From: Opitutales bacterium
Lineage (GTDB): Bacteria > Verrucomicrobiota > Verrucomicrobiia > Opitutales > T3Sed10-336
Reading direction: 5' to 3'
Assembly: GCA_007130045.1 (NCBI GenBank)
Contig: SLTG01000004.1
Span: forward strand, 1 to 54,031
DNA length: 54,031 nt
Part shown: in pieces, positions 1 through 54,031 of the stretch
Layout: each line of letters opens with the position of its first letter
Position numbering within the stretch: the stretch's first letter is position 1
The notes under the pieces: model-generated
Told to the model about the DNA's origin: nothing
Databases searched by the model: none
The model's input: the letters and a program-made list of their open reading frames with translations, nothing else
Translations under genes and position numbers: made by a program

Positions 1-1073
1 CTTTCGAAGAACTTGTCCAGCGGCAGATCCGCCTCGGCGGGATGCAGAGGCTCCAGCTCCGGGTCGGCCCAGATAAGGGTATAGGGAAGCGGGTCGCTTG
101 TTCCCTGACCGAAGGTGCCGTTACCGTCGGAGCCCAGGACCGACAGCCAGCCCCAAAGTCCCACGCGATCCTGATATTTGCTGATCAGATGCATGGTAAT
201 GCCATCGATTGGACCTTGACCCCATGGAGTCATCTGCCGGATAAAGAAATCGACGGTCAGAGTCGCGTTTTTGGGCAGCTCATCGACCAGATCCGGACCG
301 CCGGCATTCTTCAGCGCCGCGGCAAACGGCAGACAGCCCCAGCCGCCATAGCCGAAATACCCCCGCCCTTCTCCTTTCCAGCCGTCCGCATCGGTCGATT
401 CCAAAAGATACGCACGGTTCTGCCGGACGGCTTTCTCCAGCCACTCATCCCGGTCACCCAATACCAGGGCTGCAAGCCCGAGAGCCCCGTGGCCAACAGG
501 ATTCCAATTGGACGAGTCGCGGAAGCTGCTGGGCTGCGGGTACATTTGCTGCGAGCGCGCATACAGCTCACTGCCGAAGGCCTCCAATCGATCCCGCATA
601 TAGGTGCGTTCTCCCCTGTTCATGAATGGATAGAGGGTGTCGTAGCCAAGTGCGAACGCGTGCGTGACATCGCCGATTCCCAGAAAATTATTGACGTTGT
701 TGAAGTAGTGGGCGGGCTCGTACTTTTCGGCGTAATGAAGCATGAAATCCACCGCCTTCCTCGAATAGGCTTCATCGCCTTCGATGTAGCCGGCCAACAT
801 CAAATAGTTGATCCGACGATTGATCCGCCGCCCCAGAGCCGCCGATTCGGAAATATTGTTGCCCGAAGCCGCAAGCATCTGGTCAGCCTCGCTCTTCAGT
901 ACCTGATACGCTTCAGCGATCCACCCGTCCCGCACCTTGGCTTGCAGATCCTCGACATCATCAAGGGTAAACAACAGGCGCGGATGTTCACCCGAAACAT
1001 CTCCGGAAGTCGCCGCAAACGCTATCGCCAGCCCCGCCAGGAAAGCAATGTTTCTGAGCAGAATTTTTTTCAT
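1..1073 (-). CDS. Secreted heparinase II/III-like (alginate-lyase-type) protein, 3' part beyond the window
   Basis: Open minus-strand frame from ATG at 1073 to the window edge, about 357 residues with no stop. It starts MKKILLRNIAFLAGLAIAFA, a signal peptide, followed by HPRLLFTLDDVEDLQAKV, an opening typical of the (alpha/alpha) toroid proteins of the heparinase II/III and DUF4962 polysaccharide-lyase superfamily. The visible part is rich in Trp, Tyr and Asn (for example SSNWNPVGHGALGLAAL near residue 190, then GEGRGYFGYGGWG), the expected composition of the helical toroid. It should act outside the cytoplasm on acidic polysaccharide. Substrate cannot be read from the fragment, and the C-terminal beta-sandwich domain is missing only because the window ends. 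The plus-strand frame over the same bases is its antisense shadow. Confidence 0.75.
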   Translation of the reverse strand, partial: MKKILLRNIAFLAGLAIAFAATSGDVSGEHPRLLFTLDDVEDLQAKVRDGWIAEAYQVLKSEADQMLAASGNNISESAALGRRINRRINYLMLAGYIEGDEAYSRKAVDFMLHYAEKYEPAHYFNNVNNFLGIGDVTHAFALGYDTLYPFMNRGERTYMRDRLEAFGSELYARSQQMYPQPSSFRDSSNWNPVGHGALGLAALVLGDRDEWLEKAVRQNRAYLLESTDADGWKGEGRGYFGYGGWGCLPFAAALKNAGGPDLVDELPKNATLTVDFFIRQMTPWGQGPIDGITMHLISKYQDRVGLWGWLSVLGSDGNGTFGQGTSDPLPYTLIWADPELEPLHPAEADLPLDKFFE

Positions 1074-1087
1074 ATAGGTATTCCATT

Positions 1088-1115
1088 TGTATAGTGAATA
1101 TAAATAGCACATCAA
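1088..1115 (-). promoter_or_regulatory. Candidate promoter of the heparinase-like gene
   Basis: On the minus strand TTGATG (1110-1115) and TATACA (1088-1093) are 16 bp apart, in an AT-rich stretch about 15 bp before the ATG at 1073. This is a consensus match only. Confidence 0.35.
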
Positions 1116-1570
1116 CAATATCACCTCAGCAATCGCGGTTCCACCATCTCAGGCCAATTTTGAGGTTGGGGCAATTCAACGTTACTGACCGGAAAAACCC
1201 TGGTCGATTGGCGGATGGCCCCCCGGCCCCCGAATCTGCTCCGGCGCCGCAGCGGGCGCGTCACCCATAGGGCGGAGGGTCTCACCTTCTTGCCGGGGTT
1301 CTTCGAGCAATGAGCTGGAAAGTTCCTCGTCGATCCTTCGCTCCGTTTTCTCGTCGGTCTCGCGCGGAGAACGTTCGATCGTGGAAGCGCTCTGCCTCTG
1401 CGCTCGTTCCCGGCGTTCGCCGAAGCATCGGATCATCCTGGTGGAAATCGGATTCGGAAACCCTGCGATAACCTAAGTGCATATGAACGACAAGAATCTG
1501 AAAAATCGAATTTTTGGTTTGTCCGTTCGAACGTCATCCCTTCAAAAAGGCTATTGTATCCAGATTCCAT
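1116..1570. other. Intergenic stretch with no supported gene
   Basis: About 450 bases between the two minus-strand enzymes. Short minus-strand frames (1182-1436 and 1282-1482) overlap each other, have Arg/Glu/Pro-rich low-information translations and no recognisable motif. I see no hairpin, repeat or RNA that I would defend. Confidence 0.4.
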
Positions 1571-4231
1571 TTACCTTTTTTTTGGGACAATTATATAAGG
1601 CGTTTCCTTATCCAAATCAGGATATAATCTACCCTGACCAGTATTATCCATAAATTCGAAGAGATACATAAAGTCATATTCAGGGTCGAGGTGTTCGGCG
1701 GGAACCGTTGCGTGATATGTGTTTTCTTCTGTTGTCGGATACATTTGCAGGTATTGGTAATTCTCGGTCTGATCTACATTACGGTAAAACAAACGCGCCC
1801 ATTTGACTCCGGCAGGAGCGCTTACCCTTACGTGAACCGGAACGGATTCATTAACCGATAGATTCTCAACAGGTTGATGGCTCACCTGAAATTGGTAATC
1901 GTATTCCTCAACAGCTTCATAAGAAGGCGCCGGAATCCAGCTGCCTTCAGGGCGTCCGCCAACATCACGTCTCTCCTGTTCAAGACTTGCAAGACCCTCT
2001 TCCAATCGGACGAGTTCGTCCTTCCAATGACCACTGAGACCGGAGATTGACAACCGTACGTCAGTCTCCCTTCCACGGTTACCCATCATTAAATCGTCAG
2101 TATAAACATCGCCGGCCGCAGCCACGATTTCCCGCCAGGCCTCAATAGCATTGCGTTCATAGGCAATCGCATCCTCAAGTGCCGATACATCATTAGTGCG
2201 CTTGAACAAGCGATAACTAACCGCTGCGGGTATCCTCCTCGAGTGAAAAAGCGACAGGTTTGATAGAATCTTCAGGTCTGTGATAATAGAATCGAATTCT
2301 TTGTTTCGACTGTCTCCGACAACATCTTCAGCTTCGTCTATCAATCCGCTGATTTCCGCGGATCTCCGCTCAAACCAAAGGCTATTCCTTGAAGGCCGCA
2401 TCCTTGCCGTCTCCCCGCCTTCAATAAGCAATTGAGCTTCATCATCAAAACTTGCGAATTGCCGTATGTCACTTCCTTGATTCATAGCATAGCGAGGCAG
2501 ATCTCCAATCCGCTGCATTTCGACCCACCCACGAGTCATCGGAAAGCCGCTGAAATAATTGCTACATGAGGCAACAATGCGCGGCAGTATCCAACTGGCC
2601 TTATTCAAGGCTTCCTCGACCAATGGAGCAGCTTCTGCTCCAAAGCGAATTTTAAACTCATTTTGCCATACCTCGGGTGCTGTTTCGGGATTATAACCAA
2701 TTCGGCCAAAGAACAGAAAATAAGGCCAATAGCGTTCGAACTCGTAATCATAGTACCGATACTGGGGATTCAACAGATCAAATGGCTCGGCATCATGTGG
2801 ATGCGCCTGCATCTTGGTCGCCAGGGGTTCGGAAATTTCAAAACCATCGCCATTATACAAATGAGTGCTTTCGGAAAATCGGCGGACATACTCCGGATCC
2901 CCCCATAAGAGTACTCTCGTTGTTCCGCCACTCCAAAGCCGCCAGTGCATCTTATATTCTTGCGGATAAACAAGCAGATCCGCGTAACCGTGGCGGCGGT
3001 GAGGTTGGTCCTCCCGATTCACCTGTGTCGGATGAAACGGCATTCCCATTTGTTCCATCCAATATTTAGTACCAATCCGAAAATTAATCTCATTGTCCAC
3101 CGCACTTTGAATTACGCTATCGGACAGTCCCTTGGCGCGCAGGGTTAGAAGCAGATCAGGCGCAGCCTCTTTTACCATTTTCAATATGTTGGGCCAGAAA
3201 ACCTCTTGTTCGTCATCTGACAGGCCTGATTCATCGTGCATGCGAAATTGAATGCCGTCGAGATCCGGCATTAACTTGATAAACTTATTCAATGCAGCTA
3301 AGGTATAATAGGTAAGGTTTTCCGCATCAACACCTTGCACTTGATGTGGCGCGACTTGAATATCTTCTTCAAAGCTTTCATTGGCACCCTCTTGAATGCT
3401 TCGGGCTCTTCTGGTACTCCCTCGGATATGGTCCCAAAAGCCAAGCGTGAAACTGATGCCTCTATCATTCGCCATTTTGTTCAGCCGAATTAAGGCGTCC
3501 AGATTACGTTGTTGTTCCTCCGGAGAAACGCCCGGCATGCCGATTTCGGGAAATCCTTCCACGTCAAAAAAATAGGGATACGCAGGTGCTACAAAACCAT
3601 CAATCTCATATCCAAAAATCACAACTAGCGAGTTAAGTCGGCTGTCTGCCATCAAATCAAGGTAACGCTCCCAATATGCTTCATCGTAGAACCTGCTTTC
3701 CCAATAGGAGCGATTAAAAGTATAGACAGAAATCGCACGATCTCTTACATCCGGCTTCTCTGTTTTCTCCTTGACCTTACTCAGTACGGATTCTCCGCTG
3801 CCGCTCCAACCTATGCGATTCGCCACGTCCAACAAAGCATACATTAACCCCCGATCATCAAAGCCACATATCACCCAAACTGGTTTATCTTGCCAGTTTG
3901 TCTTAAATATCGTCAATGCCTCTTGTATCCGAGGTGGATTATGGCCGCTTTCTTTTAAAAGGTTCGAAGCCGTACCAGCCTCAAATCCCAACCCTGCCAC
4001 AATAATCTTATCCCCCCGGGCTTCATCCAGGGACTTGGTTTTTTCAAAGGTGACATTTTTCGCCTGTAATGCATCCGTTAACTTAGTGAGACCATGCGAG
4101 GCAGGAGCTTCGAACGCTTCATCTATTACTATGGAGATTTCAGGATATTCGTTGCCGACACGAGCAAGACTGAACAGTTGAAATGACGACATGAAGACAA
4201 CCGTTAATAATATTGGAAGTGGATATTTCAC
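1571..4231 (-). CDS. Large secreted putative glycoside hydrolase (alpha-glucuronidase-like architecture)
   Basis: 886 residues. The start is GTG at 4231 and gives an ordinary signal peptide (MKYPLPILLTVVFMSSFQLF, cleavage near SLA/R). Residues about 30-140 resemble the small alpha/beta domain found before the barrel in GH67/GH20/GH115-type enzymes (VIDEAFEAPASHGLTKL, GFDDRGLMYALLDVANRIGW). A TIM-barrel-like part follows, rich in aromatic residues (FNRSYWESRFYDEAYWERYL, YVGYEID-like strands, FTLGFWDHIRG, DGIQFRMHDESGL). The last ~100 residues look like a beta-sandwich (VPVHVRVSAPAGVKWARLFY). Catalytic acids cannot be assigned with certainty; MHDESG is a candidate. Base composition is more AT-rich than the housekeeping genes. 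With the upstream lyase-like gene it suggests polysaccharide breakdown. The exact GH family is unknown. Confidence 0.65.
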   Translation of the reverse strand: MKYPLPILLTVVFMSSFQLFSLARVGNEYPEISIVIDEAFEAPASHGLTKLTDALQAKNVTFEKTKSLDEARGDKIIVAGLGFEAGTASNLLKESGHNPPRIQEALTIFKTNWQDKPVWVICGFDDRGLMYALLDVANRIGWSGSGESVLSKVKEKTEKPDVRDRAISVYTFNRSYWESRFYDEAYWERYLDLMADSRLNSLVVIFGYEIDGFVAPAYPYFFDVEGFPEIGMPGVSPEEQQRNLDALIRLNKMANDRGISFTLGFWDHIRGSTRRARSIQEGANESFEEDIQVAPHQVQGVDAENLTYYTLAALNKFIKLMPDLDGIQFRMHDESGLSDDEQEVFWPNILKMVKEAAPDLLLTLRAKGLSDSVIQSAVDNEINFRIGTKYWMEQMGMPFHPTQVNREDQPHRRHGYADLLVYPQEYKMHWRLWSGGTTRVLLWGDPEYVRRFSESTHLYNGDGFEISEPLATKMQAHPHDAEPFDLLNPQYRYYDYEFERYWPYFLFFGRIGYNPETAPEVWQNEFKIRFGAEAAPLVEEALNKASWILPRIVASCSNYFSGFPMTRGWVEMQRIGDLPRYAMNQGSDIRQFASFDDEAQLLIEGGETARMRPSRNSLWFERRSAEISGLIDEAEDVVGDSRNKEFDSIITDLKILSNLSLFHSRRIPAAVSYRLFKRTNDVSALEDAIAYERNAIEAWREIVAAAGDVYTDDLMMGNRGRETDVRLSISGLSGHWKDELVRLEEGLASLEQERRDVGGRPEGSWIPAPSYEAVEEYDYQFQVSHQPVENLSVNESVPVHVRVSAPAGVKWARLFYRNVDQTENYQYLQMYPTTEENTYHATVPAEHLDPEYDFMYLFEFMDNTGQGRLYPDLDKETPYIIVPKKR

Positions 4232-4514
4232 AGGATAATTTTTTCGATGGATTAATTCTAGTTTATTCGCTGCATTTTATTTGTTCTCCCAGCTCTTGCA
4301 ACCCAACAATCCGTTGAGAACGAATGGTGAGCGTGATGATCTTCCAAGCTATTGATATTAAGACTTATCGAAGAGATAACGATCACCGCGCTCACTCGCC
4401 GAAACGGCGACTCGGAAACCCGGACGAATCCAGCCGAGCCAACCGGTTCGAAATCGGAGTTCGGCTGCAGCAGGGATGGGTGACGGTCTGAAGTCCTGCG
4501 ACTAATTTGCACGA

Positions 4515-4940
4515 TCAGGAATACACGAGGTAAAGGATGACTCCTGACAGCAGGACGATGACCGTGAGGAGGGTGAGGTAGATGAGGCATCCCCGCCGGA
4601 CCTCGCTTTTTACGGCGTGGTGATCCACCTCGAAATCTTCAGGGGAGACGGACGCAGGGAGCGGGACTTCAGGATCTTCAAGTGCGGCGGGCGGCGCGGG
4701 TATTTGAACAGGCGGCTGCAATGTTTCGGGCAGCGAAGGACCGGGCGTGAATGCCGAAGTGGCGATGGGGGAATTCGGCCGGGCTGCGACCTGTCCGGCA
4801 GGTTCTTCTTCAGGGGGTTCCGGAGGTGATTCGGGGGGTGCCTCCCGCGCGGCTTCGGTGCTGATCTCCTTTTCCAGCCATTGGAGGTGGGTTTGTAGAA
4901 TGCGTTTCTGTTCCCGGAGTTCTTCCAATCGATCGTTCAT
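4515..4940 (-). CDS. Small membrane-anchored proline-rich protein
   Basis: 141 residues if it begins at ATG 4940; a TTG 45 bases upstream would add 15 residues and is less likely. It starts with a short coiled-coil segment (NDRLEELREQKRILQTHLQWLEKEIS), continues through about 65 residues rich in Pro, Glu and Ala, and ends in one hydrophobic helix (LIYLTLLTVIVLLSGVILYLVYS) that reaches the C-terminus, so it is probably tail-anchored. It lies downstream of rpmA on the same strand, separated by two palindromes. I do not recognise a family. The coiled coil plus membrane tail suggests a structural or scaffolding role, which is inference only. Confidence 0.6.
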   Translation of the reverse strand: MNDRLEELREQKRILQTHLQWLEKEISTEAAREAPPESPPEPPEEEPAGQVAARPNSPIATSAFTPGPSLPETLQPPVQIPAPPAALEDPEVPLPASVSPEDFEVDHHAVKSEVRRGCLIYLTLLTVIVLLSGVILYLVYS

Positions 4941-5008
4941 GGAGTGACTTCGAGTTTTCGGGAACGCGCGGGGTTGCCAAGTCAAAAAACGGGAAATCCA
5001 CGGAGATA

Positions 5009-5068
5009 GCCGCTTCTTACGGAAGCGGCCTACGGGGGTAAGTTTGTAGGCCTGTCCGTGAGGACAGG
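5009..5068. repeat. Pair of REP-like palindromes in head-to-head orientation
   Basis: First hairpin: GCCGCTTC (5009-5016) pairs with GAAGCGGC (5022-5029) and is followed by CTAC. Second hairpin: preceded by GTAGG, CCTGTCC (5051-5057) pairs with GGACAGG (5062-5068). The shared GGCCTAC / GTAGGCC edge in opposite directions is how REP/BIME units are laid out. They sit just after rpmA on the minus strand and may also stop transcription, although no T-run follows. Confidence 0.5.
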
Positions 5069-5091
5069 GGCCTCCCTGTTGCGGCGGCGGG

Positions 5092-5343
5092 TTACGACGC
5101 GACCGGATCGACGTGGACGCGGCGGTGGGGTTTGTCGAATTTCACCTGGCCGTCTGTGAGTGCGAAAAGGGTGTAATCCCTTCCGATTCCGACGTTTCTG
5201 CCCGGATGGGTCTTTGTTCCGCGCTGGCGAATGATAATGTTGCCGGCGATGACCTTTTCCCCGCCGAATTTCTTCACGCCCAGGCGCTTGCTGACGCTGT
5301 CCCGGCCGTTTTTGGAAGTTCCCTGTCCTTTCTTGTGTGCCAT
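5092..5343 (-). CDS. rpmA: 50S ribosomal protein L27
   Basis: 83 residues, full length. It opens [16 protein letters not shown] and carries the conserved core [20 protein letters not shown] and [21 protein letters not shown]27 sits near the peptidyl-transferase centre, with its N-terminal tail reaching the tRNA ends. The N-terminus starts directly with the mature AHKKG-type sequence, so no processed N-terminal extension of the Firmicutes type is present. It lies 12 bases after rplU on the same strand, the usual L21-L27 order. The Obg GTPase gene that often follows is not here. Confidence 0.97.
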
Positions 5344-5355
5344 GGCGTATGATCC

Positions 5356-5670
5356 TTATGCTTGAATGGATTCGATCTTGATGACGGAAACCTCCTGGCG
5401 GTGCCCGCGGGTGCGTTCGTAACCTTGGCGTTTCTTCTTTTTAAAGATAAGCACCTTTCTGGCGCGCTTGTTTTCGAGGACCTTGGCTTTGACGGAGGCG
5501 CCGTCAACGTAAGGCTGACCGATTTTCGTGCTCTTGCCCTCGCCGGCGGCGAGGACTTCCTTGATTTCCACTTCGGAACCGGCTTCGGTGTCCGGATAGC
5601 GGTTCACAAAGAGAATGTCTCCCTCCGTCACGGTAAATTGTCTGCCTTGTGTTTTAATCGTCGCTTTCAT
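5356..5670 (-). CDS. rplU: 50S ribosomal protein L21
   Basis: 104 residues from ATG 5670 ([14 protein letters not shown]); an in-frame ATG at 5700 would add ten residues not seen in the family. Typical L21 features are present: [39 protein letters not shown] and the basic end [19 protein letters not shown], which contacts 23S rRNA. It is first in the rplU-rpmA pair. No strong Shine-Dalgarno precedes either possible start. The divergent methyltransferase begins 60 bases away, so the gap should hold both promoters. Confidence 0.96.
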
Positions 5671-5729
5671 GGGAAAAGGACGAATAAAAAACACGTTCAT
5701 CGAGAACGCAAGGAATTTTTTGAAAGGAT

Positions 5730-6467
5730 ATGGACGCGGAAAAAGTGAAGGGAACGTTTCGGGCGGACGGGGTGGTTGAGCACTACAGCCGGAGCGTCGT
5801 GAACATCGGGCTGTGGAGATCCGAAGAGAGGATTTTCCGCCGGGTTTTCCGGGAGGAGGATTCGCTGCTCGACCTTGGGTGCGGCGCCGGAAGAATCTGT
5901 ATCGGCCTGTGGGAGCTGGGATACCGTAATCTGCTCGGGGTGGATTATTCGGCGGAAATGATCCGTGAAGCCCGCCGGCTATGCGGACTGATGGAGTACG
6001 GGATCGCGTTGAGGACCGGGGACGCGGTTGGGCTCGAGTTGGACGACGGCGCGTTTGACGGGGTGATATTCGGGTTCAACGGTCTGATGCAGATTCCCGG
6101 GCGCGAGCGGCGGCGGCGCGCGTTAACCGAGATCAACCGGGTTCTGCGGCCCGGTGGCGCCTTTGTTTTTACCACTCACGACCGCGAGCATCGGAGCCTG
6201 AGGGAACTTTTCGCGATGCAACAGCAGATTTGGGCACGGGGCGAGCAGCCGGCGGACCTGAATGAGTTTGGCGACAATTTCTTTCGCGCTCCGGAGGGGG
6301 ACGTTTTCATGCATCTTCCCGACAGGTCCGAGGTGCTGGAGGATCTGGCGGCGACCGGTTTCGAGCACGAATTCGACGCCATGCGTTCGGAGATCGCGAA
6401 CGAACCGGGGGATGTCCGGGAGTTTTCGGACGAATGCAGGTTCTGGCTCGCGACCAAGCCGGCGTAG
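5730..6467 (+). CDS. Class I SAM-dependent methyltransferase
   Basis: 245 residues from ATG 5730, preceded by AAAGGA. The SAM-binding motif I is [10 protein letters not shown] (residues 46-55), then [17 protein letters not shown] (acidic residue of motif II) and [18 protein letters not shown] followed by [20 protein letters not shown] (motifs post-I to III). This is the COG2226/Methyltransf_11 pattern. No substrate-specific motif is visible, so small-molecule, quinone and protein targets are all possible. It diverges from rplU and is followed by the SDR epimerase on the same strand. Confidence 0.85.
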
Positions 6468-6647
6468 GAGGGGGAACGATTGCGAGATATCCCGGAGGGA
6501 GGGTTTCGGAGGGAGGGGAAGGATTCGGCTTCGGGGCTGCGTGGATTTTCGGACCGGCCGTCTTGTTCGCCGCGGCCGGTCATCAGGCGAGGCCTAACGC
6601 TTCGTTTATTGGGAAAGCGCGGTTTGACTCTTGAACAAAAAATCGCG

Positions 6648-7613
6648 ATGTTCGATTTGGCTATGGGTGACGAAGTTGAGAACAGGCTTGAGCATAAGAA
6701 GGTGTTGGTATCCGGTGCATCGGGCATGACAGGGACGGCCCTGATTCCGTTTTTGAAGGCGCGGGGCCGCCGGGTCAGCGTGTTGACTCGCGATCGTGCG
6801 AGGGCGGGGGACGGGGCGGTTTTCTGGGATCCTGAAAGCGGCGAAATCGACAAGAAAAACCTTGAAGGTTTCGGCGCGGTCGTGCACCTCGCAGGGGAGA
6901 ATATTGCGTCCGGCCGGTGGACGGAGGCCCGGAAGAAACGAATTCGCGACAGCCGGGTAAACGGAACCCGCCTCCTGGCGGAGGCGATTGCCTCGCTCGA
7001 TCGGAAACCGTCGGTCCTGGTATCCGCGTCGGCGGTCGGTTATTACGGCAATCGGAATGACGACGTGCTCACCGAAGTTGAACCGCCCGGGAAGGGGTTC
7101 CTGGCCGGTGTGTGCCGGGAGTGGGAAGCGGCAACCGAGCCTGCGGAGAAAGGAGGGGTACGCGTTGTTCGCCTGCGGTTTGGACCCGTGTTGTCGCGTG
7201 CCGGCGGCATGCTGAAGAAGATTCTTCCCCCGTTTCGCGCGGGTGTTGGAGGGAGGATCGGACCCGGGCGGCAGTACATAAGTTGGATTGCGATCGACGA
7301 CGTGCTGGGAATTATCGATTACTGTTTCACGCATGAGGATTTGAAGGGAGCGGTCAACGCGGTGGCTCCGAATGCGGTTACCAACGCCGAGTTTACCAGG
7401 GGTTTGGGAAAAGTGCTTTCGCGCCCGACTATCTTCCCGGTGCCGGCGAGCGGGTTGCGCCTTCTGTACGGGGAAATGGCGGACGAGATGTTGTTGGCCA
7501 GCGTGCGCGCGGTTCCGAAGCGGTTGGAGACGGCGGGCTACCGTTTTCAGCTTTCCGAATTGGAACCGGCGTTGCGTCATGCCCTGGATAGATCTCCTGA
7601 AAGGAAGGGGTGA
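6648..7613 (+). CDS. TIGR01777-family SDR epimerase (YfcH-like)
   Basis: 321 residues from ATG 6648 (ATG 6663 is also possible). Longer upstream frames start from TTG and add non-conserved sequence. NAD(P)-binding motif VSGASGMTGT near residues 21-30; AVVHLAGENIASGRWTEARK and SVLVSASAVGYYGNR (the YxxxN active-site strand) are characteristic of the YfcH/TIGR01777 group. The C-terminal DUF1731 piece is seen in VPASGLRLLYGEMADEMLLA and LEPALRHAL. Reaction and substrate of this family are not established. It follows the methyltransferase on the same strand. Confidence 0.85.
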   Translation: MFDLAMGDEVENRLEHKKVLVSGASGMTGTALIPFLKARGRRVSVLTRDRARAGDGAVFWDPESGEIDKKNLEGFGAVVHLAGENIASGRWTEARKKRIRDSRVNGTRLLAEAIASLDRKPSVLVSASAVGYYGNRNDDVLTEVEPPGKGFLAGVCREWEAATEPAEKGGVRVVRLRFGPVLSRAGGMLKKILPPFRAGVGGRIGPGRQYISWIAIDDVLGIIDYCFTHEDLKGAVNAVAPNAVTNAEFTRGLGKVLSRPTIFPVPASGLRLLYGEMADEMLLASVRAVPKRLETAGYRFQLSELEPALRHALDRSPERKG

Positions 7614-7762
7614 AACACCATAATCCGTGACCGGTCAACCCGCTTATGACGCCGGTTCCGCGGGTGCGCGCAGGCCGGGAGCGGCGAATGCTAGATCGTT
7701 TTGCTTTGACGGAACCGATTTTGCGACGAGGATGTCCTGTCCTGGTATCACGCTAATTCATT

Positions 7763-8419
7763 ATGAGAACAACCTATCACCTTGGATTGATCAGCCTGTT
7801 TGTCCTCGCTGCGTGCGCGTTGTCCGCGTCGGAGGCGGAGAACGGGAAAACCGAAACCACTGAAGAAAGGCCCGGGCAGGAAATGGACGACGGACTCTAC
7901 GCAAAAATCAAAACCAACCGCGGGGAGATTCTTCTGCGCCTTCATTACGAGAAGGTTCCGCTGACCGTTACGAATTTCGTGGGTCTGGCCGAAGGCAGGA
8001 TCAAGTCGAACCGGCCGGCGGGCGAACCGTATTACGACGGGCTGACTTTTCACCGTGTGATCGACGGATTCATGATCCAGGGTGGATGCCCGGAGGGATC
8101 AGGCCGGGGCGGCCCGGGATACCGTTTCCCGGATGAGATCGATGCGTCGCTTCGGCACGACTCGCCCGGGGTGCTTTCGATGGCGAACGCCGGTCCAAAC
8201 ACGAACGGAAGCCAGTTTTTCATCACCCATGTGCCCACGCCCCACCTCGACGGAGGGCATGCCGTCTTCGGTAAGGTGGTCGAAGGTCAGGGCGTGGTGG
8301 ATTCGGTGCGCACCGGCGACCTTATCGAAAAGGTTGAGATTCTTAGGGTCGGAGACGACGCGGAGGGCTTTGTCGCCGATCAGGAGTCCTTCGACCGGCT
8401 TCGCGCGGAGCGACGGTAG
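7763..8419 (+). CDS. Cyclophilin-type peptidyl-prolyl isomerase, predicted lipoprotein
   Basis: 218 residues. The signal peptide ends in a lipobox-like LAAC (residues 15-18), so the mature protein is probably lipid-anchored in the envelope. The cyclophilin domain runs from about residue 45: [38 protein letters not shown] (catalytic Arg in FHRV), [12 protein letters not shown] and [20 protein letters not shown]. The insertion between GLAEG and [10 protein letters not shown] is normal for bacterial cyclophilins. It should catalyse cis-trans isomerisation of Xaa-Pro bonds during envelope protein folding. Confidence 0.9.
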
Positions 8420-8625
8420 GTTCTACCTGTTGCTGCGATGTCAATGGGATCCGATTCCGGCGACAATACTGTGCGTCGTCAGGTTTTCGGAAACGGAAAT
8501 CGCCTTCCGTCTGAATTCATGTGTCCCGGTATGCCGGGATTGTGCGGGCCGGTGCCCACAAGGGCGTCCGCAAGCGAACACGCTACGGGGAAATCCGCAA
8601 ACCTGATGAGTGGAAGTATAATTCT

Positions 8626-10539
8626 TCAGTCGAGGTAGGGATCGTATTCGGGGACCATTTTTCGGAGGCGAAGTTTGATCTGGCCTGTATCCGACTGATA
8701 CAGGCTTTTTTTCAGTTCGCCCAGAAATCTTTCGATCTGATCGAAATCGGGAATCGTCTCCGGGGCGATTCGCATTCGGAGAATCCTCTCGTGATCGGTT
8801 TGTTCGGCCTGCCGCTCGTCGGGCCTGTACACCTCGACCAGTTTCCCGCCCGGACGCAATCCGGTGAACTCGATTTTCAGATCGATTTCGGGTTGGAGGC
8901 CGCTCAATTCGATCATTTGTTTTGCCAGTTCATAGATCGATATGGGCTGGCCCGTATCCAGGTAAAAGATATCGCCTTCCTTTCCGGAAACAACGGATTC
9001 CAGGAGCAGGGTGCAGGTTTCGGGGATGGTGACGAACTGGCGGACGGCCTCCGGGTGCGAAATCCGGACAGGGCCGCCGGCGGCGATTTGCCGGGAAAAG
9101 GTTTCAACGTAGCTTCCGGTCGATCCGAGCGCGTTTCCGAATCGCGCGGAAACAAACCGCGTGGAATCCCCGTTCCGCTTCTGCAGCGCCTGCAACGAGA
9201 TTTCAGCGAGCCTTTTGCACGCGCCCATCACATCCGAAGGATTGAGGGCGTTGTCCGATGAAAGGAACAGAAAGCGTTCGACATTCGCCTCAATTGCGAT
9301 TCGAGCAAGTTGAACCGTTCCGAACACGTTGTTCTTTATGGCTTCTCCAGGCTGGTGTTCCATCATCACCGCGTGTTTGTGCGCGGCGCAATGAAGGGCG
9401 ATTTCGGGACGGTGGTTCTCGAAAAGCGACCGCATTCGTCCTTCGTCGAGAATATTACCCACCAAAGGTACGATGCTTCCCTCGTATCCCCGCCGGATCA
9501 GTTCCTGTTCGATCTGGAAGAGTTGAACCTCGCTCTGCTCGACGAGGAGGACCTTCCCGGGTGAATGCAGGAGGACATGTCGGCACAGCTCTCCGCCGAT
9601 GCTTCCGCCGGCGCCCGTCACGAGGACTGTGCGGTCCTTCAGGCAGGCACCCAGCTTCTCTTTCGAAATCTGAATCGGCTCCGTTTCGAGAAAGTCCTGA
9701 ACACTTACCGAGCGCAATTGACTGACGCGCACCTCTCCGGTCGCCAGTTGATGCATGGACGGGATTGTGGTGAATTTGATCCTGACTTGCTGCAGCAGGG
9801 AGATGATTTCGCGAACCTTTTTGGCGGGGGCGCCGGGCATTGCGATAATCACCTCGTCGAACCTGCTTCGCACGGACTCGTCCAACAACATTTCCGGCGG
9901 CCCGAGAATCGGGAGGTCGTGAATTCTCGACCCGTGCTGCTTCGGTTGATCATCGAAAAAGGCGACGGGTTTCCGCTTGAGGGACGGACGTTGAAACAGT
10001 TCCTTGACAAGGCTCGCGGCGGCATCCTCGGTTCCTATGATTCCAACGTGCCGAATGCTGTCTTCCTCGCCTGCTTGCAGGGCGTCCGCCCGCTGCCGGT
10101 ACATCCGGATAAATAACCGCACCGCGGAAATTCCTCCAAAGCTAAGAAAGAAGTCGGCGAGAATGACGCCGCGGGGCGGAGCGTAATCGCTGCCGAGCGT
10201 GAAGAAGACCGCGAGCATTACCAGAGAGGAGGAGAGCAGCGCGAAGAGGCTCTTGAACAGGTCCGGGGTGCTGTAGTGGCTGAGGACCGGATCAAATTGC
10301 CGGAAAAGCTCGATGAGCAGCAGCTTGAGCGGAATTACCCAGATGAAGACCCAAAGCATATCCTCCCGGATCGATTCGGGAACGGCGAAATCGAATCTCA
10401 ATTGGTACGCGAGCCAGAGGCTCGCGATTATAATCAACGTATAGGCGCTGACGAGAAAGGCAAACCGAGACCCGGGGGCACCTGAAATCCTGCGCCGCAG
10501 GTTCCAGACTGAGTGAGATGAATGATTCGAACTCGCCAT
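8626..10539 (-). CDS. Membrane-bound nucleotide-sugar 4,6-dehydratase/epimerase (WbpM/CapD/FlaA1 family)
   Basis: 637 residues from ATG 10539. Four hydrophobic helices lie in the first ~150 residues. A CoA-binding-like Rossmann domain follows (HVGIIGTEDAAASLVKELF), then the SDR catalytic domain with TVLVTGAGGSIGGELCRHVL near residue 305. The conserved family block usually reading STDKAVNP...GATKR is SSDNALNPSDVMGACKR here: Ser and the late Lys are kept, the central Lys is Asn. These enzymes act on UDP-GlcNAc-type sugars at the inner membrane during O-antigen, capsule or glycan synthesis. The gene stands alone and is divergent from dtd; no glycosyltransferases flank it. Confidence 0.87.
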   Translation of the reverse strand: MASSNHSSHSVWNLRRRISGAPGSRFAFLVSAYTLIIIASLWLAYQLRFDFAVPESIREDMLWVFIWVIPLKLLLIELFRQFDPVLSHYSTPDLFKSLFALLSSSLVMLAVFFTLGSDYAPPRGVILADFFLSFGGISAVRLFIRMYRQRADALQAGEEDSIRHVGIIGTEDAAASLVKELFQRPSLKRKPVAFFDDQPKQHGSRIHDLPILGPPEMLLDESVRSRFDEVIIAMPGAPAKKVREIISLLQQVRIKFTTIPSMHQLATGEVRVSQLRSVSVQDFLETEPIQISKEKLGACLKDRTVLVTGAGGSIGGELCRHVLLHSPGKVLLVEQSEVQLFQIEQELIRRGYEGSIVPLVGNILDEGRMRSLFENHRPEIALHCAAHKHAVMMEHQPGEAIKNNVFGTVQLARIAIEANVERFLFLSSDNALNPSDVMGACKRLAEISLQALQKRNGDSTRFVSARFGNALGSTGSYVETFSRQIAAGGPVRISHPEAVRQFVTIPETCTLLLESVVSGKEGDIFYLDTGQPISIYELAKQMIELSGLQPEIDLKIEFTGLRPGGKLVEVYRPDERQAEQTDHERILRMRIAPETIPDFDQIERFLGELKKSLYQSDTGQIKLRLRKMVPEYDPYLD

Positions 10540-10710
10540 GGCAGCAAACCATTAAACTGTGAATTTGATCCCTCCGGGTAAAGACCTAATTCGTGTTTTC
10601 GGCCGACCGCGGGCCGGAACGGCGAATCCGGTCGGCAACCTTTTCAGAATCGGGAAGTTGGGTTTTGTATCCGGCATTGACGGGCGAGGGTCATTGGGGG
10701 AGATAAAGGA

Positions 10711-11166
10711 ATGCGCGCGGTGATTCAGCGAGTTTCTTCCGCATCCGTGGAAATCGGGGAGACAGCGGCCAGGCGAATCGGGCGCGGTGTTGTTGTGTTG
10801 GTTGCCGTGGAGTCCGGGGATGAGCGTGCCGATATCGAATGGCTGGCAAAGAAGATCGTCGGATTGAGACTCTTTCCGGGGCCTGGGGGGAGAATGGACG
10901 TTTCGGTGAAGGATATCGGGGGAGATGTTCTGGTGGTCAGTCAGTTCACGTTGCTGGGCGTCACGCGCAAGGGAACCCGTCCGTCCTACCATCGTTCCGC
11001 GGATCCGGCCGGTGCGGCGCCTCTGTATGAAAGGCTGATTCGTGCGGTGGAGTCGGAGCTTGGCATGTCCGTCGCCACTGGTGAATTCGGCGCGCAGATG
11101 ATGTTGTCTTTGACCAATGAGGGTCCCGTGACCATCATTCTCGATTCAAAACGAAAGGAGATCTGA
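10711..11166 (+). CDS. dtd: D-aminoacyl-tRNA deacylase
   Basis: 151 residues, standard DTD length. It starts MRAVIQRVSSASV and contains both signature motifs: SQFTL (near residue 78) and NEGPVTI (near residue 137), the Gly-cisPro type motif that selects D-amino acids. It hydrolyses D-aminoacyl-tRNA and also edits Gly-tRNA(Ala). An AAAGGA precedes the ATG at 10711. The TonB receptor gene begins 6 bases after the stop, so the two are probably cotranscribed. Confidence 0.96.
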   Translation: MRAVIQRVSSASVEIGETAARRIGRGVVVLVAVESGDERADIEWLAKKIVGLRLFPGPGGRMDVSVKDIGGDVLVVSQFTLLGVTRKGTRPSYHRSADPAGAAPLYERLIRAVESELGMSVATGEFGAQMMLSLTNEGPVTIILDSKRKEI

Positions 11167-11172
11167 CGATTG

Positions 11173-13281
11173 ATGAAAATGGTACCCCCCGATTCCCAAA
11201 TGAGTCCGGTAAACGGACTCCTGGCTGCCGGGCGCCGGCGGCCTCATTGGAGGTGGACCCTTGCGCTGGTTGCCGGAGTGATTGTCACAACGGGAATGGC
11301 CTCGGCGCAGGAAGTCCCCGGCGATGCGCCTGTGGAGACGGAACCGCTGATCGTGACCGCCGGCCGGGCGCCGCAAGATCCCGCGCACACGCCGCTGAAC
11401 GTGACCTATTTCGACGAGGACGCCCTCACATCGACTCCGGCGTTAACCGCGGACGATTTTTTGCGCCAGGTTCCCGGCTTCAGTCTGTTTCGGCGCACGA
11501 GCGGTCTCGTGGCTCATCCCACCACTCAAGGCGTGTCGTTGCGCGGAATCGGGCCTTCCGGCACAAGCCGCTCGCTTGTTTCGTACGACGGGATTCCCGC
11601 GAACGATCCGTTCGGCGGGTGGGTATACTGGAACCGGATGGATCTGGAAAACATCGAGCGTATTGAAGTCGTTCGGGGCGGCGGCTCCACGGCTTGGGGA
11701 AACGCGGCCCTTGGCGGGGTGATCCATCTGGTGCCGCGGCGCCCCAAACCGCAATCGCTCCGCACGACCGCGAGTTACGGTATGCGCGATACCGAGAGAA
11801 TATCGTTTTCCGCCAGCGATGTGCGGGGGCCCGTCGGGGTGTTGATTGAGGGCAGGTATTTCAGTACCGGCGGCTACAAACGGGTCAGGTCGGATCAGCG
11901 GGGAGACGTCGATATCGAATCGTGGTCGCGTCATCGCTTTCTCAATGGCGCGCTGGAGTACGCGATTGAGGAGGATATGCTCCTCACTCTGCGCGCGGGA
12001 TGGTTTAAAGAGAACCGTGGCAACGGCACGCCGGTCACGCGCAACGCCCATGAATCCGGTAGGTTCAGCGCGAGGCTCGACGCAGTCGCACCGGACGGCT
12101 CGTCCCTGGAGCTTGTCGCGTACGGAGAGCGCGGATCGTCCGAGAGCACGTTTTCCTCGGTTGCCGCCGACCGCAATTCGGAAACCCTGGTGCTGGACCA
12201 ATTCGATATTCCCGCCAGAACGGTTGGAGGCGGTCTGATCAACAGGCGCGAAATCGCCGAAAACGGAACGCTGATTGTCGGTACGGATTCGCGTTGGGTT
12301 CGGGGCGAAACCAATGAATTCGTGGTATTTGCCGGGGACGACCGGATTGCCGGCGGCGAACAATTCCTCGTCGGCGCATTCGTCGAGACGATCTATGAGC
12401 CCGGTCCTTCATGGCGGTTTTCGGCCGGGGGGCGTCTGGACTATTGGCGGCAGTTCGATGGGTTTATGGATCAGCCGAATCAGGAAAGGGAGACCTTTGA
12501 CAATCGCGACGGCACGGTTTTCAACCCGAGGATAGGGCTAATGTACACTCCGGCGGAGGGCACGACTGTTCGATCGGCCGTGTACCGGGGTTTCAGGATT
12601 CCGACGGTAAACGAACTGTACCGCCCGTTTCAAGTGGGGTCGGACCGAACATTCGCAAACGAGGAACTCGATCCTGAGCGACTTACCGGCGCTGAAATCG
12701 GAGTGGATCAGGATTTCGGCGAACGCGTGAGCGTCGGCGTAACCGGTTTCTGGAACGAGGTCGGCGACCCGGTCGCCAATGTGACGATCGACGAGGATAA
12801 TCCGATCGGCGGTGTCGACCGTCAGCGTCAGAATCTGGATTTGGCGCGCATCCGGGGCTTGGAAGTGGAAATTGATTTTCAGATCGATGAGAACTGGAAG
12901 CTCTTTTCCAGCTACGCGTTTACCGATGCGCGGGTGGAGCGTGCGACCAATCAATCCGCGCTTGAAGGCAACCGGCTCGCACAGGTACCCGAGCACGTGA
13001 TCGTCGGGGGAATCGGGTTTTCCCATCCTTCGATTGTCGAGGTCGATCTTATCCTGCGTTACAACGGGCCGCAGTTCGAGGACGACCTGAACGACCGGAA
13101 ACTGGCGGGATTCACCGTGGTTGATCTTTATGCGGCGCGGACGCTCTGGGCGGGCGGGGAGGTTTTCGGCGGGGTACAGAATCTTTTCAATAAACGATAC
13201 GCCGACGGAGTCACCGGAGGCGGCCTGGTGACCCAGGGTTCGCCGATTTTCGCCAACGCCGGTCTGCGGATGCGCTTTTGA
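11173..13281 (+). CDS. TonB-dependent outer-membrane receptor
   Basis: 702 residues from ATG 11173; ATG 11200 (MSPVNGLL) also leaves the signal peptide WRWTLALVAGVIVTTGMASA intact. A TonB-box-like PLIVTAGR comes right after it. The plug domain follows (DDFLRQVPGFSLFRRTSG, GVSLRGIGPSGTSRSLVSYD, RIEVVRGGGSTAWGNAALGG), then a long beta-barrel with alternating aromatic strands, ending FANAGLRMRF with the C-terminal Phe needed for outer-membrane insertion. ITEGVQNLFNKRYADG-type sequence near the end is typical of the family. It resembles siderophore/cobalamin receptors, but no substrate can be assigned and there is no riboswitch in front. Confidence 0.9.
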   Translation: MKMVPPDSQMSPVNGLLAAGRRRPHWRWTLALVAGVIVTTGMASAQEVPGDAPVETEPLIVTAGRAPQDPAHTPLNVTYFDEDALTSTPALTADDFLRQVPGFSLFRRTSGLVAHPTTQGVSLRGIGPSGTSRSLVSYDGIPANDPFGGWVYWNRMDLENIERIEVVRGGGSTAWGNAALGGVIHLVPRRPKPQSLRTTASYGMRDTERISFSASDVRGPVGVLIEGRYFSTGGYKRVRSDQRGDVDIESWSRHRFLNGALEYAIEEDMLLTLRAGWFKENRGNGTPVTRNAHESGRFSARLDAVAPDGSSLELVAYGERGSSESTFSSVAADRNSETLVLDQFDIPARTVGGGLINRREIAENGTLIVGTDSRWVRGETNEFVVFAGDDRIAGGEQFLVGAFVETIYEPGPSWRFSAGGRLDYWRQFDGFMDQPNQERETFDNRDGTVFNPRIGLMYTPAEGTTVRSAVYRGFRIPTVNELYRPFQVGSDRTFANEELDPERLTGAEIGVDQDFGERVSVGVTGFWNEVGDPVANVTIDEDNPIGGVDRQRQNLDLARIRGLEVEIDFQIDENWKLFSSYAFTDARVERATNQSALEGNRLAQVPEHVIVGGIGFSHPSIVEVDLILRYNGPQFEDDLNDRKLAGFTVVDLYAARTLWAGGEVFGGVQNLFNKRYADGVTGGGLVTQGSPIFANAGLRMRF

Positions 13282-13375
13282 ACGCACTGTCCGCCCGAAC
13301 CTCGTTACGGTTCATTTGCGCGGGTTCTAGTCTTGAAAGAGAAACCTCGGCGTGATTTCCTGAGTGTTTTACAGC

Positions 13376-13888
13376 ATGAAACGGAATTTCTTAAAGCTCA
13401 TTGCGGCCGCCGGGTTGCTCATCCTGGTAACCAGCGGTTGCGCGACCCTGTTCAAAGGCAGCCACCAACGCATACCCATCGATTCCGAACCGCCGGGGGC
13501 GACGGTTTATATCAACCACGAAAGGGCGGGAACCACTCCTATGGAAATCCCTCTGTCGCGGCGAACCGCGCACATCGTTCGTATCGAAAAGAGGGAGTTT
13601 TTCGCGGAGGAAGTGATCCTTTATACGGTGTCGAACGAGGGCGAACGAGCGTTTTTCCGGTTTTCCAGCGATGATTATACGGGCGCCCTGAACGACCTGC
13701 TGCCCTCCGAAGTCAGCGTAAGCCTTCGTCCGCGTCTGCTCCCCGCCCGCCCGGGCGATGATCCCGAGGCGGAGAAAGAAGAAAGGCTGGCCCGGGCGCG
13801 GGCATTGAGGCGTGAGGGCGCGTTGTCGGCCGCTGATTACGAGTACGTTGTGCGACGTATTGAAGAGTTTTACGGGGCTTCGCAATGA
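13376..13888 (+). CDS. PEGA-domain lipoprotein
   Basis: 170 residues from ATG 13376; a GTG 12 bases upstream is in frame but less likely. A signal peptide with lipobox LVTSGC (near residues 17-22) is followed by a PEGA-like segment: RIPIDSEPPGATVYINHERAGTTPMEIPLSRR. The tail is charged and helical, ending in a short SHOCT-like stretch (RALRREGALSAADYEYVVRR). PEGA lipoproteins bind or organise envelope components; the specific role is unknown. It follows the TonB receptor on the same strand after 94 bases. Confidence 0.75.
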   Translation: MKRNFLKLIAAAGLLILVTSGCATLFKGSHQRIPIDSEPPGATVYINHERAGTTPMEIPLSRRTAHIVRIEKREFFAEEVILYTVSNEGERAFFRFSSDDYTGALNDLLPSEVSVSLRPRLLPARPGDDPEAEKEERLARARALRREGALSAADYEYVVRRIEEFYGASQ

Positions 13889-13960
13889 GCGCGGAAGCGT
13901 GAACGGGATTTAATGTGATTTATGGGTTGAAAGGCCGGACCCAGGGGGTAGGTTGAGACT

Positions 13961-14060
13961 TGGCCAGGTCCTATGCAATGTCGGACGGGCGAACTCCGCC
14001 AGGACCGGAAGGTAGCAACGGTAGCACCGCTCCACATGTGCCGTAGGCAGCCTGGCCACT
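13961..14060 (+). ncRNA. ffs: Signal recognition particle RNA (small bacterial 4.5S type)
   Basis: The ends TGGCCAGG (13961-13968) and CCTGGCCA (14051-14058) pair perfectly. The apical part CCAGGACCGGAAGGTAGCA (about 13999-14017) matches the universally conserved helix-8 region with a GGAA tetraloop and the asymmetric loop bound by Ffh, and GTGCCGTAGGCAGC forms the opposite strand. About 100 nt, so it lacks the Alu domain. It ends in a T-run and is followed directly by dnaX, a common neighbour of the SRP RNA gene. Confidence 0.9.
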
Positions 14061-14070
14061 TTTTTTCTTT
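14049..14070 (+). terminator. ffs: Intrinsic terminator of the SRP RNA
   Basis: The closing helix of the RNA (CCTGGCCA) is followed at 14060-14066 by seven T residues, so the RNA's own terminal stem can act as a rho-independent terminator before dnaX. Confidence 0.65.
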
Positions 14071-14083
14071 TATTACAACAGCG

Positions 14084-15256
14084 ATGTCGGCGAGTTATCA
14101 GGTCATAGCGCGAAAATGGCGTCCGCAGCTCTTCGAGGATGTCATCGGTCAGGATCACCTTGTCAGAACTCTGAAAAACGCGATCGAACGGGACCGGATC
14201 GCGCATGCCTACCTGTTCGTCGGTCCCCGGGGGACCGGGAAGACGAGTCTGGCCCGGATCTTTGCGAAGGCTCTGAATTGCGAACAAGGTGTCACCACGA
14301 CCCCCTGCAACTCCTGCACCTCGTGCCGGTCGATTACGTCGGGCAGTTCCATGGACGTCATGGAGATCGACGGTGCCTCGAATAATTCCGTCGATCAGAT
14401 CCGCGACCTGCGCGACGATGTTCGCTACGCGCCGACCCAGGGGAAGTACAAGATCTACATCATCGACGAAGTCCACATGCTGTCCACACAGGCGTTCAAC
14501 GCCCTGTTGAAGACGCTTGAAGAGCCGCCTTCGCACGTCAAATTTATCTTTGCGACCACCGAAGCGCAGAAAGTGATTCCCACGATAGTTTCGCGGTGCC
14601 AGCGTTTCGAGCTCAAACCGATTTCGGAAGACCTGATTGCCGATCGCCTCGAGCATATCGCGAAAGAGGAAAAGATCGAGGTTGAGCGGGATGCCCTCGA
14701 GGCGATCGCCCGGCTGGCGTTCGGCGGAATGCGCGATTCGCAATCGATTCTCGACCAGATGATCTCCTTTTGCGGCAACCGCATTACGGCCGGCGACGTT
14801 CAGGAGGTTTACGGCATCCTTTCCGCAGAGCACATCCGCGATCTCGCCCGCTGCATCGTGCAGGGCGACTACGGCGAACTCCTCGAGCGCGTGGACGCGG
14901 TGGTTTCGGAGGGAAGGGATCTTCATCGGGCGCTCGTCGATTTGCAGGCGTTCTTCCGCGAAACTCTGGTGGAAGGAATCCGGAACAACGGGAAAAGCGA
15001 ACGTCTCGGCGGTTCCGTATCGTCGGAACAGGTGACCCGTATTCTTGAGGTTCTGCGCGACGGCCAGGCGAAAGTCATGCACGGGCTGTCGGAAAAGATC
15101 AATTTTGAGATCGTCCTGTTGAACGCTGTCGAAGCGGGCAGAGCGCGGGCGATCGACGCAGTCATCCGGGAGCTCGGCGAACTCGCCGCATCGATGCCGG
15201 AGGACGAGTCCTCCGAAAAAAAAAAGTCTCCTCCGACCCTGACAACGGCGGAGTAA
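14084..15256 (+). CDS. dnaX: DNA polymerase III gamma/tau subunit, zero-frame (short) product
   Basis: 390 residues from ATG 14084 ([20 protein letters not shown]). Longer upstream frames would run through the SRP RNA. It has Walker [11 protein letters not shown] (near residue 47), a four-Cys zinc site (NCEQ, then PCNSCTSC), Walker B with DEVH (YIIDEVHML), sensor [10 protein letters not shown] and arginine finger region [10 protein letters not shown], then the oligomerisation domain to about residue 360. This is the clamp-loader motor. The zero frame stops at TAA 15254-15256, ten codons after a run of ten A; the adjacent -1 frame continues with conserved-looking sequence (see next entries), so this should be the gamma-like form. 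Confidence 0.93.
15198..15253 (+). promoter_or_regulatory. dnaX: Probable -1 frameshift or transcriptional slippage site in dnaX
   Basis: The zero frame reads TCC GAA AAA AAA AAG, so A10 (15216-15225) contains the classic slippery heptamer A AAA AAG in the right phase. Just upstream, GGAGGA (15199-15204) could act as an internal Shine-Dalgarno stimulator, and CGGAGGAC (15198-15205) pairs perfectly with GTCCTCCG (15208-15215). Downstream, CTCCG (15231-15235) can pair with CGGAG (15249-15253), starting 4 nt after the heptamer. Confidence 0.65.
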
Positions 15257-15558
15257 CCGGTCCGAAGGCGGCGGAAGAGCCGCGGAGAGCGTCAGCCGCC
15301 CCGGAGGAAGGCGGATGGGACGACGGGGAATGGGACGCGATGGGCCAGCGCGCCAGCACCGAATCCCGCCCGGCCGATCGGGACGCCGGCGTAAACGGGC
15401 GCACCGGAAACGCCGATCCCGAGGAGGACCCTTCCCCGCTTCCGCCCCTCGAAGAGGCGATCCATAAGATTCCTCCCGCCACACGCCAAAAGCTGGACGA
15501 ACTCTTCCGCGGAAAATTCATCGCCGTGAAACGCATTCGGAAAGAGGACCTGTACTGA
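15226..15558 (+). CDS. dnaX: C-terminal extension of DnaX in the -1 frame (tau-like form)
   Basis: Reading -1 after the A10 run gives 110 further residues with no stop, ending at TGA 15556-15558. Together with 381 zero-frame residues this makes a protein of about 491. The linker is acidic and Gly/Ala/Pro-rich ([13 protein letters not shown]), and the end is an ordered basic module ([20 protein letters not shown]). There is no independent start with a ribosome binding site, and the segment follows dnaX exactly in the phase a -1 slip would reach. In E. coli the frameshifted product is the shorter one; here the shift would make the longer one. A homopolymer sequencing error is the alternative. 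Confidence 0.7.
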
Positions 15559-15798
15559 ACGTCCCCGGCGGTCTTGCGGTATCCCGTCGTGGAAACAATC
15601 GCCAGTGACGCGCGCCCTTTCCGTGCGTCCGAGGTGAAAGGAAGTGATGGTTGGAAGGTTGGTGGCAGGTCCGGTCGTACCGTGATGAGCGAGTGCGCCG
15701 TTTTGCATCGCCCGATGATTCGCACGCAAGATCCTGATCCGAAGCCAAACCCTTCAAAAGGCGTGACAGGCGAAGCATCATTCCGAATGATAGCGTTT

Positions 15799-16236
15799 AT
15801 GGCATCCGAGTTTTCCCGCAGGCGCCGGATCGAATTCGCTGAAACCGACATGGCCGGTATCGTTCACTTTGCCGCATTCTTTCGTTTCATGGAGGAGACG
15901 GAGGCGCTCTTCTGGCGTTCGCGGGGCTGCTCGATGTTTGGAAGGGGAGAAGAGGGGGGGTACGGGTGGCCCAAGGTCCGGGTCTTTTGCGAGTACCTGG
16001 CGCCCGTATATTTTGAGGACGTGCTTGAAACGCGACTCGTCGTCGAAAAGGTCGGCGAGCGATCGATCGTGTTCGGGTTTCGCTTCTGGAAATGCTCCGG
16101 CGAATCCGGTGAACCCGAGAAGGAAATCGCGCGGGGCGAGCTCAAGGTGGCGTGTGTTCCCATGGAGAGAAGGGCTGAACGCGAACTGAAAGCCGTGCCC
16201 ATTCCGAAGGAGTTGAAGGAAAAACTCCGGGAGTAG
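15799..16236 (+). CDS. Hotdog-fold acyl-CoA thioesterase (YbgC/4-hydroxybenzoyl-CoA thioesterase type)
   Basis: 145 residues from ATG 15799; ATG 15787 would add four. The active-site block is IEFAETDMAGIVHFAAFFRF (residues ~9-28), the usual ETDxxGIVHxxxF signature with catalytic Asp; further hotdog strands are GWPKVRVFCEYLAPVYFEDV and ETRLVVEKVGERSIVFGFRF. Proteins of this group hydrolyse acyl-CoA thioesters, often beside Tol-Pal genes, which are absent here. It lies between dnaX and addB. Confidence 0.85.
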   Translation: MASEFSRRRRIEFAETDMAGIVHFAAFFRFMEETEALFWRSRGCSMFGRGEEGGYGWPKVRVFCEYLAPVYFEDVLETRLVVEKVGERSIVFGFRFWKCSGESGEPEKEIARGELKVACVPMERRAERELKAVPIPKELKEKLRE

Positions 16237-16451
16237 GCGAGGCGATGGCTCAGGCCGGAGAAGCGGACCGGCGGATACCGGATTGATTGGTCCCAGGTGG
16301 CGGGCGGAAACGAAGCGGAGGGCAACACATCCACGAGCGACAATGAGCTGGAGCAGTTGGAGTGGGTGGCGATGGAAGCCTGAGCTTTTCGGTTACAGAA
16401 GGATGCGTTCAAACATTGGAATCACCGCAAGGTTTGTTTTAGCGTCGATTT

Positions 16452-19301
16452 ATGCAGCTTGAGCGACACTTCATATCCCGTGAAAAGGATCTTCCCACGC
16501 AGGCCGCAGGGTATCTTGCGCGCGACTGGGCCGAAGGGAATATCGACCTTGCTTCCGACTTGATCGTGGTTTCGAGCCGTCAGGCCGGGAGGCGTCTCAG
16601 GGAGGCGCTGGCCGTTCGGGCCGCTTCCCGAGACGGCGCGGTTTTTCCTCCGCTGGTGGTGACGCCGGAGTTCCTGCTTACGCATGCTCTCGATAAGCAC
16701 CGGATTGCAGGCGCGGCGGATTCGCTGCTTGCGTGGACAAATGTGCTTCAGGAAGTTGAGCTCGATTCCTGTGCGGCGCTCTTTCCTTCGGCGCCCCAGC
16801 GGCGCGACTTTCCATGGGCGCTCAGAACGGCCCGTGAATTCATGCGGGTGAAGAAACTTCTTGGTGAAGGCGGGTTGCGAATGGAGGACGTGGCCGCGCG
16901 AATGCCGGGGGAATTCGGGGAAAGCGAACGGTGGCGGGAAATCGGCCGGCTCGAACGCCTTTATCGCGGGGAGTTGGCGGGGTGGGGATTGCAGGATGCC
17001 GAGGAGGCGAAAATCGGGTTCGCCGGCGACCCGAAGCTTCCCGATCAGGTCGAGCGGGTCGTATTGCTGGCTGTGCCTGATCTCCTGCCGGCGGCGTTGT
17101 CGGTGCTTGAACATGTCGCATCGGCGATTCCTATCGAGGTCGTGATTTACTGCGAGGAGGAGCGGGGCGATTACTTCGATCAATGGGGACGACCGTTGCC
17201 GGAGAAGTGGGAGGCGAGCGAGCTTGAGGCCGGCCCGGATGACGGGCAATTGCATCTCGGCGGAGGTCCGGAGGATCAGGCGTCCAGAACGGCGAGCCTG
17301 TTGGCGGTGTGCAGGGATCCGGCGGCATCGGCCGCGATCGCCGCCCCCGACGCGGAGGTGATTCCTTTCCTCGAGCGGATGCTCCCGCAGCAATGCGGGG
17401 TCAACGGCTACAATCCCGAAGGGTTTTCCGTGAAATCCGAGGAATTGTATGTCGTGCTCGGCGCCTTCCGCGACCTGATGAGGTATCCGGGGTTTTCGGT
17501 TTCCGGCGATTTGCTGCGCTGTCCGCTGTTTTTCCGGTACCTGGAGAGCCTGAGTGGATTGCCGGGCGCCCCCGAAATGTTTCGGTGCTGGGATGCCTTT
17601 CACCAGCGCCATCTTCCGGGAGATATCGACGACGCTTTTCGATTGGCTCGAAATGACGAAGCCGGCGCCTCGGTCGTTCGGCGGATTATCGAAGTGATCG
17701 GAGAGTTGCTCAAAGAATTGTCGGGCGGTCCGCTTTGGGAGGTTCTTCCCGCGGTCATGCAGCGATTGCACGGAGGCCGCCATTTCGACGAAGACGACGC
17801 ATCCGATCGGCGCTATGCGACCGTGGCCGGGGAGTTGATGGCTTTGCTGAGCGAACTTCGGGGATCGGCGGCAGCCGAATCGCTTCCGCGCGGCGCGGAC
17901 GGATTGGAGTTGGTTCTGGCGTTGCTTGGAGAGAAACGGATCGAAGAGGAGCGACCCGAGCGGGCCGTTGACTTGCAGGGATGGCTGGAATTGTTGTGGG
18001 AGAACGCACCCTGCCTGATTCTGACAGGAATAAACGAACACAGCGTCCCGGAATCGATCACCGGAGATCCCTTTGTGCCCGAGTCGCTGCGCCAGGCGCT
18101 GGGATTGAAAAACAATCGCGCGCGCCTTGCCCGGGACCTGTACATTTTCGAATCGCTTTTCCGTTCGCGTCGCGATCGCGGACGGGTCGATGTCGTTTGC
18201 GGGAAGACCAGCGAAGCCGGCGATCCATTGCGTCCGTCCCGCCTCTTGTTGCGCTGCCCGAAGGATACGCTGCCCGACCGGGTTGCCCGTTTGTTTGCGG
18301 ATGCCCCGGTATCCGGGATCCGGGCGCCGTGGACGAGTCCCTGGAGACTCGCGCCCCGTACCGCCGCACATCCGGAGACGATCAGCGTCACGCAGTTTGC
18401 CCGTTATCTTCAGTGCCCGTTTCGATACTATCTGACGGAGGTGCTCGAAATGGAGCCCATGGACCCGCGGAAGGCGGAAATGGACGATGCGGAGTTCGGT
18501 AACATCTGTCACCGGGTGCTCGAAGAGTTCGGGAACGATCATCGATTGAAACACAGCGAGGATCCCGCCGAGATAGGGGATTTTTTCGAGGACCGGTTAA
18601 ACCGGCTCTTTACCGGCAGGTACGGAAGACACCTGTCGGCGCCGCTTATGATTCAGAAAGAGGCCGCCGCCCAGCGGCTTGCCCGCCTGGCTCGCGTCCA
18701 GGCGGAGGAGCGCGCGAACGGCTGGTTGATCGAGGAGGTGGAATGGACATTTCGTGAACAGCCCGGACTCTCGATCGGCGGAATGCCGCTTCGGGGCAAG
18801 ATCGATCGGATTGAGAGAAACGAGCATACCGGACTGTATCGAATCATCGATTACAAGACCTCCGATAAGAGCAAGCCGCCCGAGACGGATCATTTCTCGG
18901 CGTTGAAGAAGACCGAAGACATTGGCGATTTTCCCGAGTACGCGGTATTTTCCAAAGAAGGAAAGGATTTCCGGTGGACCGGACTCCAGCTTCCGCTCTA
19001 CCGCCGGGCGGTCAGGGATCGGTGCGGCGACGAGGTTCAATGCGGTTACTTCAACCTCCCCAAGGCGGTAAGTGAGACCGGAGTTCGCCTCTGGGAGGAT
19101 TCGTCGCCGGATCTGATCGATTCGGCGATTCGGTGCGCGGAAGGAGTCGTGGCGGATCTGCGCCGGGGTCGTTTCTGGCCGCCGGCGGAATCGGTCGAGT
19201 ACGACGCGTTTGAAGAACTGTTCTTCGGGGATCCGGTTGGCATGGCAAGCCCGGAGCGGCTTCCCGGCGGATCGGCCGGAGACGAGGGGAGGGCGGAATG
19301 A
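16452..19301 (+). CDS. addB: AddB-type subunit of a helicase-nuclease (inactivated SF1 helicase fused to PD-(D/E)XK nuclease)
   Basis: 949 residues. The N-terminal half has the layout of an SF1 helicase (SDLIVVSSRQAGRRLREAL, AAIAAPDAEVIPFLERML) but no Walker A motif, as in the alphaproteobacterial-type AddB. The nuclease domain is C-terminal: TISVTQFARYLQCPFRYYL (near residue 645), FGNICHRVLEEF, then GKIDRIERNEHTGLYRIIDY followed by KTSDK, giving the D...DYKT metal-binding and catalytic residues. Only one Cys lies near the nuclease, so the AddB iron-sulfur cluster seems absent. With AddA it would resect double-strand breaks for RecA loading. It overlaps addA by 4 bases. Confidence 0.85.
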   Translation: MQLERHFISREKDLPTQAAGYLARDWAEGNIDLASDLIVVSSRQAGRRLREALAVRAASRDGAVFPPLVVTPEFLLTHALDKHRIAGAADSLLAWTNVLQEVELDSCAALFPSAPQRRDFPWALRTAREFMRVKKLLGEGGLRMEDVAARMPGEFGESERWREIGRLERLYRGELAGWGLQDAEEAKIGFAGDPKLPDQVERVVLLAVPDLLPAALSVLEHVASAIPIEVVIYCEEERGDYFDQWGRPLPEKWEASELEAGPDDGQLHLGGGPEDQASRTASLLAVCRDPAASAAIAAPDAEVIPFLERMLPQQCGVNGYNPEGFSVKSEELYVVLGAFRDLMRYPGFSVSGDLLRCPLFFRYLESLSGLPGAPEMFRCWDAFHQRHLPGDIDDAFRLARNDEAGASVVRRIIEVIGELLKELSGGPLWEVLPAVMQRLHGGRHFDEDDASDRRYATVAGELMALLSELRGSAAAESLPRGADGLELVLALLGEKRIEEERPERAVDLQGWLELLWENAPCLILTGINEHSVPESITGDPFVPESLRQALGLKNNRARLARDLYIFESLFRSRRDRGRVDVVCGKTSEAGDPLRPSRLLLRCPKDTLPDRVARLFADAPVSGIRAPWTSPWRLAPRTAAHPETISVTQFARYLQCPFRYYLTEVLEMEPMDPRKAEMDDAEFGNICHRVLEEFGNDHRLKHSEDPAEIGDFFEDRLNRLFTGRYGRHLSAPLMIQKEAAAQRLARLARVQAEERANGWLIEEVEWTFREQPGLSIGGMPLRGKIDRIERNEHTGLYRIIDYKTSDKSKPPETDHFSALKKTEDIGDFPEYAVFSKEGKDFRWTGLQLPLYRRAVRDRCGDEVQCGYFNLPKAVSETGVRLWEDSSPDLIDSAIRCAEGVVADLRRGRFWPPAESVEYDAFEELFFGDPVGMASPERLPGGSAGDEGRAE

Positions 19302-22300
19302 GTGCCTCCCGTATTCGGAACGAAATGATCCTGGCTTCCGCCGGTTCGGGAAAAACGTATCAACTGACCAATAGATATATTCAGTTGATGGCCCTGGGAG
19401 CGGCACCGGAACGGATCATCGCGCTTACTTTCACGCGGAAGGCGGCGGGGGAGTTTTTTGACGAGATTCTGAAGAAACTCGCGCGGGCCGGACGGGATCG
19501 GCCGGAGGCGGTGCGGCTTGCGGGCGCGATCGGTTGTCCGGATTTAGGGTGTCGGGAATTTCTGGATATGCTCGAGCGGGTGATCGACCGCATGCACCTC
19601 CTGGAACTGGGAACGCTGGACAGCTTCTTTTACCGGATTATCCGTAACTTTCCCTTCGAACTGGGCCTCTCGGGTCCGCCGGAGATTCTCGATGAAAACG
19701 CGGTGCGGACGGAGAAGCAGCGTGTGTACGATCATGTTTTTCATCATCCCGCGAGCCGCCACGATACCCGTAAGGCCTTTCTCGAGGCATTCAAGCAGGC
19801 GACGTGGGGAACGGAGGAGAAGCGCCTCGGCGCAAGGCTCGACCGTTTTATCGAGGAGAATCACGAAGTCTTTCTTCAGGCTCCCGAACCGGGTGCGTGG
19901 GGCAACCCGGATCGCATCTGGCCGGAGGGAAATGATTGGCTCGGCTTCAAGGGGAAGCCCGATGAGGATATCGAGACGCTGGCGACTCTGTTTGCCAACA
20001 GGGAGCTGACCGATCGCCAGCGCGAGACGGTGGAGAAGTTTCTGAGCGCATTAAGAGAATGGAGTCCCGGTGCGCCCTGGCTTACCGGGATGAAGCGACC
20101 GGTGACTAACGCCTTGAAGGTATTCGAACAACTCGAATCGGGTGAAGCCGACTACGTGATCGGCGGAAAGAAGCTCAGGATTGCCGGCGAGGAGTGCAGG
20201 CGTCTTGCTAACGTGATTCGCCGCCTCTTCGCGGCGGAACTCGAGACGAAGCTCCAGGTGACACGGGGGTTGTATGAGATCCTGAACGTTTATGAAACCG
20301 CTTACGGCGAGTTGGTTCGGGCGGGAGGACGACTGACTTTCGGAGATATCCTCATTCTCCTTTCGGGGACGCCGGGAGGCACGGCGCCCTGTCTCGGTCA
20401 GGGGAATCCGTCCGGAGACCGCCTTGCGATTGATTACCGGCTCGACGGGCGGTTCGATCACTGGTTGCTGGACGAGTTTCAGGATACGAGCAACGCCCAA
20501 TGGGCGGTCCTGCGTAACCTGATCGACGAAGTGGTTCAGGACGCGGAGGGGTGCCGGAGTTTCTTTTATGTCGGAGATGTCAAACAGGCGATCTTTGCCT
20601 GGCGGCAGGGCGACGTTCGTCTGTTTCGTGAGATATTCAATCATTACAACCAGGCGGCGCCTTCGGGAATCGTCGAGAGGCGGATGAGTGAATCGTGGAG
20701 GTCGGGTCCGGCCGTGATCGCAACGGTCAACCGTGTCTTCGATGATCATGCAGCAATGAGCGGGATGTTTCCGGAAGCGGCAGTCGCGCGCTGGCGGGAC
20801 GGATGGGATTCACACGAAGCGCGTCACCGGGATGCGAGCGGTTACGCGGCTTATTTCGAGGCAGCCGACGCGGAGGAGCAACACGCCCTGATACTGGAGA
20901 CACTTCGCGAGGTGCAGCCTCTGCGGCGCGGGCTTTCCTGCGCGGTTCTCGTTCAGAGCAACCGGAAGGCGAATGAGGTGGTTCACTACCTGCGTGAACA
21001 CGGCGACATGCCTGTCGCAAGCGAAACGGATATTCATCCGGGAGTGGATAATCCACTAGGGATTGCATTGCTCTCGCTGTTCAAGTGGGCCGCGTATCCG
21101 GGAGACAGTTACGCGCGGGAGCACGTACTGATGACGCCGTTTGGAGAGTTGATCAAGGCTCGCTTTCCCAGCGGAGTCGCGGCGATCAAATCGATTCTTG
21201 ACGGGATCCACCGCGAGGGATTCTCGGCGACCGCGGCGGAATGGTTTCGGCGGCTGGAGGAACATGGGGGGATCGAGCGATTCAGCCGCGGACGTTCGGA
21301 GATCATTATCGCCGCCGCGCGAAGGTTCGACAGGCAGGGCGGCCGCAACGTCGCCGATTTCATCGACTATATTTCAGCCTATTCGGTTCGCCAATCCGGA
21401 ACGGCGGAAACCGTCCAGGTGATGACGATTCACAAAGCGAAGGGACTGGGGTTCGATATGGTGATCCTGCCGCATCTCGAGGGGAACCGATTGGCCCGCC
21501 GTCGCGACGGAATGGGCGTTTGCCAGACCGAACACCGTGAAGTGGAGTGGGTTTTCGACCTTCCCACGAAGGAGATCGTGGAAAACGACGACGTTCTCGC
21601 CGCCTACGATCAAGTTGCGGCGGCGGATGCATGTTACGAGAGATTGTGCCAGCTTTACGTGGCGATGACCCGCACGAAAAGAGCGATGTACTTGATCGCG
21701 CCGCCGATGAAAGAGAATTCGCGCTCCGCGAATTTTATCAGATTGCTCAACGAGACGCTCATTTCGGGCGAAGCGACGAGCCGAAGGATCGGGGAGGCCG
21801 AGACGAAGGTTGTTTACGAGGAAGGGGACGCAGCGTGGCACGCGGGAATCGAGGCGATTGATGAGGTTCCGCGGTCGGGCGTCGTTGAAACGGGTGTGAT
21901 TGATTTCCCGAGGTGCGTGCGGCATCGACGGAAAACGCCGTCGAAGGCGAAGGCGCGGAAGATCAATGCGATAAGCCTGTTTTCGCTCGATTCACGCAAA
22001 AGCCTCGATTTCGGCACGCGCGTTCATGAGATCTTTGCCGGAATCGAGTGGTTTGACGAAGACACGGAATCGAGGATTCAATCGGCGATGTCGGAGGAAG
22101 ACGCTGCGCCGATGACGGTCGAGGCGTGCGGGGAGGTCCTGGAATGTTTACGCGTCGATGCCGTGCGACGTGTGCTTGGAAGGCCCGATCCGGGCGCGGA
22201 AGTCTGGAGGGAACGCGGGTTCGAGGTGATTTTACGCGATGAGTGGCTGACCGGAACGTTCGACCGGGTTACGATCGAAAAGGACGGGACCGGTCGCGTT

Positions 22301-22495
22301 TGTCGAGGAACCATTCTGGATTACAAAACCGATAAACTCGGCGAATCCTGCGACCTCGCTTCGGCGGCGAGCGAGTATTCCGAGCAGTTGAAAACATACA
22401 GGAGCGCGCTCGCGCGTATGACGGCTCTTCCCGAAAGCGAAATCGCCTGCAAGCTGCTCTTTACCCAGCTACGCCGGGTGGTGGATGTGGATTAG
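19298..22495 (+). CDS. addA: AddA-type UvrD-like helicase-nuclease
   Basis: 1065 residues. SF1A helicase motifs in order: Walker A LASAGSGKTYQL (near residue 12), Ia IIALTFTRKAAGEF, II LLDEFQDTSNAQW, III YVGDVKQAIFAWR, V VMTIHKAKGLGFDMVILP, VI LYVAMTRTKRAMYLI. The C-terminal nuclease has FGTRVHEIFAGIEW and TGTFDRV...GTILDYKTDK, the PD-(D/E)XK catalytic core. With AddB it processes DNA ends. The start ATG 19298 lies inside the last codons of addB (ATGA overlap) and is preceded by GGGAGGG, so the two are translationally coupled. Confidence 0.9.
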   Translation: MSASRIRNEMILASAGSGKTYQLTNRYIQLMALGAAPERIIALTFTRKAAGEFFDEILKKLARAGRDRPEAVRLAGAIGCPDLGCREFLDMLERVIDRMHLLELGTLDSFFYRIIRNFPFELGLSGPPEILDENAVRTEKQRVYDHVFHHPASRHDTRKAFLEAFKQATWGTEEKRLGARLDRFIEENHEVFLQAPEPGAWGNPDRIWPEGNDWLGFKGKPDEDIETLATLFANRELTDRQRETVEKFLSALREWSPGAPWLTGMKRPVTNALKVFEQLESGEADYVIGGKKLRIAGEECRRLANVIRRLFAAELETKLQVTRGLYEILNVYETAYGELVRAGGRLTFGDILILLSGTPGGTAPCLGQGNPSGDRLAIDYRLDGRFDHWLLDEFQDTSNAQWAVLRNLIDEVVQDAEGCRSFFYVGDVKQAIFAWRQGDVRLFREIFNHYNQAAPSGIVERRMSESWRSGPAVIATVNRVFDDHAAMSGMFPEAAVARWRDGWDSHEARHRDASGYAAYFEAADAEEQHALILETLREVQPLRRGLSCAVLVQSNRKANEVVHYLREHGDMPVASETDIHPGVDNPLGIALLSLFKWAAYPGDSYAREHVLMTPFGELIKARFPSGVAAIKSILDGIHREGFSATAAEWFRRLEEHGGIERFSRGRSEIIIAAARRFDRQGGRNVADFIDYISAYSVRQSGTAETVQVMTIHKAKGLGFDMVILPHLEGNRLARRRDGMGVCQTEHREVEWVFDLPTKEIVENDDVLAAYDQVAAADACYERLCQLYVAMTRTKRAMYLIAPPMKENSRSANFIRLLNETLISGEATSRRIGEAETKVVYEEGDAAWHAGIEAIDEVPRSGVVETGVIDFPRCVRHRRKTPSKAKARKINAISLFSLDSRKSLDFGTRVHEIFAGIEWFDEDTESRIQSAMSEEDAAPMTVEACGEVLECLRVDAVRRVLGRPDPGAEVWRERGFEVILRDEWLTGTFDRVTIEKDGTGRVCRGTILDYKTDKLGESCDLASAASEYSEQLKTYRSALARMTALPESEIACKLLFTQLRRVVDVD

Positions 22496-22827
22496 GCGGA
22501 TTCGCGAAACAGACTCAGAGCATGTTACCCCTCTGTGATGCTCGATTGACGTCGTTTTCGATGCAATCGTTGGGGTGTCGGCATGTGAAGCGCCCGACTC
22601 GAAGAGCGAAGGCCGGTTGGTTGCCCGGGGCGGCGGATAAATCCCAGAGGTCGCGTTCCGCCTTCGTGACGACCGACCTTGTTAATTCATTCCGATCAAG
22701 AGAAACAATAGATTGAATGATCATCGGGCAAGCAAGACCCGGTGCCGCCAAACGCGAGTCATGGCACGGCGAACACCTGCGACCGTCCCTCGTATTTCGG
22801 TTGTCTAAATATGTCGGGAGAGTCGGG
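22496..22827. other. Intergenic stretch between addA and a convergent gene
   Basis: About 330 bases with no supportable gene. It contains one copy of a dispersed repeat (22721-22808) described separately. No T-tailed hairpin was seen. Confidence 0.5.
22721..22808. repeat. Dispersed repeat R2, copy 1
   Basis: About 88 bases resembling 34471-34557. Shared blocks in order include TCATCGG, GCCAAACGC, AACAC, TGCGAC, GTCCCTCG and TTTCGGTTGTCT. It lies 3' of a plus-strand gene (addA), as does the other copy. Confidence 0.6.
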
Positions 22828-23316
22828 TCAGAAGCCCTGTTGCTGCAATTGCCGACTCAGCTCCTGCTGGAAGGCCTGCAAGTCTTCCTGGCTCGGCTTG
22901 TAGCCTTGTTCGGCCCCTTCAAGCATCAGGCGTCCCGCCTGATCCAATGCCCAATTGCTGGACTTGCCGTCGCTGAACGTCACCTTGCCGCTGACCACCG
23001 CGCCGGGCTTGGTGATACGGTCCAGCTCGACGGCGACTCCCTCCCGGCCTGCCGGTTCCAGGTCGGCGAATCCGGAGTCGTCCGTTTTCGGTTCCTGTGG
23101 CTTTGCCTCCCCATCGCCTTGAAGGTCGTCATTGGCGGAGGGTTTGGGCTCGTTTTCCGGGATTTCCAGGTTCAGGTCGTCAATCAGAAAACGGATGTCC
23201 AGATAGGTCAGGGAGACGCTGAACTCTTCATCCAGCTTTTTCTGGATGTCGGAAAGATTCAGCCCCTGAGAGACCCACTCCGTCACTTTCTGCTTCTGCT
23301 CATCTGTCAGGTCCAT
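22828..23316 (-). CDS. Conserved hypothetical protein
   Basis: 162 residues from ATG 23316. The first ~60 residues are a helical, HTH-like segment (LTDEQKQKVTEWVSQGLNLS, IQKKLDEEFSVSLTYLDIRF). A Pro/Asp/Glu-rich linker follows, then a compact beta domain, VVSGKVTFSDGKSSNWALDQ, followed by GRLMLEG. The C-terminus is Gln-rich (FQQELSRQLQQQGF). No enzyme motif is present. I believe similar proteins occur in other Verrucomicrobiota but cannot confirm it here. It lies after dnaA on the same strand. Confidence 0.65.
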   Translation of the reverse strand: MDLTDEQKQKVTEWVSQGLNLSDIQKKLDEEFSVSLTYLDIRFLIDDLNLEIPENEPKPSANDDLQGDGEAKPQEPKTDDSGFADLEPAGREGVAVELDRITKPGAVVSGKVTFSDGKSSNWALDQAGRLMLEGAEQGYKPSQEDLQAFQQELSRQLQQQGF

Positions 23317-23400
23317 ATAAACCCGTACCTTCCGACAAAAAAAGAGGCGTGGCCAGACAAAACTTGCGCGCGCAGGGAATCGGTTTTCGGGGCGGTCGCG

Positions 23401-23436
23401 TCAGGTGTCCGTTTCCGCATGGAAACGGACACCTGA
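23401..23436. repeat. Perfect 16-bp inverted repeat
   Basis: TCAGGTGTCCGTTTCC (23401-23416), loop GCAT, then its exact complement (23421-23436). It lies 32 bases after the dnaA stop on the minus strand. No T-run follows on either side, so a REP-like or transcript-stabilising role is as likely as termination. Confidence 0.75.
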
Positions 23437-23467
23437 CCCCTGCACACGGATCGACGTCAAGCCGGCT

Positions 23468-24880
23468 TCAGGAGTTTTTCGCCAATTGATTCTTCAGGTA
23501 TTCGACATTGGTCCGTATGGAATCCTCCTGGTCCATCATGTTTTCGACAGTTCGACAGGCGTACATGACCGTGCCGTGATCCCGGCCTCCGAACGCTTCG
23601 CCGATCTCCTGGAGAGAATTCTTTGTGAGGATCCTCGACAGGTACATGGCGATTTGCCGGGGAAAAGCGATATTGTTCGGCCGGCGTTTACTGACCATGT
23701 CTGACTGGCGCAGCTCATAGAAATCAACGACTTTTTTCTGGATCATCTCGATCGTGACTTGGTGCTGGGCTTCTTCCTGAAGAATATCGGCGAGCAGCCG
23801 TTCCACCGAAGTCAGGTCCAGGGACTGTCCCGTCAATCCCGAATAGCTGGCGACTTTGATCAGGGAGCCCTCAAGACGCCGGATGTTCTTGGTGATGCGC
23901 TTTGCGAGGAAATTGATGACTTCTTCCGAAACGCTGAACTGGAGGTTCTTCGCTTTGTTCCGGAGGATCGCAAGCCGCGTCTCAAAATCCGGCGCCTGGA
24001 TATCCGTAACGAGTCCCCACTGAAAACGGGAGATGAGCCGGCTCTCCAGTTTCTCGATCTCACTCGCCGGACGATCGCTCGTGAGCACGATCTGCTTCTG
24101 GGACTCGAACAGTTCGTTGAAGGTGTGGAAGAATTCCTCCTGGATCCGCTCTTTTCCGCTCAGGAAATGGATGTCGTCAATGAGAAGGATGTCCACGTGC
24201 CTGTACCGCTTCCGGAAGCGCGTCAGCGTGTTTTCCTGGATCGCGTTGATGAACTCGTTGGTGAATTTTTCCGACGAGACATAGGCGATCTTCGCGGCGT
24301 CGTTCCGTTTCAGAATCTGGTGGCCGACCGCCTGCATCAGATGCGTTTTTCCCAAGCCGGTATCCCCGTAGAGGAAGAGGGGATTGTAAGCCTGTGCCGG
24401 CGCCTGGCAGACAGCGACGCAGGCGGCGTGGGCCAACTGATTGTTCGAACCTACCACGTAATTTTCGAACGAGTTCCGTGGATTCAGAAGATAGGGCGTC
24501 TTCGGAGGTGCGGAGCCGTTGGCCGGTGACTTCGAACCGCGGGGTTGCGACGAGCGTTCCCCGGCGGCGTTGGCGCCCGACTTGCCTTTGGTGGACGCGG
24601 TTTTTACTGAGGTACGGGCGGCGCACCGCCGGAAAGTGATGCCGACGGGACGCCCGACGGCAATGCGCACTCGTTCTGCGATAATATCGCAATAATTATC
24701 TTGAAGCCAGAAAACCGCGAAATCGTTGGGAGCGCCGAGAACAAGAAAATCCTCCCCGCTTTCCACACAGAGCAAGGGCTCGAACCACATTTGATAAACG
24801 TCGGGCGAGAAGATTTCTCTGAGGTCGTCTTTTACTCCCTGCCAAATGTTTTTATTAACTTTAACTGTCGTTTCTATCAT
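23468..24880 (-). CDS. dnaA: Chromosomal replication initiator protein DnaA
   Basis: 470 residues from ATG 24880; a TTG just upstream is in frame. Domain I at the N-terminus (IWQGVKDDLREIFSPDVYQM), a Ser/Ala/Lys-rich linker (domain II), AAA+ domain with Walker A GDTGLGKTHLMQAVG, Walker B LLIDDIHFLSGKERIQEEFF and arginine finger region RLISRFQWGLV, then the DNA-binding domain with the DnaA signature FGGRDHGTVMYACRTVENM. It binds DnaA boxes and opens oriC. Candidate boxes lie directly upstream (24904-24912 and 25199-25207), consistent with an origin next to dnaA and autoregulation. Confidence 0.97.
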   Translation of the reverse strand: MIETTVKVNKNIWQGVKDDLREIFSPDVYQMWFEPLLCVESGEDFLVLGAPNDFAVFWLQDNYCDIIAERVRIAVGRPVGITFRRCAARTSVKTASTKGKSGANAAGERSSQPRGSKSPANGSAPPKTPYLLNPRNSFENYVVGSNNQLAHAACVAVCQAPAQAYNPLFLYGDTGLGKTHLMQAVGHQILKRNDAAKIAYVSSEKFTNEFINAIQENTLTRFRKRYRHVDILLIDDIHFLSGKERIQEEFFHTFNELFESQKQIVLTSDRPASEIEKLESRLISRFQWGLVTDIQAPDFETRLAILRNKAKNLQFSVSEEVINFLAKRITKNIRRLEGSLIKVASYSGLTGQSLDLTSVERLLADILQEEAQHQVTIEMIQKKVVDFYELRQSDMVSKRRPNNIAFPRQIAMYLSRILTKNSLQEIGEAFGGRDHGTVMYACRTVENMMDQEDSIRTNVEYLKNQLAKNS

Positions 24881-25393
24881 CAATTTACAGTTCCATTGAA
24901 AATTTATTCACAAGCGGCGAACTCTTCTGAGCCCCTGAATTCGGGGACGGCTGTCGACCAGACAACGGTATTGGAAACAATTACCCATTAATGCGAAGTT
25001 ATATGCAAGAAATGGTCGCATCATACGGTATGATCCATAACTTGTTTTTATTAAAAGTCTTATGATTCCAACCAAAGTTGAATAAAAAAGGGGGCTATGC
25101 CGCCCCGCGATCTGCCTCCGGTCGAGGCACCGCGTTGCAAGAACCGCCCTATATAACTTCCCTTACCGGAGTTTTTTCAATCTCAACTTTTTCACAAGTT
25201 ATTCACACCGTCTGTGCTGATAACTTTTCCCGGTTTCGCCACGATTCTGAAAGCCGCATATAAAGCTGATTTATGAGGGGAAACCCTAGTATCCGGTTGA
25301 CGGTACCACGACAAAAGGACCCCGGATAAAATTTCTGGCACCCAAACTGCTGAGACGATTTCCCCAGGGGAATCGACGGAACGAGCACCCGCC
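24881..25393. other. Candidate replication origin and dnaA promoter region
   Basis: About 510 bases between dnaA and hprK, more AT-rich than its surroundings, especially 24990-25090. Two exact TTATTCACA boxes (24904-24912 and 25199-25207) match the DnaA-box consensus TTATNCACA, and TTTTTCACA is near 25188. ATCATAC-G-GTATGAT (25020-25034) is a perfect palindrome that could be an operator. Only two strong boxes were found, so this may be just the dnaA control region. Confidence 0.4.
25081..25106 (-). terminator. Intrinsic terminator on the minus strand
   Basis: Read on the minus strand: GGGGC, loop GGCATA, GCCCC, then CTTTTTTATT. It would end transcripts coming from the lptC-lptA-lptB-hprK run before dnaA, about 290 bases after the hprK stop. 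Confidence 0.65.
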
Positions 25394-26353
25394 TTACTGG
25401 TTGCGCATGTGTGCAATCAGCTTCTCGTTGAACTCGCGTGCGGAGTCGTGCCCCATCGCCTTGAGGGCCTGCCCGAGTGCGGCGACTTCGACAAGTCTCG
25501 CCATGTCGCGACCGGGGCGTACCAACAGCTCAACGTGAGGAGTTCTGATGCCGTGGATCGCGAAAAAGTCCTGGTCGAGTCCGGTGCGCTCTTCTTCGAT
25601 TCCGGCTTCCCACGTACGGAAGGTGACAACCAGATCAATCTGTTTCTCAAGGCGAATGCTGCGGATTCCGAACATCTCGGCGACGTTGATGATGCCGATG
25701 CCGCGGCATTCCATGTAACCGCGGCTCAGTTTGGAACTCCGGCCCATGAGCTTGTGCTCATCTATCAATGAAACATAGGTGAGGTCGTCGGCGACTAGAC
25801 TGTGTCCGCGTTCGATGAGAGCGAGGGCGCATTCGCTCTTTCCGACTCCGCTGCTGCCGCGGATCAGTGTGCCGGCGCCCCCTATATCCATGAGCGTGCC
25901 GTGAACAGTCGTCTGCGGGGCAAACTCGTATTCGAGATAAACCGTGGCCGCATTGATGAAGTGCCGGGTAATGAACGAGGTGCGGAAGAGGGGAAGGTTC
26001 TTCTCCTCGACGAGTCGCAGCATGGCCTTCGTGGGGAGGTAGTTTCGCGTGAGCACGATGCACGGGATGGTTCGTTTGGCGAGTTGCGCGAGCTTGTGGT
26101 ATTGCTCCTTTTCGCTGAAGGTCTTCAGGTAGGTCATTTCCGCCGCACCAAAGACCTGGACACATTTGTTGGAGAAATACTTGAAGAAACCGGTCAACGC
26201 GAGTGCGGGACGATTGACCCGCCCCTCTTTTAGCCGGCGCCCGAGCCCGCGGTTGTTAGTGAGCAACTCCATTTTGAGCGCCTTCCCGTAGTTCTTGATG
26301 AAGTGGGAGATTGTGATGCTCTCGGGGACTTTGATCGGCGTTCTTACGCTCAT
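25394..26353 (-). CDS. hprK: HPr kinase/phosphorylase
   Basis: 319 residues, the family's usual length. N-terminal domain (residues ~1-130), then the P-loop LIRGSSGVGKSECALALIE, catalytic region HSLVADDLTYVS, and the HprK signature GYMECRGIGIINVAEMFGI. It phosphorylates or dephosphorylates a seryl residue of HPr; in LPS-bearing bacteria it usually works with an incomplete PTS in regulation rather than sugar transport. It overlaps lptB by 4 bases (ATGA) on the minus strand. No HPr or EIIA gene is in the window. Confidence 0.95.
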   Translation of the reverse strand: MSVRTPIKVPESITISHFIKNYGKALKMELLTNNRGLGRRLKEGRVNRPALALTGFFKYFSNKCVQVFGAAEMTYLKTFSEKEQYHKLAQLAKRTIPCIVLTRNYLPTKAMLRLVEEKNLPLFRTSFITRHFINAATVYLEYEFAPQTTVHGTLMDIGGAGTLIRGSSGVGKSECALALIERGHSLVADDLTYVSLIDEHKLMGRSSKLSRGYMECRGIGIINVAEMFGIRSIRLEKQIDLVVTFRTWEAGIEEERTGLDQDFFAIHGIRTPHVELLVRPGRDMARLVEVAALGQALKAMGHDSAREFNEKLIAHMRNQ

Positions 26354-27126
26354 AGGTTGAAGTTTTCGCCCAGATAGAACTGACGGCTTTGAGGGTCGTT
26401 GATGAGAAACTCGCTGTCGCCTTCAGTGAGAACCCGTCCTTCGTATATCAGGTAGGCGCGATCGACGATGCGAAGCGTTTCCCGGACGTTGTGGTCTGTA
26501 ATTAGAATTCCAATACCGCGCTTCTTCAGTTCAAGGACGATTTCCTGTACGTCGGCGACGCTGATAGGATCGACACCGCTGAAAGGCTCGTCCATCAGGA
26601 GAAAGCGCGGCCGGGTGACCAGGGCGCGGGAAATTTCAAGCCGGCGCCGTTCGCCTCCGCTTAGAGTGTAGGCTTTCTGTTTCGCCAGGTGAGTCAGGCT
26701 GAGTTCCTCCAGGTGCCGCTCGACCACCTGATTTCGCTCCTTTCGGCGAATCGGAAGCGTTTCCGCGATTGCGCGGATGTTCTGTTCGACTGTCAATTTC
26801 CGGAAGACCGAGGCTTCCTGCGGCAGGTAGCCGACGCCCCGACGCGCGCGCAGGTGCATGGGAACGCGCGTGACGTTCTCTCCGGCGATAAAAACCTTTC
26901 CTGAGGTCACCGGAACGAGTCCCACGATCATGTAGAAAGACGTAGTCTTGCCGGCTCCGTTTGGTCCGAGCAACCCGACGATTTCACCGGCGTCAATATG
27001 GATGTTGACCTCGTCGACGACACGTTTTCGGGAATAAGTCTTCACCAGATTCTCGGTGGAGATCCGGCGAGGGCTTTCGGCGGTTTGTCGCTCGGATTCG
27101 GGCTCTGTGGCAGTCTGCGAACTCAT
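26350..27126 (-). CDS. lptB: LPS export ABC transporter ATP-binding protein LptB
   Basis: 258 residues with a ~20-residue N-terminal extension. Walker A GLLGPNGAGKTTSFYMIVGL, Q-loop GYLPQEASVFRKLTV, signature LSGGERRRLEISRAL, Walker B RFLLMDEPFSGVDP and switch His in LITDHNVRETL. These are the LptB-specific sequences (FYMIVGL, EASVFRKL, DHNVRETL). It powers extraction of lipopolysaccharide from the inner membrane with LptF/G, which are not in this window. It overlaps both lptA and hprK by 4 bases, so all three are translationally coupled. Confidence 0.95.
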   Translation of the reverse strand: MSSQTATEPESERQTAESPRRISTENLVKTYSRKRVVDEVNIHIDAGEIVGLLGPNGAGKTTSFYMIVGLVPVTSGKVFIAGENVTRVPMHLRARRGVGYLPQEASVFRKLTVEQNIRAIAETLPIRRKERNQVVERHLEELSLTHLAKQKAYTLSGGERRRLEISRALVTRPRFLLMDEPFSGVDPISVADVQEIVLELKKRGIGILITDHNVRETLRIVDRAYLIYEGRVLTEGDSEFLINDPQSRQFYLGENFNL

Positions 27127-27872
27127 TCGGCTTCGTCGTGTTCGTCCTCCTCCCGTTGATCGTTCCCGGGAAATCCGAGATCGGGGAGAGTGGGTAGGAT
27201 AATTCGGGCGGGCCGCTCGGGGCTGCTTTCGACGACGGCGCGTTCGAGACCCTGGTAAAGGATGATTCTTTCGCCGCTGACTTCTCCCTGTGCGTCGCGG
27301 ATGACCGGAGACTCCGTGAGAATGACCCGTCCCTCGTCGGGAAGCACCTCGGCGCGTCCGGCGAAGGCTTCTCTTCCCTCCTGGTGCACGTACACGTTTC
27401 CGATGGCAACCATGTTGCGAATCCGTCCCATTCCGCCGAGCCGTTCGCCGGTGCGGACTTCTTCGTCGCTGCGCGACGAGATTCCTTCGAGCCGGTCGCA
27501 GGTGAGAACGATATTGTTTCCAGTCACACGGACATTGCCGGTGACAAAGAAGTGGAGTTCGTGCTCATGGGCAATCATCTCGAAGCGGTCGCCTTCCATG
27601 ACCGTTTCAGAAGACGTTTCCCTGTCGGTTTCCGGGATGACCGGCCCGGCGCCGGCCGGCGGAGGCGGAATTCGGGGTTCCTGGGATGCGGTCTCCTCGG
27701 AGTGGAGGGGAATCACGTGTGAACCGATGAGCAGCAGTGTGGCGGCGAGAGCCGCAAAACGCAGGGGGCGGCGCGCGGGTCCGATCCCGAAGCTCCGGGA
27801 TGCGAGTCTGATACGGTGCGGTATTTCGGACAATCGGTGCATGTATGACCTTTGTGAGTTGCTGAATTCCAT
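27123..27872 (-). CDS. lptA: LptA/OstA-like periplasmic LPS transport protein
   Basis: 249 residues from ATG 27872; ATG 27842 is also possible and still leaves the signal segment (RFAALAATLLLIGSHVIPLH). The OstA-type beta-jelly-roll repeats are visible: GDRFEMIAHEHELHFFVTGN, VRVTGNNIVLTCDRLEG, MVAIGNVYVHQEGREAFAGR and RVILTESPVIRDAQGEVSG. LptA forms the periplasmic bridge for LPS. The tail is acidic. Gene order lptA-lptB with 4-base overlap supports the assignment. Confidence 0.82.
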   Translation of the reverse strand: MEFSNSQRSYMHRLSEIPHRIRLASRSFGIGPARRPLRFAALAATLLLIGSHVIPLHSEETASQEPRIPPPPAGAGPVIPETDRETSSETVMEGDRFEMIAHEHELHFFVTGNVRVTGNNIVLTCDRLEGISSRSDEEVRTGERLGGMGRIRNMVAIGNVYVHQEGREAFAGRAEVLPDEGRVILTESPVIRDAQGEVSGERIILYQGLERAVVESSPERPARIILPTLPDLGFPGNDQREEDEHDEAE

Positions 27873-27924
27873 AGTAATGGTGAAGGTTGGCCGGTTACAA
27901 ACAAAACCGCACGCGGTCGCGGCC

Positions 27925-28440
27925 TCAAGGCAGCGGGACGAGAAACCCCTCCAGTTCCTCGAAGAATGTGACTTGTACGTTGCCCTGGATTACGATGCGG
28001 TTGTCTTCGCGCTCCCACGTCCACTCGTCGCCTTCCGCACGGTAGTTATCGCCGTTTACCACGATTCCTTTTTCTCCCCGCGCCTCGTTTCGATCAAAAT
28101 AAACGAGGGCCTCCGGGCTCTCGATGAGCATGTCCAGGTACTCTTCCGCACCGCCCGAGTACACGTTCAACTGCATTCCGATCACATCGATCTGTGCGTC
28201 GCTGACGAAGTGTGCCTCACGCCCGCGCAGGTCCCAAATCCGGTAGCCATCGTCGCCGAACAACGGGACGAAGAAGTTCTCCGCGGGAGCATCGGGGGTC
28301 ATCTGGGCGCGAAACTCGACGGCTGAAGCGACCGCTGAGAGTACGGCGAGTGCCGCGAAGGTAAAACGCCGCCTGACCGCTGAGCGAGTGGGAGGCTTTC
28401 CTGAATTGGCGATGCGGGCGGATTTGGTGTTCACGTTCAA
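27925..28440 (-). CDS. lptC: LptC-like LPS export protein
   Basis: 171 residues. The start appears to be TTG at 28440 (GTG 28434 is the alternative); no ATG precedes the signal-anchor helix RRRFTFAALAVLSAVASAVE. The remainder is beta-rich (YRIWDLRGREAHFVSDAQID, LNVYSGGAEEYLDMLIESP, NRIVIQGNVQVTFFEELEG), the fold and position expected for LptC between kdsC and lptA. Sequence similarity to classical LptC is weak, so this rests mainly on fold pattern and gene order. Confidence 0.65.
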   Translation of the reverse strand: MNVNTKSARIANSGKPPTRSAVRRRFTFAALAVLSAVASAVEFRAQMTPDAPAENFFVPLFGDDGYRIWDLRGREAHFVSDAQIDVIGMQLNVYSGGAEEYLDMLIESPEALVYFDRNEARGEKGIVVNGDNYRAEGDEWTWEREDNRIVIQGNVQVTFFEELEGFLVPLP

Positions 28441-28453
28441 TTAGACCCGCGGG

Positions 28454-28984
28454 TTAACGTTCGGTTTCGTACTGCTTTTCTGTACGCGCGTCCATCAACA
28501 AGTCGCAGACTTCCCGCACCGCACCGAATCCTCCCGCACGCGCGGTAATCCAGTCGGCGTTCTCGCGGACAGCGAGCGCCGCTTCGGGGACGGTCACCCC
28601 GATGCCGGCAATCCTCATCGCCGGGACATCGATTACATCGTCTCCCATGTAGCAGACTTCCGCGGCTTTCAGCCCCGCTTCCTCCATCAACTCCTTAAGG
28701 CAGCTTTCCTTGTCATTGCGACCTTGCAGGAGCCGGGAGATCTTCAGCTCGCTCGCGCGGGCGGTCGTCGAATCCGATGCCCGGCCGGAAATCCAGGCAA
28801 CGAGAAGGCCGGCTTTCCGTATTCGGGACAATCCGAGTCCGTCCACGACCGAGAATGCCTTGCTTTCGGTCCCGTTTGAAGCAATATATACGCGCCCGTC
28901 CGTCAAAATACCGTCCACGTCCATGGCGAACATACGGATTCGTGCCCAGCGCGATTCGGGAAGCGGTTCCATCGGCATACGCAT
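28454..28984 (-). CDS. kdsC: 3-deoxy-D-manno-octulosonate 8-phosphate phosphatase
   Basis: 176 residues, HAD superfamily C0 type. Motif I FAMDVDGILTDGRVYI (nucleophile Asp at about residue 21), motif II AWISGRAS, and motif III/IV VCYMGDDVIDVPAM. The KdsC-type spacing with no cap domain fits the tetrameric Kdo-8-P phosphatases. It removes phosphate from Kdo-8-P in Kdo synthesis for LPS core. Its start shares one base with the stop of the E1 gene upstream (TAATG). Confidence 0.9.
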   Translation of the reverse strand: MRMPMEPLPESRWARIRMFAMDVDGILTDGRVYIASNGTESKAFSVVDGLGLSRIRKAGLLVAWISGRASDSTTARASELKISRLLQGRNDKESCLKELMEEAGLKAAEVCYMGDDVIDVPAMRIAGIGVTVPEAALAVRENADWITARAGGFGAVREVCDLLMDARTEKQYETER

Positions 28985-31020
28985 TATGGTTCCAGCCAGT
29001 CGGCAATCGATTCAATAATTGAGTCGCGCGACGGACGGTACGCGGCTTCGAGTTCGGGAGCGAATGGGACGGGCGTGTCGGCGGACGCCAGCCGGAGCGG
29101 CGGTGCTTCGAGCTCGAAGAAGAGTTCCTCGGTCAGACGGCTGACCAGTTCCGCGCCGAATCCGGCATTCCGCCTGCCTTCGTGGAGAACGATCAGCCGG
29201 TGGGTTTTTGCCAGCGATTCGCGCACCAAAGTCAGGTCGAGGGGCGAAAGGCAACGCAGATCGAACAGGTCGGCCGAGATTCCGTATTCCGGCTCGAGAT
29301 AGTCGAGCGCCCCTTCGGCTTCGTAAACCATCTCACCATACGTGACAAATGTCGCCTGCTCACCCGCGCGCACTTTCCGCGGATGCCACACTTCGCGGAA
29401 ATCCGGATCGAAAACGACTTCCTGCTTGCTTCGGCGGTAGAGTTTCTTGTGCTCGAAAAGAAGCACGGGATTGTTGTCTTCGTACGCGGCGAGAAGCGCG
29501 TTGAACGCATCCTGAGGTGTGCTCGGATAGAGGAGCTTCAATCCGGGCATGTGCAGGTAGAGGGCTTCGAGGTCTTGGGAGTGGAACGACCCGAAGGTGA
29601 GGCCGCCGCCGCAGGGAAAACGGAGCACGAGCGGGGTTTCGGCCCCGCAGCGAAAGTGGTAGGTGGCCGTGTTAAGGATAATCTGGGTGGTGGCGTCGGT
29701 AGCGAAATCGGCAAACTGGAACTCGACGATCGGTCGGTGCCCGTTCAGGGCCAGCCCGGTGGCGTGACCGACGGTGGCGGATTCGGCGACCGGTGTGTTG
29801 ACCACGCGTTCGTGTCCGAACTCTTTAAAAAGGTTCTCCGTCACTTTGAAGGGTCCACCGTAAGTGGCGATGTCCTGTCCGAGCACGATCGACTCAGGCG
29901 ATTCTCGCAGGATCTTTCGGTGCGCCCTTTGGAGCGCCTGTGCCAGGGTGAGGGATTCCGGTTCCTGCTCCGCCGACCACGCGATCCGTGCGCGGCGCGG
30001 GGAAAAGACGTCGTCTTTCATGCCTTCGGGCGCGGCGGGTGGGTGTGCCATCGCCGCTTTCACCGACTCCTCGATGAAGTCCTTCAACTCCGTCTCCACC
30101 GTCTCGATTTCCGTCTCATCGCCCGACTTGACCAGGCGGCTGCGCAGCAGGGGCAGGGCATCTCTTCGCGCCCATTCCTCCGTCTTTTCCCTGGGGACGT
30201 AGTCGCAGGTGTCGTAGGCGGCGTGGCCGCGCAGGCGCAGGCATCTCGCCTCGACAAAGTAGGGGAAACAGCCGTCCCGCACCCGGTCCATGGCCGCGCA
30301 GAGGGTCGTCAACGTCGCCTCGGTATCGCTGGTATCCAGCACCTCGCCTTGCATGCCGTATCCCTCCGCCCGTTTGACCAGGTCCGGGGTCGCGAATTGT
30401 TCCGACGTGGGCGTGGAGTAGGCATATTCGTTGTTCTCAAGAACGAACAGGATCGGCAGGCGGTAGAGAGTGGCGATGTTCATGCACTCGTGGATATCGC
30501 CCGTGCTGCTGGCGCCGTCGCCGAAGAAGGTCACGCCGATCGCCGGATGCCCTTTTCGGCGCTGCGAATCCGCGCCGCCCAACACGTTCGACGGCATGGC
30601 TCCGAGATGGCTGATCATGGGATAGCTCCGGTTCTTCGGATCGCCGTAGTGGACGTTTCCCTCGCGTCCCCTGGTCGGGCTCCCGGCGTTCGCGAAATAA
30701 TGACTGAGATGTTCGCCCAGCGGCATGCTCCAGATCAGCTTCCCGGCGAGGCCGCGGTGGGAGAACGAAATCACATCGATCGATTTGTCCGCCAGGAGCC
30801 CGATCGACGCGACCAGGCCCTCGTTGCCCTGACCGCCGGCGACGGTGCCGCGAATCAGGCCCTGGCGGAAAAGCTCGAGAATCCGGTTGTCGGCGCTCCG
30901 GGCAAGGAACATCCAGCGGTAGCACGTCATGAGCGCCGCCTCGACGTTCCGAAGATCTTTCGACCGCAAGTCTCTGGATTCAAGATAGGAAGGAAGCGAT
31001 GGATAAGCCATAGACGGCAT
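28984..31020 (-). CDS. 2-oxo acid dehydrogenase E1, alpha and beta subunits fused
   Basis: 678 residues. Residues ~1-330 are the E1 alpha part: RGTVAGGQGNEGLVASIGLL, then the thiamine-diphosphate motif beginning GDGASSTGDIHECMN and ending LENN. Residues ~350-678 are the E1 beta part: LAQALQRAHRKILRE, VLGQDIATYGGPFKVTENL, VNTPVAESATVGHATGLALN, ELVSRLTEELFFEL. The fused form is known for branched-chain 2-oxoacid and acetoin/pyruvate-type E1s. It decarboxylates a 2-oxo acid and transfers the acyl group to E2 lipoate. E2 and E3 are not nearby, so the substrate is unresolved. Confidence 0.88.
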   Translation of the reverse strand: MPSMAYPSLPSYLESRDLRSKDLRNVEAALMTCYRWMFLARSADNRILELFRQGLIRGTVAGGQGNEGLVASIGLLADKSIDVISFSHRGLAGKLIWSMPLGEHLSHYFANAGSPTRGREGNVHYGDPKNRSYPMISHLGAMPSNVLGGADSQRRKGHPAIGVTFFGDGASSTGDIHECMNIATLYRLPILFVLENNEYAYSTPTSEQFATPDLVKRAEGYGMQGEVLDTSDTEATLTTLCAAMDRVRDGCFPYFVEARCLRLRGHAAYDTCDYVPREKTEEWARRDALPLLRSRLVKSGDETEIETVETELKDFIEESVKAAMAHPPAAPEGMKDDVFSPRRARIAWSAEQEPESLTLAQALQRAHRKILRESPESIVLGQDIATYGGPFKVTENLFKEFGHERVVNTPVAESATVGHATGLALNGHRPIVEFQFADFATDATTQIILNTATYHFRCGAETPLVLRFPCGGGLTFGSFHSQDLEALYLHMPGLKLLYPSTPQDAFNALLAAYEDNNPVLLFEHKKLYRRSKQEVVFDPDFREVWHPRKVRAGEQATFVTYGEMVYEAEGALDYLEPEYGISADLFDLRCLSPLDLTLVRESLAKTHRLIVLHEGRRNAGFGAELVSRLTEELFFELEAPPLRLASADTPVPFAPELEAAYRPSRDSIIESIADWLEP

Positions 31021-31182
31021 TTATGTATGCCCGCCTTTTCCGGAGAATCCAATCAATAAATTATCCCTCTCCCCGGGAAAAGCCGGTTTCCGGATGTGCA
31101 GCTTGCGTTTTCAGCACTATTCCCGCCGCTTCCCATGCGGGCCGAGGGAAGGGGATTCCCGCGACCATCCCCGGCCTCCACT

Positions 31183-31866
31183 TCAGAACTCCAGGCTTTC
31201 GCCGGGGGCGAGGATTTTCGGGTCGGCTCCAGCGCGTTCGCATCCTCGCGAGAAGACTTCCGTGTCGGCCTCGATCAGGGGCCAGGTGTTGTAGTGCATC
31301 GGAACCACCTTTTTCGGGCCGAGAAACTTGATCGCCTTGACCGCGTCGTCGACGCCCATGGTGAAGTTGTCGCCGATAGGGAGAAGGGCGACGTCGATGT
31401 GACGCTCTTCGCCGATCAGTTTCATGTCGAGAAAAAGACCGGTGTCGCCCGCATTGTAAACGGTTTTTCCTTCAGCGGTGATCAACAGACCCGCCGGATT
31501 GCCCATCGGAAGCCGTCCGTCCGGGGTGGCCAGGCTGGAGCCGTGATGAGCGATTGTGAACTTGACGTTCCCGAACGGAAACTGGTGCTGCCCCCCGATG
31601 TACATCGGGTGCGTGGTCAGTCCCTTGTCGGCGAAGTAGTCTCCGAGCTCGAAGTTGGCGATGATCGTGGCCTTATTGGCCTTGGCGATTTGTTCGGTAT
31701 CGCCGACGTGATCTTCGTGCCCGTGGGTGAGCAGGATGTAATCGCAGGAAACGTCGTCCGGCTTCACCGGCGATTTGTCGTTCCCGGAGAGGAACGGATC
31801 CATCAGGAGGCGGTGGTTTCCGATTTCGAGGAGAAAGGCGGAGTGTCCGTAATAAGTCAGTTTCAT
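31183..31866 (-). CDS. UPF0173 metallo-beta-lactamase-fold hydrolase
   Basis: 227 residues from ATG 31866 (MKLTYYGHSAFLLEIGNHRL); longer frames from alternative starts add unrelated sequence. The metal-binding motif is LLTHGHEDHVGD (HxHxDH near residue 50), with further ligands at IAHHGSS, YNAGDTG and MHYNTWP. UPF0173/YtkL proteins have this length; the physiological substrate is unknown. It is 153 bases after the DUF2726 gene on the same strand. Confidence 0.88.
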   Translation of the reverse strand: MKLTYYGHSAFLLEIGNHRLLMDPFLSGNDKSPVKPDDVSCDYILLTHGHEDHVGDTEQIAKANKATIIANFELGDYFADKGLTTHPMYIGGQHQFPFGNVKFTIAHHGSSLATPDGRLPMGNPAGLLITAEGKTVYNAGDTGLFLDMKLIGEERHIDVALLPIGDNFTMGVDDAVKAIKFLGPKKVVPMHYNTWPLIEADTEVFSRGCERAGADPKILAPGESLEF

Positions 31867-32019
31867 AAGTCGATTCAGATTCAAGAGTTTTACGTCAGAG
31901 GATTCGATGGTTTCCGTAGCAAGGCATAAACTTCCGCTTTCCAAACGCAACCTTTCTCGGATCCGTTGCCGTCCCGTGCAAGCATTCCCGAATCCTCCCC
32001 GGGCAGCCCGGGACACGAT

Positions 32020-32541
32020 TCAATTGTCCTTGGAAATTCCTTCTTCGATTCCTCTCCGGAGCTCGCGCCGGCTGTACTTGCGTTGTACCGGAAAGTGAAT
32101 ACACGGCACGCCGGAGACGCGCAGGGCCTCGTCGACGAAGATATCGCGTTCGATCCGGTCCTGCCTTTCGTGGGAGCGGTCGTCCAGCTCGATGGAGGCG
32201 ATAATCTCCATGGATTCCGGATCGCAAAGGAGAAAATCGACGTGACGTGACTTGATGCGGTTCCGCGCCGTGAAGGCGCTTCTCGAGTCGGTGCCCGGTC
32301 GGACCTGAATAACGTCCTCCAGCCGCACTTTTGAATAGATTCGGTATTCATCCTCCAGCGCCTCCTCGAGGACCTCGAAAAAGGCAAGTTCGGATTCGCT
32401 CATGAGTGCCTCGCGGCTTTCGTAGGGGAACGGATCGGGTTGTGGACGAAGGAGCCAGTACAGCAGGAAGGTGAAGAGGACGATCCCGATCGCGATCGCC
32501 GGTCCAAGAAGCTGCTCGACCTGTATATTCGGAATCTCCAT
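32020..32541 (-). CDS. DUF2726 membrane-anchored protein
   Basis: 173 residues from ATG 32541 (MEIPNIQVEQLLGPAIAIGI). One N-terminal transmembrane helix (GPAIAIGIVLFTFLLYWLL) is followed by a DUF2726 domain: LMSESELAFFEVLEEALED, VRLEDVIQV, IKSRHVDFLLCDPESMEIIA, SIELDDRSHERQDRIERD. The D...E-x-D pattern resembles PD-(D/E)XK nuclease-like folds, but no function is established. An upstream extension to 32814 is open but not conserved-looking. Confidence 0.75.
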   Translation of the reverse strand: MEIPNIQVEQLLGPAIAIGIVLFTFLLYWLLRPQPDPFPYESREALMSESELAFFEVLEEALEDEYRIYSKVRLEDVIQVRPGTDSRSAFTARNRIKSRHVDFLLCDPESMEIIASIELDDRSHERQDRIERDIFVDEALRVSGVPCIHFPVQRKYSRRELRRGIEEGISKDN

Positions 32542-32825
32542 ACGAAATAGAACCGCGAGCATAACCCGGAATCGATCAGGTTCCAGTTTTTTCCATGTGA
32601 GGTGGCGCTCAGTCCGTTCCGGCATTCGATTCGGCTCTGGCGGTAAAGGAATGGTCGGCGAGTCCTGCTTGACGCCGCTGTGGATTAAGCGTTCCGGACC
32701 TGCGAAGGCGATGTGACGTTCGGTGTCCTGCTCTATTCCTCGGCCGAGAGTGCCGCGGATATTTGCCCGTTGGAGTTTCTGAACATTGACCTGCGACGAG
32801 GTGGATCCTAGCATTCGGCACTGAT

Positions 32826-34415
32826 ATGAAAAGGATTCAAGGAGCAGCTTATGGATGGACGCCGTTTATTGGCGTGATTTTGTCGGCGGCGGTGTTCGCA
32901 TCGGCGGTTGGCGCGGCTTCCGGAGTAACACCGCCGTTTCGCTCGATTTTCAATGGAGAGGATCTGACCGGCTGGGCCGGTGACGAACGGTTTTGGAGCG
33001 TGGAGGACGGCGCGATTGTCGGAGAGACCGAGGGCGACCTGGACAGCAACACGTTTTTGATCTGGGAGCAGGGTGAGGTTGATGACTTCGAACTGCATTT
33101 CCGGTACCGGATCACCAGCGACTGGGCGAATTCGGGAGTGCAGGTGCGCTCGGTCCGCCTGGAGGACTATGTGGTCGCGGGATATCAACCGGATATTGCC
33201 ACCGACGATTGGATCACCGGCATTCATTTCGAAGAGCGGGGTCGCGGTATACTCGCCCGGCGCGGGCAGCGAACCGTCATCGATGAGAACGGCGGGAAGA
33301 CGACAACCCGTTTCGCGTCTGAAGAAGACCTGTACCGGCAAATCCGGCCGGATGAATGGAACGACTACCATGTGATCGCACGCGGAAACCGGATCACCAC
33401 GCGGATAAACGGGGTGCGCATGCACGAGATCGAGGACCATTCCCCCGAGGCGCGGCGCAGCGGCATCATCGCCTTCCAGCTTCACACCGGCCCCGCGATG
33501 CGGATCGAATTTCGGGATATCGAGTTGCGGCGAGTTTCGACGAAGGAGCAACGAAAAGTCGTTTTTTGGGCGGGTCAGCGGAGTCATGGGTTTGGAAATC
33601 ACGAACACGAGGCGGGAAACAAGCTCCTGGCCCGAATACTGAACGAACACTTCGGGGACAGGATAATCGCTACTGTGTACGGGAACGGACGTCCGACGGA
33701 TCCCACCGCGTTCGATAATGCGGACGCGCTCGTTATATTCAGCAATGGGGGAGGGGGGCATCCGGTGCGGCCGCACTTGGACGAGGTCGATCGGCTCGCC
33801 GAACGAGGGGTCGGAATCGGAGCGATCCACTTTGCCGTCGAGCCGCATCCCGATGACGCCGACTATTTCGAACGCTGGCTCGGGGGATATTTCAGGACAC
33901 ACTGGTCCGTCAATCCGCATTGGACCGCGCACATTGAGGACCTTCCCGACCATCCGGTGACAAGCGGAGTTTCGCCGTTCAGCATTTACGACGAATGGTA
34001 TTACCACATGGCTTTCCGGGAAGATATGGAGGGGATCACGCCGATTTTGACTGCAATGCCGCCCGAAGAATCTCTGGACCGTCCCGATGGAGCGCACAGC
34101 AACAACCCGCACGTTCGTCAAGCCGTTCTTGAGCGTGAGGAGCCGCAACACATTATGTGGTTATCGGAACACCCGGGCGCCAATCGGGGCTTCGGGATTA
34201 CCGGCGCCCACTACCATTGGAACTGGGGTCACGACGATTTCCGAACCGTCGTGCTGAACGCCATCGTCTGGATCGCGGGTGTTGAGGTTCCCGCAGACGG
34301 CGTGCCCTCACACACGCCGACAGTTGAGGAATTGCTCGAAAACCAGGCCTACGAAATGCCGGACGGCTTTGATCCGCAGACCATCCAGGACCAACTCGAC
34401 GTCTGGCGGGAGTAG
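32826..34415 (+). CDS. Secreted DUF1080 (3-keto-glycoside hydrolase-type) domain fused to ThuA domain
   Basis: 529 residues. Signal peptide (FIGVILSAAVFASAVGAA). Residues ~35-240 are DUF1080: FRSIFNGEDLTGWAGDERFW, VEDGAIVGE, DDFELHFRYRITSDWANSGV and GIIAFQLHTGPAMRIEFRDI. Residues ~245-500 are ThuA: VVFWAGQRSHGFGNHEHEAG, DALVIFSNGGGGHPV, GVGIGAIHFAVE, ITGAHYHWNWGHDDFRTVV. Both domains are implicated in disaccharide and trehalose-type metabolism via 3-keto sugars and are often adjacent genes in Planctomycetota and Verrucomicrobiota. One polypeptide holding both is less usual. Probably periplasmic. Confidence 0.85.
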   Translation: MKRIQGAAYGWTPFIGVILSAAVFASAVGAASGVTPPFRSIFNGEDLTGWAGDERFWSVEDGAIVGETEGDLDSNTFLIWEQGEVDDFELHFRYRITSDWANSGVQVRSVRLEDYVVAGYQPDIATDDWITGIHFEERGRGILARRGQRTVIDENGGKTTTRFASEEDLYRQIRPDEWNDYHVIARGNRITTRINGVRMHEIEDHSPEARRSGIIAFQLHTGPAMRIEFRDIELRRVSTKEQRKVVFWAGQRSHGFGNHEHEAGNKLLARILNEHFGDRIIATVYGNGRPTDPTAFDNADALVIFSNGGGGHPVRPHLDEVDRLAERGVGIGAIHFAVEPHPDDADYFERWLGGYFRTHWSVNPHWTAHIEDLPDHPVTSGVSPFSIYDEWYYHMAFREDMEGITPILTAMPPEESLDRPDGAHSNNPHVRQAVLEREEPQHIMWLSEHPGANRGFGITGAHYHWNWGHDDFRTVVLNAIVWIAGVEVPADGVPSHTPTVEELLENQAYEMPDGFDPQTIQDQLDVWRE

Positions 34416-34757
34416 GCCTTTCGGGTTCGTGTTCTTGATGCGTTCAGATTAAGAGGAACGGACGGGGTGTTCATCGGACAACGCCCGGCGCTGCCAAACG
34501 CAGGTCACAGTACAGTAAACACTTGCGACGGTCCCTCGCTTTTCGGTTGTCTTAACATTCTTCCATGTTAAAGTACGCGTGGTCCTCGTCACTTCCCGGC
34601 ATGATGCAGGCCACGATATTCCGGAACTCATCCGCGTTGAGTGTGTTGTTCAATCCGGACCGCATTTGAAATATTGCGGTTTACCGACAGGCGACAGACA
34701 CGATTGGTGGAACGCGAGGGATAACCTTGTCGGGGTGAGCCGGATCGCTATGTTCGG
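34416..34757. other. Intergenic stretch before the P-type ATPase
   Basis: About 340 bases. It holds copy 2 of repeat R2 (34471-34557) and otherwise no supportable gene. No copper-regulator operator palindrome was recognised. Confidence 0.4.
34471..34557. repeat. Dispersed repeat R2, copy 2
   Basis: Similar to 22721-22808 over about 88 bases, with conserved blocks TCATCGG, GCCAAACGC, GCGAC, GTCCCTCG and TTTTCGGTTGTCT. Minus-strand translations are also alike (KRGTVASV here, IRGTVAGV in copy 1), though neither copy forms a convincing gene. Confidence 0.6.
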
Positions 34758-37112
34758 ATGCACTCAGAGACAATTACCATGAAGGAAAAAGACACTTGTT
34801 CGCGCGAAACCCTTAAAGACGACGATGATGCGGGGCATCATGAATCCTGCTGCGGGGGCGCTCATGCAACCGGAGAACTCCGTTCGGACAAGGCTTATTT
34901 CTGTCCGATGTGTCCGGGGACCGAGTCGGACACGCCGGGTGATTGTCCGATGTGCGGGATGCGCCTGGAGAAGAATCCCGCCCGCCGACGCGGTGAAGTG
35001 GGGCTGTACACGTGTCCGATGCACCCCGAGATCGAGAAAGGTGCGCCCGGCGAATGTCCCATTTGTGGAATGGCGCTCGTGTTGAAATCGGGTACCGGAG
35101 GCGCAGAGGACGACCCCGAGATTCGCGACCTTGGAAGACGGTTCTGGATCGCCCTCGCGCTGACCCTCCCGGTAGTGGTCGTCGCAATGGCGCCGATGCT
35201 TCCGGGGCTGGATCTGGAAGGCTGGCTGCCCCACGGGGTACGGCAATGGATCGAACTGCTGTTGACGACCCCGGTCGTGCTCTGGGCGGGATCGATTTTC
35301 TTCGTTCGCGCCTGGCACTCAATGGTGAACCGCAGTCCGAATATGTTCACGCTGATCGGGATCGGTGTGGGAACCGCGTACGTTTACAGCGTGATCGCCG
35401 TGCTGCTTCCCGGCATTTTTCCGCCGGCCTTTCAGATGGAAGGGATTGTTGAGGTCTATTTCGAGGCGGCTGCAGTGATCACGACGCTGGTCCTGCTCGG
35501 CCAGTTGATCGAAGCCAAAGCCCGCGACCGCACCGGGCAGGCGATCCGGGCTTTGCTCGACCTCGAGCCGCGGCGCGCGCGAAGGGTGGTGGACGGAGAT
35601 GAGGAGGAAGTTCCGGGGGAGGAGATTCGTCCGGGCGATCTGCTGCGAGTGAGGCCCGGCGAAAAGATTCCGGTGGACGGAGAAGTTGTCGAGGGGAAGA
35701 GCACGGTCGATGAATCAATGATTACCGGCGAACCGATCCCAGTGGAAAAGGGCGCCGAAGAATCGGTGATCGGCGCAACCATCAACCAGACGGGTACCCT
35801 CCTGATCCGGGCGACGCGCGTTGGCGGCGATACACTCCTGTCGCAGATCATTCACCTGGTCTCCGAGGCCCGCAGAAGTCGCGCCCCGATTCAGAAGACC
35901 GTGGACAAAGTGGCGTCGTGGTTCGTGCCTATCGTAGTGGCCGTTGCCGTCCTGACGGCGTTGATTTGGGGATTGGCGGGCCCGTCTCCCGCGATGGCGT
36001 TCGCCGTTGTGAACGCGGTTGCGGTCCTGATCATCGCGTGCCCTTGCGCGCTCGGACTCGCGACGCCGATGTCGATCATGGTGGGAATCGGCAAAGGAGC
36101 CGGTCTCGGAATTCTCATAAGAAATGCCGAAGCGATCGAGAAGGCGCGGGACGTAACGCACTTGGTGACGGACAAGACGGGCACACTCACGCAGGGCAGG
36201 CCGGCGGTGACCGAGGTCTGGTCTGCCGAAGGGATTTCAGAAGAAGAAGTTCTGTCGTCCGCGGCCGCCGTCGAGGAGCACAGCGAACATCCCATCGCGC
36301 GTTCGATCGCCGATGAAGCGAAAAAGAGAGGTCTGTCGTGGAGTGCGGTGACCGATTTTGAATCGATTACCGGTAAGGGAGTTGTTGGGAGCGCGGAAGG
36401 ATCGACCGTGCGGGCCGGCACGGAAGGGTTTGTCGCGGGTGAGAAAAGTACTGGTCCGAATGCGATCGCGGATCATCGACAAACGCTCGAAGGCCGCGCA
36501 CGGACGCTTGTTTTTGTCGCGTGCGACGACCGCGTGATCGGCGTGATCGGCGTATCCGATCCCATCAAGGCCACGAGCCGTGAAGCAGTGCGGAAACTGC
36601 ACGACCTGGGAATAACCGTGATCATGGCGACCGGTGACAATGAGGCAACCGCGAGAACTGTGGGCGCGGAACTTGGAATCGACGAGATTCATGCGGGGAT
36701 CTCCCTGGATGCAAAGCACGCCCTGGTGGAGCGGTTGCGCGGAGAGGGCCACGTGGTGGCGATGGCGGGTGACGGAATCAACGACGCGCCTGCGCTTGCC
36801 GCCGCCGACGTCGGCATCGCAATGGGCAACGGAACCGATGTGGCGATCGAGACCGCCTCCATCACGCTCGTAAAAGGTGATCTCAACGGCGTCGCTACCG
36901 CGCTTCGTCTGAGCCGCGCGGTTTCACGCAATATCCGCCAGAACCTCTTCTTCGCGTTCATCTACAACAGCCTCGGCATTCCGATCGCCGCCGGAGTGCT
37001 CTATCCGCTGATCGGCCTTCTCCTCAACCCGATGATCGCCGGCGCCGCCATGGCGTTCAGCAGTGTTTCTGTAATCGCCAACGCCCTGCGCCTCCAGCGA
37101 ACGCGATTTTAA
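34758..37112 (+). CDS. Copper-type heavy-metal P1B ATPase
   Basis: 784 residues. Two tandem heavy-metal-binding repeats lie at the N-terminus: [20 protein letters not shown] and [20 protein letters not shown], preceded by a Cys/His-rich [10 protein letters not shown]. Eight transmembrane helices are predicted, with CPC in [19 protein letters not shown]. Actuator motif [12 protein letters not shown], phosphorylation motif [13 protein letters not shown] (HP motif) and [20 protein letters not shown] are all present. CPC with these N-terminal repeats indicates Cu(I) or Ag(I) efflux from the cytoplasm. A second start (ATG 34779) is possible. No copper sensor lies nearby. Confidence 0.9.
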
Positions 37113-37532
37113 GGGCGAGTCCGAACAAGCGAAATAAGAAAACGCGCGTTAATTTTCAATTCAAGTGCCCCGGATTGCTGCGGCCAAAGCAACAAATCGC
37201 TATATTTCGTCCATCGTTTAGGTCTTCTTCCATGGCATAATCGCCATATTGACGTGTTTCCGATGTCTTGGGGTTGTGGCAAAGAGCCGGTGGACCCCAT
37301 CCTCGCCTTCGGGAGCCGGGTCGCATCCCTGGTGCTCGCCGATCAACCGTATGACCGGGCAATAGCCCTGCCGGGTCATGAACTGAAAGTCCGAATGCGC
37401 CACGAAACGAAGCATCGACTTACAGGCGTGATCGTAACTTACTGGATTCCGTTCTCTTACGCACACGGCTTTCAACCTGATAGGCCGGCGGCAATAAAAA
37501 CGAGACGTTTTGCGCTGCTACAGCGGCTTCGT
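37113..37532. other. Intergenic stretch, possible gene relic
   Basis: About 420 bases. A minus-strand frame at 37218-37475 has a protein-like composition (GYCPVIRLIGEHQGCDPAPE near its middle) but no match to a family I know. This may be a decayed gene or mobile-element fragment at the left border of the accessory island. Confidence 0.3.
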
Positions 37533-38435
37533 TCAACCACCACTAGGCAACGGATCATCAGGCTTAATATTATTTCTGGTTGTGGCACCAGAAACGAATA
37601 TCTTGGAAAAACCTTGTACCGCCTGTCCCGCATTATACAGGCCCCATCTGACCTGCTGATCGCCACTGCCACGCCCATCGTGAGAATCTCTAAGGACCTC
37701 CTTGCCATCCATCCAGATTATATAGTCCGTGCCGTTATCCCTGACGACAATGTCAAATGAAGTCCCTATTACGCCGGAGGCGATCTTCACACGTGAACGT
37801 CCCAGCCTTCCGACATACAAATCTCCATTATCCATGCTTAGGTTCACTGCCCAGTAAGTCCTATTGTACTTGATCTGAAATATTGCAGTGTTATTTTGGG
37901 TTGTGGGAGATACCATGGAGATAATCGTATATCTTGCAGACCATTCATTCCATTGGCCTTTCGGACCAAAATTCCCGAAGGCTTCAACCCGGGGGCGTGG
38001 CCTGGTATCACTGTTGCTTTCGCCCTCAAACAGTCTGAAAACCTGAGTATTACCATCTTCCTGATACCAGCGGCTCCATTTGTAAAAGTCTTTTCGTTGT
38101 GTTGCAGTTGTATTGGTGCCGATAGTATGAATTCTAATGTCCTCCATAATCGGGCGATTCGCGATATCACCAACCTCAACAAGTGATTCATTCACGGTTA
38201 TTTTTGAGCCCGATACCCCGCCTGACTCATTTGTTGCATTTCTAAAGTCGGTAGACCAGTCTGCGTCTTCGCCGGTTTGCGTGTAAAGATCCCGAGAAAA
38301 AAGCTGCTGATTAAAAAGTAAAGCAAAACCTGCCATCCCGATACATAGGTTTCGAATTGATGATCGGATAAGAAATCGCTTTCTATAGGGTGCGGGAAAA
38401 CGTCCACTGGAATCGGTCTGAAGTTGTGCTCTCAT
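37533..38435 (-). CDS. Secreted beta-jelly-roll protein resembling PL7/PL13/PL20 polysaccharide lyases
   Basis: 300 residues from ATG 38435. The first ~25 residues (MRAQLQTDSSGRFPAPYRKR) are encoded by repeat cassette copy A and precede the signal helix NLCIGMAGFALLFN. The core has the PL7-like order of motifs: RPRVEAFGNFGPKGQWNEWS (R..E strand), AIFQIKYNRTYWAVNLS and QVRWGLYN. In true PL7 enzymes the second motif is QIH or QVH; here the His is Lys, so catalysis is uncertain and glycan binding is an alternative. More AT-rich than housekeeping genes. The predicted transcript start coincides with the ATG. Confidence 0.6.
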   Translation of the reverse strand: MRAQLQTDSSGRFPAPYRKRFLIRSSIRNLCIGMAGFALLFNQQLFSRDLYTQTGEDADWSTDFRNATNESGGVSGSKITVNESLVEVGDIANRPIMEDIRIHTIGTNTTATQRKDFYKWSRWYQEDGNTQVFRLFEGESNSDTRPRPRVEAFGNFGPKGQWNEWSARYTIISMVSPTTQNNTAIFQIKYNRTYWAVNLSMDNGDLYVGRLGRSRVKIASGVIGTSFDIVVRDNGTDYIIWMDGKEVLRDSHDGRGSGDQQVRWGLYNAGQAVQGFSKIFVSGATTRNNIKPDDPLPSGG

Positions 38436-38475
38436 GTAAAAAGATGTGCCATCTCGGGCTGGCGATGTCAAGTCC
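38367..38475 (-). repeat. Promoter-micro-ORF cassette, copy A
   Basis: Minus strand: TTGACA (38466-38471), 18-bp GC-rich spacer, ACATCT (38442-38447), then ATG at 38435, 7 nt after the -10. The reading frame MRAQLQTDSSGRFPAPYRKR, ending at a block AAGCGATTTCTTATC shared with copy D, stays open and becomes the N-terminus of the jelly-roll gene. Confidence 0.75.
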
Positions 38476-39090
38476 TTTGGAGGAAACCTGATAAAAAGGC
38501 CTCTTCGCTATTTGATATGGGTGATTACGGAGGGAAGCCTGAGAGCATTCCAGGGTCAATTGGCACTGTGTTAGTTGGCTGTCCCAACGACGAAGCCATT
38601 TAATAGCAAAACCTTAAGGTAAATAAGATGGGCCGAAACGCAGGGATTTTCCTGGCTTCGGCCTAAAAAGGGTTCTATTTTTCCGCGAGCTGATCAGTTG
38701 TTCGAATCTGGAATTTAACGTTAATATTGCCCTGATGTTGCAAAAATCGAAAAAGCCCGCCGTGGCGGCGTTGGGCTCTCGGCGCGCCGGGACTCGCTCA
38801 TCGAGCGCAGTACCTTCATGACAATTTCCATGAATGTTTTACGGGGTTCAAGATCCTTTGACAGACCTACCCCGTTCATCGCAACAATCGTATGTAACCC
38901 CCAGTGGAAACCATCAATTTCACAGGGCGATTGAAGGGGTCTCAATAGTCAAGGTGCGACATCATACAGTCCGTTGACGTCCGTGAAATGAGTTTTTCCC
39001 TCCCGCCATCGCCTCACGCGTTTTGAGCTCTTTGTTTTTGCCTTTCGCGCAAGGCTACGGCGAAATGGTCCCGAACGGCCGGCACGGAAT
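38472..39090. other. Intergenic stretch with a hairpin and no supported gene
   Basis: About 620 bases. GGCCGAA (38631-38637) pairs with TTCGGCC (38657-38663), with an inner CAGG/CCTG pairing; it may end transcripts of the beta-helix gene. A minus-strand frame at 38721-38945 (74 codons) is Arg/Ser-rich at its end and has no recognisable motif. Confidence 0.4.
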
Positions 39091-41655
39091 TTACAGCATA
39101 TCGATACGCACTTTCAGGCGAAAGAATCTGCGGCCTTCAATACCGTCAGGAAACTCAACGACAACGCGGCGTCCTGTGCCTGCGATATCCCGGGCGTCCT
39201 CAAGCTCGTGCCAGATCGAGAAGTCTTCAGAATATTCCACCGTGTAATACCGTATGAGACCCTCATAACCCGGACCTGTCGCCTCCCTGGTGTTGAATGC
39301 CAGAGTGAATGGGTCGCCGGTGTCATCAATTTCCAATGGAGGATCAAAGTTTGGCACGGCGGGATCGGTGCCGAGGATGTATTCAGCCCAATTGTCGTAG
39401 GCGTCGCCGTCCGGGTTGGCGGTCATCGCCGCCTCTCCGGTGTCGTCGGTTGTGCCGAAATGGTGCGAACGCCACATTTCGGTTCTGGTTAGCCAAAACG
39501 GGGGCGGGGAGACGAATGAAACCGAGTTGATGCTGTTCCAGTCGTTCACGGTATTACCATAGCCGATTATGCGGATATATCGAGCAACGGTTTCGGTGAC
39601 ATCGTAGGATTGGGGAGTATTGGACAGCGAGCTGGTAGAACCCGAGAGGTCCGAGTAAACATTCGTCCAGGCAACCCCATCCATAGAGGTTTCAATTTCA
39701 AAGCTGAAGAAGCGCTCGTTCCCATTAAACCAGGCAATCCAGGCCTGGGAGACCGTTGCCGGCTCTTCCAGCATGAACTCGATGTATTGACCGTCACCCT
39801 GTGCCGACCACCGGGTATCCGGATCGTCGTCGAGGGTGTTTTCCGGAACATTGGGATCTTGATGATCACTTGCCGTCACGGAGGCAACCTTTAGCGGGAT
39901 CAAGGGTTCAACGGGTTCCGGATCGACGCCGGAATCATCTCCCAGTCGCCGCGCCAACTGATCCAGGTAAAGGGATTGCGGCTGCAAGGTGGCGCCCTGG
40001 CCTATTCCCTCGACGATATCCACAGGAGCGGAGCGGATGCCACCCACATCATAGCGGAAGGCCCAATTGTCAGGCGGCTGATAACGTACATCCGGTCTAT
40101 CCCCGCTGGTTCCGATCACATACCCGTAGCGAGTTTGCGATGTGGCCACAGCCAAAGGAAAGCGGTTGCCCATCGCCCGTATATTCCAGACAACCGAATG
40201 CGCGGTCACGGCATTGTGATCATTGGCGACGCCAAGGCGATGCACGATACGGTACAAGCTGTTGTGCATCGTCATATCGTCAATCAGGCAGGACGGGGAA
40301 AACCACATGTGGAAGTCAGAGCCGCTTGAGCCCGTACGCAGCCGGCCGGTGACCCCGGTACATTTGCGTGAATCAGCGTCCAGCGATCGGTGGATGACGA
40401 TTCCCGAGGCGCGCATGAACGAAATAACAAATCCATGACGGAATGTTTCGGCGGAACAGTCCGTCAAAAGAATTTCGTTGGATTGAATACGAAAGCCGTA
40501 GCCATTTCCACCCCCGCCGCCATATTGGGCGCTTTTCAAGTGAACGGACTCCAAGGTAACCCCGCGGCATTCATCGAGAATTATGCCGTTTGAAAGCATA
40601 TGCGAACCCGCGCTATTCACATTGGGCTGGTAGGAGCTGACATTTCTAATCCAACTGTTGCGAATTCGGGTAATATCGATGAGCCATGACTGATGATTGT
40701 GGTAAGCCCCGTTGGAGGAATTGCTGTGGGCGTTATTATTGAGAGTTCCATCGGGATCCTGCCATCCAGTGGTGTTCGTGGATTCGCGATTACCGATGGC
40801 GAGGTTTTCGATACCCACCTCTTCGAGCATTGGGGGTGCCAGATAAACGCGGGCATTGTCGCGGGGTTTCAGTGCGTAGCGCAGTGGCACGTCGATTTCA
40901 ATTTCATTGGTTGATGAATTGATGGCGACAATCTGGCGGTAAAAAGTCGTTCCCCGCAAACTGCTCTTCCTTGCTTTCCATTCGACTTCCAAATGCTCAT
41001 CGGCCCAGGCATCGGTCATATTATTCCGGACAATCACCCAATCGCCCGCGGAAAATTGAGACACCGATTGAACCGGGATGAACCGGGTAGGAGTCATTAA
41101 GTCGGCTGTGATGTTCGTCATGCTCGAGCTGTGATTGCTGTTCCAACCCGGACCGGATGCGGGAATAACCTTGATAATGGCCTTTTGGCGCATATTGCTG
41201 CTATTGTTGAAGATCCGGGTTTGGTTGGGTCCGGCTCCGCGAAGCACGACATGGGAATGACGGATTTCCAGGCAATGGTCGCGAGAACCCGGTTCGACCC
41301 GGTAGGTTCCCGGCGGGAGAAATACCACACCTCCACCTTGGTTGCCAACGTCGTCAATGGCGGCTTGTATGGCGGCGGTGGAACTCGTCGCACCCGTGGG
41401 ATCGGCAGCGTAGGGCCTGTCGGTTACATCGACCGAAATACCGGGGTCAGAAGTGGGTAGGGGGATCTCCCCCATGTGGTAGCCCGCATACGAGAAATCC
41501 TGTATAAACGCATCCGTGTAGAAATTGGCATTCTCAGGAGGCGTCCAATCTTCCGGGTAATAAGTGCTGCGCCATGAGGACTGAGCGGTGGCTGTGGGTA
41601 TCAATAGTAAGAGGAAATTAAACCCAATGAATGCAAGTTGAAATTTCAAGTTCAT
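39091..41655 (-). CDS. Secreted pectate-lyase-3-like beta-helix protein with discoidin (F5/8 C) domain
   Basis: 854 residues from ATG 41655, directly before the signal peptide LAFIGFNFLLLLIPTATAQ; ATG 41706 would add 17 residues encoded by the promoter repeat. Beta-helix part: RPYAADPTGATSSTAAIQAA, GGGVVFLPPGTYRVEP, VVLRGAGPNQTRIFNNSSN, WIRNVSSYQPNVNSAG. This is the pectate_lyase_3/GH55-like opening. Discoidin-like carbohydrate-binding domain around residues 600-730 (NTLDDDPDTRWSAQGDGQYI, RYIRIIGYGN). The C-terminal ~90 residues are a beta module (TVEYSEDFSIWHELEDARD) common at the end of secreted Verrucomicrobiota proteins. Likely acts on an extracellular polysaccharide; substrate unknown. 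Confidence 0.78.
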   Translation of the reverse strand: MNLKFQLAFIGFNFLLLLIPTATAQSSWRSTYYPEDWTPPENANFYTDAFIQDFSYAGYHMGEIPLPTSDPGISVDVTDRPYAADPTGATSSTAAIQAAIDDVGNQGGGVVFLPPGTYRVEPGSRDHCLEIRHSHVVLRGAGPNQTRIFNNSSNMRQKAIIKVIPASGPGWNSNHSSSMTNITADLMTPTRFIPVQSVSQFSAGDWVIVRNNMTDAWADEHLEVEWKARKSSLRGTTFYRQIVAINSSTNEIEIDVPLRYALKPRDNARVYLAPPMLEEVGIENLAIGNRESTNTTGWQDPDGTLNNNAHSNSSNGAYHNHQSWLIDITRIRNSWIRNVSSYQPNVNSAGSHMLSNGIILDECRGVTLESVHLKSAQYGGGGGNGYGFRIQSNEILLTDCSAETFRHGFVISFMRASGIVIHRSLDADSRKCTGVTGRLRTGSSGSDFHMWFSPSCLIDDMTMHNSLYRIVHRLGVANDHNAVTAHSVVWNIRAMGNRFPLAVATSQTRYGYVIGTSGDRPDVRYQPPDNWAFRYDVGGIRSAPVDIVEGIGQGATLQPQSLYLDQLARRLGDDSGVDPEPVEPLIPLKVASVTASDHQDPNVPENTLDDDPDTRWSAQGDGQYIEFMLEEPATVSQAWIAWFNGNERFFSFEIETSMDGVAWTNVYSDLSGSTSSLSNTPQSYDVTETVARYIRIIGYGNTVNDWNSINSVSFVSPPPFWLTRTEMWRSHHFGTTDDTGEAAMTANPDGDAYDNWAEYILGTDPAVPNFDPPLEIDDTGDPFTLAFNTREATGPGYEGLIRYYTVEYSEDFSIWHELEDARDIAGTGRRVVVEFPDGIEGRRFFRLKVRIDML

Positions 41656-41717
41656 AGGAATTCGGTTTTCGGTCTTGGATCCGCTGATATCATCTTCAAG
41701 CGCCATTGCTATAGTGG

Positions 41718-41746
41718 AAAGTAGCGAAACTGGGCGGCAAAGTCAA
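41718..41746 (-). promoter_or_regulatory. Diverged fifth promoter copy (B') before the beta-helix gene
   Basis: Minus strand: TTGACT (41741-41746), 17 bp including GCCGCCCAGTTTCGC, then TACTTT (41718-41723). Spacer and -10 resemble those of copy B (GCCGGCCCGATTCCGC). The TGA ending the copy B micro-ORF (41743-41745) lies inside this -35 box. Confidence 0.5.
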
Positions 41747-41832
41747 AAAAAGTTTACATTATTTGGCAGGACATCGCTTTGCGGACGTGACGGGACACGC
41801 CCGCAGGGAGCGGTCTTAAGGAGCACTTTCAT
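41743..41832 (-). CDS. 29-residue micro-ORF of cassette copy B
   Basis: ATG 41832 to TGA 41743. The translation begins MKVLLKTAPCGRVPSRPQSD. The ATG lies 7 nt after the -10 TATATT, so the message would be leaderless. Related frames occur in copies A, C and D. No similarity to a named peptide family. Confidence 0.35.
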   Translation of the reverse strand: MKVLLKTAPCGRVPSRPQSDVLPNNVNFF

Positions 41833-41880
41833 AATGGCAATATAGCGGAATCGGGCCGGCGAGGTCAAGTCCGGCTTCAG
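41760..41880 (-). repeat. Promoter-micro-ORF cassette, copy B
   Basis: Minus strand: CTGAAGCCGGAC, TTGACC (41863-41868), spacer of 18, TATATT (41839-41844), ATG 41832. Spacer TCGCCGGCCCGATTCCGC is identical to that of copy D. It lies between the end of the enolase-superfamily gene and the beta-helix gene. Confidence 0.78.
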
Positions 41881-41915
41881 TCTGGGAAACACCAGGTGTG
41901 ATCGCGGGAATGAAG

Positions 41916-43001
41916 TCACAGGGTTTGAATTTTATACTCTGATTGCTCCATCCATTTTTTGCAAATAGTAACACCCCATCCTGGCCCGTCAGGAATTTGC
42001 AACATGCCATTCGAAACTTTCAATTCCGGTTCAAATATGCCTTCAACCCAGGGGGCATCTTCTATAGAGAATTCAAGAGGACCCGCATTGTCAATAGCAC
42101 CCAACATATGAGCGGTAAACACTGTTACCATAGACAGATTGGCAGCATGCGGTCTTACAGGCATGCCCGCACCTGCTGCCATTTGTGCAACACGCATAGC
42201 GCGACTTATACCTCCGATATAGCATATATCAGGTTGTACAATATCAACTACTCTGTCATTGATCATTTGCTTGAATATTCCTAGACTGACATCCTGTTCT
42301 CCACCAGCAACTGGAATATCCAGGGCTCTTGTTACTTGTGCTGTCCAATCGAGTTCCCAATATGGACAAGGTTCTTCAAAATGTCCTACATTATAATCTT
42401 CTAGCATACGCCCCACTTCAATGGCTCTATTGGGAGAGTAACAACTGTTAGCATCCACATATAGGATCGTATCTTCTCCGAGTGCTTTCCTCACAGTTGG
42501 AACGATTTCCTCTGTCCTTCCCGGGCTTGCATCTTTGTTATGTCCGCATTGACTTCCCACTCTTATTTTAAAAGCCTTAAAGCCATTAGCGTTTTTTAAC
42601 TTTACAAGACGTTCTGCTTCATCTTTAGGAGTAATGTCTCTTCGCATACTTGATCCATATACATCAATATATTTGGGCTTGCCTCCTAGCAGTTCACACA
42701 CACTTTTCCCCAATCGTTTTCCGTGAAGATCCCATAGTGCGGTATCTAAACCACCTACAGCACGACAGGTATGGGAACCGGGAAACTTGGAATTTTGTTC
42801 GAGGCAGTGCTGTATTAATTTATCAATATTAAACACATCAATGTCCAAAGCATGGGGAGCAATTTGCTGATGCAAAATTTGTGCTGTTATGTTTGCATGA
42901 TAGGGAGCTATCTGCCCATATCCTTCTAAACCATCTTCAGTTCTTACACGGACTAGAGAAATCTTTGGTTGTGTAAATGTTTCTATGCTGGAAATTCTCA
43001 T
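41916..43001 (-). CDS. Enolase-superfamily (mandelate racemase/muconate lactonizing type) sugar-acid dehydratase or racemase
   Basis: 361 residues. N-terminal capping domain (IETFTQPKISLVRVRTEDGL), then the barrel with FKAFKIRVGSQ (second strand, K-x-R instead of K-x-K), metal ligands in LYVDANSCYS (Asp), HFEEPCPYWEL (Glu) and GGEQDVSLG (Glu), and PHAANLSMV late (candidate general base His). This Mg-dependent family abstracts the alpha proton of sugar acids, fitting uronate breakdown beside lyase-like proteins. The gene is markedly AT-rich, uses A/T-ending codons and has a clear GAAGGAG before ATG, unlike its neighbours: probable transfer. Confidence 0.85.
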   Translation of the reverse strand: MRISSIETFTQPKISLVRVRTEDGLEGYGQIAPYHANITAQILHQQIAPHALDIDVFNIDKLIQHCLEQNSKFPGSHTCRAVGGLDTALWDLHGKRLGKSVCELLGGKPKYIDVYGSSMRRDITPKDEAERLVKLKNANGFKAFKIRVGSQCGHNKDASPGRTEEIVPTVRKALGEDTILYVDANSCYSPNRAIEVGRMLEDYNVGHFEEPCPYWELDWTAQVTRALDIPVAGGEQDVSLGIFKQMINDRVVDIVQPDICYIGGISRAMRVAQMAAGAGMPVRPHAANLSMVTVFTAHMLGAIDNAGPLEFSIEDAPWVEGIFEPELKVSNGMLQIPDGPGWGVTICKKWMEQSEYKIQTL

Positions 43002-43201
43002 GATTTATTTTCTCCTTCAAAATAAACGCCATAAGCCAGAAGCTGTCTTTTTTAAGACGCGATATGGCAGGCAAAACAGCGGTTTTTGTTTGCAAATGCG
43101 CACTCGAGTCTGATGTCATATATCATATCTGCTGCAAACAGATTTTCTGAATAGATCTACAGCTTTTACTTAACACTTTCTAGGCTCCAATTCAGCTAAT
43201 G

Positions 43202-43288
43202 CTACCTCGTCTCTGCTTGATTAGATATCAAGTCGCTTTTCGGGAAGTTCGTGCAAACGCTCACTAGACCCTGAAGGTGCGCCTTCAT
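43202..43288 (-). CDS. 28-residue micro-ORF of cassette copy C
   Basis: ATG 43288 to TAG 43202. The translation begins MKAHLQGLVSVCTNFPKSDL. The start lies 7 nt after the predicted -10 ACACTT, as in copies A and B. It ends about 200 bases before the enolase gene, so that gene would use its own Shine-Dalgarno on a longer transcript. Confidence 0.35.
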   Translation of the reverse strand: MKAHLQGLVSVCTNFPKSDLISNQAETR

Positions 43289-43338
43289 GTAAAAAAGTGT
43301 GCCGAATCTGGCTAGCGATGTCAACGTCCGGCTTCAGA
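43224..43338 (-). repeat. Promoter-micro-ORF cassette, copy C
   Basis: Minus strand: CTGAAGCCGGACG, TTGACA (43319-43324), spacer of 18, ACACTT (43295-43300), TTTTTACATGAAGGCGCAC. The start region TTTTTACATGA is shared with copy A and the 5' flank with copy B. It is oriented toward the enolase-superfamily gene. Confidence 0.75.
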
Positions 43339-43502
43339 GGTGTCTCGAACGCTCTCGAGGCGTGGGTGATACGTAAATGTCCGAACTGCTTCTTGTGAAC
43401 CGAATCGAACTGAAATTTCCGGCAGGATATTATTGCTTCCGACCTTAGCGGGAATGGCACTCGGTTAATGGCGTTGTGGAGCACTGTACCTCCATCCTGT
43501 GC

Positions 43503-43541
43503 CATAACGACAAACCCCACCAGCCGTCAGGCTGGTGGGGT
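43503..43541 (-). terminator. Strong hairpin, probable terminator of the CBM-like gene
   Basis: CCCCACCAGCC and GGCTGGTGGGG pair perfectly (12 bp with the flanking A-T) around GTCA/TGAC. On the minus strand the stem is followed by TTTGTCGTT. It lies about 180 bases after the stop of the 43724-44470 gene. Confidence 0.55.
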
Positions 43542-43723
43542 GTCTCGGCGAACCCGATGAATATCGCAGGTCTTCCGCCGCCTGATTCTCCCCGACTGTT
43601 CGCCTTATCCGAGTGTCATTCACCCTAGCGGAGAATACTCACGCGTCATATACTGGTTTATCTTCGGTAACGGATCCTTGAAATAAATCTATATTAATGA
43701 ACAAGGTGCCATCAACCGCTGGC

Positions 43724-44470
43724 TCAATCATCAGACGAGCTGCCATCAGCCCGAGGCTCCAGCATCAGTTTAACTTCCCCGTCCCGGACGTCAGCCATTG
43801 ATACTTTGGATGTATCAAATAAAACAATATAATCCATAATTGCACGCTTTGAACGCCCTGAGACTGTTAATGTGTAAACCTCATCTTTTTTTAAATTATA
43901 AAACAACCTTTTCTTAACATTTTCACCATCAATTCTTCTTTCGCCCAAAACAGTCCAGCCCCATTCGCGATCGGGAACACTTGAAAAATAGTGCTTTGTA
44001 TCTGATTCTAATATAGATTTGGAAAATGTGTCATGGGAACCAAATTCACCTGGTTCAAAATCGCCTTCCATTCTGACGAAATAATCGTTACAATGATCAT
44101 TCCTGGCGCCTTCTAAAATTCTGCTGGATCGGATTGTCAGTTGATAAGTGCCACTTTCGGGTGCTTTAAAAGTATATTTAATCGGAGAGTCAGGCGGCCC
44201 AAGATTTGGAGCATTCCCGGTAAAATAAAGCATAACGTCATTGGATGCTCCTGGAAAAAACCTCGGATGTCCGGGGCTGATTATCTCCCAATTACCCAGG
44301 GGAGAATTTGTATGTTCGGCTTGAAAAACCAGAACTCCTTCTGTGTCGGTTGGAGTGAGGGGTGTCAATCGTTCAGATGAGTTGCCATGAACGGAAGAAA
44401 CAGTTGTGAAACAGATCAAAAGCAATGATAGAATCAAAGCTAATGAGAAGAAGTTGGTTTTCGTTTTCAT
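43724..44470 (-). CDS. Secreted CBM6/galactose-binding-like protein
   Basis: 248 residues from ATG 44470. Signal peptide MKTKTNFFSLALILSLLLIC. One beta-sandwich domain with the pattern of CBM6-type modules: GVLVFQAEHTNSPLGNWEII, IKYTFKAPESGTYQLTIRSS, NDYFVRMEGDF and VYTLTVSGRSKRAIMDYIVL. No catalytic motif is visible, so it is probably a secreted carbohydrate-binding or uncharacterised module. AT-rich like the enolase gene. Preceded by cassette copy D. Confidence 0.65.
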   Translation of the reverse strand: MKTKTNFFSLALILSLLLICFTTVSSVHGNSSERLTPLTPTDTEGVLVFQAEHTNSPLGNWEIISPGHPRFFPGASNDVMLYFTGNAPNLGPPDSPIKYTFKAPESGTYQLTIRSSRILEGARNDHCNDYFVRMEGDFEPGEFGSHDTFSKSILESDTKHYFSSVPDREWGWTVLGERRIDGENVKKRLFYNLKKDEVYTLTVSGRSKRAIMDYIVLFDTSKVSMADVRDGEVKLMLEPRADGSSSDD

Positions 44471-44506
44471 AGATAATTAATTTTGTGGTCAGTTGTATTG
44501 GTTTTT

Positions 44507-44622
44507 GATAAGAAATCGCTTTTCAGGCGGCACGGGCACACACCCGCTGACACCGTACTGAAGAAGCACCCTGATTTTAAAAGCATAGCGGAATCGGGCC
44601 GGCGATGTCAAGTCCGACTTCA
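44507..44622 (-). repeat. Promoter-micro-ORF cassette, copy D (start codon lost)
   Basis: Minus strand: TGAAGTCGGAC, TTGACA (44606-44611), spacer TCGCCGGCCCGATTCCGC, TATGCT (44582-44587). At the position of the ATG in other copies (44575) there is ATC. The frame still reads IRVLLQYGVSGCVPVPPEKR and stays open to TGA 44489. It shares GATTTCTTATC with copy A. It lies 36 bases upstream of the CBM-like gene. Confidence 0.78.
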
Positions 44623-44925
44623 ATTGATTAGTAATTGTGTTAAAGAGCAACAAAACCATTAATGATGCTGATTTGAAAATTGACTTTCAATTTCTTACCG
44701 ACAACCTCTTACCAACGGTTTTAAAGGCGATATTCGGTTTGGCTGTTTGGGGATGGCAACCCGGGATCGGGCGGGCAAGGGGATCATTACAGTGGGTGTG
44801 ACGGTCCACGGAATGATTTTTCTTTCAAAATGAAAAATAAATGATTGGGGAGGGATTATGAAGGGATCGGGAGTTATCAGGTATTGCCGAGGTCCGGTCC
44901 CAAGTGCCTAACAATTATTCCTGTT
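44623..44925. promoter_or_regulatory. Upstream region of the cbb3 operon
   Basis: About 300 bases between cassette D and ccoS. TTGAAA (44672-44677) and TTTCAA (44685-44690) form an inverted repeat with a 6-bp spacer. It loosely resembles, but does not match, the FNR consensus TTGAT-N4-ATCAA. No gene is supported here. Confidence 0.3.
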
Positions 44926-45165
44926 ATGAGTGCCGGAGCATTGGTCCTGGTCCTGTCCTCGCTGCTGATCATCGGCGGGGGTCTCGCCCTCTTCCTGTGG
45001 GCTTTTTTCAACGGTCAGTTTAACGATATCCAGAAAGGCCGAATGCTTCCCTTTGACGAAGAGGAGCCGGCCGGAAAGCGGACTGATCAAATATTCCAGG
45101 ATAAACCATCCGAACCCAACGAAAAACAAAATAAGGGAGAAGAGCAACCCTGTGGACCCCGGTAG
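44926..45165 (+). CDS. ccoS: cbb3 oxidase assembly protein CcoS
   Basis: 79 residues from ATG 44926; the frame is open upstream but that part is not CcoS-like. One transmembrane helix (LVLSSLLIIGGGLALFLWAF) is followed by the CcoS signature FNGQFNDIQKGRMLPFDEEE, then a charged tail. CcoS is needed to insert haem and copper cofactors into the cbb3 oxidase. It overlaps ccoN by 14 bases. Confidence 0.85.
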   Translation: MSAGALVLVLSSLLIIGGGLALFLWAFFNGQFNDIQKGRMLPFDEEEPAGKRTDQIFQDKPSEPNEKQNKGEEQPCGPR

Positions 45166-46576
45166 CAATCAACCTTCGTACTCTGTCAGTGACCTCGATC
45201 GCAAGGCACGTTTTGTGGTCCTGTTCCTGATCTTTTCCGGCGTGTTCTGGCTGCTGTTCGGAACGTTGCTGGCCCTGTTCGCCTCCCTGAAGATGCACCT
45301 GCCCGACTGGCTTGGCACGGCCGGATGGCTAACGTTCGGACGCGTGCGGCCGCTGCACCTGAACACCATGGTCTACGGATGGGCATCGCTCACCGGTGCC
45401 GGCGTTTCCCTGTGGATGCTGAGCCGACTGCTCAAGGCGCCGATCATGCTGCGCGGCTACATCGTCCTCGCGGGCGTGGTCTGGAACATCGCTTTGCTGC
45501 TCGGCAGCATCCAGATCCTTGCAGGCTTTTCACGCGGGATCGAATGGCTGGAGTTCCCGGTCGCGACCATGGTCGCGATCGTGCTCTGCGTGATTATCAT
45601 ATCCGTCTCGGTACTGTTGATGCTTATCAACCGCCGGGTGAAGCAGCTGTATGTCTCGGTGTGGTACCTGATCGCCGCGTTCCTGTGGTTCCCGCTGCTC
45701 GGGCTGGTCTCGTCGCTGCCCATTTTCGACACGCCCACGGTGCAGGCCGGCATGAACTGGTGGTATGCACACAATGCGCTGGGACTCTGGTTCACCCCGG
45801 TCGGACTCGCCGCCGCCTATTATTTCATCCCCAAGGTGCTGGGCCGGCCGATCTACAGCTACGGCCTTTCCCTGCTCGGCTTCTGGGGGCTTGCGCTGTT
45901 CTACAACTGGAACGGGTTTCATCATCTGATCGGTGGACCGGTACCCACCTGGTTCGTGACCATCTCCATATCCGCCAGTGTGATGATGGTGATCCCGGTG
46001 GTGGTCGTGGCGGTGAACCACCACATGACGGTGGTCGGTTCGTTCCGGGCAGTGGTGAACTCGCCCACGCTGCGCTTCGTGGTCTTTGCGGCCATGAGCT
46101 ACACCTTCGTCAGCCTCCAGGGCGCCGCGCAGGCACTGAGGTCGTTCAACGAGGTAATCCATTTCACCCATTTCGTGGTCGCCCATGCTCATATTGGCAT
46201 GTACGCATTCGTGACCATGATGCTGTTCGGGGCGTGCTATTATATCATCCCCCGCGTCACCATGCGCGAATGGCACTCCAAGGGTCTCATCAAATGGCAT
46301 TTCTGGCTGACGGCCATCGGCATCATCATATACGCCGGGGCGTTGCAGGGCATCGGGGTGTTCCAGGGTTTCGCGATGAACGATCCGGAAGTACCCTTCA
46401 CCGACACGGTGACCATGACCATTCCCTATCTGGTGGCGCGTTCGGTCTCCGGCTTTTTGATGACGGCCGGACACCTGATCTTCGCCTGGCTGATGTTCCG
46501 AATGGTGTACCGTCCGGGCGAACAGCCGGCATCCCCGCTTGTCTGGAATAAAATTAGAGAGGAGTTTGCGTCATGA
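45152..46576 (+). CDS. ccoN: cbb3-type cytochrome c oxidase subunit I
   Basis: 474 residues from GTG 45152, preceded by AAGGGAGAAGAG; earlier in-frame starts lie inside ccoS. Twelve transmembrane helices. Haem and copper ligands: RPLHLNTMVYGW (low-spin haem His), WWYAHNALGLWFTP and NWNGFHHLIGGPVP (CuB His residues), and FTHFVVAHAHIGMYAF (haem b and b3 His). It reduces O2 with high affinity and pumps protons. The start lies within the end of ccoS and the stop overlaps the ccoO start (ATGA), giving coupled translation. N and O are separate genes here, not fused. Confidence 0.95.
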   Translation: MDPGSNQPSYSVSDLDRKARFVVLFLIFSGVFWLLFGTLLALFASLKMHLPDWLGTAGWLTFGRVRPLHLNTMVYGWASLTGAGVSLWMLSRLLKAPIMLRGYIVLAGVVWNIALLLGSIQILAGFSRGIEWLEFPVATMVAIVLCVIIISVSVLLMLINRRVKQLYVSVWYLIAAFLWFPLLGLVSSLPIFDTPTVQAGMNWWYAHNALGLWFTPVGLAAAYYFIPKVLGRPIYSYGLSLLGFWGLALFYNWNGFHHLIGGPVPTWFVTISISASVMMVIPVVVVAVNHHMTVVGSFRAVVNSPTLRFVVFAAMSYTFVSLQGAAQALRSFNEVIHFTHFVVAHAHIGMYAFVTMMLFGACYYIIPRVTMREWHSKGLIKWHFWLTAIGIIIYAGALQGIGVFQGFAMNDPEVPFTDTVTMTIPYLVARSVSGFLMTAGHLIFAWLMFRMVYRPGEQPASPLVWNKIREEFAS

Positions 46577-47148
46577 TGCGTAACACCATACTTCTGTTCG
46601 GCATTATCGCCACCTTTGCCATTGCCATGTTCGGCCTGACCATCCTACCGAAAATGTTCATTGATAAGGCGGTCAAGGAGCCTGACTATTACACCCCGTT
46701 CGAGGTTACCGAAGGGCATCGCATTTTCGTGCGGGAAGGATGCATTTACTGCCACTCCAAGCAGGTGCGAGCGGAGGGTTTCGGCGCCGATTTCGAGCGT
46801 GGATGGGGCCGGGCCAGTGTGGCCACCGATTACCGGAACCTGCTGCCGCACAACCTGGGCACCATGCGCACCGGGCCTGACCTGGCCAATATCGGCGCGC
46901 GGCAGCCGGGACGCGACTGGCACTATCTTAACCTTTACCAGCCGCGGGCCATCAATGAGCACAGCATCATGCCACCGTTTTCCTGGCTTTTCGAGGTGGT
47001 GAGCGAGGATGCACGTCCCGGCGACGAAGGGCTGCGCCTGCCCGAAGCGTACCGCATCCCCGGAATGAAGGTCCTGCCGACCGATGAAGCCCATTCCCTG
47101 GTGGCCTACCTGATATCCCTTGACCAGCAAACCGCAGGAGTGGACTGA
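46573..47148 (+). CDS. ccoO: cbb3 oxidase mono-haem cytochrome c subunit II
   Basis: 191 residues from ATG 46573 behind GAGGAG. One N-terminal transmembrane helix, then the haem c motif EGCIYCHSKQVR (near residue 56) and the CcoO block SVATDYRNLLPHNLGTMRTG, DLANIGARQPG and INEHSIMPPFSWLF, whose Met is the sixth haem ligand. It passes electrons to CcoN. Its stop shares a base with the ccoP start (TGATG). Confidence 0.95.
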   Translation: MMRNTILLFGIIATFAIAMFGLTILPKMFIDKAVKEPDYYTPFEVTEGHRIFVREGCIYCHSKQVRAEGFGADFERGWGRASVATDYRNLLPHNLGTMRTGPDLANIGARQPGRDWHYLNLYQPRAINEHSIMPPFSWLFEVVSEDARPGDEGLRLPEAYRIPGMKVLPTDEAHSLVAYLISLDQQTAGVD

Positions 47149-47894
47149 TGGCTGATGAACAAGATTTCGGAAACCCCGGCCAAGGGGGTGACCAGGACCG
47201 GAAACCTGATCGGTACCAGGGCTCTGACCCCGATCGTGACACGAAAAACAGTGCGAATGATACCGGAGGGTTTACCGATTCGGAAGGTGAGCGCAGTATA
47301 GAGGACCTCCACCGTGCAGCGACCGAACGGGAGGAGCAGATCCCGGAGGAAGGCAATGAGCGTGGCCCCTGGTGGATGTATGCGATCATCATCGCTACCC
47401 TGGCCTTCGGGTTTTTCTACATGGGCCGCTATCTGGGGGAGATCTCGGATCGGCCGCATGTGCTTTTTACAGATCCGGCACCACCGGACCTGGAAGAAGT
47501 CGAGCTGGATCTGATGGCCGAGGGGCGTCGCGTCTACACCCGGCTATGTCAATCCTGTCACCAGCAGGATGGCGCCGGTGTGCCCGGTGCGTTCCCTCCA
47601 TTGGGCGGGTCGGACTGGGTGGTCGGTGTTCCGGAGTGGCCGGTCAAGATCGTGCTGCACGGATTTCAGGGCGAGATCGTGCGCGAAGGGGTGACCTACA
47701 ACGCCGTAATGCCGGGGTTCGGCCGGTCGCTCTCCGATGAGGAAGTGGCCTCGGTGGTCACCTACATCAGGAATTCATTCGGGAACGAGGCCATGGAGGT
47801 CCAGCCCGAGGAGGTTGCCGAAATGCAGGAAGCGACGTCGGGAAGAACCGAACAATGGACCGAGTCGGAGCTGGATGGTTTCATAGACCGCTGA
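47148..47894 (+). CDS. ccoP: cbb3 oxidase cytochrome c subunit III, single-haem form
   Basis: 248 residues. An unusually long hydrophilic N-terminus (~72 residues, Gly/Asp/Arg-rich) precedes the transmembrane helix WWMYAIIIATLAFGFFYMG. One cytochrome c domain follows with LCQSCHQQDGAGVPGAFPPL and ligand Met in YNAVMPGFG. Classical CcoP has two CxxCH motifs; only one is present, as in the CcoP-like proteins of some non-proteobacterial lineages. The end is acidic. AGGAG precedes the ATG. Confidence 0.88.
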   Translation: MADEQDFGNPGQGGDQDRKPDRYQGSDPDRDTKNSANDTGGFTDSEGERSIEDLHRAATEREEQIPEEGNERGPWWMYAIIIATLAFGFFYMGRYLGEISDRPHVLFTDPAPPDLEEVELDLMAEGRRVYTRLCQSCHQQDGAGVPGAFPPLGGSDWVVGVPEWPVKIVLHGFQGEIVREGVTYNAVMPGFGRSLSDEEVASVVTYIRNSFGNEAMEVQPEEVAEMQEATSGRTEQWTESELDGFIDR

Positions 47895-47895
47895 T

Positions 47896-50559
47896 TTGAA
47901 ACAGGAATCACAGCATACTCCGGTTTGCGTGCATTGCGGGCTGCCCGTGTCCGCGGCCTCTTCGCACCCGCCACCACCCGTGCGCGGAAAGGATTCGCAC
48001 CCGACGCAATCCCCGGCCGCTCCGCCGTTAGAGACTGCCCGGCCGTCGCCGGTGCCGTCCGGGCCGCTGTTCTGCTGCTTCGGATGCCGGATGGTCTGGG
48101 AAATGGAGCAGCACAAGCCGGCCGATGGCGGAACGTCCGACCGCCTGTCTCCCCTGAATCTGCTCTACCTCCGCTTCTCGCTCGCCCTTATCGCCTCGAT
48201 GTTCCTGATATTCATCAGCCTGACGCTGCATTTCGAAGCCGGACAGGCCCCGGCATTCCTGAGGTATCTGAGCCTGGCCCTGGCGACCGGGGTCATGCTG
48301 CTGCTCGCCGGACCCTTCCTGGACAATCTGAAACGCGAGATATACGACCGGCGCCTGAGCCTGGCCTCTCTCATCTTTACCGGATCGGGGGCGGCCTGGC
48401 TGCTGTCGGCATGGAATACGGTTACAGCGGAATTCCAAGGCCTTTCCGCACCGGTTGGACCCGACGCCGGACCGACCTATTTCGAGACCTCGGCCATGAT
48501 CCTGACTTTCTATGTCGGCAGCCTGCTGCTGGACACGCACATCAAACGCGGTATGGCGGCATATACACGCTTGTGGGAAACGGAGGCATCGCCGGAAGTG
48601 CTGAAGGTGGCGGGGGACGGCCGTGCGGAGGGTCGGGAAAAAGTGGCTGCCGGTGGCAGGGACGCAACCGACCCGGACAAGGCCGATGCCGCCTCCGTAT
48701 CCTCCCTCGCAAAACGCGCGATCCGGACCGGTGTCGAGACCCTTGTGAAAGGAGACCGTTATCTGGCGGAAGCGGGGCAGCCGCTGCTTACCGACGCTGT
48801 GGTGTGCGAGGGTGCCGGTTTTGTGGATGAATCGCATCTCACCGGTGAACCGGATCCGGTCCGGAAGCAAAAAGGCGATTCCATCACGGCGGGCAGCGTC
48901 AGTATAGACGGCGGCATGGTCCTGCAGGTCGCCCGGCCCTACCGGGAGTCGTCGTTGCAGGAATACCTGCGCCGGGCGCGGGCCATGCGTTCGCGACCGG
49001 GTTATTACGAACGGTTTGCGGCCAGGGGCGCATCTTTCCTGCTGGCTCTTGTGGTGACCGCGGCTTTTGCCGGGCTTGCCTGCCACATGTGGGCGGCTGA
49101 CCTTCCCCAGTCGCTCCATGTCTTTCTGGCCGTGCTGCTCATCGGCTGTCCGTGTGCTTTCTCCATATCCACCCCTGCAGCGCTGTGGGTTGCCAACCAG
49201 CGCCTGCACAGGTCCGGCGTTATTGCCATGGGAGGCAGCCGGGCGCTGGAGAAGCTGTCGGAAACGAAAGTGGTCCTCTTTGACAAGACCGGCACCCTGA
49301 CCGAAGGTGTCGCGGTCCGGTCGATCCGGAGGATGACCGATGATCCCGACTGGCCGGTCGAGCGACTCATGCGCCTGGCAGGCGGACTCGAAATGGACCA
49401 GGCGCATCCCTTTGCCAAAGCCCTGCGACGCTACCTGGATCAGAACGGACTCGATCCCATATGGCCGAACCAGGCCCGGGTGCTGCCGGGGCTGGGAATG
49501 GAAGGGCGCTATGGAGGCAAGGATGCCTCTGCCGATCTGCAGCAACAGGGAGCACGGCCGGATGCGTCTGCTAATGGCGGCAACGACGGCGTACGGGAAA
49601 ACGCATCGCGGCAGACCATTTCACAGAAGAGCACTTCACGGCAAACGGCAGCGTATCAGGTTCTGCTGGTCAACGGTAACCATCCGGAAGCGAAGGGCCG
49701 GTTGGAGGAATCGGAACTGGGACTGTTTATGGATGGCCGTCTGATGCTCCGGCTCCGTATTTACCAGCCGCCGCGGCGTCATCTCTGGAATGTGATCCGG
49801 CGCCTGCAGGAAGAAAACGGGGTCAGGGTAGGTGTGGTGACCGGTGATCCTTCCGAGGCATCGACCGCACTGCCCAATGTACGGACGTACTCATCGTCCA
49901 ATCCATCGGCTGATCCATCCTTGGTGTCTCCGTCTTCATCCTCCTCATTATCGCCGGTTTCGCCATCGATATCGCCATCCTCATTGTCATCACCGGCATC
50001 CCTGTCCATTTCTTCCACCGGGAGGGATGCGGCGGCAAATGCCGGCCGGCAGGAAGCCGATATCCATCCGGATGTCGATTACCACGGCAGCTGCACCCCG
50101 GAACGCAAAGCGGAACTGGTGGATGAATACCGCCGGCGCTACGGAAAGGTGATGTTTGTAGGCGACGGGACCAATGACCTGATGGCGATCAACAAGGCGG
50201 ACCTCGGGGTCGGCGTCTACAACGGGACACTCAGCATTCGCAACCATGCCGATTTTGTGCTGTTCCACCCGAACCTGAACGTCGTTCCGGAAATGCTGGA
50301 TTTCGCCGGCAAGATCACCGGCACGATCCGCATCAACTTTTTCTGGGCCATCGTTTACAATTTTGTTGGGATCGGTGTTGCCCTCATGGGACTGCTGCAC
50401 CCGTTTTTCGCCATCCTGGCGATGATGCTCAGCTCGATATTCGTCACCCTGCACTCGTCATCTCTACAGCGGCGGCAGCCCTCGCTGGGCGAACTGGAGA
50501 GGCAGGTCAACACGGTCACCGTCGGGCCGTTGCTGCAGGCGGGTGTCAGCGAGACCTGA
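47896..50559 (+). CDS. ccoI: Copper P1B ATPase of the cbb3 operon (CcoI/FixI), with low-complexity insertions
   Basis: 887 residues from TTG 47896, one base after the ccoP stop; no ATG precedes conserved sequence. N-terminal CVHCGLPV and FCCFGCRMVWEME are characteristic of CcoI/FixI. CPC motif GCPCAFSISTPAAL, actuator ESHLTGEPDP, phosphorylation site DKTGTLTEG, DQAHP and GDGTNDLMAINKADLGVGVY. It supplies copper for CcoN maturation. Three insertions are unusual: Asp/Ala-rich at ~250-275, Ser/Gln-rich at ~545-590, and a Ser/Pro-rich stretch at ~670-705 (for example PSLVSPSSSSSLSPVSPSIS) between the N-domain and the hinge. Confidence 0.88.
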   Translation: MKQESQHTPVCVHCGLPVSAASSHPPPPVRGKDSHPTQSPAAPPLETARPSPVPSGPLFCCFGCRMVWEMEQHKPADGGTSDRLSPLNLLYLRFSLALIASMFLIFISLTLHFEAGQAPAFLRYLSLALATGVMLLLAGPFLDNLKREIYDRRLSLASLIFTGSGAAWLLSAWNTVTAEFQGLSAPVGPDAGPTYFETSAMILTFYVGSLLLDTHIKRGMAAYTRLWETEASPEVLKVAGDGRAEGREKVAAGGRDATDPDKADAASVSSLAKRAIRTGVETLVKGDRYLAEAGQPLLTDAVVCEGAGFVDESHLTGEPDPVRKQKGDSITAGSVSIDGGMVLQVARPYRESSLQEYLRRARAMRSRPGYYERFAARGASFLLALVVTAAFAGLACHMWAADLPQSLHVFLAVLLIGCPCAFSISTPAALWVANQRLHRSGVIAMGGSRALEKLSETKVVLFDKTGTLTEGVAVRSIRRMTDDPDWPVERLMRLAGGLEMDQAHPFAKALRRYLDQNGLDPIWPNQARVLPGLGMEGRYGGKDASADLQQQGARPDASANGGNDGVRENASRQTISQKSTSRQTAAYQVLLVNGNHPEAKGRLEESELGLFMDGRLMLRLRIYQPPRRHLWNVIRRLQEENGVRVGVVTGDPSEASTALPNVRTYSSSNPSADPSLVSPSSSSSLSPVSPSISPSSLSSPASLSISSTGRDAAANAGRQEADIHPDVDYHGSCTPERKAELVDEYRRRYGKVMFVGDGTNDLMAINKADLGVGVYNGTLSIRNHADFVLFHPNLNVVPEMLDFAGKITGTIRINFFWAIVYNFVGIGVALMGLLHPFFAILAMMLSSIFVTLHSSSLQRRQPSLGELERQVNTVTVGPLLQAGVSET

Positions 50560-50578
50560 CCTGGTAGTTTTTTCTGAT

Positions 50579-51268
50579 ATGGACATACTCTGGACCGGCT
50601 TTCTTTTGGGATTTTTCGGCTCTGCGCACTGTATTGGCATGTGCGGACCCATCGCCGTGGCGCTTCCCGGAAGCAGGGGTCTGATGCGCTCGTACCTTTC
50701 CGGCAGAGTATTGTATAATATCGGCCGGACCATAACCTATACGCTTATGGGTGCCGTGCTGGGCTTGCTGGGGCTGGGGGTCTGGCTGGCGGGGTATCAG
50801 CAGGCGCTGTCAGTGGTCACCGGGGCCGGCATCGTCGTGGTGACCCTGATAAGCTGGAACCGATCGTGGATCCCATCCTGCAGGGTGTTTACGGGTCTTG
50901 CCTCACACTTTGAACGGATGATGCGACCGCTTATGCAGAGCAACTCGCAACTCGGAATGCTGGCAATAGGCGTGGTAAACGGATTTCTGCCGTGTGGACT
51001 GGTTTACGTGGCGCTGGCCGCGGCACTGGCAACCGGGAGCATCTACGGTGGTATGGCCTATATGGCGCTATTCGGGCTCGGCACCGCACCGGTGATGTTC
51101 CTGGTGGCGGTCTCACCGGGTTTCCTATCCGGAAAATGGCGCTTGCGGCTGCAGAAGGCCATTCCGTGGCTGGCCATTCTGGTGGGTGTGCTGCTGATCC
51201 TGCGCGGTTTGTCGCTTGGTATCCCGTTCATCAGTCCGGATTTGGGTGGAAACGGGGCCTGCCACTGA
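50579..51268 (+). CDS. TauE/SafE-like (UreH-type) membrane protein of the cbb3 operon
   Basis: 229 residues from ATG 50579. About six transmembrane helices. Cys-containing motifs LGFFGSAHCIGMCGPIAVAL and VNGFLPCGLVYVALAAAL are typical of the UreH_2/DsbD-like family that accompanies ccoI in many cbb3 clusters. A role in copper handling or in cofactor delivery to the oxidase is inferred from this position. Start 19 bases after ccoI, so it is probably the last gene of the operon. Confidence 0.82.
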   Translation: MDILWTGFLLGFFGSAHCIGMCGPIAVALPGSRGLMRSYLSGRVLYNIGRTITYTLMGAVLGLLGLGVWLAGYQQALSVVTGAGIVVVTLISWNRSWIPSCRVFTGLASHFERMMRPLMQSNSQLGMLAIGVVNGFLPCGLVYVALAAALATGSIYGGMAYMALFGLGTAPVMFLVAVSPGFLSGKWRLRLQKAIPWLAILVGVLLILRGLSLGIPFISPDLGGNGACH

Positions 51269-51636
51269 AGAAGGCAAGCTAGTTCTCGCCGGTTTTGTGT
51301 TATCAACCGATATCGAAATTCCGGAAATAAAACCCCCTATATTTGGATGAAAAGTTTATTCGGAATCATACTTGAAAACGCACAGGAGGTTTTTGGCATG
51401 CCTCGACCCATTTGATGCTCCCGTTGCCGCCAACAGCGATATCCACTCTGTTGCTGTCCTGCACTGCGGAACCGGATACGCTCGATCACCGCTCTGTCGT
51501 CGATCAAAGCCACGATGCGCATTTCGCGCGAGCATTTCAGGCGGAACCAACGTCCCTTGCGGGAAATTGGGTCAAAGCGAAGCCTCCCTGACGTTCAGTG
51601 CTCAGGGCCTGGGTAATCAGGGCGTATTCAGTAAAG
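51269..51636 (-). pseudogene. Decayed transposase C-terminus (IS91-like), within an otherwise empty stretch
   Basis: On the minus strand around 51440-51590 one frame reads KGRWFRLKCSREMRIVALID followed by DRAVIERI, similar to the conserved end of IS91-type zinc-containing transposases (CPKCGG-RMRIVAFI-type). The following residues are scrambled and there is no start or full gene. It follows the cbb3 operon on the opposite strand. The rest of the gap holds nothing I can support. Confidence 0.4.
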
Positions 51637-52422
51637 TCAGGAAATCGCCGAACGCCACCACTCGTAATGCTCCCGTTCCAATTTCTCCATATCGGGCATT
51701 GGATAGTACGACAACCCAGTGCCATCGGCCACATAGAACCCCCCTTTGACTGTCCGGTAGAGAAAATCATCGGGCATCGAACGAACCACGGATTTGAACG
51801 GTTTTTCCCTGTGGTCCCTGACGGTGATCAAGCATTCGCGCAAATGCGCGATATGGGAATAAGGCAAATTATCGGCCATTCCCCTTTGCGGATCCTCCGC
51901 CAGTCCATTGAGACAGAGTTCACAAAAAACAATGCGGTCCACCGATACGGGTTGTTTCCGATCCGTCAGCCTGCGCCCGAATTCCCGGGGTCCGAGTGAG
52001 CTGACCACTTGGGGTTGAAGCGGGCACATTTCCTGGTAAAGATGGAGGCTGTGCCCATCCCGACGATGTTCCCGACTCTCCGATTCAGACGGTTCTCCCG
52101 ATTCCAATCCCAATACCCTGCCGTCGGCGGTAACCAGGAACAACGTTCCGAGAGCTTCCCGGGGAACATGTTCCAAAACCCGGTAAACGGAAAGGTAGGT
52201 CGATCTCCGCGGTTGCCCATCCGAATGGGGAACGCAGCGTTTTTCGATCCCGGCCAGAGGAAAATAATCGGATTGGAAATCGTCGGGCAACTCGAAAAAC
52301 ATTGCCCGGCCCCGGGAAAGCTTTTGTGTCCCGGTGGCGTAATAAGCGCCGAATTCCTCCGGTGGAATCATTGACGCAATCAGCGACTCCGGAATCAATG
52401 AAAGATAGAGATGTATGCTCAT
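51637..52422 (-). CDS. Conserved hypothetical protein
   Basis: 261 residues from ATG 52422, with GGGAG ten bases upstream. It begins MSIHLYLSLIPESLIASMIP and continues FGAYYATGTQKLSRGRAMFF. The middle is a compact domain with YRVLEHVPREALGTLFLVTA, then a Cys-containing part (MCPLQPQVVSSLGPREFGRR, IVFCELCLNGLAEDP). The C-terminus is hydrophilic. No signal peptide or helix; probably cytoplasmic. I recognise the N-terminal pattern as recurring in other bacteria but know no function for it. Confidence 0.75.
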   Translation of the reverse strand: MSIHLYLSLIPESLIASMIPPEEFGAYYATGTQKLSRGRAMFFELPDDFQSDYFPLAGIEKRCVPHSDGQPRRSTYLSVYRVLEHVPREALGTLFLVTADGRVLGLESGEPSESESREHRRDGHSLHLYQEMCPLQPQVVSSLGPREFGRRLTDRKQPVSVDRIVFCELCLNGLAEDPQRGMADNLPYSHIAHLRECLITVRDHREKPFKSVVRSMPDDFLYRTVKGGFYVADGTGLSYYPMPDMEKLEREHYEWWRSAIS

Positions 52423-52908
52423 GCTTGCTCACTCCCTCCATGAATCGCAGCGGGTTGCTTCTGCTACACGGAATATCAATAGCGGGAAAACCCTTTGAGC
52501 CCTCCGGGGCATTGCTTCCGAATTGAAAAGCCCAAAATACTAAATTTTCTTGATGAATTGTAAGGGCGTAGGACACGAATGTCAAAAGCAAAAGCTTTAT
52601 TTTAATTCCATCAAAAGTCGCTGAATAAATGCCAAATAATGCTTGTCATAAACCTATAACGGGTTTTATTCTATACGTTATCAGGTTTTCGGAATTTGCT
52701 TGCTGGAAACGGAGAGCGGACTCGGTTCGCTTCGCGCCCGGTCTTGCCGCTTTGCTCGGATCAAGTCCCCTGCCGAAGCGGGTTGGAAAACCCGCTCTCC
52801 TGTTTTCCGAAAACTTGATGACGGGCAGTATAAATTTGGGTGAATTGGGTTAATGGGAGAATGTTTTACTGTTGATATTCTTTTACCCGATAAGAGGAAG
52901 GAGGGGAC
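52423..52908. repeat. Nested inverted repeats in a gene-free stretch
   Basis: GTTTTCGGAA (52685-52694) pairs with TTCCGAAAAC (52805-52814); inside it GGAGAGCGG (52711-52719) pairs with CCGCTCTCC (52792-52800); GCGGGTT (52778-52784) pairs with AACCCGC (52789-52795). The arms occur in correct nested order over 130 bases. It may be a REP-type or miniature mobile element. No gene is supported. Confidence 0.5.
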
Positions 52909-53460
52909 ATGGCTAAAATCCTTGGCAGGCGCCATTTTATAAAATCCTGTTGCCTTGCCGGAGGCGCGGGGTTGCTAAAAGGATGTCGCCAATCAAACGC
53001 ATCGGAGAGTGAAAGCAGTCGCAATTGGAAGCCGGCCTACGCCAAACTGGAAGAGGAAGGGAAACTGGCGGAACGAGCGGAGGAAGCCTATGCCAGGCTG
53101 GAAAAATGCGAACTTTGCCCGCGTGGTTGCGGGGTGAACCGGATTGCCGGAGAAAGCGGCTTTTGCAGGGCTCCCAAGAATGTGATGGTGTATGGTCATC
53201 ATCCCCACTTTGGAGAAGAATTGCCATTGGTGGGGCGGAACGGTTCCGGAACGATCTTTTTCTCCAATTGCAATTTGCGTTGCGTTTTTTGTCAGAACTA
53301 TCCGATCGCCCATGAAGGGCGCGGGCGGGAGGTCTCCGATGAGGCTCTCGCCGGGATGATGATGGATTTGCAGCGACGGGGGTGTCATAATATCAATTTG
53401 GTAACCCCGACCCACGTTATGCCCCACATCATCAATGCCGTCCGGATCGCTTTGAACTGA
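52909..53460 (+). pseudogene. N-terminal half of a PflX-like radical SAM protein with a Tat-lipoprotein-like signal
   Basis: 183 residues, ATG 52909 behind AGGAAGGAGGGGAC. Opening LGRRHFIKSCCLAGGAGLL followed by KGC combines a Tat-like RRxFIK with a possible lipobox. Then Cys-rich CELCPRGCGVNRIAGESGFC and the radical-SAM motif CNLRCVFC (near residue 124). COG1313/PflX-type proteins are normally over 300 residues; here a stop follows HIINAVRIALN and none of the three frames continues the family. I take it as truncated. It may still yield an [4Fe-4S]-binding fragment. Confidence 0.65.
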
Positions 53461-53510
53461 GTATGCTCGAAGCCCATCGCCGTCGCATACGGTAAGGGGG
53501 AATTTTGCTC

Positions 53511-53893
53511 TCATGAATTCCAAAGACCGGGAATGGGGCGAGCGCAAAAATCGCATTTTCCGCCGGTAATGTGGTTCTCGTCGATAATGAACCCGGTCCG
53601 GGCGATAACCTTTTCGTGGCATCCGGGGCGGAATGTGTTCTCGCCCTGATGGCCGGTCACCCGGGCGACATAGACGAACTCAAGCCCCTCTTCCAAGGCG
53701 GTTTCACGGGCTCGATCCAGGGTGGAAACGGGGGTTTGCGGAAGGTCGGCGAGCCGGTGCAAAGGATAGAAGCGGGCGAAATGAAGCGGGGTTCCCTCTC
53801 CCAACTCGTTGGCGATCCACTTGCACATTTCCCTGATCTTTCCCATGTCATCATTCAGGGAGGGAATCAGGATATTGGTGATTTCAAGATGGC
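53511..53893 (-). pseudogene. C-terminal fragment of an AmmeMemoRadiSam-type radical SAM enzyme
   Basis: From about 53893 down to the TGA at 53511 the minus strand encodes HLEITNILIPSLNDDMGKIR, PLHFARFYPLHRLADLPQTP, ARVTGHQGENTFRPGCHEKV and GGKCDFCARPIPGLW, the C-terminal half of AmrS-type enzymes. Upstream of the His at 53889-53891 the frame becomes meaningless (MFRRSRDNASRPQ), so the N-terminal half with the CxxxCxxC site is lost. It faces the truncated PflX-like gene, 50 bases away. Confidence 0.7.
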
Positions 53894-54031
53894 TTCGTTG
53901 AAAAGTCCATCTACAGCCTCTCGGATGTCGCCAAGATACTCTCTGCGGCCTGCTGGCGTTATCTCGACTTCGTCGGAACATTGGAGGACACCACTCCCGC
54001 CCGACACGATCTCAATAAAATCAGCCGCACC
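53867..54031 (-). CDS. Partial ORF at the right edge, other strand possible
   Basis: A minus-strand frame from the edge to TGA 53867 gives 54 residues, including ADFIEIVSGGSGVLQCSDEV and EITPAGRREYLGDIREAVDG, plausible as a globular or winged-helix tail. The plus strand also has a long open frame in the same phase, including EKSIYSLSDVAKILSAACWR, so strand is undecided. It starts exactly where AmrS similarity ends, so an inserted element is likely. Confidence 0.3.
   Translation of the reverse strand, partial: GAADFIEIVSGGSGVLQCSDEVEITPAGRREYLGDIREAVDGLFNEAILKSPIS

Follow-up and report, generated by a model that had tools for sequence, protein, structure and literature searches.

Putative mobile promoters have reportedly been described by Matus-Garcia, Nijveen and van Passel ("Promoter propagation in prokaryotes"). 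ISCR1 carries functional outward promoters (POUT) at its ori side, which raise downstream expression 13-15-fold (PMC6218425). In a transposition assay of IS801, 26% of the insertions were right-end fragments of 229-679 nt, produced by one-ended transposition, while most of the natural IS801 fragments in P. syringae were attributed to rearrangement (PMC3189936). The preliminary description of the locus analyzed here took a duplicated promoter cassette with a conserved leaderless micro-ORF to be something not described before, which was wrong in kind, because IS91-like elements with outward promoters at their ori end are known, as in the case of ISCR1 POUT (PMC6218425).

The window, that is, the whole 54,031-nt stretch under analysis, is contig C93 of an Opitutales genome (G000; 3.4 Mb, 146 contigs). 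Four repeat copies (A-D) had been reported on its minus strand, each 5′ of a different gene. Positions, strand and neighboring genes were all confirmed, and alignment showed the copies to be related over ~115 nt each. The features are listed below; bit scores refer to profile R1, which was built partly from the window copies A-D themselves.

37533..38435, minus strand: gene 3′ of copy A, a 300-codon ORF with a signal-peptide-like stretch and no Pfam family, in frame with the ATG of copy A
38363..38477, minus strand: copy A, very probably a solo right (ori-type) end of the IS91 family (88.4 bits); putative −35 box TTGACA 38471-38466, ATG 38435-38433, terminal TTATC at 38367
39091..41706, minus strand: gene 3′ of copy B, 871 aa, pectate-lyase-like (RHGA/epimerase, PF12708) with F5/8 type C (PF00754)
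41680..41760, minus strand: possible fifth copy, strongly degraded (TTTTGACTTTGCCGCCCAGTTTCGCTAC...), seen by eye and in a MAFFT alignment; weak, below the profile threshold
41761..41877, minus strand: copy B, same repeat family as A by alignment (76.5 bits); putative −35 box TTGACC 41868-41863, ATG 41832-41830
41916..43001, minus strand: gene 3′ of copy C, 361 aa, mandelate racemase/muconate lactonizing enzyme of the enolase superfamily (PF13378, PF02746)
43220..43334, minus strand: copy C, same repeat family as A (78.8 bits); putative −35 box TTGACA 43324-43319, ATG 43288-43286
43724..44470, minus strand: gene 3′ of copy D, 248 aa, signal peptide-like N-terminus, no Pfam family
44503..44620, minus strand: copy D, same repeat family as A (94.7 bits); putative −35 box TTGACA 44611-44606, ATC in place of ATG 44575-44573, terminal TTATC at 44507

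The right end of copy B is degraded, with CTGCC in place of TTATC, and the possible fifth copy directly follows B and overlaps the 5′ end of the pectate-lyase-like ORF. Two other repeated sequences were observed in the window. A stretch of ~100 nt (38579-38678), located between copy A and the pectate-lyase gene, matches contigs C110 and C278 of another Opitutales genome (G003) at 86-87%, and C278 also has a near-Kiritimatiellae IS91 end; this segment may be what is left of another mobile element. The second is a direct repeat of 80 nt (22733-22812 and 34479-34558, plus strand, 78% identical), unrelated to copies A-D, with a third, partial copy at G000:C128:8128-8164.

In the alignment of the four window copies, the block runs from TGAAGYCGGAC-TTGACA past the ATG to GAAAAGCGATTTCTTATC. 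The preliminary description had overlooked that its 3′ half (CCTGAAAAGCGATTTCTTATC), and not the promoter, is the most strongly conserved part. Consistent with this pattern, copies on contigs C36, C130, C60, C82 and C89 had the ATG-to-TTATC part in common, and their upstream part was unlike the window type. A 26-nt core (TTGACNTCGCCGGCCCGATTCCGCTA) matched two copies and gave 0 chance matches in 100 shuffles. Also missed was that the consensus is palindromic (GAAAGCGCTCCTTCAG versus CTGAAAAGCGATTTC, with an inner stem GCGGGC/GCCCGC). The palindrome is imperfect and terminates at TTATCAAT.

In a Kiritimatiellae genome (G054, contig C4; L206 and L265), two elements lying 4.3 kb apart and identical at 95.7% over 1,617 bp both end exactly in the repeat block. 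In each element, the transposase gene stops ~118 nt (non-coding) before the ~115-nt end block and encodes Y2_Tnp (PF04986) together with Zn_Tnp_IS91 (PF14319), that is, a Y2 transposase with an N-terminal zinc-binding domain (E values of 2.5e-21 and 4.1e-19, respectively). The first of the two transposases scored 175.8 bits against the NCBIfam IS91 transposase equivalog NF033538 and thus passed its cut-off of 125. By inspection, the left (TCTTCATGGGTATGCC) and right (...AAGCGATTTCTTATCAAT) termini were not inverted copies of each other; the lack of terminal inverted repeats, the constant right (ori) end 3′ of the transposase and the variable left ends all fit the IS91 family. A tblastn search of the DNA 5′ of every copy detected, in 14 of them, a same-strand transposase C-terminus that ends 60-123 nt before the block. 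These 14 include the G054 pair; in the other 12 the C-terminus is decayed and often frameshifted. The 14 copies span Opitutales, Kiritimatiellae, Spartobacteria and others, and one of them lies on contig C114 of the window's own genome, where the translated flanks of the copies on C130 (VVDPCNDDPFPDYETEPVMGSL) and C36 also hold a transposase remnant. Between the two G054 elements, directly beyond the 3′ end of the first full IS91 copy, translation reading revealed a dihydropteroate-synthase-like (folP) gene (positions 1827-2640 of L206, G054:C4:226900-234400); ISCR elements are known companions of sul4 (PMC12772301).

Upstream of A-D, tblastn at E<0.01 found no transposase remnant, as expected of 5′-truncated ends, and we therefore call A-D solo ends rather than elements. 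Their origin would follow from homology of the end alone: they are homologous over the whole terminal region (76-95 bits to R1) and share a tree with copies that are physically linked to a transposase. Copy C in addition keeps ~50 nt of IS sequence (ATCACCCACGCC...) 5′ of its −35 box, in common with contigs C114 and C88. We conclude that the window repeats are very probably right ends of IS91-family (HUH/Y2 rolling-circle) elements that bear an outward putative promoter and have lost the transposase by 5′ truncation or decay. A synteny search for an empty site of the window cluster in seven relatives found none, with only the repeats themselves and short fragments matching.

A search for further copies in the same genome yielded ~19 beyond the four of the window: blastn found 14 places at E <= 0.2, and R1, built from 15 copies, found 23 at E < 1e-4. 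The repeat also occurs in other Verrucomicrobiota, namely in 33 of 289 genomes and 28 of 153 genera of an even draw (match E <= 1e-6). We count this patchy spread as support for the IS91-end reading. Close relatives ranged from 19 matches (G003) down to chance-level ones only. When 84,980 species genomes were scanned with CCTGARAAGCGATTTNTTATCRA, 45 stretches emerged, mostly from Kiritimatiellae, Lentisphaerae, Opitutales, Spartobacteria and MAGs labeled "PVC group"; the few in Clostridiaceae, Treponema, Mollicutes, Alphaproteobacteria, Armatimonadota and Ectothiorhodospiraceae are probably misbinned contigs. In a tree of 99 copies, those of G000 fell into at least two separate lineages, and one copy of the Opitutales genome G003 fell among Kiritimatiellae copies. 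A distant blastn search of plasmids did not recover the repeat end, and we found no literature on Verrucomicrobia and interspersed palindromic repeats. At several loci (L126, L136, L154, L156, L160, L166 and L170), contigs start or stop ~100 nt from the block, as expected of a high-copy identical repeat that breaks assembly; copy numbers in MAGs are probably underestimates.

The limits of the block were compared among 116 copies. The 3′ boundary is sharp, with at least ~1 bit per position through TTATCA, fading over AAT and then ~0; information falls to zero after TTATCAAT. The fade over the last four positions (C in 106, A in 95, A in 73 and T in 87 of the copies) is gradual, and these positions could be the target tetranucleotide, which in the IS91 family is of the GAAC/CAAG type. 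The 5′ ends are not constant among copies, and some loci (L150, L202/L155, L211) hold 3′ fragments in tandem. A sharp 3′ boundary combined with variable 5′ ends is what one-ended IS91 transposition predicts: rolling-circle transfer by the transposase would begin at the fixed right end but break off at different places on the opposite side, so that the resulting short copies share their 3′ end and differ in their 5′ ends. Considering that natural IS801 fragments were mostly attributed to rearrangement (PMC3189936), both one-ended transposition and later recombination may have operated here. Two copies adjoin 3′ gene fragments by translation, one encoding the C-terminus of a photolyase (C36), the other that of an oxidoreductase (C120), which fits insertion or rearrangement and not a designed leader. 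At L120, a truncated ATPase fragment is followed by a 5′-truncated end and then by a sulfatase-like gene, as read from the translation.

Many copies are solo, short and similar in extent, and in several MAGs the contig ends carry short copies that are nearly identical, as might also be seen if the repeat were a non-autonomous, MITE-like element with two defined ends, mobilized in trans by an IS91 transposase. We consider this unlikely, because the 5′ boundaries vary among copies, a constant left end was not found, and many copies grade into decayed transposase. A spread of the reverse-transcription type, with its 5′ truncation and tandem 3′ fragments, was dropped once the IS91 transposase had been found, since one-ended rolling-circle transfer accounts for the same features. 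The grouping of each copy with a single gene prompted us to consider integron attC sites, but inspection by eye revealed no attC consensus.

The proposal of a mobile, duplicated promoter stood, in the probable form of ~23 IS91-family ends with an outward putative promoter in this genome. Among the 105 copies with 60 nt of upstream DNA, TTGAC was present at the expected place in 79, compared with 4 of 105 shuffled sequences, and in 54 of the 79 it lay exactly 36 nt before the ATG (the mode). A −10-like hexamer follows in most copies, with a spacer and gap of 18 and 6 nt (30 copies) or 17 and 7 nt (19 copies). These counts indicate that the promoter geometry of the preliminary description holds across lineages whose spacer sequences differ, with two amendments: the spacer measures 17-18 nt, according to the placement of the −10 box, and the gap to the ATG is 6-7 nt rather than exactly 7. 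Judged by its sequence, the outward sigma70-like promoter in the end is genuine, and we infer that it is active. The nearest downstream gene was on the same strand in 75 cases and on the opposite strand in 19, counts that come from copies not fully independent of one another. Within 150 nt the ratio was 56:6, inflated because the simple ORF caller extends forward ORFs to the first start codon, an effect that leaves 75:19 untouched. The gene upstream of the copies was on the same strand in 49 cases and on the opposite strand in 34. When an end lands 5′ of a gene, the promoter would start a transcript at or next to the block ATG that runs into the gene, and the same-strand bias would follow if copies were retained for their promoter activity. 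Separately, a signal-peptide gene at L124 (G003:C171, positions 2985-3037) has its ATG after a very similar promoter (TTGACATCGTCACCCCGATTTGTCACTCTTTTTCAC) without the transposon block, and is a candidate natural leaderless gene.

The same geometry bears on the micro-ORF, since a −10-to-ATG gap of 6-7 nt would place the transcript start on the ATG. The preliminary description had proposed that the mobile promoter drives a conserved, translated and functional leaderless micro-ORF, with frames of 28-29 codons in B, C and D. The lengths to the stop codon (29, 28 and 28 codons) were correct; the conservation was not. The stops lie at or beyond the block end, in unrelated flanking DNA, and the shared block is one DNA sequence on to TTATC, in which the reading frame differs between the window copies. 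Three of the four are broken, by a 1-nt deletion in B, a 4-nt deletion in C and ATC for ATG in D, and in copy A the frame from the ATG stays open through the downstream gene, 300 codons in all. Among 106 distinct copies, 60 have a start codon, an intact frame and no stop, as a functional micro-ORF would require; the start codon (ATG, GTG or TTG) is kept in 88 and lost in 18, 26 are frameshifted and 17 contain an internal stop. In a long variant of the end, which occurs in L141, L144, L154, L156, L170, L237 and others and is common to Kiritimatiellae and Lentisphaerae MAGs, the loop region contains an additional hairpin of 30 nt (AGCCTGTCTGCGTGCGGACACGCACAGGCAGGC); this insert preserves the ATG frame, another point in favor of coding. 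By contrast, no codon signature was detected. Entropies at codon positions 1, 2 and 3 were alike (0.83, 0.81 and 0.85), and 292 of 983 differences were synonymous, compared with the 295.6 that these substitution types would give in the absence of coding constraint; frame conservation thus does not exceed nucleotide identity, a result that bears on the copies and less on the active parent element, because dead copies drift neutrally after insertion and look neutral even if the parent coded. Third positions are near invariant across phyla in AAGCGATTTCTTATC, and the amino acids that had appeared to be shared follow from DNA identity. A functional micro-ORF is therefore highly improbable. What was read as one coincides with the 5′ arm of the terminal palindrome plus its loop and starts with an ATG by chance; it may sometimes be translated, or fused in frame as in copy A, yet is not maintained as a coding sequence. 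In-frame elements of the Rickettsia type, considered because the ATG frame is open into genes in some copies, were dropped, as the frames are not kept and the case of L120 resolved into the ATPase fragment, truncated end and sulfatase-like gene noted above.

The palindrome also raises the question of a structured regulatory RNA leader, riboswitch-like or a protein-bound 5′ UTR, inherited with its regulon. The block begins at the predicted transcript start, 5′ of genes of which several serve carbohydrate breakdown, and the stems pair in 80-84% of cells compared with 22-55% for slid partners. Pair counts, however, found no compensatory base changes and no covariation beyond column make-up (504 paired cells versus 503 shuffled in the outer stem, 361 versus 362 in the inner stem), shuffled sequence folds as well as copies A and C do (mean fold z-score of the copies, −0.78), there is no credible Rfam match, and the physical link to transposases and the patchy spread also speak against an inherited leader, which makes this reading very hard to sustain. 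The lack of covariation and the shuffle-like folding of A and C suggest that the palindrome is ancestral sequence left unrepaired in the copies.

Fourteen genes 3′ of G000 copies were scanned against Pfam. By raw count in this non-random set, six of the 14 are polysaccharide-active: the pectate-lyase-like gene of copy B, two alpha-L-rhamnosidases, a GH95, an alginate lyase/PL14 and a weak GH39. The remainder comprise a phosphoketolase, a zinc alcohol dehydrogenase, a sulfate permease, the enolase-superfamily enzyme and four genes without a family. It is conceivable, though doubtful, that soda-lake Opitutales and other PVC bacteria have co-opted IS91-family right ends as a dispersed stock of ready-made promoters for driving accessory genes of polysaccharide breakdown, with in-frame fusions such as copy A sometimes supplying the start codon. 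Elsewhere, on contig C440 of G057 (L143/L254), a 5′-truncated end directly follows the CCA of a tRNA gene (by eye), with a same-strand ORF 53 nt further on.

Taken together, these results put a name to the probable vehicle behind the "mobile promoter" pattern: an IS91-type rolling-circle element appears to have spread its promoter-bearing end over Verrucomicrobiota, Kiritimatiellae and Lentisphaerae, mostly before same-strand genes. If the promoters are active, they would offer catabolic genes a route to expression after transfer, and if the tentative co-option reading is true, the system would be a CAZyme counterpart of ISCR1 and its resistance genes. For annotation, such ends can mimic conserved micro-ORFs or N-terminal extensions.

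Like the putative mobile promoters, this promoter is duplicated 5′ of unrelated genes in one genome; unlike them, it has an identified vehicle, most probably an IS91-family transposon end. The element resembles IS91, IS801 and IS1294 (HUH Y2) in its transposase family (PF04986 and PF14319, NF033538 above cut-off), in having its end 3′ of the transposase gene, and in its fixed right end and variable left ends, and it shares solo right-end fragments with IS801 (PMC3189936). It differs from these elements in belonging to a branch of PVC bacteria, whose best plasmid-borne IS91 relatives are 28-33% identical among the matches listed, in a right flank that prefers CAAT and not GAAC/CAAG, and in a putative promoter that adjoins a palindrome beginning with ATG. 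Like ISCR1, it is IS91-like, with ori-side outward promoters, here predicted, upstream of same-orientation accessory genes (PMC6218425). By contrast, the first G054 transposase scored 111.8 bits against the NCBIfam model of ISCR clade Ia, below the cut-off of 925, and the passengers observed are carbohydrate-degradation and transport genes rather than resistance genes.
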